Shown here one piece after another: positions 1 through 35,584 of a DNA stretch of 35,584 bases. The DNA is taken from contig VAWZ01000102.1 in assembly GCA_005888365.1 (NCBI GenBank), positions 1-35,584 on the forward strand, read 5' to 3'. The notes under the pieces are model-generated. The model had not been told where the DNA came from. It ran no database searches and was given only the letters and a program-made list of their open reading frames with translations. The position numbers were made by a program, and so were the translations under genes. The DNA is from Actinomycetota bacterium. Lineage in GTDB: Bacteria > Actinomycetota > Thermoleophilia > Gaiellales > Gaiellaceae. How positions within the stretch are numbered: position 1 is the stretch's first letter; every line of letters starts with the position of its first letter.

Positions 1-350
1 TTCCCATCCGAGACGATCGCGAGCTCCGTGGGCACTCCCGCATGCGTCAGAAACGAACGGATCGAGGCTACGTGCTCGGGAAGGTCGCGCTCGCACGCGA
101 AAGAGACCACGCGCAGGGCTAGCGGAGGCGCGGGATCGACCCTCTCGCCGACGTGCGCCTCGAGGCGGCTCTCGTACGCGTCACGCGCACCAACCGCGCC
201 AGTAGGCCACGTCTTGCTGAGCCACTCGTGGTACGCCGTCTGCTCGGTCTGAGCCCAACGCGTCCTGGGCAGGCGACGGCGGCCAATCCGGGAACGAAGC
301 CTGATCAAACGTAACCCATGCATTCCGGGCGGGATCCTGTCAGGAGTCAT
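1..350 (-). CDS. Glycosyltransferase-like protein, N-terminal fragment (cut by window edge)
   Basis: An open frame runs from an ATG at 350-348 leftwards off the window with no stop, giving 116 codons. The ATG lies 15 bases downstream of the TylF-type methyltransferase stop on the same strand, so it looks like the next gene of that operon. A second in-frame ATG at 323-321 is possible. After a basic N-terminus of about 70 residues comes a hydrophobic strand (LRVVSFACERDLPEHV), then a segment ending in LAIVSDG. This resembles the first beta-alpha-beta unit of GT-A glycosyltransferases, where an SDG-type motif closes the second strand. The codons TTA, TTG, CTA and ACT near the start are rarer in the neighbouring genes, which may hint at recent acquisition. 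Function is inferred from this motif and the polysaccharide context only. Confidence 0.55.
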   Translation of the reverse strand, partial: MTPDRIPPGMHGLRLIRLRSRIGRRRLPRTRWAQTEQTAYHEWLSKTWPTGAVGARDAYESRLEAHVGERVDPAPPLALRVVSFACERDLPEHVASIRSFLTHAGVPTELAIVSDG

Positions 351-365
351 GGCCGGACAGCGACT

Positions 366-1211
366 TCACGCCAATGCGTTGCGAAGTAGCGACAGGTGGT
401 TCTTGTCGATGTACTCATCAACGGCACGGCGGGCGCCTTGCCAGTACGCGTAGTCATCGACGATGAGAGCCCCCCCTACAGCGAGACGTGGATACAGGTG
501 CACGAGCTCGTGCTTGGTGGACGAGTACCAGTCGGTATCGAGGCGAAGTAGCGCGATACCCTCGGGGGCACGTTCCGGGAGCGTTTGCTCGACCGGTCCT
601 TTGACGAAGTGGATGCGCGCCTCCGGGTAGCCGACGCCGAGGACCGCCTCACGCACCTCCTCGAGCGACGCGGCAGCCTTGTATTGGGCGTGGGCGCGAG
701 GATCTGCAAGCAGATCTACCGCACGCTCTCCCGTGTGCCTGACGTCTTCGTCCCCCGGTTCCGTCATGCCCTCGAACGTGTCGTAGAGATAGAGGTCGCG
801 GTCGTCGACCCCGAGCCTGCGGAGCGTCAGGGCCACCGCCATCATGCTTCCGCCGCGCCAGACCCCGCATTCGACCATCGCTCCCGGTACAGCATTGCCG
901 ACGACATACTCCACCGCCCGCGCGAGTGCGTAGATCCGCGGTGGGGTCGTCATCGTGAATGGCTGGACCCGCAGACAGAGCTCCCGATCTCGCTCGTCGA
1001 AGTCGGCGGGAAACGTATGTTTGAGGGCGACTTTCGAGTCGGGCGTAACCGTGCGGGTCGACCAACCCCTCAGGCGGAGCGCACGCCGCGGATGGAGCCG
1101 CCACCAGCGGCTCGACTCGAGGGCCGCGACCCTTTCGCGGAGCTCCCGAGCCTCCTTCGCGAGCCGCCGGTTCTCCTGAACGAGCGAATCCAGGTCCTCA
1201 GACATCGGCAT
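366..1211 (-). CDS. TylF/MycF-type (macrocin) O-methyltransferase
   Basis: This 281-residue protein is probably a SAM- and metal-dependent O-methyltransferase of the TylF/macrocin family, which methylates sugar hydroxyls. An N-terminal coiled-coil-like helix (residues about 4-34, EDLDSLVQENRRLAKEARE) precedes the catalytic domain. SAM-binding motif I is VECGVWRGGSM (113-123). YDTFEGM (143-149), RLDTDWYSST (223-232) and VDDY (251-254) match the family's cofactor and metal-binding signatures; the acidic residues D225, D227, D252 and D253 are the likely Mg ligands. It lies 15 bases after the SDR gene and 15 bases before the next gene. The context suggests methylation of a nucleotide sugar or of a residue in the surface glycan. 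The exact acceptor cannot be read from sequence. Confidence 0.85.
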   Translation of the reverse strand: MPMSEDLDSLVQENRRLAKEARELRERVAALESSRWWRLHPRRALRLRGWSTRTVTPDSKVALKHTFPADFDERDRELCLRVQPFTMTTPPRIYALARAVEYVVGNAVPGAMVECGVWRGGSMMAVALTLRRLGVDDRDLYLYDTFEGMTEPGDEDVRHTGERAVDLLADPRAHAQYKAAASLEEVREAVLGVGYPEARIHFVKGPVEQTLPERAPEGIALLRLDTDWYSSTKHELVHLYPRLAVGGALIVDDYAYWQGARRAVDEYIDKNHLSLLRNALA

Positions 1212-1226
1212 TCTCGGCCGAGTCGC

Positions 1227-2012
1227 TCACCAGGCGGACCAGCCGCCGTCGACGACGATGTTGGCACCGGTGACGTACGAGCTCGCCTCGGAGGCGAGGA
1301 AGACGACCGCTCCGAGCGCTTCGTGGGACTCAAGCATACGACCCATGGGCGAGCGCGCCTCGTATGCGTCGAGGAACTCGCGCGGCTGGTCGTTCCAGAC
1401 GCCGCCGAGCGTCAGCGTGTTCACTCGCACTCCCGACTTCGCCCAGTGCGTCGCGAGATAGCGGGTGAGGTTGAGAATGGCCGACTTGGAGACCGAGTAC
1501 GCAACAGGCTTCACGAACGTCTCTCCCCGCTCGCGCCGAAAGGCGTACAGCTCCTGGACAGGTGACAGAAGACCGTAGATCGAGGAGACGTTCACGATCG
1601 ACCCCCTGCCCTCGCGGGCCATTGCGGCGCCGACGACCTGGCAGCAGAGGAACGTGCCCTTGACGTTGACGTCCATCACGGCCGCGAACGACTCCTCGGG
1701 ATAGGTCTCGAAGGGGCCGACTTCCTCGGCGGGCGCATCTGGGGGCGAGTCGAGCGCGGCGTTGTTGACCAGCAGGTGCGGGAAACCCCATGCCCGTTCG
1801 ACCTCCTTCTCCGCCTCCTCGAGCGCGAAGCGATCGGTGACGTCGACCTCGTACGCCCGAACTCCGTCCGGCACCTCCCCACGCTCGACGTCGAAGACCG
1901 CGACGCGCATTCCGCGCTCCGCAAGCCCTGCCGCATACACCGAACCGAGCTGGCCGAGGCCGCCCGTCACGATCGCGACGCGGCCCTCCAGGTCGAACAG
2001 CGGATCTGTCAC
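1227..2012 (-). CDS. SDR-family oxidoreductase, PtmA-like, next to NeuB
   Basis: A classical short-chain dehydrogenase/reductase of 261 residues, starting at a GTG (2012-2010) 16 bases after the neuB stop. The same frame stays open upstream into neuB, but that extension is not protein-like. The cofactor loop is TGGLGQLG (16-23), followed by NNAA (83-86), catalytic Ser in NVSS (141-144), and Tyr172 and Lys176 in YSVSK. The GQLG form of the loop and the position beside neuB recall SDRs in flagellin-glycosylation and nonulosonate clusters (Campylobacter PtmA type), which act on a sugar early in the pathway. I infer a redox step on a nucleotide-sugar or nonulosonate precursor. The substrate is not determined. 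Confidence 0.82.
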   Translation of the reverse strand: MTDPLFDLEGRVAIVTGGLGQLGSVYAAGLAERGMRVAVFDVERGEVPDGVRAYEVDVTDRFALEEAEKEVERAWGFPHLLVNNAALDSPPDAPAEEVGPFETYPEESFAAVMDVNVKGTFLCCQVVGAAMAREGRGSIVNVSSIYGLLSPVQELYAFRRERGETFVKPVAYSVSKSAILNLTRYLATHWAKSGVRVNTLTLGGVWNDQPREFLDAYEARSPMGRMLESHEALGAVVFLASEASSYVTGANIVVDGGWSAW

Positions 2013-2028
2013 ACGCGGCGCGCTTCGG

Positions 2029-3120
2029 TCACGCTTCGGAGACGCCGCGGGCGGCGACGGCCTCGCCGACGCCCTCGACGTCGTCGCGCGTGACGTCCTG
2101 CTCGAATGCCAGCGGCCGCAGTAGGCGGCGGCCCAGCAGGCGGTCGAGCTCGTATGGCGGCAGGCCGCCGTCGGCGGGTGACTTCGCCTCGAGGTCACCC
2201 GGCGTCAGCACGTGCCCTGCCTCGAGATCCCGCGAGGCGACGAGCTTCTTTCCCATCTTCGTCAAGGGACGCTCCTCGCTCGGAAGCCGGCGCTTGACTC
2301 CGTCCCCGAGCGCGACCGGTACGCGCTGCAGGTCTCGAACGAGCCGACGCATCCCGTCCGGCATGAGCGAGTAGGCGTGATCCGAGCCCTTCCACGCGTG
2401 GTTCAGCGTGAAGTGCTTCTCGAAGACCCGGGCCCCCAGCATGTATGCGACGAGCGCCATCGCGATGCCGTTCTGGTGGTCGGAGAGGCCGATCACGAGC
2501 TCGGGATAGCGCTTGCGAAGCGTCTCGATCACGCGCAGGTTGAGGTCTTCGACCTCGGCCGGATACGACGCGGTGCAGTGGAGGACGCAGAGCTGCGAAT
2601 TGAGCGGGAGGATTGCCTGCACCGCGCGGTCGATGTCCTCGAGCGTGCCGCCTCCCGTCGAGAGGAGGAGCGGCTTCCCGAAGGTCGCGACGTACCGCAG
2701 GAAGGGAACGTTCAGCAGGTCGCCCGACGCGAACTTGAAGGCGGTGACGTCGAGCTCGGCGCAGAAGTCCGCGCTCGACGGATCGAACGCGGCCACGACG
2801 AAGCCGAGCTCGAGCTCGCGGGCGTAACGACGGAGCTCGATCCACTCTTCTCTGCCCAGCTCGAGCGCCTCTCGATGCTCACCGTACGTCGCGCCGAAGC
2901 TGTTCTCGTTGTCGTACGGCGTGTCGTAGAACGCGCGGGTGAAGAGCGCGCGATTGTCCCGCTTCTGCAGCTTGACTGCGTCCACGCCGCACTCCTTCGC
3001 AGCGTGAATCAACGCTTTCGCCTTCTCGAGGTCTCCCTGGTGATTGTGACCGATCTCGGCGAGCACGTAGGCCTCGCCGCCCTCGTGTATCCGCGTTCCG
3101 TCGATGCGGAGCTCAGGCAT
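2029..3120 (-). CDS. neuB: N-acetylneuraminate/legionaminate synthase family protein
   Basis: NeuB-family enzymes condense phosphoenolpyruvate with a six-carbon amino sugar to make nine-carbon nonulosonic (sialic-like) acids. This 363-residue protein has the full two-domain architecture. The TIM barrel carries AEIGHNHQGD (21-30), KFASGD (129-134), STGG (154-157), LHCTASYPA (180-188), GLSDH (211-215) and the signature EKHFTLNHAWKGSDH (234-248). His215 and His236 occupy the positions of the two metal-binding histidines known in the family. Residues about 290-355 form the SAF (antifreeze-like) substrate-lid domain. It starts with ATG, and 39 bases separate it from the upstream GT4 gene. No CMP-transferase (NeuA) or epimerase (NeuC) is visible here; they may lie beyond the left edge. 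Which acid it makes is open. Confidence 0.92.
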   Translation of the reverse strand: MPELRIDGTRIHEGGEAYVLAEIGHNHQGDLEKAKALIHAAKECGVDAVKLQKRDNRALFTRAFYDTPYDNENSFGATYGEHREALELGREEWIELRRYARELELGFVVAAFDPSSADFCAELDVTAFKFASGDLLNVPFLRYVATFGKPLLLSTGGGTLEDIDRAVQAILPLNSQLCVLHCTASYPAEVEDLNLRVIETLRKRYPELVIGLSDHQNGIAMALVAYMLGARVFEKHFTLNHAWKGSDHAYSLMPDGMRRLVRDLQRVPVALGDGVKRRLPSEERPLTKMGKKLVASRDLEAGHVLTPGDLEAKSPADGGLPPYELDRLLGRRLLRPLAFEQDVTRDDVEGVGEAVAARGVSEA

Positions 3121-3159
3121 CCGCCCGATGGTACTGAGGACCGCGGCGCATGTTCGGTG

Positions 3160-4170
3160 TTACGCCTCGAGCGCGAGGTCGTACGCGCCACGGATGCCGC
3201 TGACGGCAGCCTCCCAGGACCATTCCGAGCGTGCCCGGTCCCGCGCCGCTCGCCCGAGGCGGTCGCGGAGATCCGCGTCCTCGAGGAGCCGCTCGATCGC
3301 GGCTCGGAGTGCAGCCGGATCTCGCGGCGCCACGAGCAGGCCGGTGACTCCGTCTTCGACCGCGTCGAGGAGCCCGCCGACTGCCGTCGCGACGACCGGC
3401 CTGCCGTACGCCATCGCCTCGCGCGCGACGACACCGTAGCCCTCCCGGTGGGACGGACAGACGACGACCGCGGCCCGCTCGTAGTGCGTGCCGAGCTCGG
3501 GCGGCGGCACGAACCCGAGCGCGTCCGGAAAGAGCTTCCGGAGCGGGCCGTCACCGACGACAACACGCGGGATGCGTTTCGTTGCGTCGGCAAGGTCGCG
3601 TACGCCCTTCTCCTCCGAGAGACGCCCGACGTAGAGCACGTGCGGTGGCTCCTCGGGCTCGGCGACCTCCTCGGGCAGCGCGACGCCGCTTCGCACGAGG
3701 GCCGTCTCACGGGCGCCCAGCCCTCGCGCTGCGGTCGCGATCGCGGCGGACGGAGCCAGGACGAGCCGAGCTCGACGCAGGAGCCAGCCAAACGCCCAGG
3801 GCACCCGTCGAGCGAGCTCGACATCGCTCCCCCAGAGCTGGACTACGAACGGCTTGCCGGTCGCGAGCGCGGGGAGCGCCGAGGGAAGCCAGTGTGCGTG
3901 GACGAGGTCGGCGTCCCACGCAGCTCTCCGCGCCGCACGGGCGAACGAGGCCAGGAAGAGAGCCAAAAAGAGCACACGCCATGGCCGATGCCTGAGATTG
4001 CCGACGATCCCGTGGCCGTACGCGATCCCGAAGTGGCGGAAGGACGCAGGCGAAACGACGCCGACATCGAGACCGGAGGCGCGCAGGTGCTCGACCGCGT
4101 CCCGGACGAAGACTCCGGCGACGTCGTCCGCGAAGCGCGGGTACGACGTCGTCAACACGACGACCTTCAA
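3160..4170 (-). CDS. GT4-family glycosyltransferase (group 1)
   Basis: This 336-residue protein is a retaining GT-B glycosyltransferase, probably adding one sugar to a lipid-linked oligosaccharide on the cytoplasmic face. The N-terminus KVVVLTTSYPRFADDVAGVF (2-21) is typical of GT4 enzymes. The C-terminal nucleotide-sugar domain shows VGRLSEEKG (181-189) and the E-x7-E motif (Glu243 and Glu251) in SHREGYGVVAREAMAYG. The start is a TTG at 4170-4168 that overlaps the TGA of the O-antigen ligase gene (TTGA). This overlap matches the style of neighbouring junctions and supports the start strongly. Upstream in-frame codons continue far into the ligase gene but do not encode plausible protein. Donor and acceptor sugars cannot be read. 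Confidence 0.88.
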   Translation of the reverse strand: MKVVVLTTSYPRFADDVAGVFVRDAVEHLRASGLDVGVVSPASFRHFGIAYGHGIVGNLRHRPWRVLFLALFLASFARAARRAAWDADLVHAHWLPSALPALATGKPFVVQLWGSDVELARRVPWAFGWLLRRARLVLAPSAAIATAARGLGARETALVRSGVALPEEVAEPEEPPHVLYVGRLSEEKGVRDLADATKRIPRVVVGDGPLRKLFPDALGFVPPPELGTHYERAAVVVCPSHREGYGVVAREAMAYGRPVVATAVGGLLDAVEDGVTGLLVAPRDPAALRAAIERLLEDADLRDRLGRAARDRARSEWSWEAAVSGIRGAYDLALEA

Positions 4171-5543
4171 GCGACGGGACGAGCCCGCCGCGCGAACACG
4201 ACAGGAATCGCCACCGCGAGCGCCGCAAAGACGTAGAAGTAGTAGAAGGTCATCGTGAGGTAGAAGATGTTCGAGACGAGCGTCGCGACGAGCGCCGCGG
4301 TCATTCCCCAGGACAGTGGGCGGACGCGCGCGCCGAGGGGATCGTGGGCCGCGTCGAGCGCGCGTCCGATGCGTCTCCCGACGCCGAGACGCAGGAACAC
4401 CCAGAGGACGAACACCGCGAATAGCGCGGTGCCGACGATTCCCGACTCGACGATCTGCGACACGTAGAACGAGTGGGGGCCGAAGTCGGGGCGGCCGGTG
4501 ACGAACTCGTAGTAGACGGCGAAGTTGTTGAGGCCGAGCCCGAAGAACGGGTGCGTGTGCAGGATGTCCGGGATGAAGCTGTAGACGCCGAAATGCGGCG
4601 ACGCGGCCGCGTGACTCACGTTCGTGCGAGCGCGCAGCACGGTACGGAAGTAGTCGAAGCGAACCGCGACGACGGCGGCGACGATGCAGGCAACGGCCGC
4701 GAGCGGCGCGAGCAAGTCGCGACGGCGTAGGTAACGGCGGTACGGGACGGCGAGCAAGAGGGCGCCGACACCGAGGCCCAGAAGGCCGCTCCGTGACAAC
4801 GTGGCGAGCTCGACGACGAGGAGGAATGCGAGCAGGACGGCGAGGCGAAGCTTCCACGGATGCGAGCGCTCGAGCCGCATGTAGATCGGGGTCAGGATGA
4901 GGAGCGGCAGGGTGAGCTCGATCCCGAGGTGGTTCGGATCGCCGGTGAGCCCGTTCGGGCGGTACACGGCCTGCGTTCCACCGATGACGCCGAAGATGTT
5001 GATCGCGGTCGCCCGTCCCGTGATCGGCTGGACGAGGATGTGGTCGAGGCTCCCGCCGGTCAGCTCGGCGACGCCCAGCTGAACGACGCCGTAGACGCCG
5101 TTCAGGGCAATTCCCCCGCAGAACGCCGCCAGCGCGTACCAGTAGAAGCGCTGCGGCCGCCGCGCGAGCAGCGTCACCCCGGCGACGAGGAACCCGAGGT
5201 GCAGCACGAACTTGACCATGCCCTTGCCGTACTGCGTCAGCGCCTGCTGGGTGTCGAGGTTGAAGTAGCCGATGAGGTAGACGAGCAGGAAGGCTGCGAA
5301 GAACGCGAGCGCCACGACGGAGGTGCGCGTCAGGCCCGCGTCGCCTCGCTCGAGGCGGTCCCAGAGGAAGACGACGAGAAACCCGGCCGTGAGAACGTCG
5401 GCGACCGAGAGGTCGGCCCCGATGGACCACTGGATCTTTGCGAAGCTGACGACGAGGATCGTCGCGAGGAAGAGGCTGTCGAGCGCCGGCTGGGCGAGAA
5501 CTCGCTCAGCCCGCCTGCGCAGCACGAGTGCGTGCGCCGTCAC
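4167..5543 (-). CDS. O-antigen ligase/polymerase family membrane protein
   Basis: This is a polytopic inner-membrane protein of 458 residues with roughly ten to twelve hydrophobic segments. It belongs to the O-antigen ligase/Wzy_C family, which transfers or polymerises lipid-linked glycans on the outer face of the membrane. Family signatures are TLSRSGLLGL (248-257), the large periplasmic loop RPNGLTGDPNHLG (195-207), the segment HPFFGLGLNNF (331-341) and PHSFYVSQIVESG (356-368), whose histidine is characteristic. The start is GTG at 5543-5541, overlapping the TGA of the upstream GT4 gene as GTGA. The stop overlaps the next gene's TTG start. In a monoderm actinobacterium, polymerase or glycoprotein-ligase activity is more plausible than LPS ligation. 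Confidence 0.87.
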   Translation of the reverse strand: MTAHALVLRRRAERVLAQPALDSLFLATILVVSFAKIQWSIGADLSVADVLTAGFLVVFLWDRLERGDAGLTRTSVVALAFFAAFLLVYLIGYFNLDTQQALTQYGKGMVKFVLHLGFLVAGVTLLARRPQRFYWYALAAFCGGIALNGVYGVVQLGVAELTGGSLDHILVQPITGRATAINIFGVIGGTQAVYRPNGLTGDPNHLGIELTLPLLILTPIYMRLERSHPWKLRLAVLLAFLLVVELATLSRSGLLGLGVGALLLAVPYRRYLRRRDLLAPLAAVACIVAAVVAVRFDYFRTVLRARTNVSHAAASPHFGVYSFIPDILHTHPFFGLGLNNFAVYYEFVTGRPDFGPHSFYVSQIVESGIVGTALFAVFVLWVFLRLGVGRRIGRALDAAHDPLGARVRPLSWGMTAALVATLVSNIFYLTMTFYYFYVFAALAVAIPVVFARRARPVA

Positions 5544-6790
5544 CCCACGATCTCCTGCAGAAGCTCCGCGGTCTCCTCCACTCGCGCTTGCCGCGAGAGC
5601 GAGTGGCGGACGTCCTCGGGGAGCACGACCGCGGGTAGGCCGCCGTCGAGGTAGCGGGCATGGAGCCCCTCCAAGGCCGCGCGCAGCCCGGCGACGTCGT
5701 CCGGGGCGGCAACGATGCCGGCCCCGGTCTCCCTGATGAGTGTTGCGGCGGCGCCGTCCACGGGCACCGCGGCGAGAATGGGACGCGCGGCAGCGAGGTA
5801 CTCGAAAAGCTTGCCCGAGAGAACGCCTCGGCCCCGGCCTCCGGCGTCCGGAACGAGGAGCAGGAGCGCCTCGGAGTTGCGCTGCAGCCGAAGCGACTCG
5901 GCGCGGGGCGTGTAGGGAACGAGCTCGAGGCGGTCGCCGAGCCCGAGGGACTCGGCCCACTCGCGATCCGAGGCACGGAAGTCGCCGACGAAGCGCGCGA
6001 CGATGTCGAGGTCGGAGTCGAGGAGCGCCTGCAAGAAGGGGCGCGGGTCCCGCCTACCGAAGAAGCTGCCTGCGTGCGTGATCCGGAAGCGAGAGCCGCG
6101 CCGGTATCGGAGCCCGGCGAAGTCGTCGAAGTCGCACCCGTTCGCGATCGTGCGTACGACGCCCTTCGGCTCGAGGGCTCTCACCTCGTCAGCGATGGCC
6201 TCCGAGACGCACGAGATCGCGTCGGCGCTCCGCGCGACGAGCTTGGCGAGACCGCTCGCTGCAGCCTGCTTCGCGCGTGTAGCCGCGGTGTCGGAGCGAC
6301 GGTGCGGATTCGCGATCAGCGGGTCCCTGAGGTCGGCGAGCCAGCGCGCGCCGGTCGCACGCTTCACGGCTGCGCCGACGAAGTGGATAGATCCGGGCGG
6401 GGAGGTCGTGATCACCGCGTCGACCGCTTCCCGGCGCGCGATCCGGATAGCGGCCGGGATCGCGGTCAGGTTCCAGGTGACGCTTGCATCCGGAACGAGC
6501 AGGCGCCGAGAGGCGATGCGCGCATGCACGAGCGCGCGCTCGACCCCCTCGGTGCCGTGCAGCTCCTCGGCGGGTCTTCGCGCCTTGGGCCCGACGTAGC
6601 GGGCGCGGTGCACCCACGCCTGAGTCGGGACGCGCAACTCGGCGTCGCGGTGGACCCATTTCGGGTCGTCAGGGGCGAGAACGTGGGTCTCGACGCCGAG
6701 CGCCGGGAGATACTGGGCGAGCTTGAGCGGGCGCTGGACCCCGCCGCCTCCGGCGGGCGGAAAGTACATCGTCACGAGGAGCACCTTCAC
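5540..6790 (-). CDS. GT4-like glycosyltransferase
   Basis: First gene of the minus-strand polysaccharide operon, encoding 416 residues from a GTG (6790-6788). The N-terminal GT-B domain begins VLLVTMYFPPAGGGGVQRPLKLA, where the glycine-rich loop is typical of WbuB-like GT4 enzymes. ITTSPPGSIHFVG and WLADLRDPL are typical acceptor-domain segments. The donor domain shows THAGSFFGRRDP and SGKLFEYLAAARPILAAVP, the equivalent of the family's E-x7-E region. The weak TATAAT-like TACCAT about nine bases before the GTG could mean a nearly leaderless transcript, but no convincing -35 is visible. Sugar specificity is unknown. Confidence 0.87.
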   Translation of the reverse strand: MKVLLVTMYFPPAGGGGVQRPLKLAQYLPALGVETHVLAPDDPKWVHRDAELRVPTQAWVHRARYVGPKARRPAEELHGTEGVERALVHARIASRRLLVPDASVTWNLTAIPAAIRIARREAVDAVITTSPPGSIHFVGAAVKRATGARWLADLRDPLIANPHRRSDTAATRAKQAAASGLAKLVARSADAISCVSEAIADEVRALEPKGVVRTIANGCDFDDFAGLRYRRGSRFRITHAGSFFGRRDPRPFLQALLDSDLDIVARFVGDFRASDREWAESLGLGDRLELVPYTPRAESLRLQRNSEALLLLVPDAGGRGRGVLSGKLFEYLAAARPILAAVPVDGAAATLIRETGAGIVAAPDDVAGLRAALEGLHARYLDGGLPAVVLPEDVRHSLSRQARVEETAELLQEIVG

Positions 6791-6905
6791 GCGACGCGAT
6801 GGTAGAGCGAGGCGGCTCCGTCGCGGGCGGCGAGTGTTCTAACCGAACGCATACAGGTTGCGTCTAGCGTCCGAGGAGGGTGACGCCGCAACCCCTCGCC
6901 TGCGT

Positions 6906-7400
6906 ATGTTCCACATGAAGCCGTCGGCCGGTCGTACGTTCGCCTGCACACTCGCTTTGCTCGCGAGCGCACTCACGTTCCTCGCCTTCGGGGCCGCCTC
7001 GGCGTACGCGACGACCTCCTGTGCCAAGAAGGTGCTCGCGGACTGGTTCGACAACAGTCGCATCGACGGCTTCTACCCGCTTCACTGCTACCAGGAAGCG
7101 ATCGCAGCCGTTCCGCCGGAGATCCGCGACTACTCCGACGCCCAGGACGTGATCACGCAGGCCATGCGGGAGGCGAGCGGGCGCAGGATCGCGATCAGCA
7201 AACGAAAGCCGGGCGGGGAACCGATCACGCCCCTTGCCGCGCCGCCCGTGAACACGGCGGGGCCGACGAGCGCACCGCTCCCGCTGCTCGTTCTCGGGGG
7301 CTTGGCGCTCGCCCTCCTCGCTGCCGGAGGAACGGGGTATGTCGCACGACGCCGACGCGCCGGTAGTGGCCACGACGTGAACGACGACGATCTGAGCTGA
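6906..7400 (+). CDS. Secreted, C-terminally membrane-anchored protein of unknown function
   Basis: I do not recognise a named family. From the chosen ATG (6906-6908) the protein has 164 residues. It has a signal peptide with a basic start and hydrophobic core (residues about 10-30) ending AASAYA, then a small domain with two cysteines, Cys39 (TTSCAKKVLADWFDN) and Cys61 (YPLHCYQEAI), likely disulfide-bonded. A proline/alanine-rich linker (about 100-122), one transmembrane helix (about 124-147), a basic stop-transfer RRRR and an acidic tail follow. The layout suggests an extracytoplasmic domain tethered to the membrane. Starts at 6915 (ATG) or 6858 (TTG) are also possible; the SD-like GAGGAGG about 25 bases before the ATG does not fit well. 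It stands alone between two minus-strand operons. The protein type is common in Thermoleophilia as far as I can recall. Confidence 0.75.
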   Translation: MFHMKPSAGRTFACTLALLASALTFLAFGAASAYATTSCAKKVLADWFDNSRIDGFYPLHCYQEAIAAVPPEIRDYSDAQDVITQAMREASGRRIAISKRKPGGEPITPLAAPPVNTAGPTSAPLPLLVLGGLALALLAAGGTGYVARRRRAGSGHDVNDDDLS

Positions 7401-7420
7401 GCTTTGTGCTCGCCAAGCAC

Positions 7421-8707
7421 TTAGCGCGTCGCTGCGAAGGCCTCGCGGGCTGCCGCGATCGTGGCCTCGATCTCCTCGTCGCCGTGCTCGGTCGAGAGGA
7501 ACCACGTCTCGAACTGCGACGGCGGGAGGTAGACGCCTCGCCCGAGCATGGCGCGGTGGAAGCGCGCGAAGCGCCCCGTGTCGGCGCGTTGCGCCTCGTC
7601 CCAGGTACGCACCGGCGACTCGCTGAAGAAGAGAGCGGCCATCGTCCCGCTGCGCACCGGCTGGACGGACACGACCGCCTCCGCAGCCGCGTCACCCAAC
7701 CCTCCGCGTAGCCGCTCTCCCACCTCTTCGATGCCGGCCCAGACGCCCGGCTCTCGAATCGCCCTCAGCGTCTCGATCCCCGCGGTCATCGCGAGCGGGT
7801 TGCCCGACAACGTCCCCGCCTGGTAGACGGGCCCCTCAGGGGCGACGAGCTCCATCACCTCGCGTCGACCGCCGTACGCGCCGACCGGGAGGCCACCGCC
7901 GATGACCTTCCCGAGCGTCGTCAGGTCGGGCGTGATCCCGTACAACTGCTGGGCGCCGCCCGGATGCACGCGGAACCCGGTCATGACCTCGTCGAAGACG
8001 AGGAGGGCGCCGTCGGCAGCGGTCAGCTCTCGCAGGCCCGCGAGGAACCCTTCGACAGGCAGGACGAGGCCCATGTTCCCTGCGACGGGCTCGACGATTA
8101 CGGCGGCGATCTGACCGGAGTGCTCGGCGAACAGCCGCTCGACGGCGGCGAGGTCGTTGTACGGCGCGACGAGCGTGTCGACGACGGCTCCTTTCGTCAC
8201 GCCTGGTGAGTCGGGCAGGCCGAACGTGGCGACGCCCGATCCTGCCTGCACGAGCAGAAGATCCGCGTGGCCGTGGTAGCAGCCGGAGAACTTGACGATC
8301 TTCGAGCGGCCGGTATACGCACGAGCCAGACGAAGCGCGCTCATCGTCGCCTCGGTGCCGGAGTTGACGAAGCGGAGGAGCTCGACGCTCGGCATCGCCT
8401 CCCCGACGAGCACGGCCAGCTCGGCCTCGAGCGCGGTGGGGGCGCCGTAGCTCGTCCCACGCCGCACCGCTTCCTCGAGCGCGGCCACGACTCGCGGATG
8501 GGCGTGTCCGAGGATCAGAGGCCCGAAGGAGAGGACGTAGTCGACGTAGCGGTTCCCGTCGACGTCGAAGAGGTATGCACCCTCCCCGCGCTCGACGAAG
8601 ACGGGGGTGCCGCCGACGGCACGGAAGGCGCGCACCGGGGAGCTCACGCCGCCCGGCATCAGCTCCTGAGCCTCGGCGAACAGGCGCTCCGAGGTCTCGT
8701 GTGTCAC
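7421..8707 (-). CDS. hemL: Glutamate-1-semialdehyde 2,1-aminomutase
   Basis: A PLP enzyme that converts glutamate-1-semialdehyde, the HemA product, into 5-aminolevulinate. It has 428 residues, the normal family length. Visible motifs are NSGTEA (115-120, phosphate binding), SGCYHGHAD (141-149), VEPVAGNMG (205-213), FDEVMTGFR (238-246) and the catalytic Lys267 in [16 protein letters not shown]. The start is a GTG (8707-8705) overlapping the cgoX stop as GTGA. It is the last gene of the nine-gene haem operon although it catalyses the second step, so HemA and HemL are encoded at opposite ends. The convergent gene at 6906 ends only 20 bases beyond its stop, and no clear terminator is seen there. 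Confidence 0.96.
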
Positions 8708-10059
8708 CCGGCTACCGGCGAGAGGGAACGCACGATCGAATCGGCCGCGGCCTCACCGGACGCGATGCAGTCCGGGATCCCGACGCCGCGGTAGGCGGCC
8801 CCTGCTAGCGCCACGCCCGGGTGACGTGCGAGCGCCGTGTCGATTCGCTCGAGCCGCTCAGGATGGCCGAGCACGTACTGAGGCATGCCGACCGGCCAGC
8901 GATGCAGGCGGGTCAAGCACGGCTCCGACGTAACTTCGAGGAGACTCAGCTCGGCTCGCGCGGTGTCCACGAGCTGCTGGTCGGATCCAGGCGAGATCCC
9001 TCGCAGGTACACGCGAAGCAGCGCATGGCCCGCCGGCGCCCGCTCCTCCCATTTGCTCGAAGTCCAGGTGCACGCCAGGACCTCCGAGCCCTCCGTTGCC
9101 GGAACGACGTAGCCGTAGCCGTCGAGCGGATGCCGAACGTCCTCGCGTCGGTAGCCGAGCGTAACGACCGCGGACGATGCATAGGGAATGTCGCCGATCA
9201 GCTCGGCGAGCTCCGAGTCCAGACCCGACACGAGGGTCGAGGCCGCGGGCGCAGGCGTCGCGATGACGACTCCGTCGGCGAGCAGGACGTCTCCTACGTC
9301 GAGCGCGTAGCGACCGGCCCGCGTCCGCAGTGGCTTCGGCGTCCCACCTCGAATCGTCGTGTGCTCGAGGCTCTCGACGAGCGTGTCGGCGAGCGTCTGC
9401 ATACCGGAGCGCAGCCCGACGAACGCGGGGTACGGGGACTCCGATCGTGACTGAGCAGCGAGGCCGCGCAGCACGCTTCCGTGCTCGAGCTCGAGCGCAC
9501 GGAGGTTCGGGAACGTCGCGCGCAGCGAGAGCTGCTCGCCGTCGCCCGCGTAGATCCCGGCCATCAGCGGCTCGACCAGACGCTCGTATGCCTCGCGACC
9601 GAACCGGCGCGCGACGAACGAGGCGATGGACTCGTCGCCGTCGGGCGGAGCTGCCGGAAGGTTCTCCTCGGCCGCGAAACGTTCCCTCCCCCCGTCGGAC
9701 AGGAGCCGACTCTCCGAGAGCGCCTCGAGGCTCGTCGGGATCATCCCGGTCAGGCCTTCGGGCAACGGGTGGAGCTCGTCGCCGCGACGTACGAACGAGC
9801 GGGCGTTCTCAGGACGGCGAGCGATGAGCTCCGCTCCCAGGCCGAGCTCCTCGCAGAGCCCGATTCCACGCTCCTTCCGAGAGAGGAAGCTGTCGGCGGC
9901 GCCCTCGATCACGAACCCGTCGACGTGCTCCGTCAGGAGCTTTCCGCCGAGACGGTGCGTCGACTCGACCAGGACGACCTCGATCTCCTCGAACAGGGCC
10001 TCGAGCCGGCGGGCCGCCGCGAGCCCCGCGATCCCCCCGCCGACGACGACGACTCTCAT
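8704..10059 (-). CDS. cgoX: Coproporphyrinogen III oxidase, HemY/HemG type (CgoX)
   Basis: FAD-dependent oxidase of 451 residues that aromatises the porphyrinogen ring. The N-terminal Rossmann motif [18 protein letters not shown] (3-20) binds FAD, and [27 protein letters not shown]-like sequence follows. The C-terminus [23 protein letters not shown] is the second conserved FAD-contact region. The family also contains protoporphyrinogen oxidases. The adjacent ChdC/HemQ gene and the absence of HemF/HemN favour coproporphyrinogen III as substrate, giving coproporphyrin III. The ATG start overlaps the cpfC stop (ATGA) and the stop overlaps the hemL start (GTGA), so translation is probably coupled. 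Older names are hemY or hemG. Confidence 0.93.
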
Positions 10060-11003
10060 GCGGCGGCGGCGGCGAGCCAGGACTCCGCACGGACGCGCAC
10101 AAGGCCCGCGAGCGTCGAGACGAAGAGCGGATCGTCGTTCAGCGCGGGCGGGCGCTCGAGCCGAACTTCGAGCCGCTCAGCAATCTCCTTCGCCCGCACG
10201 TCCACGTCGAACAGGAGCTCGACGTGATCGGACACGAAGCCGACGGGGACGACCACGACATCCCGGATCCCGCGCCCGGCGAGCTCCTCGAGGTGCTCGC
10301 CGAGGTCCGGCCCGGCCCAGGGCTCCGGCATGCGACCGGCTGACTGGTAGCTCCAGGACCAGGAGTCGGGAGCCAAGCCGGCGCGCCCGGCGACCAGCCT
10401 GGCCGTCTCACGGCACTGCGCGTCGTATGGATCGCCGTCTGCGAGCACGCGCTGTGGAAGGCTGTGCGCGCTGAAGACGACGTGCACGCGGTCGCGTTCC
10501 TCCCCCGGCCAGCGCGCAAGACCCTCCCCGACGCGTCCGGCGAACGCCTCGATCAGCCCCGGAGCGTCGTGGTAGCTCGGGACGTGCGCGAGCTCGATTC
10601 GGCCACGGTAGAGTTCGAGGCCGTCGCCGATCCTCTGCTGATAACGCGCGACCGAGAGGGCGCTGAAATGAGGCGCGAGGACGAGACTGACGGCATGCGC
10701 GATGCCGTCCTCGAGCATGTCGCCGACGACCTCTTCGATCCAGGGCGACCAGTGACGCATGCCGAGGTAGCAGCGGTAGGTGCCCCCGAGCTCGTTTGCG
10801 AGCGCGTCGACCTGCCTGCGCGAGATCTCGAGCAGCGGCGAGCGCCCGCCGATCGCGCGGTAGCTCTCGGTGATCTCCTCGAGCACAGCGCGTGGTGTGG
10901 GCCGTCCGGCTCGAATGTCGGCCAGGTAGCCGGGAATCTCGTCCAGCGCCTCCGGCCCGCCGTACGCCATGACCAAGACGCCGATCGGCAAGACCGGCCT
11001 CAC
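10056..11003 (-). CDS. cpfC: Coproporphyrin III ferrochelatase (CpfC/HemH)
   Basis: Inserts ferrous iron into coproporphyrin III in the coproporphyrin-dependent pathway. The protein has 315 residues when started at GTG 11003-11001, which overlaps the hemE stop as GTGA; further upstream sequence in this frame is not protein-like. Motifs are VMAYGGPEALDEIPGYL (11-27), FSAHSLPQRV (177-186) with the invariant His180, and GFVSDHVELLFDVD (255-268) with the metal-proximal Glu262. The C-terminus has no cysteine cluster, so there is no sign of the [2Fe-2S] centre found in some actinobacterial ferrochelatases. Choice of coproporphyrin over protoporphyrin rests on the neighbouring chdC and cgoX. Confidence 0.94.
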   Translation of the reverse strand: MRPVLPIGVLVMAYGGPEALDEIPGYLADIRAGRPTPRAVLEEITESYRAIGGRSPLLEISRRQVDALANELGGTYRCYLGMRHWSPWIEEVVGDMLEDGIAHAVSLVLAPHFSALSVARYQQRIGDGLELYRGRIELAHVPSYHDAPGLIEAFAGRVGEGLARWPGEERDRVHVVFSAHSLPQRVLADGDPYDAQCRETARLVAGRAGLAPDSWSWSYQSAGRMPEPWAGPDLGEHLEELAGRGIRDVVVVPVGFVSDHVELLFDVDVRAKEIAERLEVRLERPPALNDDPLFVSTLAGLVRVRAESWLAAAAA

Positions 11004-12067
11004 GAAGTCCGCTCGCGTACGTGTTCGACGAGCCGGCGGACGTTGTCGGTCGGCGTCTGCGGAACGAGCCCGTGGCCGACGTTGAAGACGTGGCCCGGCC
11101 GGCCGCCTGCTCGATCGAGCACGTCGTCGATTCGCGCGCGGAGCTCCCGCCAGGGCGCGAGCAGGGCAGCCGGATCGAGGTTTCCCTGCACGGGACGCTC
11201 GAAGCCGACTCTCGCCCAGGCCTCGTCGAGCGGCAGCTGCCAGTCGAGGCCGACGACGTCTCCTCCGCAGCCGGCCGCGTCCTCGAGGTACGCGGAGACC
11301 CCGAGCGCGAAGTTGATCACGGGCAGGCCCGTGCGCGAGACGGCGGCGAAGAGCTCGCGGTTGTGCGGAGCGACGTAGCGGAGGTAGTCGTCGCGCCCGA
11401 GCGCGCGACCGGCCCACGAGTCGAACACCTGCAGCGCCTGCGCCCCGGCACCCGCCTGCGCGAGCAGGTAGTCGGCCTGCACCGTTCCGAGCTTCGTGAG
11501 GAGCCGCTTCCAGGCGGCGGGCTCGGAGAGCATGAACGCCTTCGTGCGCGTGAAGTCCCTCGAGGTCCCGCCCTCGATCGCGTAGCTGGCAAGCGTGAAC
11601 GGCGCTCCCGCGAACCCGATCACCGGCACGTCGCGGGGTTCCAGCTCCTCGCGCAGGATGCGAATCGCCTCGAGCGTGCCGGCCATGGTCTCCTCGGCCG
11701 GCGGAACCCCGAGCAGGTCGACGTCGCGCGTCGCAGAGATCGGATTTCGGATCCGCGGACCGTCTCCGGCCGCGAACTCGAGCTCGAGCCCCATCCCGAC
11801 GAGCGGCGGCAAGATGTCCGCGAAGACGATCGCGGCGTCGAGCCCGAATGCGTCGACGGGGAGGAGCGTGACCTGCGCGGCCAGCTCGGGAGTCGAGACG
11901 AGCTCGAGCAGCTCGTGGCGCTCGCGCAGAGCCCGATAGTCGGCGAGATATCGCCCCGCCTGACGTAGCAGCCATACGGGAGTTCGCTCGACGGGGAGCC
12001 CGCGGCAGGCGCGGAGGAAGACAGAAGTGGGCTCGACGTCGACGGCCGCCGGCGCCTGTGCCGTCAC
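11000..12067 (-). CDS. hemE: Uroporphyrinogen III decarboxylase
   Basis: Decarboxylates the four acetate side chains of uroporphyrinogen III to give coproporphyrinogen III. Started at GTG 12067-12065 the protein has 355 residues, the usual size. Motifs are TPVWLLRQAGRYL (29-41), FADIL (82-86) with the catalytic Asp84, GFAGAPFTLASYAIEGG, and FNVGHGLVPQTPTDN near the C-terminus. FADIL replaces the commoner FSDIL, a mild change. An ATG at 12109-12107 is an alternative start, adding 14 residues; an ATG at 12160 lies inside a hairpin and is unlikely. The GTG has an AGGTGG-like sequence just upstream, although very close. This is the only gene of the operon separated from its upstream partner by a sizeable gap (see 12126-12209). 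Confidence 0.94.
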   Translation of the reverse strand: MTAQAPAAVDVEPTSVFLRACRGLPVERTPVWLLRQAGRYLADYRALRERHELLELVSTPELAAQVTLLPVDAFGLDAAIVFADILPPLVGMGLELEFAAGDGPRIRNPISATRDVDLLGVPPAEETMAGTLEAIRILREELEPRDVPVIGFAGAPFTLASYAIEGGTSRDFTRTKAFMLSEPAAWKRLLTKLGTVQADYLLAQAGAGAQALQVFDSWAGRALGRDDYLRYVAPHNRELFAAVSRTGLPVINFALGVSAYLEDAAGCGGDVVGLDWQLPLDEAWARVGFERPVQGNLDPAALLAPWRELRARIDDVLDRAGGRPGHVFNVGHGLVPQTPTDNVRRLVEHVRERTS

Positions 12068-12125
12068 CCCACCTGCTTGTTTCGAGCTTGCTTCGGAATG
12101 AGCAGCCATGGCGCGATGCGGCGCT

Positions 12126-12209
12126 GGACGCCGGGATGCAGCGTCCTCAGTCGCGCCCATATCTCAGTGGATATGGGCGCTCCCTGCGTCCTTGCCTCAC
12201 TGCGCCCAT
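12126..12209 (-). promoter_or_regulatory. Structured chdC-hemE intercistronic leader with alternative hairpins
   Basis: In a tightly overlapping operon this gap stands out. Arms at 12170-12180 and 12153-12163 are a perfect 11-bp inverted repeat (GCGCCCATATC/GATATGGGCGC) with a 6-base loop. The first arm is also complementary to a second copy of ATGGGCGC at 12209-12202, at the chdC stop, so two pairings exclude each other. A further GGACGC is present twice (12191-12186 and 12146-12141) and both can pair with GCGTCC at 12131-12126. No U-tract follows, so a classic intrinsic terminator is unlikely. RNA processing, mRNA stabilisation or attenuation of the downstream hemE-cpfC-cgoX-hemL part is inferred, not shown. 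Confidence 0.6.
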
Positions 12210-12979
12210 CACTCGCCTCGCGCCGGGCGATCATCCCGAAACAAGCTCTGCCACGCCACCCTGCCGACGAAGAACGGGCCGAGCCGTTCGAGATGGAGCG
12301 AGGTCTGACGCGTCTTCCGCATCCGCTGGACGATGATCGACAGCGGGTGCAGCTCGCGCCCGAGCAGCCCGACGACGAAGTCGTTGTCGTGCCGGTCGAG
12401 CCCGTGGCAGGCGAGCCGGATGTCGTAGCCGAGACCGGCGCGCCCGAACGCCAGGCCCACTCCGCCGTGCTCCATCAGGATCGCGTTCTGCTCCTTTCGA
12501 GAGAGCTGCTCGAAAGAGCCGTCGCGGCGCAGCGGATACCAGATCGCCCAGCGAAGCGCGGGATCGAGCACGCGGCGGCGCGGCCGCTCGACGAGCGTCT
12601 CGTCGAGATCCTCCTCGTGCCCGAGCGCGTACGTGCGCCCCAGCATGGTCAGCTCCGGCTTCGGCCGCAGCTCGCCGAAGGGAGCGGAAGTGAACAGCGT
12701 CCGGGTGGTGGTGACGAACGCGTCCGGGCTCTCGCTCAGCGTCAGGACCGCGACACCTTCGGGATCGTTCACGTCCTCGTAGAGGACGGCGTCGATCTGG
12801 GCCGCGGCCAGCGCATCACCCAACGCGGCGCTGTCGCGCGCGCCGCCAAACGCATAGAGCTGCATGTAGAGCCGGCGGTCGAGCGAGGTCGTCTCCCCGT
12901 CCGCGGTCAGCCCGTGCTCGGCGACGTCGATCTCCTCGAGGCTCTCCTCCTCCGGCCGCTCGTCGACACGGACTTTCAT
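12209..12979 (-). CDS. chdC: Coproheme decarboxylase (ChdC/HemQ), chlorite dismutase family
   Basis: Final enzyme of the coproporphyrin-dependent pathway: it uses peroxide to decarboxylate two propionates of coproheme, giving haem b. The protein has 256 residues from ATG 12979-12977, which overlaps the hemB stop (ATGA). The ferredoxin-like Cld fold is recognised from [30 protein letters not shown] and the C-terminal [22 protein letters not shown]. Tyr148 in IWYPLRR aligns with the catalytic tyrosine of characterised HemQ proteins, and His171 in MEHGGVG with the proximal haem ligand. The acidic N-terminal extension (residues 1-35) is variable. Its location inside a haem operon makes chlorite dismutation very unlikely. 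Confidence 0.93.
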
Positions 12980-14001
12980 ACGCTCTCTTGGAGCCAGCGG
13001 GCGGCGTCCGTCGCGTGGTAGGTGACGATGAAGTCGGCTCCCGCCCGCCGCATCGCCGAGAGAAGCTCGAGAACCGCCGGGCGCTCGTCGAGCCAGCCGC
13101 TCATGGCCGCCGCCTTCACCATCGCGTACTCGCCGCTCACGTTGTACGCGGCCAATGGAAGCTCCGGGAAGCGCTCGTGCACCCGACGCACGACGTCGAG
13201 GTAACCGAGCGCGGGTTTGACGAGCAGCGCGTCCGCGCCCTCCTCGACGTCGAGGGCCGCCTCGCGGAGCGCCTCGCGCGCGTTCCCCGGATCCAGCTGA
13301 TGCGTCCTCCGGTCGCCGAACGCCGGCGCGCCCTCGGCCGCTTCGCGAAACGGGCCGTACAGAGCGGACGCATATTTCACCGCGTAGGACAGGATCGCCA
13401 CGTGCTCTAGTCCTTCGTTGTCGAGAGCGGCGCGGATCGCGCCGACCATGCCGTCGATCATCCCGCTCGGGGCGACGACGTCGGCACCGGCCTGTGCGTG
13501 GGAGATCGCGATGCGGGCCAGCACCTCGAGCGTCTCGTCGTTCAAGAGGTAGCCGCTGTCCTCGAGGAGGCCGCAGTGGCCGTGGTCCGTGTATTCGCAC
13601 AGGCAGACGTCGGTGACGAGGACGAGGTCCGGGCTCGTCTCTTTGAGCGCACGGATCGCCTGCTGGACGACGCCGTCCTCGGCGTGACTCTCGAGCCCGA
13701 ACGCATCCTTCGTCTCCGGGATCCCGAACAGGATCGCCGCCTTGATGCCGAGTGGCCCCAGTGCGCGAGCTTCGTCGACGACCAGATCCACCGACAGCTG
13801 GTCGATCCCGGGCATCGAGGCGATCGGCTTGCGGACGCCGCTCCCAGGGATCACGAAGAACGGCTGCACGAGATCGTCGGGGGAGAGCGTCGTCTCGCGG
13901 ACGAGGTCGCGGAGCGCAGGCGTCCGGCGCAGCCGGCGTGGCCGGCGGGCGCCCGGACGGAGCCGGAGCGCCTCGAGCGGATCGGTGTCGAACTGCGTCA
14001 A
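12976..14001 (-). CDS. hemB: Delta-aminolevulinic acid dehydratase (porphobilinogen synthase)
   Basis: Condenses two 5-aminolevulinate molecules to porphobilinogen. The protein has 341 residues. The zinc site [16 protein letters not shown] is complete, with Cys133, Cys135 and Cys143, so this is a zinc enzyme rather than the Mg/Asp type. The Schiff-base lysines are Lys209 (SYAVKYAS) and Lys262 ([11 protein letters not shown]). The start is TTG at 14001-13999, overlapping the hemD stop as TTGA; no better start is seen. The stop overlaps chdC. An arginine-rich N-terminal 30 residues precedes the barrel, as is common for HemB arms. Confidence 0.96.
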
Positions 14002-14735
14002 GGCTCGGTCGTCTCCTCGAAATGGTCCACGAGAGCGTGAATGATGCCCTTCGCCGTGGCTTCGTCGGCGACGATCCCGTCCGGAAGCCCGACCTCGCGC
14101 GCGATCTCTGCCGTCTTCGGGCCGATACAGGCCACGAGGGCATCGCCGGCTCCTCCTTGCAAGGCGAGACTGCGAGCGGCGGAGCCGCTCGCGAGCACGA
14201 CGGCATCGGCTGCACGGAGCTCGGCGAGCTCGGAAGCCGTGCGCTCGACCGGGACGGTGCGGTAGGCAGTCATCGCGCTGACGTTCGCTCCACGGTCACG
14301 CAAACCATCGGCAAGTCCGCGATCTGCGAGGTCCGCCTGCGGGAGGAGGACGCGCGCTCCGGCGAGCGGCTCGAGGCCCGCGACGATTTCCTCTGCGGCG
14401 AACCGGCCCGGCACGAACGACGGCTCGACCCCGATGTCTCGCAGGGCAGCAGCCGTGGCAGGGCCGACCGCCGCAACCTTGGCCGCGCCCAGCTCGGTCA
14501 TGAGCTCTCCGACCGCGCTGACGCCACTCGCGCTCGTGAAGACGACCCAGTCGGAGCCGTCGAGGTCCGCGAGGACAGCGGCGAGCGCCGACACCTCCTC
14601 CGTGGCTTCGATACGGACGAGCGGCAGTACGAGCGTGGCGGCGCCGAGCGCGCGCAGCTCCCCGGCGAGGCGCTCAGCGCGATCTCGCGGACGTGTGATG
14701 ACGATGCGCCTCCGCTGGAGCGGTCCTCTAGCCAC
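13998..14735 (-). CDS. hemD: Uroporphyrinogen-III synthase
   Basis: Closes and inverts ring D of hydroxymethylbilane to form uroporphyrinogen III. HemD proteins diverge strongly, but the two-lobe pattern is clear in this 245-residue protein: [23 protein letters not shown] at the N-terminus, [35 protein letters not shown], then [24 protein letters not shown] and YRTVPV. The start is taken as GTG 14735-14733, which overlaps the end of hemC by 8 bases. The frame continues upstream through hemC but without HemD-like sequence. The position between hemC and hemB supports the call. Confidence 0.92.
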
Positions 14736-15666
14736 GTACCGCCGCCAGGATGCGATCGGCACCGGCCGCGAGCGCCTCGCGTGCCAGTCGCTCGCCGACG
14801 TCCTCGGCCGCTCCCTCTCCCTCGACTCGGACGATCTCCCGTCCGTCCGGCGAGAGCACGAGCCCCACGAGATGCACCGCCTCCGTCCCCACCTGACCGG
14901 CGTGGGCGGCAACGGGAGCGGCGCAGCCGCCGCCGAGCGCGCGGAGGAACGCCCTCTCGGATGTTGTCGTCGCGCGTGCAGCGGGATCGTCGATCGCGGC
15001 GAGCAGCTCCAGAACCCGCGCATCGCCGGTCCGGCACTGGACGCCGAGCGCGCCCTGGCCCGGCGCGGGAAGCATCGCCTCGACCGGCAGCCACTCGGAC
15101 ACTTCGTCTTCGAGCCCCAGCCGCAGGATGCCCGCGGCCGCGAGCACCGTCCCCTCGAACGCGCCCTCGTGCACCTTTCGGATGCGGGTGTCCACGTTGC
15201 CCCTGATCGAGCGGACGTCGAGCCCAGGCCGGAACGCATGGAGCTGTGCGGAGCGACGAAGGCTGCTCGTGCCGACGACGGCTCCGTCGGCCAGCCCCGC
15301 GAGAGTCGAGCCGTCCCGGGAGACGAGGCAGTCCCGCGCGTCGTCTCGAGGGCAGACGGCGCCGATCGTGACGTCGAGCGGGTCCTCTGTGGGGAGGTCC
15401 TTGAGCGAGTGCACGGCGAGGTCGAGCCCGCCGTCCCGCAACCCCTGTTCGAGCTCCGCGGTGAAGAGGCCCTTGCCTCCGATCTCCGGCAGCGGCTGCT
15501 CGCTCGCCTGCGTCCGGTCCCCCTGCGTGACGATAGGACGAACTTCGCAGGAGAGACCCGGCCATGCCGCTTCCAGCAGCTCGACGACACGAGCGGTCTG
15601 GCGCTGGGCGAGGGCCGACCTTCGGGTCCCGACGACGACCGCCTCCGCGGGCGGCCCCGACCTCAT
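14728..15666 (-). CDS. hemC: Hydroxymethylbilane synthase (porphobilinogen deaminase)
   Basis: Polymerises four porphobilinogens into hydroxymethylbilane, using a covalently attached dipyrromethane cofactor. In this 312-residue protein, the cofactor-bearing Cys248 lies in LRALGGGCAAPVAAHA. The active-site acid and surrounding residues are in AVHSLKDLPT (84-93). VVGTRRSALAQRQ, IVTQGDR, GTSSLRRSAQL and SIRGNVDTR are all conserved family segments. It starts with ATG at 15666-15664, overlapping the hemA stop (ATGA), and overlaps hemD by 8 bases. Confidence 0.96.
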   Translation of the reverse strand: MRSGPPAEAVVVGTRRSALAQRQTARVVELLEAAWPGLSCEVRPIVTQGDRTQASEQPLPEIGGKGLFTAELEQGLRDGGLDLAVHSLKDLPTEDPLDVTIGAVCPRDDARDCLVSRDGSTLAGLADGAVVGTSSLRRSAQLHAFRPGLDVRSIRGNVDTRIRKVHEGAFEGTVLAAAGILRLGLEDEVSEWLPVEAMLPAPGQGALGVQCRTGDARVLELLAAIDDPAARATTTSERAFLRALGGGCAAPVAAHAGQVGTEAVHLVGLVLSPDGREIVRVEGEGAAEDVGERLAREALAAGADRILAAVRG

Positions 15667-16925
15667 CGACGCCGCTGAGCGTCCAGCCCGAACAGGTCGC
15701 GAGCGGCCGCGGCGACCTGTTCGGCGTCACCGGCACCCGCGCGCTCGCGCAGCCGCGCCGTCGGCTCGTGCAGGAGTTTCTTGACGAGCGCCCGAGAGAG
15801 GCGCCGAACGTGCTCGGCCGTCTCGTCGTCGACGTCGCCGAGAAGACGCAGCGTTCGCTCGACCTCCGCCTCACGAATCCGTTCCGCTCGACGCCGCAGC
15901 GCTGCGAGGAGCGGCTCGACCTCGAGCTCCCGGTAGCGGCGCCCGAACGTCTCGACTACCTCCTCGACGATGGCCTCGACCTTCGGCACCTCGCGGAGCC
16001 GCGACGACATGGTCTCGTCGAGGCCCGCCCGGAGGTCGTCGACGTCGAAGAGGGAGACGCAGGGGACATCTGCCGCGCCTCTATCCACGTCAGCCGGCAC
16101 GGCGAGGTCGACGACGACGAGCGGGCGTTCGCCTCTGAGGCGAGCCGCAGCCTCGACCTGACGCGCGGTTATCACGGGAGACTCCGAGCTCGTCGCCGTC
16201 ACGACGAGATCCGCCCACTCGAGCGCGTCCTCGAGCTCGTCGAGCCCGTACGCCGCCCCGCCGAACGGTTCCGCGACATCCCGGGCACGCTCGGGTGTCC
16301 GGTTCACAACCGCGGTCTGGCGGATGCCGCGACTGGAGAGCGCCTTCAGCGTCTGCAGCCCGATGCGCCCGGCTCCGACCACGAGCCCGTGGCGCTCGCG
16401 AAGATCGCCGAGCACTCCCTCGGCGAGCGACAACGCCATCGAGCTCGCGCTCGCAGGGTTGGCGCCGATCGCGGTCTCCGCCCGTGCCCGTCGCCCGGAG
16501 GTGACCGCCGAGCGGAAGAGGAGCTCGAGGACAGGACCGGCGGCACTGTCGCGCCGAGCCTCGTCGAACGCGTCGCGCACTTGGCCGAGTATCTCCGCCT
16601 CGCCGAGGACGAGCGAGTCGAGCCCGGATGCGACTCTCGCCAGATGACGAGCCACGTCCTCGCCCGCGTGGACGTAGAGATGGTCGAGGAGCGCCGAGCG
16701 ATCGGCCCCGTGAGCCTCCGCGAGCGTATCGACGAGAACCTCGCGGCCTTCGACGACGCCCTCGACGAGGTAGGCGTAGAGCTCGACCCTGTAGCACGTC
16801 GCGAGCACGGCGTACTCGTCGACCTCTGGGCACCGGTCCGCGCCGAGGCCGAGCGTGCCGAACCGCTCCCGCAACTCGACGGGAGCCGTCCGGTGACTGA
16901 CCCCGAGGCAGATCAGGCGGTCCAC
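15663..16925 (-). CDS. hemA: Glutamyl-tRNA reductase
   Basis: First enzyme of the C5 pathway, reducing glutamyl-tRNA to glutamate-1-semialdehyde with NADPH, and the first gene of the haem operon. It has 420 residues. SHRTAPVELRE (10-20) begins the catalytic domain; the nucleophile is Cys44. SGLDSLVLGEAEILGQV (100-116) and the NADPH site VVGAGRIGLQ (182-191) are canonical. The C-terminal helical dimerisation domain is present (about 310-400). An oddity: the usual TCNR-x-E around the nucleophile reads TCYRVE here, with Tyr replacing Asn. The start is GTG 16925-16923 with no strong ribosome-binding site. The divergent hyuA starts 114 bases away across a palindromic region. Confidence 0.95.
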   Translation of the reverse strand: MDRLICLGVSHRTAPVELRERFGTLGLGADRCPEVDEYAVLATCYRVELYAYLVEGVVEGREVLVDTLAEAHGADRSALLDHLYVHAGEDVARHLARVASGLDSLVLGEAEILGQVRDAFDEARRDSAAGPVLELLFRSAVTSGRRARAETAIGANPASASSMALSLAEGVLGDLRERHGLVVGAGRIGLQTLKALSSRGIRQTAVVNRTPERARDVAEPFGGAAYGLDELEDALEWADLVVTATSSESPVITARQVEAAARLRGERPLVVVDLAVPADVDRGAADVPCVSLFDVDDLRAGLDETMSSRLREVPKVEAIVEEVVETFGRRYRELEVEPLLAALRRRAERIREAEVERTLRLLGDVDDETAEHVRRLSRALVKKLLHEPTARLRERAGAGDAEQVAAAARDLFGLDAQRRR

Positions 16926-16958
16926 GGTCGCCGAACAACTTTACTCGTCGCCGTGCTT

Positions 16959-17023
16959 AGAACTCGATTCAGAATGATCGCCCGCCGCATTTCGACATGA
17001 CCGCTCATCTTGAAGCGAGTTCT
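16959..17023. promoter_or_regulatory. Inverted repeat between divergent hemA and hyuA
   Basis: Two arms, AGAACTCGATTCAGAA (16959-16974) and TCTTGAAGCGAGTTCT (17008-17023), are inverted copies that match at 13 of 16 positions. They are separated by 33 bases. The left arm overlaps the region where a hemA -35 would be expected if TAAAGT (about 12 bases before the hemA GTG) is its -10. The right arm ends just before the hyuA Shine-Dalgarno. The geometry suits a dimeric or looping transcriptional regulator serving both directions. Which protein binds is unknown. Confidence 0.5.
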
Positions 17024-17039
17024 TTAGGAGAATGTCGAC

Positions 17040-18779
17040 GTGCGTGCCCTCGGAATCGACGTCGGAGGGACGTTCACGGACGCCGTCCTCGTCGCCGATG
17101 GAGCCGTGCTCACGGCGAAGGTTCCGACCCGCGAGCACCAGGAGGAGTCCGTGCTCGCCGCTGCCTCCGCAGTCGGCGCCAAAGACCTCGACCGCTTCAC
17201 GCACGGAACGACGATTGCGACCAACGCGCTCCTCGAGCGAAGAGGCGCGCGCACGGCGTTCGTGTCCACGGCGGGGTTCGAGCATCTGCTTCACCTCCGG
17301 CGCCAGACCCGCGCCCATCTCTACCGCCCCTGCGTGGATCACGCGCCGCCGCTCGTTCCGATCGAGCGCTGCGCCGGCGTCACGGGTCGCATGGGACCGG
17401 AGGGCGAGCTCGTGCCCCTCGACCTCTCGACCCTGCCGCGCATGGACGCCGAGGCGATCGCGGTCTGCCTCCTCTTCTCGTTCCGCTATCCGGGGCACGA
17501 GCAGGCCGTCGTCGAGGAGCTGCGGCGACGCCATCCGGAGAGCCACGTCGTCGCGTCGTACGAGGTCGCCCCCGAGTTCCGGGAGTACGAACGGGCCTCG
17601 ACGACGGCGGTCGACGCGTACCTCGGCCCACTCCTCTCCCGCTCCCTCCTCGCGCTGGCCGACCTGTGTCGAGGCGCGGGCCTTCCGGAGCCGCTCGTCA
17701 TGCGCTCCTCGGGCGGCCTCGCAACGCTCACCGAGGCGGCTGGCCACGCCGCCTTCGCGCTCCTCTCAGGGCCCGCCGCGGGAGTCGTCGGCGCGGCTCG
17801 CATCGCAGACTCCGCGGGATACGAGAACGCGCTCGCTTTCGACATGGGCGGGACGTCGACGGACGTCTGCGCAATCGTCGGCGGCAAGGCGCGTCGCGAG
17901 CACGAGCGCCTCGTCGGCGACCTCCCGGTCCGGCTGCCGACCCTCGGCGTGCACACAGTCGGAGCAGGCGGTGGCTCGCTCGTCCGGCTGGACGAGGGCG
18001 GCGCCTTGCACGTCGGACCCGAGAGCGCCGGCGCCGAGCCCGGCCCTGCCTGCTACGGGCGCGGCGGCACCCGCCCCACTGTGACCGACGCGAACCTCCT
18101 GCTCGGCCGGCTCCCCACGTCGCTGCCCGGCGACATCCGGCTCGATATGGAGGCGGCACGGCGGGCGCTCGACGAGCTCGACCCGGCCGACGTGATCGAG
18201 GTCGTGAACGCGGAGATGGTGCGCGCGCTCCGCGTGATCTCGGTCGAGCAAGGTCTCGATCCGCGCGACTTCGTGCTTGTTGCCTTCGGCGGGGCGGGGC
18301 CGCTGCACGCGTGCGCGCTCGCCGATGAGTTGGGGATGGAGACGGTGCTCGTTCCCGCGTCCGCGGGTGTCCTCTCCGCGCTCGGCCTCGTCGCGGCCGA
18401 GGAGCGAGTCGACGCGGTCCACTCGTACCTCCTCCCGCTCGCAGAGGCAGAGGAGCTCCCGAACGAGGGCGAGGCCGACCTCCGCTACGCGGGGCAGTCG
18501 TTCGAGCTCACGATCCCCCTCGGTCCGGGTCTCGCAGACCGGTTCCATTCCGCGCACGAGGAGCGCTACGGCTACGCCGATCCGACGCAGCCGCTCGAGC
18601 TCGTCGCGGTGCGAACGGCGGAGCTCCGCGCCGCGCCCGAGGTGCGGGTCAGCGGGCCCCGACGAGTAGCTCGAGGCCCGCAGGTCGTGGAGCTCGAAGG
18701 CGCCACGGCCTGGGTGCCGGGAGGGTGGAGCGGCGAAACGGACGTGCAGGGCACGCTGGTCCTCAGGCGGGGCGAATGA
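17040..18779 (+). CDS. hyuA: Hydantoinase/oxoprolinase family protein, subunit A
   Basis: ATP-dependent hydantoinase/5-oxoprolinase-type subunit with an actin-like fold, expected to act with HyuB on cyclic amides such as hydantoins or 5-oxoproline. The 579-residue protein has GIDVGGTFTDAVL (5-17), HGTTIATNALLERRG, LLSGPAAGVVGAAR, AFDMGGTSTDVC and TVGAGGGSL, all family signatures for ATP binding. It is about 100 residues shorter than common HyuA proteins because the segment between HSYLLPL and DLRYAGQSFEL is reduced. The C-terminal barrel, including GPQVVELEGATAWVPGGW, is still present. The start is GTG 17040 with AGGAGA at 17025-17030. The stop overlaps hyuB as ATGA. Actual substrate unknown. 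Confidence 0.9.
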   Translation: MRALGIDVGGTFTDAVLVADGAVLTAKVPTREHQEESVLAAASAVGAKDLDRFTHGTTIATNALLERRGARTAFVSTAGFEHLLHLRRQTRAHLYRPCVDHAPPLVPIERCAGVTGRMGPEGELVPLDLSTLPRMDAEAIAVCLLFSFRYPGHEQAVVEELRRRHPESHVVASYEVAPEFREYERASTTAVDAYLGPLLSRSLLALADLCRGAGLPEPLVMRSSGGLATLTEAAGHAAFALLSGPAAGVVGAARIADSAGYENALAFDMGGTSTDVCAIVGGKARREHERLVGDLPVRLPTLGVHTVGAGGGSLVRLDEGGALHVGPESAGAEPGPACYGRGGTRPTVTDANLLLGRLPTSLPGDIRLDMEAARRALDELDPADVIEVVNAEMVRALRVISVEQGLDPRDFVLVAFGGAGPLHACALADELGMETVLVPASAGVLSALGLVAAEERVDAVHSYLLPLAEAEELPNEGEADLRYAGQSFELTIPLGPGLADRFHSAHEERYGYADPTQPLELVAVRTAELRAAPEVRVSGPRRVARGPQVVELEGATAWVPGGWSGETDVQGTLVLRRGE

Positions 18780-20275
18780 TCCCCGTGGAGTTGCAGGTGA
18801 TCGCGAGCGGCCTGCGTGCGATCGCAGAGGAGATGGGAGCGGTCCTCGTTCGCTCGGCCTTTTCCGCGAACATCAAGGAGCGGCGCGACTGCTCGACCGC
18901 GCTCTTCGACGAGGTGGGCCGGATGGTCACCCAGGCAGAGCACATCCCGGTCCACCTCGGCGCCATGCCCGAGGCCGTCGCTGCCGTTCGCGCGCACGAC
19001 CCTCCGCTCGGCGAGCCCTGGATCCTGAACGATCCGTTCGCGGGAGGGACTCACCTTCCCGATCTGACGATCGTGACGAGGACGAAGCTCGGGTATGCGG
19101 TCACGCGCGCACACCACGCCGACGTCGGCGGCTCGGAGCCGGGCAGCCTCCCGGCTGGGTCGACGACACTCGAGCAGGAGGGCGTCGTCATTCCGCCGAC
19201 GCGGCTCGACGCCGATGCCCTCGAGCGCCTCGTCGGGCAGATGCGGAATCCGGACGAGCGGCGAGGCGACCTGCGGGCCCAGCTCGCAGCGCATCGCCTC
19301 GCCGAGCGGCGACTGGCGGAGGTGTGCGAGCGCCGCGGGCGACGGCGGGTCGCGGAGGCGATGGACGAGCTCCTCGCGTACTCCGAGCGCGTCGCCAGAA
19401 GCGCGATCCGAGAGCTCCCCGACGGCACGTACGAGGCGACGGACCGCCTCGAGCTCCCCGACGGCTTCCTCCACCTCCACGCGGTGGTGACGATCGCGGG
19501 GGACGCGATCGACATCGACTTCGCGGGCACCTCGCCTCGACACGGGGGAAACCTGAACTGCCCGCTCGCCGTGACCCGGTCCGCCTGCTTCTACGTCGTT
19601 CGCTGCCTCACGGCGCCGGACCTTCCGGCCTCGGGCGGCGCCTTCGTGCCCGTGACGGTTCGCGCCCCGGAAGGGTGTCTCGTCAACGCACAGCGTCCGG
19701 CCGCGGTCGCCGCCGGGAACACCGAGACGTCGAGCAGGATCGTGGACGTCGTTTTCGCCGCCTTCGGACAGGCGATCCCGGTGCCCGCGCAGGGCCAGGG
19801 AACGATGAACAACGTCGTCCTCGGCAACGAGCGCTTCACGTACTACGAGACGACCGGCGGGGGACAGGGGGCGTGCCCGCACGCGGACGGGCCGTCCGCC
19901 GTACACGTCGCGATGTCGAACACGCTGAACACTCCGGTCGAGGCGCTCGAGCTCTCGTATCCCCTGAGGGTCGAGCGCTACGAGCTGCGGCTCGGGTCGG
20001 GGGGCGCGGGCCAGTTCCGAGGCGGGGACGGAGTCGCTCGAGCGGTGCGTGCGCTGGAGCCCTGCCGCCTCTCGCTGCTCACCCAGCGCCGGGCGCTCGC
20101 GCCCCGCGGAGCCCAGGGCGGAGAAGACGGGCTGCCCGGCCGCAACGAGCTCAACGGCGCGGAGCTTCCGAACTTCGTCACGTGCGATCTCGAGGCCGGC
20201 GACGTACTCCGCGTCGAGACTCCGGGAGGAGGCGGCTTCGGCGCAACCGGTCAGGAACGAACCGGCAGCCGGTAG
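18776..20275 (+). CDS. hyuB: Hydantoinase B/oxoprolinase family protein
   Basis: Partner subunit of HyuA, 499 residues, starting at ATG 18776 inside the ATGA overlap. Conserved segments include GLRAIAEEMGAVLVRSAFSANIKERRDCS, LNDPFAGGTHLPDLTIV, RAHHADVGGSEPGS, DFAGTSPRHGGNLNCPLAVT, and the C-terminal LRLGSGGAGQFRGGDGVAR and PGGGGFG. HyuA/HyuB pairs are cytoplasmic ATP-driven amidohydrolases. With no transporter, racemase or carbamoylase nearby, the substrate remains open; a housekeeping 5-oxoproline salvage role is possible. Its last 25 bases overlap the 3' end of the convergent membrane-protein gene. Confidence 0.9.
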   Translation: MIPVELQVIASGLRAIAEEMGAVLVRSAFSANIKERRDCSTALFDEVGRMVTQAEHIPVHLGAMPEAVAAVRAHDPPLGEPWILNDPFAGGTHLPDLTIVTRTKLGYAVTRAHHADVGGSEPGSLPAGSTTLEQEGVVIPPTRLDADALERLVGQMRNPDERRGDLRAQLAAHRLAERRLAEVCERRGRRRVAEAMDELLAYSERVARSAIRELPDGTYEATDRLELPDGFLHLHAVVTIAGDAIDIDFAGTSPRHGGNLNCPLAVTRSACFYVVRCLTAPDLPASGGAFVPVTVRAPEGCLVNAQRPAAVAAGNTETSSRIVDVVFAAFGQAIPVPAQGQGTMNNVVLGNERFTYYETTGGGQGACPHADGPSAVHVAMSNTLNTPVEALELSYPLRVERYELRLGSGGAGQFRGGDGVARAVRALEPCRLSLLTQRRALAPRGAQGGEDGLPGRNELNGAELPNFVTCDLEAGDVLRVETPGGGGFGATGQERTGSR

Positions 20276-22194
20276 AGGACGAAGCGCTCGTCCCGATAGA
20301 GCCGCGGTAGGCTGAACGTGCGCCGGATGCGCAGGCGGTCGACGACGAGATACTCGGCTCCGTACCGCTCCGGGATAGCGAGATCGCCGGAAGCCGCGAA
20401 AGCCCGCGCGTCGCGGGCACGGCCGTACGGGTCGTTCTCCTTCGTGTCGGCGACATGTCCCGGCGGAGCGACGGCGATGTAGACGGGTGCGGCCGCCGCG
20501 AGCCGGTAGCTCGTCTCCTGGTCCGAGTACACGATCGCGCCGGCCGCCACGTCGGTACGCAACGCGTGCACGAGCCCCGGCGAGAGCGTGCTCAGCGGAG
20601 GCGCCGAAACGGGCGTCCAGCGGGCGAGCCCGTAGGCGACGATCGGGAGCAGGAAGAGCGCGGCTGCGAATCCGGCGTCGGCCTCGAGCGGCGACCCGCG
20701 CCGCATTAGTCCGACGACGAGTGCGACCACCCCGGCGGCGCCGGCGATCCAGACGATCAGGCCCGGCGCCCCGTTCTTGAGCGCGTACTGGAAGTCGCCG
20801 GGATACGCCACCTCGAGGACGGCCCCGGCGATGAGAGCGAGGGACGGAAGCACCGGGCCCACGAGCCGCGAAAGGACGCCGAGGCCTCCCGCGAACGCGA
20901 ATGCGAAGGGAAAGAAGCCGGCTGTGCGGCGCGCCTGCGAGAGCGACACCGCGTCCGCGAAGTGCGTGAAGAGCAGCGGAACGAGGCAGACCGCGAGCAC
21001 CGCCAGCGACCCACCAAGCACGAACGCAGCCCAGCGCCGACGCGACGCGAGACATGCGAGCGGGAAGAGAACGATCGCGACGATGGCGATCGGGCCCGTC
21101 CGGGTGAGGACCTCCGGAGCGAGGCTGTAGCTCGACGGCGAGCGGACGTGGAGATAGGTCTTGTAGTGGACGATCGCGCGCTGCAGCTCGGAGGCGTTCG
21201 GAGAGACGGACGCCGTGTGCCCGACGACCGGGACGAGCCAGAGCACGAACAGGACGGTCGGCAACGCCAGCGCACCGAATGCGGCGAGCCCGGCGCGGAG
21301 GTCGGAACGGGACCAGAGCGCTCGTACGGCGAGGAATCCGACGAACGGGATCCAGAGGAAGATCGCGTACGTCGGGTGGATCACCGCAAGCGAGAGCCCA
21401 GCCGCGGCAACGGAGAGGTAACGCGGAACCGACGGCGCCCGTAGGGCCTCGAACGCGAGCGCAAGAGCCGCCGGCACGAGAAGATGCCGCGCTGCCGGCT
21501 CGGGTTGGGCGAGCAGCGCGTAGGCGCCTCCGTGTCCGGGGGCGAAGCAGACGAGGCCCGCCTGGGCGCCCGCGACCGCACCCGCTGCCCACACCCGGCG
21601 AAAGAGCGCCCACCCGGCCTCGTACGCCACGAGCACCGCGAGCGGCGCGAGAAAGCTCGACGCATGCAGGAAGACCTGCGTCGGGTCTTCTCCCGAGAGC
21701 CTGGCGACGACGGCCAGGAAGCCGTGCCAGAGCGGGAACGCGTATCCGGGATGAAGGCCTCCGTCCTTGAACTCGATGACGCGGTGCAGCGTCAGATCGT
21801 CGAAGGCAAGGAGCTTGCGGACGCGGGCGAGGTGGAAGAGCCCGTCGCCCTGAACCGTCCCGGCGACGTGCCAGAGGATCACGCCCACGATCACCCCGGC
21901 TACGCCTGCCCACCAGCGTCCGGGCGCTCCCCGGGCTCTGCCCGCCGGGCCGCGCCTGCGCGCGAGCATCGCCGCCAGGGCGGCGAACCCGGCGACGGCG
22001 AAGAGAGCGATCGCGGTCGTGAGCGAGGAGATCAGCAGAAAAGTGACGACAAGCGCTCCGAAGAGGAGCGTGAGCGACCAGGCCAGCGTCGCGGAGACGC
22101 TCCGTACTCCGAGCGCCCGGGCGAGGCACCAGCCCGGCGCCAGCAGGAGCGCAATCGCGAACGCGAGTCGGAAGTACAGCTCCAGAGCGTTCAT
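20251..22194 (-). CDS. Large polytopic membrane protein, GT-C glycosyltransferase-like
   Basis: A 647-residue protein with about 14 hydrophobic segments over residues 1-540 and a soluble C-terminal tail of about 100 residues. The first extracytoplasmic loop has GDGLFHLARVRKL (116-128). An acidic residue here (Asp117) followed by a helix and a further loop with GLHPGYAFPLWHG is the usual layout of GT-C enzymes using lipid-phosphate sugar donors, as in the GT39/GT83/GT85 relatives. I cannot assign a family with certainty. The ATG start at 22194-22192 directly follows a short hairpin and a repeated element. It would act on the outer face of the membrane in envelope glycan assembly, consistent with the upstream GT2 and flippase-like genes. 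Confidence 0.72.
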   Translation of the reverse strand: MNALELYFRLAFAIALLLAPGWCLARALGVRSVSATLAWSLTLLFGALVVTFLLISSLTTAIALFAVAGFAALAAMLARRRGPAGRARGAPGRWWAGVAGVIVGVILWHVAGTVQGDGLFHLARVRKLLAFDDLTLHRVIEFKDGGLHPGYAFPLWHGFLAVVARLSGEDPTQVFLHASSFLAPLAVLVAYEAGWALFRRVWAAGAVAGAQAGLVCFAPGHGGAYALLAQPEPAARHLLVPAALALAFEALRAPSVPRYLSVAAAGLSLAVIHPTYAIFLWIPFVGFLAVRALWSRSDLRAGLAAFGALALPTVLFVLWLVPVVGHTASVSPNASELQRAIVHYKTYLHVRSPSSYSLAPEVLTRTGPIAIVAIVLFPLACLASRRRWAAFVLGGSLAVLAVCLVPLLFTHFADAVSLSQARRTAGFFPFAFAFAGGLGVLSRLVGPVLPSLALIAGAVLEVAYPGDFQYALKNGAPGLIVWIAGAAGVVALVVGLMRRGSPLEADAGFAAALFLLPIVAYGLARWTPVSAPPLSTLSPGLVHALRTDVAAGAIVYSDQETSYRLAAAAPVYIAVAPPGHVADTKENDPYGRARDARAFAASGDLAIPERYGAEYLVVDRLRIRRTFSLPRLYRDERFVLYRLPVRS

Positions 22195-22289
22195 CGGCGG
22201 GTCTCTCGCCGTTGAACGTGGGGAAGCGTGCAGGAAACCGAGAGGTTCCCGACGTTCTCAAGAAGTAAGGGGAAGCACGGGGGAAACAT
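22191..22289 (-). CDS. Possible 32-codon leader ORF inside repeat copy A
   Basis: An ATG at 22289-22287 opens a small frame beginning MFPPCFPLLLENVGN. It ends at TGA 22193-22191, which overlaps the ATG of the next gene as ATGA, so translation could be coupled to it. AGGGGA lies a few bases upstream as an SD-like sequence. The start codon sits in the loop of a 12-bp hairpin that would hide this SD. The other repeat copy encodes the same 15 residues except Phe/Ile at position 6. Existence as a translated gene is unproven; it may only reflect DNA similarity. Confidence 0.3.
   Translation of the reverse strand: MFPPCFPLLLENVGNLSVSCTLPHVQRRETRR
22195..22211 (-). promoter_or_regulatory. Hairpin directly before start codon (copy A downstream gene)
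   Basis: CGGCG and CGCCG arms (5 bp, 7-base loop) end at the base before the ATG of the large membrane protein. The equivalent position at the other repeat copy (28353-28368) also has a hairpin. The gene has no other clear ribosome-binding site, so the hairpin may influence initiation. Confidence 0.4.
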
Positions 22290-22330
22290 GGTTTCCCCTG
22301 TGAACGCGAGCCGAAGGTGAACGCTTGTCA
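22233..22330 (-). repeat. Structured intergenic repeat, copy A
   Basis: About 83 of 98 bases match copy B (28390-28487) without gaps, including a 24-base identical run at 22275-22298. Read on the minus strand, it starts with the TGA stop of the GT2 gene (22330-22328). A central hairpin has 12-base arms at 22276-22287 and 22291-22302 (one mismatch, loop ATG). A near-palindrome TTCTCAAGAA and a smaller hairpin (GGAAACC/GGTTCCC, one mismatch) follow. It ends 38 bases before the next start codon. No GC-stem plus U-run terminator is present. Transposon ends and direct duplications are not seen. Confidence 0.88.
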
Positions 22331-23230
22331 TTTTCCGAGCAGCGTCGCGACGTCGCCCGAGCCGAGCCAGCGTGCCGCCTCGCGGTATGTCCGGGCGCGT
22401 TCCCCCCTGAAGAGGACGCCGCGCATCCGGACAGCGGCGAGGAGAAGTCGCCTCGCCTTCTCCGCCTGCTCGGGCCCTCGGTGCTTCCAGAAGAAGAGCA
22501 GGTGGCCGCGCAGGTTCTCGCGGTAGAGACGGCCTCCGTGCGAGGCGGCGCCGACGTGTACACACTCGGCGCCGGGAAAGAAGAGAACCCGCCAGCCCGC
22601 CTCGCGAAAGCGAAAGCACCAGTCGGTTTCCTCGCTGAAGAGGAAGAACTCCTCGTCGAGGTATCCGACGTCCTCGACGGCTTGGCGACGGACGAGGAGG
22701 CACGCGCCCATCACGAACTCGGCCGACCGCACCTCGTCGTAGGCGAAACCGTCGCCGTAGAAGCTGTTCAACAGCCGCGAGCGCGGCGCGAGCTTGCGCA
22801 GGAAGAAGTACTCGGTAGCAAGTCGCCAGAGCGTCGGAAAGCCGCGCACCGACCGTTGCAACGACCCGTCCGGGTTCAGCAGGCGAGGCGCGACGACAGC
22901 CGCACGCGGTTCGCCGTCCGCGAACGCGACGAGTCGCGAGAGTGCGTCGCCCGCGAGCCACGCGTCGGCGTTCAAGAGCAATACGTAGCGGCTCTCGGAA
23001 GAGCGGAGACCGACGTTCCAGGCTGCGCCGAGACCGCGGTTTTCCACCGCGATCACGGTCACGTGCGGAAACCGGGAGCGGACGGACGCGACCGTGCCGT
23101 CACGGGAGCCGCAGTCGACGACGATCGTCGGAGCCCGAGCGACGCTTTCGAGACAGCGCTCGATCCAGGGCAACGCGTCGTACGTGACGACGACGACCGT
23201 CGCGTCCGCCGGCTGCCCGCTGCTAGCCAT
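22328..23230 (-). CDS. GT2-family glycosyltransferase (rhamnosyltransferase-like)
   Basis: A 300-residue inverting GT-A enzyme. DATVVVVTYDALPWIERCLESV (9-30) opens the nucleotide-binding domain, and VDCGSRDGT (38-46) and ENRGLGAAWNVGL (63-75) follow. The metal-binding motif reads NAD (87-89 in LLLNADAWL), typical of WcaA/rhamnosyltransferase-type members. EETDWCFRFREAGWRVLFFP is the family's acceptor-side catalytic region. The ATG start (23230-23228) overlaps the upstream flippase-like gene by 8 bases. The TGA stop is the first codon of repeat copy A. It probably adds a deoxyhexose or similar sugar to a cell-envelope glycan; the sugar is unknown. Confidence 0.88.
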   Translation of the reverse strand: MASSGQPADATVVVVTYDALPWIERCLESVARAPTIVVDCGSRDGTVASVRSRFPHVTVIAVENRGLGAAWNVGLRSSESRYVLLLNADAWLAGDALSRLVAFADGEPRAAVVAPRLLNPDGSLQRSVRGFPTLWRLATEYFFLRKLAPRSRLLNSFYGDGFAYDEVRSAEFVMGACLLVRRQAVEDVGYLDEEFFLFSEETDWCFRFREAGWRVLFFPGAECVHVGAASHGGRLYRENLRGHLLFFWKHRGPEQAEKARRLLLAAVRMRGVLFRGERARTYREAARWLGSGDVATLLGK

Positions 23231-24194
23231 GCTCGATGCGCGGGCTCACCCCGCCGCGCATCCCCTCCCAGATCATGACGGCGCCTCCGGGCAGCGCCAG
23301 GACGGCGGTCAGGAGGAAGAAGAGGAAGCCGGCGGCGAACGCCTGATCCGCGCCGACGCCGAGTCCGCCCAGGAAGCTGACGAAGAACGCCTCGCGCACC
23401 GCGAAGCCGTTGAGCGTAAACGGTACGAGCAACACGAGGAAGAGCAACGGCCCCATCACGTAGTAGATGCGCACACCGAGCTCGATCCCGACCGCCCGCG
23501 CGGTCGCCCAGATCGAGAGCACGCGTACCGTCTGCACAACGAACGTCAGGGCGAGCACCCCGTAGAGCAGCCGGGGCCGCGCGCGGTAGGCGTGAATCGC
23601 CTCGTAGAAGGCTCGCAGCGGCCTCGCGAGTCGGAGCCTCTCGAGGACGGGCTGCGCGAGCCGGAGGAGAGGTCGCGCAGAGCGGGCGAAGAAGACGAAC
23701 GCGAGCAGCATCGTCCCGAAGACGAAGACGCCCTCGAGCCAGAGGTAGCCGCCCACGTCGTAGCGACCGACCGAGAGCCCGAAGCCGATGGCTCCGAGAA
23801 CAACGGTCGCGGCCCCTCCCAGCCCTCGCTCGAGGACGACCGTGCCGGTGACGACCGCCGTCCGACCGGGATTGCGGCGCACCGTCTCGACCACCCGCAC
23901 CGCGTCCCCGCCGAGCGACGTGGGCAGGATCTGACCCGCCGTATAGGCGACGAAGTAGGCCCGGGTCAGCCAGGACAACGGCTCGGAGACGCCGTGCGCC
24001 CGCAGGAGGCGGCCCCAGCGGAACGCGAGCGCAGGAACCGTCCCGACCATGATCCACACGGCGAGCGCGAACCAGGCGACGTCGGCGTTCCGGAGCACGT
24101 CGACCGTCGTGCCGAGGTCGATCTTCCAGACGAGGTACGCGACCGCCGCCCCCGTGAGCAGGAGCGTGCCGACGATGCGGGTGGTTCGTCTCAC
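23223..24194 (-). CDS. Flippase-like membrane protein (LPG synthase TM-domain/UPF0104 family)
   Basis: A 323-residue protein with about eight transmembrane segments that matches the membrane domain shared with MprF/lysylphosphatidylglycerol synthase and the AglD-like flippase proteins. Typical segments are RAYFVAYTAGQILPTSLGGDAVRV (79-102), VLERGLGGAATVVLG, and VPFTLNGFAVREAFFVSFLGGLGV. It lacks the soluble aminoacyl-transferase domain of true LPG synthases, so lipid-linked substrate translocation is the more likely role. The GTG start (24194-24192) overlaps the ureohydrolase stop as GTGA. The stop overlaps the GT2 start. It presumably serves the adjacent glycosyltransferases. Confidence 0.82.
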   Translation of the reverse strand: MRRTTRIVGTLLLTGAAVAYLVWKIDLGTTVDVLRNADVAWFALAVWIMVGTVPALAFRWGRLLRAHGVSEPLSWLTRAYFVAYTAGQILPTSLGGDAVRVVETVRRNPGRTAVVTGTVVLERGLGGAATVVLGAIGFGLSVGRYDVGGYLWLEGVFVFGTMLLAFVFFARSARPLLRLAQPVLERLRLARPLRAFYEAIHAYRARPRLLYGVLALTFVVQTVRVLSIWATARAVGIELGVRIYYVMGPLLFLVLLVPFTLNGFAVREAFFVSFLGGLGVGADQAFAAGFLFFLLTAVLALPGGAVMIWEGMRGGVSPRIEHG

Positions 24195-25192
24195 GCGTGG
24201 GCGAGAACGTCGAGCGTCAGGAGCTCGTACGCCACGTTCGCGGCCGCGATCGCCGTCGGCTGGCCGGGCCCATCGTACGGTGGGCTCACCTCGACGACGT
24301 CGAAGCCCGAGAAGCGGAGCCCGCGAAGCGCCCGCACGTAGCCGAGCGCCTCGCGGGTCGTGAGGCCGCCGGCCTCGGGCGTGCCCGTCCCGGGCGCGAA
24401 GGCCGGGTCGAGGACGTCCACGTCGAAGGAGAGGAAGAGCGGCCCCTCCCCGACTCGCTCGCGAACCTGCGCCGCGTACTCCTCCGGGCGGAGCGTCACG
24501 AGCTCCTCGCCGCGGATCACCTGGAAGCCGAAGTCGCCGGGAACGTCGAGATCGGAGGCCTCGTACACGGGGCCGCGCATTCCGGCGAGCAGCGAGCGCG
24601 CAGGGTCGACGAGCCCCTCCTCGAGCGCACGGCGAAATGGCGAGCCGTGGTAGTAGCGCTCGCCGCAGTACAGGTCCCAGACGTCGGCATGGGCATCGAG
24701 GAGGACGAGACCGACCGGGCCGTGAACGGCTGCGTGTGCGCGCAGCTCACCGAGGACGACGAGGTGATCGCCCCCGAGACAGAGCGTCCGCACGCCCGCA
24801 CGTACGATCGGCTCGAGCTGCGCGGCGATCTGACCGACGGTCTTCTCCGCGTTTCCAGGTGTCACCTGCAGATCGCCGAAGTCGGCGACCGAGAGGCGGC
24901 CGAAGACCGGCGCACGCTGCACCGAGTTGTACGGGCGCAGCGCGATCGAGGCCGAGCGGACCGCCTCAGGGCCGAAGCGGGCGCCAGGACGGTTGGTCGT
25001 CGCGGTGTCGAAGGGAATGCCGAGGACCGCCACGTCGACCCCTTCGGGATCGAGTGGCGTCGGGCACCGAGCGAACGTCTTGATCCCGGAGTACCTGGGA
25101 GCGGTTCGCCCGTCGGGAGGCGCATAGCGAGGACGGTCCTCTCCGGGCACGCGGCGACCGTACCAGCGGGCGAAGCCGGTGACCGTCTCCAC
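24191..25192 (-). CDS. Agmatinase/ureohydrolase family protein
   Basis: A manganese-dependent ureohydrolase of the arginase/agmatinase/guanidinobutyrase superfamily, hydrolysing a guanidino group to urea and an amine. The 333-residue protein has all metal motifs: LGGDHLV with His143, LDAHADVWD with Asp166, His168 and Asp170, and SFDVDVLDPAFAPGTGTPE with Asp257 and Asp259. The chain YCGERYYHGSPFRRALEEG resembles agmatinases and guanidinobutyrases more than arginases. The GTG start at 25192-25190 lies in the loop of a perfect 14-bp hairpin; a GTG at 25147-25145 (318 residues, closer to family size) is an alternative. Its placement at the head of envelope glycan genes is unexplained. Confidence 0.9.
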   Translation of the reverse strand: METVTGFARWYGRRVPGEDRPRYAPPDGRTAPRYSGIKTFARCPTPLDPEGVDVAVLGIPFDTATTNRPGARFGPEAVRSASIALRPYNSVQRAPVFGRLSVADFGDLQVTPGNAEKTVGQIAAQLEPIVRAGVRTLCLGGDHLVVLGELRAHAAVHGPVGLVLLDAHADVWDLYCGERYYHGSPFRRALEEGLVDPARSLLAGMRGPVYEASDLDVPGDFGFQVIRGEELVTLRPEEYAAQVRERVGEGPLFLSFDVDVLDPAFAPGTGTPEAGGLTTREALGYVRALRGLRFSGFDVVEVSPPYDGPGQPTAIAAANVAYELLTLDVLAHA

Positions 25193-25207
25193 GGACGGTC
25201 ACCGGCT
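25174..25207 (-). promoter_or_regulatory. Perfect 14-bp hairpin between MFS and agmatinase-family genes
   Basis: AGCCGGTGACCGTC (25174-25187) and its exact reverse complement (25194-25207) flank a 6-base loop. On the minus strand it begins 10 bases after the MFS stop. The proposed GTG start of the ureohydrolase falls within the loop. No U-tract follows, so it is not a canonical intrinsic terminator. It could be a bidirectional or processing hairpin, a translational control element, or evidence that the true start is downstream at 25147. Confidence 0.6.
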
Positions 25208-25217
25208 GGCCTGGCGG

Positions 25218-26633
25218 CTACGCAGCCTCGGAGACGAGCTCCTCGGCCCCGAGGACGGTGGCCTCGGCGGGCCGGCGCTTCCGCGGGATGAGAAGCGCGA
25301 CGCCGGAGCCGACCGCGACGACCGCCGCGCCGACCCAGAGCGCGGGGACGAGACCGTCGGTGAACGTGACGGGCGTCCCGTAGCCGCCCGCGTGCGCGAA
25401 GATCGAGGCGAGCACGGCGACGCCGAGCACTCCGCCCATCTCGCGGATGGCGTTGTTCGTACCGGAGGCCTTGCCCTCCTCCTGGGGGCGAACCGCCGAG
25501 AGCACGACGTTCGCGACGGGCGCGAAGAAGAGCGCCATCCCGATTCCGGACAGGACGAAGGCACCGACGAAGGAGGCGTAGCTCGTCGTCGCCGTCGAGA
25601 CAGCCGCGATCCACGCGAGCCCGATCGCCTGCAACGCGAGCCCGAGCGCCATGAGCGGCCGTCCGCCGATACGGTCGGACAGGGCACCGGCGATGGGCGC
25701 GACGAACATCGGCATCGCCGTCCACGGGAGGATCCGCAGCCCCGCCGCGAGTGGCGAGTAGCCCTGCGCGGTCTGGAAGAACTGCGTCAGCAGGAAGATC
25801 GAGCCGAACATCCCGAAGTACATGAGCAGCGAGGCGCCGTTCGCAGCCGCGAAGGCTCTGTTCCGGAAGAAGCGCATCGGCAGCATGGGCTCGGCGGCTC
25901 GGAGCTCCCAGGCGACAAATGTGGCGAGAAGAGCGGCGCCGACCGCGAGCGCCCCCACGATCGAGGGGCTCGACCAGCCGTCGGAGTTGCCGTTCACCAG
26001 GCCCCAGACGATCCCGAAGAGGCCCGTGCTCACGAGCCCGAGACCGGGAAGGTCGAGCGCCTTGTCGGGTCCGTAGGACTCGACGAGCCGGGTCGCGAGT
26101 GGAAGCACGGCGATGCCGATCGGCACGTTGAGCCAGAAGATCCACTGCCACGAGATCCCCGACACGACGGCTCCGCCGACCAGCGGCCCCATCGCGACGG
26201 CGAGACCGGCGATCCCCGACCACGCACCGAGCGCCAGCCCCCGCCTTTCGGCGGGGACGGCTGCGCTGAGGATCGTGAGCGTCAGCGGCATGACGATCGC
26301 GGCGCCGAAGCCTTGCACCGAACGAGCGGCGATCAACCACTCCGGGCTCGGGGCGAGCGCCGCTGCGGCCGAGGCGCCGGTGAAGAGCGCGACGCCGAGC
26401 ATGAAGAGCTTCTTTCGCCCGAACCGGTCGCCGAGCGCGGCGCCGGTCAAGAGGAAGACGGCGAACGTCAACGTGTACGCGTTGACCGTCCATTCGAGCT
26501 GTTGCAGAGACGCTCCCAGATCGACGCGGATCACGGGAAGCGCAGTCGACACGACGAGGTTGTCGAGGACGACCATGAACAACGCGATCGAGGTGATCGC
26601 GAAGGTCCAGATCGTGCGGGTGCGGGGCTTCAT
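25218..26633 (-). CDS. MFS drug exporter, DHA2 (EmrB/QacA) family, 14 TM
   Basis: A proton-driven multidrug or metabolite exporter of 471 residues with about 14 hydrophobic helices, the DHA2 family size. Motif LDNLVVSTALPVI (24-36) at the end of helix 1 is the DHA2 form of motif D1. GAALGDRFGRKKLF is motif A, and SGISWQWIFWLNVPIG is a conserved loop of the family. The ATG start has a strong Shine-Dalgarno (AAGGAGGG) a few bases upstream, unusual in this window. A TetR gene lies just upstream on the same strand, and an operator-like site lies between them. This suggests repression relieved by a ligand that is also exported. Confidence 0.93.
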   Translation of the reverse strand: MKPRTRTIWTFAITSIALFMVVLDNLVVSTALPVIRVDLGASLQQLEWTVNAYTLTFAVFLLTGAALGDRFGRKKLFMLGVALFTGASAAAALAPSPEWLIAARSVQGFGAAIVMPLTLTILSAAVPAERRGLALGAWSGIAGLAVAMGPLVGGAVVSGISWQWIFWLNVPIGIAVLPLATRLVESYGPDKALDLPGLGLVSTGLFGIVWGLVNGNSDGWSSPSIVGALAVGAALLATFVAWELRAAEPMLPMRFFRNRAFAAANGASLLMYFGMFGSIFLLTQFFQTAQGYSPLAAGLRILPWTAMPMFVAPIAGALSDRIGGRPLMALGLALQAIGLAWIAAVSTATTSYASFVGAFVLSGIGMALFFAPVANVVLSAVRPQEEGKASGTNNAIREMGGVLGVAVLASIFAHAGGYGTPVTFTDGLVPALWVGAAVVAVGSGVALLIPRKRRPAEATVLGAEELVSEAA

Positions 26634-26657
26634 GCTGCCCTCCTTTCCGTCGGGTGT

Positions 26658-26673
26658 AGTGATTGATCACTCA
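26658..26673 (-). promoter_or_regulatory. TetR operator-like site upstream of MFS gene
   Basis: The minus strand reads TGAGTGATCAATCACT, a partial palindrome (AGTGAT-CA-ATCACT). It matches the site before the TetR gene (TGAGTGATAACTTACT) at 13 of 16 positions, giving a consensus TGAGTGATMAMTYACT. It lies about 25 bases before the MFS start codon, where bound repressor could block transcription. Confidence 0.65.
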
Positions 26674-26699
26674 TTTGCAGGTAAAAAAAGAGAGAGGTC

Positions 26700-27266
26700 T
26701 CATTCCGCCTCGATGCAGCCCTCCGCAAGACGCGCCGCCCACGAGTCCCGCGGCTCGCGCGAGAGGGAGTAGTCCATCGCGGCGAGCACGTTCAGCAACA
26801 TCCCCGTTGCGAAGAAGCGAGAGATCGTCTGGGGGTCCGCACCGGAGACGGCCTCGACGTAGTCGACGAGCCTGCCGTAGCCTCGGGCGACACCGGCGCG
26901 CACATCGTCGTCCTCGACCGACGCGGCGTAGGCCTGCAGCTGGCCCTGCAGCATCGAGCGGTCGTCCTCGATCAGGTTTCGGTACGCGTCGCCGATCGCG
27001 CGCAGCGCATCCGCGCCCGACTTCCCTGAGGCGGCGGAGCGGAAGGTGTCGAGCGTTCTCGCCATGCAGGCGTCGTTGACCGCGAGGAAGAGCTCCTTCT
27101 TCGAGCCGAAGAGGCGGAAGAGGTACGGCTGGGAGATGCCGGCCCGGCGGGCGATCGTGTCCGTCGAGGCGCCGTGGAGGCCATGTCTCGCGAACTCGTG
27201 CCGCGCGGCCTCGAGAACCGCCTCGCGCCTGGCCTCAGCCGTCTGTCTGGTAGCTACGTGTGCCAT
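26700..27266 (-). CDS. TetR/AcrR-family transcriptional regulator
   Basis: A 188-residue repressor. The N-terminal helix-turn-helix covers about residues 15-62, with ILE/AAR-type helix EAVLEAARHEFARHGLHGAS and recognition region TDTIARRAGISQPYLFRLFGSKKELFLA, a clear TetR signature. The C-terminal ligand/dimer domain is diverged, as usual. The ATG at 27266-27264 has no Shine-Dalgarno, but a good promoter places the transcription start at or next to the ATG, suggesting a leaderless mRNA. The next gene downstream is the MFS exporter. Identical operator-like sites at both genes point to control of itself and the exporter. Confidence 0.9.
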   Translation of the reverse strand: MAHVATRQTAEARREAVLEAARHEFARHGLHGASTDTIARRAGISQPYLFRLFGSKKELFLAVNDACMARTLDTFRSAASGKSGADALRAIGDAYRNLIEDDRSMLQGQLQAYAASVEDDDVRAGVARGYGRLVDYVEAVSGADPQTISRFFATGMLLNVLAAMDYSLSREPRDSWAARLAEGCIEAE

Positions 27267-27269
27267 CGG

Positions 27270-27285
27270 AGTAAGTTATCACTCA
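27270..27285 (-). promoter_or_regulatory. TetR operator-like site overlapping the TetR promoter
   Basis: The minus strand reads TGAGTGATAACTTACT, from 4 to 19 bases before the TetR ATG. It covers the -10 element and also the TGA stop of the upstream aminotransferase gene (27281-27279). It shares TGAGTGAT and the ACT end with the site before the MFS gene, consistent with autoregulation. Confidence 0.68.
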
Positions 27286-27302
27286 CTCACATACCTCGTC
27301 AA
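27275..27302 (-). promoter_or_regulatory. Sigma-70-type promoter for the TetR gene
   Basis: TTGACG (27302-27297) and GATAAC (27280-27275) are separated by 16 bases. The expected start of transcription is at or within a base or two of the ATG at 27266, so the mRNA would be leaderless. The promoter lies inside the end of the aminotransferase coding sequence. Confidence 0.6.
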
Positions 27303-28352
27303 GCCTTGGCAGACCCGATCGACCTGCTCCTCGGTCGTCGTGGCCGAGAAGGGAAGGGCAAGAGCGCGCTCGAACGCGCGGTCGGCCCCCGGGAACGGCC
27401 CTTGCGAGCTGTAGGCCTCGAGGCGGTGCAGGGCGTACGTACCGATCTGCGCCTCGATTCCCACCTCACGCAGCCCGGCGAGCGCCTCGTCGCGCCGGTC
27501 GAGCTGGACGACGTACGCCTGCCAGCCGTGCCTGTCTCCCTCGACGGCTCGCGGGACGAGGACGAGCTCTTCCAGCCGCTCTGTGTACCAGCCGGCGACC
27601 TGCTCGCGCGCCCGGAGGAGCTCTTCGAGTCGCGCGACCTGCGGGACCCCGAGAGCGCACAGGACGTCCGGCAGGCGGTAGTTGAACCCCGGCCGCGGCA
27701 TGTCGCCGGAGCGTGTCCAGCCATGGTGACGGAGCGTCCGAATCGCCTGGTCGAGGCTCTCCTCGTCGGTCGTGACCGCGCCTCCCTCCCCCGTGGTCAC
27801 GATCTTCCGCGGATGGAAGGACAGGCACCCGGCGACGCCGAGCGCCCCGCACGGCGTTCCTCGATACCGCGCGCCGAGTGCCGCGGCAGCGTCCTCGAGG
27901 AGCACGACCTCCTGCGGCACCGCCGTCTGGAGCTCCACCCACTGGACGGGCCGGCCGAACAGGTGCACCGCGACGACGGCCCGAGTTCGCTCGGTCACGG
28001 CGGCGGCGATCGCACCCGCGTCCGCGAGGAAGGTGTCTGGATCGACGTCGACGAGGACGGCGGTCGCACCGCAGAGCCGCACCGCGTTCGCCGTGGCTGG
28101 GAACGTGTAGGCCGGGACGATCACCTCGTCACCCGGGCCGATCTCGAGTGCGAGGAGCGCAAGATGGAGCGCGGCAGTTCCTGACGACACCGCGGCGGCG
28201 TGGGAGGTTCCGACCGCACTCGCGAGTGAACGCTCGAACTCCTCGACCACGGTCCCCATCGTCAGCTGACCGGTCGCGATCACCTCCGCGACAGCGGCGA
28301 GCTCTGCCTCGCCGACGTCCGGCCGGGCGAGACGAATCGGTGCATCATTCAT
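27279..28352 (-). CDS. DegT/DnrJ/EryC1/StrS-family sugar aminotransferase
   Basis: A PLP enzyme that transfers an amino group to a keto-sugar nucleotide to make an amino sugar for glycan synthesis. The 357-residue protein has SSGTAALHLAL (56-66), VPAYTFPATANAV (79-91), HLFGRP, LEDAAAALGARYRG (152-165) and the PLP lysine Lys183 in SFHPRKIVTTGEGGAV. Family members usually have EDAAQA; here it is EDAAAA, so the stacking Gln is replaced by Ala, a mild oddity. The ATG start follows a 6-bp hairpin and repeat copy B. The gene is downstream of a sugar epimerase/dehydratase, so the two probably act in one nucleotide-sugar route. Confidence 0.9.
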   Translation of the reverse strand: MNDAPIRLARPDVGEAELAAVAEVIATGQLTMGTVVEEFERSLASAVGTSHAAAVSSGTAALHLALLALEIGPGDEVIVPAYTFPATANAVRLCGATAVLVDVDPDTFLADAGAIAAAVTERTRAVVAVHLFGRPVQWVELQTAVPQEVVLLEDAAAALGARYRGTPCGALGVAGCLSFHPRKIVTTGEGGAVTTDEESLDQAIRTLRHHGWTRSGDMPRPGFNYRLPDVLCALGVPQVARLEELLRAREQVAGWYTERLEELVLVPRAVEGDRHGWQAYVVQLDRRDEALAGLREVGIEAQIGTYALHRLEAYSSQGPFPGADRAFERALALPFSATTTEEQVDRVCQGLTRYVSE

Positions 28353-28446
28353 CGGCTCGGAAGAGCCGAGGAATGGGTGGAGGGGTGTGGGGAACCGGGC
28401 GGTTCCCCACGTTCTCGAGAAGAAGGGGGATGCACGGGGGAAACAT
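28345..28446 (-). CDS. Possible 33-codon leader ORF inside repeat copy B
   Basis: An ATG at 28446-28444 starts a small frame beginning MFPPCIPLLLENVGN. It ends with TGA at 28347-28345, overlapping the first 8 bases of the aminotransferase gene. GGGGGA lies just upstream as an SD-like sequence. The start codon lies in the loop of a perfect 12-bp hairpin. Over the 24 codons around this start, differences from copy A fall in six synonymous codons against one conservative change, which is suggestive of coding but rests on two copies. Confidence 0.3.
   Translation of the reverse strand: MFPPCIPLLLENVGNRPVPHTPPPIPRLFRADE
28353..28368 (-). promoter_or_regulatory. Hairpin directly before start codon (copy B downstream gene)
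   Basis: CGGCTC and GAGCCG form a perfect 6-bp stem with a 4-base loop that ends at the base before the aminotransferase ATG. A similar hairpin precedes the gene downstream of repeat copy A. No separate Shine-Dalgarno is evident. Confidence 0.45.
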
Positions 28447-28487
28447 GGTTTCCCCCGTGAACGCTAGCCGGAGGCGAGCGTTCGTCA
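28387..28487 (-). repeat. Structured intergenic repeat, copy B
   Basis: Second copy of the element at 22233-22330. On the minus strand it begins with the TGA stop of the epimerase gene (28487-28485). It folds into hairpins: 7-bp arms 28459-28465/28477-28483 with an inner GCC/GGC; a perfect 12-bp stem 28433-28444/28448-28459 with loop ATG; the palindrome TTCTCGAGAA; and a perfect 10-bp stem 28387-28396/28401-28410. It ends 34 bases before the aminotransferase start. Stems are better preserved here than in copy A. Confidence 0.88.
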
Positions 28488-29459
28488 CGCGGTCGGAGCT
28501 CCGAGCCTCTCTCGGTACCACGCGATCGTCCTGGCCAATCCCTCGTCGAGCTCGACGCTCGCCTCGAACCCAAGCAGGCGCCGGGCCTTGTCCACGTTTG
28601 GCACCCGCAGCTCGACGTCCGTGTAGTGGACCGGCTGGAAGACGAGCTCGCCGCTGCAGCCGGTCAGGCGCTTGACCCGCAACGCGAGGTCGTAGATCGT
28701 GACGGCGGAGCGCGCATTCCCGACGTTGAAGCTCTCGCCGACGGCATTCGGATGCTCGAGCGCGAGGAGGAGCGCATCGACCATGTCCTCGACGTAGCAC
28801 CAGGCCCGGATCTGCGATCCGTCGCCGTGGATGACGAGATCGCGCCCGGCGAGGGCCGCTTCGATGAACGCGCGAATCGCGCCTCCTCCGATCTGACCCG
28901 GCCCGTACACGTTGAACGGGCGCAGCGCGACGGTCGGCAGGCCGAGCTCGTCGTAGTACGCGCGAGCCATGTGCTCCCCGGCAAGCTTCGAGACCGCGTA
29001 CGTCCAGCGCGCCTCGCCGACCGAGCCCTGGGTCGTGACGTGCTCTTCGTCCACCTTGTAGGCGTACGTGCCGAAGACCTCGCTCGTCGAGAACTCGATC
29101 GCCCGCTCGAGCGTGTCCTTCGCGGCGAGCGCCGCCTCGAGCGCGTTATATGTGCCGATCAGGTTCACGCGCATCGTGCGCACGGGGCTCTCGATCACGG
29201 TGTCGACTCCGGCAATGGCTGCGGCGTGGACGAGGTGCGTTGCTCCCTGGACGACGTCTCGGAGCAGTTCGCCGTCGAGGACGTCGCCGTGCACGAAGTC
29301 GAAATTGGGATGGTCGGCGAGCGCGGTTCCGCTCAGTGAGTCCCGGTGCAGGTTGTCGACCGCGACGATCTCGTTCTCCTCGATCAGGCTGCGGGCGAGC
29401 GTCGTCCCGATGAACCCCGCACCGCCGGTGACGACGATCCGCTTGCCGCTCAGAGACAC
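28485..29459 (-). CDS. NAD-dependent sugar epimerase/dehydratase (extended SDR)
   Basis: A nucleotide-sugar-modifying extended SDR of 324 residues. The NAD site is TGGAGFIGTTLARSL (11-25), followed by HAAA (78-81) and the catalytic YAVSK with Tyr154 and Lys158; STSEVFG (124-130) supplies the Ser/Thr region. RPFNVYGPGQ, GDGSQIRAWCYVEDMVDAL and NVGN are substrate-domain signatures of the UDP/dTDP-sugar epimerase and dehydratase group. I cannot tell epimerase from dehydratase. It lies 9 bases after the GT87-like gene. The following gene is a DegT aminotransferase, so a dehydratase-aminotransferase pair for an amino-deoxy sugar is plausible. Confidence 0.88.
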   Translation of the reverse strand: MSLSGKRIVVTGGAGFIGTTLARSLIEENEIVAVDNLHRDSLSGTALADHPNFDFVHGDVLDGELLRDVVQGATHLVHAAAIAGVDTVIESPVRTMRVNLIGTYNALEAALAAKDTLERAIEFSTSEVFGTYAYKVDEEHVTTQGSVGEARWTYAVSKLAGEHMARAYYDELGLPTVALRPFNVYGPGQIGGGAIRAFIEAALAGRDLVIHGDGSQIRAWCYVEDMVDALLLALEHPNAVGESFNVGNARSAVTIYDLALRVKRLTGCSGELVFQPVHYTDVELRVPNVDKARRLLGFEASVELDEGLARTIAWYRERLGAPTA

Positions 29460-29468
29460 GCGGCGAGT

Positions 29469-30656
29469 CTACGCGCCGACCGGAGCGACCTCGCGGCCGA
29501 CGCTCCCGGTGCCGCGTCTGAGCGAGGCCGCGAAGGTCAGCGCGACGAGAACCGCCACGCTCGCGAGCGCCTTGCCGTCTCCTCGAGGCCAGCCCCGATA
29601 CCAGTTGAGCCACTCGAACACCGCGAACGCGACGGGGACGAGCCAGAGCGGAGAGAGCCGCGGCCGGGCGAGACCGATCGGGAGGAGGAGCAGGACGAGG
29701 TAGTGGAGCCAAAGGATCGGCGTGAGAACGAGCGCGGCCGCGAGCGCGAGGATCAATGACCGGCGGTCCCGCTCGAGAGGGTCGAGGCCTGGCGAGCGTG
29801 CGACCCGTGCCGTGAGGGCGAGAAGCGCGACGCCGGCGAGAATCACGAGAGTCTGCGCAGCCGGCTTCGGAACGTCGAGCGCGCGCAGCACGGCGAACGC
29901 GGAGTACGAGTTGTCGGCCTCGACGTCCGTCAGGCTCCGTAGGAGATGTGGGTAGCCGTGAAGTCCGCGAAAGGCGATCGTCGCCCAAGAACCGAGCGCG
30001 AGCGCCACGGCGACCACCACACCGAGCAGCGCAGCGCGCAGTCTTCGTGTGAAGACGAGCCAGAGGAGGAGCGGGGCGAGGAAGAGCTTCAGCACCGCGG
30101 CGCCGCCGAGAGCCGCTCCGGCAACTCCGGCACGGTCGCGGAACCGCCAGGCGAGCGCGACGAGCAGGAGCAGGATCGGGCCCAGGGCCCCATACTCCAC
30201 GGGCTCGGCGACGAGCGGCGAGACAAGAGCAAGCGGGTAGCAGCGCCAGTCGGAGACGCCGAGGAGCAGCAGTGAGCCGACGGTCGCGGCGACGAGGACG
30301 AGCGAGAAGAGGACGCCGGGAACGAAGGTGTCGTGCAGCGCCCGCTCAGGAAGCGCAGCGAGGGGAGCGACCGCGAGAGCGAGCACGGGCGGATAGGCGT
30401 ACGGGGACTGGATCGGCCCGATGCTCCCCGAGGACACGTACGGATTCCGTCCCGCGAGCACGTCGTTCCCCGCGTCGAGGAAGATCGCGAAGTCGTACGG
30501 CTCCCCGACACCCCCAAGCGAGCTCAACGCGTTCGCCCAGACGCTGTCGTCGTGATAGACGTGGGTCGCGGCTCGAGCGACCGCTACGGCGGCGAGGCAC
30601 GATGCGAACGCGGCCGCGCCCACGAGCCAGGTCCGGCGACCGCGCGCCGCGTCCAC
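29469..30656 (-). CDS. GT87-family (DUF2029) membrane glycosyltransferase
   Basis: Polytopic GT-C protein of 395 residues resembling the actinobacterial polyprenol-phosphate-mannose-dependent mannosyltransferases (PimE and relatives, GT87). It starts at GTG 30656-30654 with a signal-anchor helix (10-30). The first extracytoplasmic loop contains PYDFAIFLDAGNDVLAGRNPY (53-73); Asp61 sits where the catalytic acid of GT87 is found. SPYAYPPVLALAVAPLAALP and GGAAVLKLFLAPLLLWL are typical of the family. About ten hydrophobic segments are visible. Likely acts on the outer face of the membrane in glycolipid or arabinomannan-like glycan synthesis. The first gene of a minus-strand run leading into the epimerase. 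Confidence 0.84.
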   Translation of the reverse strand: MDAARGRRTWLVGAAAFASCLAAVAVARAATHVYHDDSVWANALSSLGGVGEPYDFAIFLDAGNDVLAGRNPYVSSGSIGPIQSPYAYPPVLALAVAPLAALPERALHDTFVPGVLFSLVLVAATVGSLLLLGVSDWRCYPLALVSPLVAEPVEYGALGPILLLLVALAWRFRDRAGVAGAALGGAAVLKLFLAPLLLWLVFTRRLRAALLGVVVAVALALGSWATIAFRGLHGYPHLLRSLTDVEADNSYSAFAVLRALDVPKPAAQTLVILAGVALLALTARVARSPGLDPLERDRRSLILALAAALVLTPILWLHYLVLLLLPIGLARPRLSPLWLVPVAFAVFEWLNWYRGWPRGDGKALASVAVLVALTFAASLRRGTGSVGREVAPVGA

Positions 30657-30747
30657 GATGCGACAGTATCCGCGTCACGGCGGTCGAGTGTTTGCGGACC
30701 GTTAGGGCCGCCACGTCCCCTCGCCGAGGCCGGAGTACGCTTCGGCG

Positions 30748-31152
30748 ATGCGCGGTTCGCTCGTTCTGACCGTCGCGTCCCTCCTGTTCGTCGCGGGCTC
30801 GGCAACAGCCGGAACCTCTTCTCGCACTTCCCTCACCGTCACGTACTGGGCCGACGGTTCCCGCCTGACGGAGAAGAGCGTCTGGACGCTCCGCTGCAAT
30901 CCACCGGCCGGCACCCTCAAGCGACCGGTCGTAGCCTGCGGGCGCCTCGCGGCCGGGGGGTGGAGCCTCTTCATACCCGTGAAGAAAGGCACCGTCTGCA
31001 CGGAGATCTACGGCGGTCCACAGGTGGCTCTGATCGTCGGCACGGTCGACGGCAGGCGGGTCTGGGCTCGGGTGCAGCGCCGGGACGGGTGCGAGGTCGC
31101 CCGCTGGAACCGCCTGACGCGCTGGCTGCTGCCGCCCGGCGGCGTGACGTAG
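30748..31152 (+). CDS. Secreted subtilisin-inhibitor-like (SSI family) protein
   Basis: Signal peptide (residues 1-21, ending ATA) followed by a domain of about 110 residues that matches Streptomyces subtilisin inhibitor. Four cysteines at 50, 64, 84 and 115 have the spacing of the two SSI disulfides (Cys35-Cys50 and Cys71-Cys101). TLRCNPPAG, VACGRLA, CTEIYGGPQVALIVGTVDGRRVWARVQRRDGCEVARWNRL align along the SSI fold. The reactive loop CTEIY corresponds to CPMVY, so the P1 residue is Glu86 instead of Met73. That would favour a Glu-specific protease if it is an inhibitor at all. Start is ATG 30748; no strong ribosome site. It stands between divergent glycan genes. Confidence 0.82.
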   Translation: MRGSLVLTVASLLFVAGSATAGTSSRTSLTVTYWADGSRLTEKSVWTLRCNPPAGTLKRPVVACGRLAAGGWSLFIPVKKGTVCTEIYGGPQVALIVGTVDGRRVWARVQRRDGCEVARWNRLTRWLLPPGGVT

Positions 31153-31175
31153 CCCGCGGATCCGAGACCCGCATA

Positions 31176-32363
31176 ATGGCCGCCGTGGCAGGCGCCCGCG
31201 ATCAGCGTACGCATCGCCCCGTCCTCGTCCTCGGGCTGCTCCCGGCCGGGCTCGCGCTCGCTCGCAGCCTCGGGCGAGCCGGGATTCCGGTCTTCGGCGG
31301 CGCGTTCCGCGCGAACGAGTTCGGCCTCCGCTCCCGCTATCTGCGCGATCGCTGCGTCGTGACCGGCGGCTCCCAGGAGGAACGCGACCGCCGGATGCTC
31401 ACCTGCCTGCGAGGCCTTGCAAACGCCGAGCGGGCAATCCTCGTACCGGAGCGCGACGAGCACGTCGACTTCGTCCTGCGGAACTGGGACGAGGTGCTCG
31501 AGCGCGCCCACGTGCCGCTTCCGGCGGACCCGCAGATCGTCCGGCGTCTGCGCCGCAAGGACCTGCTTCCGGCGGAAGCCGCGAAAGCAGGCATCGCGTC
31601 TCCGCAGACGCTCCCGATGCACGGCCCCGAGACGCTCGCGGACGGCCGGCTCGAGGCGCCGTACCTTCTGAAGCCGGTCGAAGGGCAGGAGTATGCACTC
31701 ACCTTCGGGAAGAAGGCCGTCGTCGCGACGCGCGACGAGGAGGCCGTCGACGTCTGGCGCGAAGCCCAGGCGCACGGCTTCGAGCTCGTCGTACAGGAGC
31801 TCGTTCCCGACTCCCACGAGCACGTCTACTCGCTCTTCACGTACGTCGGGCGCCAGGGGGAAGCGCTTGCCAGCGTCGTCGGCCGCAAGGTCCGGCAGGG
31901 CCCGCTCCACTTCGGAACGAGTGCCGTGTTCGAGACCAGATTCGAGCCCGAGGTCCTCGAGCTTGGGCTGCGGCTTCTGCGTTCGGTCGCGTACCGGGGG
32001 TTCGCGCACGTCGAGTTCGCGCGCGATCCCCGCGACGGCGTGTTCAAGGTCCTCGAGGTGAACACGCGCCTCCCGGTGTGGGCGGGCATCGCGATGAACC
32101 GCTCCTTCGACATCGCTCGGATCGCCTACGACGATCTCAGCGGGCTCCCGACGCCCGCCAGAGAGCCCCTGAGCGAGGATCTGGCCTGGGTGTACCTCGC
32201 GAAGGACCTCTGGGTGTCGGCTCAGATGGCCCGGCGTCGCGAGCTCTCGGTCCGTGGGTTCCTCTCCCACCACCTCCGGACCGGCAAGGTGGGCGCCGTG
32301 TTCGCGCTGGACGACCTCATGCCTGCGCTCGCCAGCGTCGGCTACCTACGCTCACGCCTGTGA
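31176..32363 (+). CDS. ATP-grasp domain ligase
   Basis: A 395-residue protein with an N-terminal Rossmann-like preATP-grasp domain (HRPVLVLGLLPAGLALARSLGRAGIPVFGG) and a full ATP-grasp fold. Lys166 in YLLKPVEGQEY and Glu208 in VVQELVPDSHEHVYSL are ATP contacts. Glu280 and Glu294 with Asn296 (FAHVEFARDP, KVLEVNTRLPVW) are the Mg ligands. ATP-grasp enzymes of this carboxylate-amine ligase type form amide or peptide bonds through acyl phosphates. Followed by GT4, phosphoglycosyl transferase and FemAB-like genes, it may attach an amino acid to a glycan precursor; this is inference. Start ATG 31176 chosen; GTG 31185, 7 bases beyond a CATAAT box, could be a leaderless start. Confidence 0.85.
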   Translation: MAAVAGARDQRTHRPVLVLGLLPAGLALARSLGRAGIPVFGGAFRANEFGLRSRYLRDRCVVTGGSQEERDRRMLTCLRGLANAERAILVPERDEHVDFVLRNWDEVLERAHVPLPADPQIVRRLRRKDLLPAEAAKAGIASPQTLPMHGPETLADGRLEAPYLLKPVEGQEYALTFGKKAVVATRDEEAVDVWREAQAHGFELVVQELVPDSHEHVYSLFTYVGRQGEALASVVGRKVRQGPLHFGTSAVFETRFEPEVLELGLRLLRSVAYRGFAHVEFARDPRDGVFKVLEVNTRLPVWAGIAMNRSFDIARIAYDDLSGLPTPAREPLSEDLAWVYLAKDLWVSAQMARRRELSVRGFLSHHLRTGKVGAVFALDDLMPALASVGYLRSRL

Positions 32364-32388
32364 CCGTCACCGACACCCGCGGGCGCGC

Positions 32389-33534
32389 GTGAAGATCGCG
32401 CTCGTCGATCCGCTTGGCTACACGACGCCCTACGACGACCGACTCGCTTCGGCTCTCGGCGAGCGTGGACACGACGTGCGCCTGCTGACGGCGCCGTTCC
32501 TCCTCGATCATCCTCCGGAGCCGTCTGGCTACGCGCGGGAGGAGCTCTTCCTCCCGCACTCGAGCCGGCTGCTGCGAAAGGCGCCGCGCGCACGCATCCG
32601 CAAGCTCCTCAAGGGCGTCGAGTATCTGCCGAGCATCCGCAGGCTCGTCCGCAGGATCGACGCGCTCGAGCCGGACGTCACGCACGTCCAGTGGCTCGCC
32701 CGGCCGGAGATCGACGTCCGCTGGCTGCGGCGGATCGCCCAGCGCCGGCCGACGGTACTGACCGCTCACAACGCGCTGCCGAGGCGCCAGAGAGCGCTCG
32801 GTGCCTGGCGCGAGGCGCTCGAGACCGTCGACCGCGTCGTCGTCCATGCGACGCAGACGGAGGACAGATTGGCCGAGCTCGGTATCGAGCGTTCGAGAAT
32901 GACGTTGATCCCACACGCCGTGTTCGAGTCACCGGTCGAGCAGCCGGTGTTCGCTCCCGAGGGGCGTACGCTGCTCTTCCTCGGGCTCATCCGCCGATAC
33001 AAGGGTCTCGACGTCCTCGTCTCGGCGCTCCCGGAGATCCTGCGCGAGGTTCCTGATGCTCGCCTCGTCGTCGCCGGCGATCCGCTCGATCCCGTCGAGC
33101 CGGTGCGGGAGCTCGCGTCGACGCTCGGAGTCGATCGCGCGATCGACTGGCGGCTCGGCTTCCTGCCCGACCCCGAGCTTGCCCCCCTTCTCGCCTCGTC
33201 CGCCTTCGTCGTCCTGCCGTACCGCCAGATCGAGTCGTCGGGAGTGCTCGCGCTCGCGCTCGGCCACGGACGCCCTGCGGTCGTGAGCGATCTGGGAGCG
33301 GTCGGAGACTCGGTGCGGGAGTTCGGCGCTGGCCGCGCAGTCCCGCCGGAGGACGTCCACGCCCTCGCGGCAGCCTGTGTCGAGCTTCTCACCGATCGGG
33401 GCGAGCTCCGGCGTGCCTACGAAGGCGCCCTCGCCGCCCGAGACACGCTCACGTGGTCGGCTGCCGCGGAGAGCCACGAGCGGCTCTACGAAGCGCTCGT
33501 CGGGCAGGTACCGGCGCAGGCGGCGGCCTTGTGA
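32389..33534 (+). CDS. GT4-family glycosyltransferase
   Basis: A 381-residue GT-B glycosyltransferase from GTG 32389-32391. The N-terminus KIALVDPLGYTTPYDDRLASALGERGHDV and the segment VLTAHNALPRR represent the acceptor domain. FLGLIRRYKGLDVLVSALP begins the donor domain, and YRQIESSGVLALALGHGRPAVVSDLG is the E-x7 nucleotide-sugar region (residues about 277-302). It lies 25 bases after the ATP-grasp gene, and its TGA overlaps the GTG of the phosphoglycosyl transferase (GTGA). The transferred sugar is unknown; it probably adds the second or later residue on the lipid-linked glycan started by the next gene's product. Confidence 0.88.
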   Translation: MKIALVDPLGYTTPYDDRLASALGERGHDVRLLTAPFLLDHPPEPSGYAREELFLPHSSRLLRKAPRARIRKLLKGVEYLPSIRRLVRRIDALEPDVTHVQWLARPEIDVRWLRRIAQRRPTVLTAHNALPRRQRALGAWREALETVDRVVVHATQTEDRLAELGIERSRMTLIPHAVFESPVEQPVFAPEGRTLLFLGLIRRYKGLDVLVSALPEILREVPDARLVVAGDPLDPVEPVRELASTLGVDRAIDWRLGFLPDPELAPLLASSAFVVLPYRQIESSGVLALALGHGRPAVVSDLGAVGDSVREFGAGRAVPPEDVHALAAACVELLTDRGELRRAYEGALAARDTLTWSAAAESHERLYEALVGQVPAQAAAL

Positions 33535-34190
33535 GGAAGATCCAGCTCGCCGTCAAGTCGATCGTCGACCGCGTGCTGGCGGCCGTCGCGCTCGCCGTCC
33601 TGTCACCCGTCTTCCTCGCGATCTGGGCGTGGGTGAGGCGCGACGCGGGAAAGCCCGTCTTCTTCACTCAGCTCCGCGCAGGGAAGGACGGCGTCCCGTT
33701 CCGGCTGCTGAAGGTGCGCACGATGGTCCCGGACGCGGTCGCGGTCGGCCAGGAGCTGGGGCTCACCCAGGACCCCTTCGGAGTCGTCTCCGACGATCCG
33801 CGCATCACGTCCAGCGGTCGGGTCCTTCGCCGCACAGGGCTCGACGAGCTCCCGCAGCTCGTGAACATCGTGCGCGGCGAGATGAGCCTGGTCGGCCCTC
33901 GGCCGGACCTCGTGGAGCAGGTGGCGAACTACAGCGCCCCCGACCGGCGCAGGCTCGCGGTTCGGCCGGGCCTCACCGGCTGGTCGCAGACGCACGGCCG
34001 CGAGGCGATCGGCTGGCCCGAGCGGATCGAGCAGGACGTCTGGTACATCGACCACTGGTCGCTCTGGCTCGACCTGAAGATCGTCTTCCTCACGTTCGCC
34101 CAGCTCTTCCGGACCGAGCCGGAGCCGGCCGTGGACGAGATGAACATCGAGCGCGCCCGCGCCTCGCGCGAGCGGGCCGGCGATTCGTGA
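33531..34190 (+). CDS. Polyprenyl-phosphate sugar-phosphate transferase (small, PglC-like)
   Basis: A monotopic phosphoglycosyl transferase of 219 residues that links a sugar-1-phosphate to undecaprenyl phosphate and so starts glycan assembly. A basic N-terminus and one re-entrant hydrophobic helix (KSIVDRVLAAVALAVLSPVF, 9-28) match the minimal PglC-type fold. FFTQLRAGKDGVPFRLLKVRTM (44-65), the catalytic Asp105-Glu106 dyad in LDELPQLVNIVRG, SLVGPRPD (119-126) and RPGLTGWSQTHGR (145-157) are complete. It lacks the large N-terminal transmembrane domain of WbaP/CpsE types. GTG start 33531 overlaps the upstream stop; its own stop overlaps the next GTG. Confidence 0.94.
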   Translation: MRKIQLAVKSIVDRVLAAVALAVLSPVFLAIWAWVRRDAGKPVFFTQLRAGKDGVPFRLLKVRTMVPDAVAVGQELGLTQDPFGVVSDDPRITSSGRVLRRTGLDELPQLVNIVRGEMSLVGPRPDLVEQVANYSAPDRRRLAVRPGLTGWSQTHGREAIGWPERIEQDVWYIDHWSLWLDLKIVFLTFAQLFRTEPEPAVDEMNIERARASRERAGDS

Positions 34191-35146
34191 GCACTCTCGT
34201 CGAGGTCGCCCCAGAGGCGTGGGACGAACTCCTTGCAGATCTCGGGCTCGCGGACGTGTACTTCCGACGCGCGTACCTGGAGAGCGCTTCGCTTCTCGGT
34301 CAGGGCCGGCCGGTCTTCCTCCGGCTCGCGGCCGACGGCGGCAGCGTGGCCTTCCCTCTCCTCCTGCGCGAGGCCCCCGAGGAGTACCGCGACGTCGGCA
34401 CGCCGATGGGCTACGGCGGGCCCGTCGCGACCGGCGACGATCCGCCCGTGGCTCTCTTCTTCGAGGCTTACGACCGCTGGTGTCGGGAGAACCGAGTTGT
34501 CGCGACGTTCGCCCGTTTCCATCCGGTCCTCGAGAACCAGCGACTGGCCGAGAGCCGCTGGCACGTCGAGGAGATCGGCCATACGGTCGGATGGCGTCTC
34601 GAGGGACGAGATCCCGAGCAGCTCCTCGCCGGCATGGACGCACATCACCGGCGCGTCGTCCGCAAGGCACAGCGAGCCGGGGTCGAGATCGCCGCCGCGA
34701 TCGGGCCCGAGGAGCTGGGGGACTTCGTCGCGCTCTACCGGGAGACGATGCGCCGCAGGGACGCATCGTCCTTCTATTTCTTTCCCGAGGAGTACTGGCT
34801 GCATCTGGCGACAGACCTGGGGGACGCGCTCCTGCGCTTCGACGCCTACGAAGACGGAGAGCTCGCCGCGTCGATCGTGTGTCTCTCATCGCCGCCACTT
34901 CTCCACTATCACCTCGGGGCGTCGAGCGAGCGTGGGCAGTCGCTCGGAGCAAACCATGTCCTCTTCTACGAGACCGCAGCGTGGGCGACAGTCCAGGGCT
35001 TCACCCACTTCCACCTCGGCGGCGGAGTGGGCGGTTTCGAGGACTCGCTCTACGAGTTCAAGCGGCGCTTCGATGCGGGAGGCTTGCTGCCCGCCACGTT
35101 GGGCAAGGCCGTTCACGACGAGCAGGCGTACCGGAGACGCGACTAA
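34187..35146 (+). CDS. FemAB/GNAT-fold acyltransferase (BioF2-like/Acetyltransf_6)
   Basis: A 319-residue protein with two GNAT-like folds as in FemAB and PEP-CTERM-associated FemAB proteins. Signs are VYFRRAYLESASLLGQGRPVFL and GTPMGYGGPVATGDDP in the first half, HHRRVVRKAQRAGVEI and FVALYRETMRRRDASSFYFFPEEYW in the centre, then SPPLLHYHLGASSERGQSLGANHVLFYETAAWATVQGFTHFHLGGG and YEFKRRFDAG at the end. FemAB enzymes transfer an aminoacyl group from tRNA; related proteins acylate exopolysaccharide. The GTG start 34187 overlaps the transferase stop as GTGA. With the ATP-grasp ligase in the same operon, an amino-acid or acyl modification of the polysaccharide is inferred. Confidence 0.85.
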   Translation: MSTLVEVAPEAWDELLADLGLADVYFRRAYLESASLLGQGRPVFLRLAADGGSVAFPLLLREAPEEYRDVGTPMGYGGPVATGDDPPVALFFEAYDRWCRENRVVATFARFHPVLENQRLAESRWHVEEIGHTVGWRLEGRDPEQLLAGMDAHHRRVVRKAQRAGVEIAAAIGPEELGDFVALYRETMRRRDASSFYFFPEEYWLHLATDLGDALLRFDAYEDGELAASIVCLSSPPLLHYHLGASSERGQSLGANHVLFYETAAWATVQGFTHFHLGGGVGGFEDSLYEFKRRFDAGGLLPATLGKAVHDEQAYRRRD

Positions 35147-35176
35147 GAACTCGTTGGCGGCGGGTATCGTCGCGCC

Positions 35177-35584
35177 GTGCTCGCAAAGAGTCTCTTCTGG
35201 GGAAGCCTCGGCGCGCTTGCCTGGACCCACGTCGGCTATCCCGTCGCTGCGGCGGCGCTCGCACGGCTCCGGCCGCGACCGGTTCGCAAGGAGGACATCA
35301 CGCCGGGCGTCACCGTGATCGTGGCCGCGCACGACGAGGAGCAGGTCATCGCTCGCAGGGTCGAGAACCTCCTCGAGCTCGACTACCCCGGCGAGGAGCT
35401 CGAGATCGTGGTCGCTTCCGACGGATCCGAGGACGCGACGAACGAGATCGTCGAGGAGTTCGCCGGCCGGTCCCCGTCGGTTCGGCTCCTCCGCTGCGAG
35501 CGCGCGGGCAAGGCCTCGGCACAGAATCGCGCGGTCGTGGAGAGCTCGAGCGAGATCATCGCCTTCTCGGACGCGAACTCGCGC
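35177..35584 (+). CDS. GT2-family glycosyltransferase, N-terminal part (cut by window edge)
   Basis: An open frame from GTG 35177 runs off the right edge after 136 codons. The N-terminal helix (LFWGSLGALAWTHVGYPVAAAALARL) is a membrane segment. VTVIVAAHDEEQVIARRVENLL, LDYPGEELEIVVASDGSEDATNEIVEEF, LLRCERAGKASAQNRAV and IIAFSDANS are the classic start of processive, cellulose-synthase-like GT2 enzymes with flanking membrane helices. The last visible residues contain the beginning of the DxD/DAN motif. It starts 30 bases after the FemAB-like gene and probably belongs to the same operon. The catalytic C-terminal half is not visible. Confidence 0.88.
   Translation, partial: MLAKSLFWGSLGALAWTHVGYPVAAAALARLRPRPVRKEDITPGVTVIVAAHDEEQVIARRVENLLELDYPGEELEIVVASDGSEDATNEIVEEFAGRSPSVRLLRCERAGKASAQNRAVVESSSEIIAFSDANSR

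Follow-up and report, generated by a model that had tools for sequence, protein, structure and literature searches.

The element that occurs twice in the window (the whole stretch of 35,584 nucleotides that was analysed) is, with high probability, a dispersed and structured repeat of the Gaiellales, most likely mobile and non-autonomous, that sits at the NTGA (mostly RTGA) of co-directional genes and carries a small ORF working as a relay between them; NTGA denotes here the four nucleotides that a stop codon and the next start codon have in common when they overlap. The earlier note had described a similar element in two gaps of the window, and the similarity is real and lies where it had been placed: a repeat search of the window yields an ungapped alignment of 123 nt between copy A (22208–22330) and copy B (28365–28487), with 80% identity. 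Chance is excluded as its source, because BLAST of the window's own genome (2.66 Mb in 171 contigs) with copy A as the query recovers copy B at E=1.9e-26 and gives 41 matches in all.

Both copies lie on the minus strand, which is the strand of the flanking genes. In gene direction, and exactly as noted earlier for the two copies, the element opens at the stop codon of the preceding gene. In copy A this is the stop of a glycosyltransferase gene, with an ATGA overlap at 22328–22331, and the 3' end of the copy enters the start codon of the next gene (22192–22194). Copy B has the stop of an epimerase gene (28485–29459) at one end and the start of a DegT aminotransferase gene (28350–28352) at the other. 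The features are listed below; both copies belong to the sequences on which the covariance model was trained, which bears on the bit scores given for them.

22187–22331, minus strand: copy A, whole element, from the glycosyltransferase stop to the start of the DUF6541-like membrane protein (covariance model, 129 bits, E=1.1e-34)
22191–22331, minus strand: bridging small ORF of copy A, 46 codons (MTSVHLRLAFTGETMFPPCFPLLLENVGNLSVSCTLPHVQRRETRR), with ATGA on the upstream stop and TGA on the downstream ATG
22303–22325, minus strand: HP1 position of copy A, imperfect here (columns 7–29 of alignment A1)
22276–22302, minus strand: HP2 of copy A, CACAGGGGAAAC CAT GTTTCCCCCGTG
22230–22253, minus strand: HP3 position of copy A, damaged
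22189–22217, minus strand: HP4 of copy A; the next gene has its start codon (22192–22194) in the 3' arm
22328–23230, minus strand: gene upstream of copy A, a family 2 glycosyltransferase (PF00535), whose stop opens the copy
20251–22194, minus strand: gene downstream of copy A, a predicted membrane protein that starts inside HP4 (weak DUF6541 match, below cut-off)
28345–28488, minus strand: copy B, whole element, between the epimerase and DegT aminotransferase genes (covariance model, 143.7 bits, E=6.9e-39)
28345–28488, minus strand: bridging small ORF of copy B, 47 codons, with a GTG start in GTGA
28460–28482, minus strand: HP1 of copy B
28433–28459, minus strand: HP2 of copy B
28387–28410, minus strand: HP3 of copy B
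28346–28375, minus strand: HP4 of copy B, including the DegT aminotransferase start codon (28350–28352)
28485–29459, minus strand: gene upstream of copy B, an NAD-dependent epimerase/dehydratase (PF01370)
27279–28352, minus strand: gene downstream of copy B, a DegT/DnrJ/EryC1 aminotransferase (PF01041)

Read on the gene strand, the element runs from the left NTGA through HP1 (AACGC TC GCC-TTC-GGC TC GCGTT), HP2 (CACGGGGGAAAC-CAT-GTTTCCCCCGTG), a CCCCCTTCTTC spacer, HP3 (GTGGGGAACC-TCCC-GGTTCCCCAC) and CCCCTCCAC to HP4 (GCTCAT...ATGAGC), the 3' arm of which is the start of the next gene. The hairpins follow one another in the same order in copies A and B, in agreement with the earlier description. 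The small hairpin that had been seen at the next gene is present too, but it is the HP4 of the element, with the start codon inside it, and not a separate structure; the 34–38 bases that had been thought to separate the element from that gene are HP4 itself, and there is no true gap. The copies of the window's own genome measure 118–202 nt, and a longer form, of approximately 200 nt, has an additional hairpin segment between HP2 and HP3. Compared with dinucleotide shuffles, copy B folds far better (z=-10.4), while copy A, a decayed copy with a damaged HP3, reaches z=-3.0.

A covariance model built from 32 copies, in which matches of 39 bits or more are considered strong, gives 48 strong copies in the window's own genome, so the search that the earlier note had proposed takes the family far beyond two members. 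BLAST matched the element in 30 of 61 genomes, its own included, and the covariance search of 296 genomes sampled evenly across the phylum returned strong matches only in its own genome, with weaker ones in two members of the same taxonomic family and in another family (G062). The named genome records that hold the core are mostly MAGs of Actinomycetota, Thermoleophilia, Gaiellaceae. No Rfam covariance model matched the element, and no prior description of this repeat in Gaiellales was found in the literature searched. The four weak matches in G062 (L288, L290, L292 and L293) have a similar hairpin composition, and in three of these loci a GGGGAAACC..GGTTTCCCC hairpin precedes a GCCGCCCATCTTCGC-like stretch; they are possibly a distant analogue of the element. 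Four MAG contigs (L080, L102, L116 and L064) start within the HP2 palindrome or adjoining it, which suggests that assembly breaks at the repeat.

The compensatory changes that the earlier note had advised looking for were found: across the four hairpins of alignment A1, in which paired cells amount to 94.4%, 18 of the 38 pairs have changed on both sides, versus 7.3 ± 1.5 after shuffling. HP4 is the most variable of the hairpins. In the helices of the sense strand there is no excess of G-U over A-C (22 vs. 29), and since the two are about equal the covariation gives no proof that maintenance has been of the sense RNA and not of DNA palindromes. It is a serious possibility, if somewhat short of an even one, that these changes come from quasipalindrome correction (templated mutation) instead of selection for folding, so that only the exit phase of the small ORF (see below) is selected; the wobble-type mismatches have no strand bias, and the arms of HP4 differ widely between copies and match well within a copy, both of which would suit such a process. 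Correction of this kind covers the hairpins alone, is compatible with the main explanation, and leaves the insertion and the phase unexplained.

The placement of the element is tied to gene ends and to strand, as the earlier note had suggested: 45 of the 48 copies in its own genome are flanked by co-directional ORFs and share their strand, and copies are not scattered irrespective of genes. The control of polysaccharide genes proposed in the same note does not hold, since the flanking genes include those for ribosomal proteins, NADH dehydrogenase subunits, NusB, signal peptidase II, a penicillin-binding protein and transporters. The flanking pairs comprise rplF/rplR, nuoD/nuoE, nuoH/nuoI, dksA-like/lspA and a biotin-carboxylase-type gene with nusB, and other flanks are a penicillin-binding protein gene (with the element upstream), FecCD/ABC transporter, aromatic amino acid lyase and FHA/PP2C genes. 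Given functions so varied there is no glycan theme, and a regulator of glycan genes was rejected as a candidate.

The origin of the copies can be read from empty sites, for which the two flanks of a copy were joined and the joined sequence was searched in relatives. For all four copies tested, relatives have uninterrupted junctions with NTGA at the junction. The rplF-rplR junction is empty in eight genomes of the same genus (L196, L197 and L199–L204), e.g., GCGCGCATGAGCACG; nuoH-nuoI is empty in several relatives (L226–L228 and L230), junction A of the window in L328, L329, L332, L333 and L335, and junction B in L316–L322. These uninterrupted NTGA junctions establish that the element has been inserted where two genes were coupled, and that NTGA is present at either end of it afterwards. 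Association between the left and the right R is only partial (p=0.006), and for this reason a strict target duplication is not claimed; no long target duplications above control were found around full bridging-type elements. In one genome (G008, L233) the nuoH-nuoI junction holds a deletion relic, HP1 alone, still with an in-phase ORF that ends in ATGA. Other repeats also occur at these junctions: L323 and L245 (G006) have different palindromic repeats, one of the GGTGTCTGACACC type at junction B of the window and a GGGGCGAGATATATCTCGCCCC hairpin at nuoH-nuoI, both of them junctions that the element occupies in its own genome.

The approximately 48 dispersed copies, the empty orthologous sites at four of four copies tested and the compensatory changes bear out the small mobile palindromic element that the earlier note had suggested. 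Its insertion would presumably be by transposition rather than by some other copying process. No transposase or autonomous partner was found in the searches made, and a HUH/Y1 (REP-type) transposase was rejected as the partner, given that Y1 genes are present in the group and none of the 20 Y1 neighborhoods examined, among them that of the only Y1 match in the window's own genome, has the element.

A feature absent from the earlier note is an in-frame ORF that bridges the element and ends on the next start codon. It is present in 40 of the 48 copies in the window's own genome, with 37–68 codons (39 of the 40 also have a long upstream ORF), and the other eight copies are without a clean bridging ORF. 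In about 38–40 of the 48 copies its stop is a TGA that overlaps the next start, nearly always by 4 nt; the exceptions are copy B, in which the TGA lies 5 nt inside the downstream ORF (ATGAATGA), and copy C100, in which it abuts the start. Both ends could be located in 62 unique copies, of which 57 are in phase and 55 are open throughout, under a scoring that demanded a right-hand start codon located in a hairpin and opening a long ORF, a criterion that was set after the first copies had been seen; an earlier scoring had given 55 of 64 (binomial p of about 4e-18 against one-third). Indels have shifted HP3 among the three possible frames, counted from the left start (the in-phase copies divide into 14, 19 and 21). 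Even so, 54 of the 58 unique copies in which HP3 was located keep the exit phase, with the rest of the element compensating. Permuting the second distances leaves a mean of 19.6 copies in phase and a maximum of 35 in 20,000 permutations, a test that answers only partly the fact that the copies share descent and that the counts are not fully independent. Because each of the three frame classes gives another peptide (GNLPVP, GTSRFP and GEPPGSP), selection apparently acts on the relay and not on the protein; in other words, coupling, and not the peptide, appears to be what selection keeps.

The mechanism proposed is as follows. The element inserts, in gene direction, into the overlapping stop/start tetranucleotide of a co-directional pair; the left NTGA then holds the stop of the upstream gene and the start of the small ORF that spans the whole element, and the right NTGA holds the stop of the small ORF and the start of the downstream gene. 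If the small ORF is translated, as its layout suggests, ribosomes would pass by termination-reinitiation from gene 1 into the small ORF and on to gene 2, and the expression of the neighbors would stay coupled. Passing ribosomes would unfold the hairpins and keep the mRNA covered, and this would make the element tolerable in essential operons at little cost, that is, close to neutral for the host.

It is unlikely that the main role of the small ORF is to maintain translation across the inserted RNA, thereby preventing Rho-dependent polarity downstream, instead of delivering ribosomes to the next start codon. Such a role equally needs an open frame through the element, and the copies do sit in operon-like gene pairs, but it needs no stop placed exactly on the next start, and yet nearly all the bridging ORFs end at +1 of the start.

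The location of HP4 has led to a further reading, in which the element is a cis-regulatory RNA whose HP4 masks the start codon and the Shine-Dalgarno (SD) core until translation of a leader ORF, or a ligand, opens the next gene. The 5' arm of HP4 pairs with the first base of the start codon in 51 of 57 copies (A:T with ATG, G:C with GTG), and an SD-like core lies 6–8 nt upstream of the start in 22 of 32 copies, a raw count that has no baseline of ordinary genes, often in the HP4 loop. A covarying hairpin that contains the start codon, with an SD-like core in its loop, is what a regulator of this kind would have; nevertheless the flanking genes have no common pathway, the same junctions are empty in most relatives, the leader peptide is not conserved in frame, the lack of a G-U excess (22 vs. 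29) gives no sign of RNA-specific selection, and Rfam has no match, all of which make regulation even less probable than protection from Rho. A functional small protein that has spread as a gene is very improbable and was rejected: the first half of the ORF often reads MSNARLRLAFTGETMFPP, but some first halves are frame-shifted, the second half is in three different frames, and the peptide has no match in Pfam or NCBIfam.

The relay proposed here has its closest parallel in the MIRUs, the mycobacterial interspersed repetitive units (Supply et al., 1997, as presented in a 2025 review of translational coupling, PMC12548453). These are short, dispersed and apparently mobile repeats inserted at start codons; each has an internal ORF that a −4 nt spacing couples to the gene, and their effect on expression is likely minimal (PMC12548453). 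Like the MIRUs, the element has tens of dispersed copies at junctions in one orientation (45 of 48 on the gene strand), has an internal ORF with a −4 nt overlap (40 of 48 in its own genome, and 55 of 62 unique copies open and in phase) and sits at the start codons, or NTGA, of coupled genes, as the empty sites at four junctions indicate. Unlike them, it belongs to a host of another bacterial class, its copies are mostly single, it has four strong hairpins, one of them on the start codon, and it includes a reverse-oriented subfamily with a bridging ORF of its own. The element may thus work like a MIRU and is not filed as one, the likeness being drawn from described structural features and not from a comparison of sequences. 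Whether the Gaiellales family is unrelated to the MIRUs and became translationally neutral independently, through NTGA targeting, overlap on both sides and compensating indels, with an opposite-orientation subfamily that bridges on the other strand, is a proposition that stands evenly in the balance.

If the proposed relay is correct, the element shows that a repeat can invade the tightest spot of an operon, the stop/start overlap, even in ribosomal-protein and NADH dehydrogenase operons, by bringing a relay ORF with it. The mycobacterial MIRU would in that case be no curiosity confined to a single genus, and mobile DNA would be shaped by translational coupling. Frame compensation would constitute a natural experiment, in mostly uncultured bacteria, suggesting selection on coupling itself. 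Small ORFs such as these are also prone to be annotated as small proteins.

Other palindromic families share fewer features with the element. REP sequences are also short palindromic repeats outside genes and possible non-autonomous mobile elements; they bear the tetranucleotide GTAG (or CGTC) as a tag at one end, and RAYT genes lie between GTAG REPs or between other inverted repeats (PMC3733652). The ends of the element, by contrast, are RTGA plus HP1 and HP4 (alignment A1), with no GTAG/CGTC tag; it has a bridging ORF, and it is found at 0 of 20 Y1-transposase loci. Rickettsia palindromic elements, of approximately 150 bp, keep the reading frame on insertion (PMC10969869), and in being palindromic and maintaining a frame through the insertion the element resembles them; many of them, however, are in-frame fusions inside coding genes, whereas the element is intergenic and has a separate ORF. 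Long terminal inverted repeats, a feature of MITEs, were not seen in alignment A1.

By itself, the HP2-CCCCCTTCTT core is also present behind genes and tRNAs, and at seven loci (L132, L148, L103, L099, L125, L156 and L162) its orientation is opposite to that of the flanking genes. At six of the seven reverse loci the other strand has an ORF of 59–77 codons that ends on NTGA (CTGA in L099), and the downstream frame that starts at the NTGA has from 32 to 257 codons, the shortest (L148) being doubtful. Several standalone and reverse cores are bordered by direct repeats of host sequence of 15–80 nt, well above a control that paired the flanks of different copies; these repeats are a lead on how the core spreads. 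In L066, L076, L077, L087, L094, L125, L133, L155 and L156 they measure about 28–80 nt, as if the target had been duplicated. In L070 and L076 it is the 3' end of a tRNA that is duplicated. In L068, L055, L114 and L287 the core hairpin, in one orientation or the other, immediately follows a tRNA gene, and in G007 (L286, L289 and L294) there is a tandem array whose units have a related hairpin, GGGGGAACCCATGGTTCCCCC.
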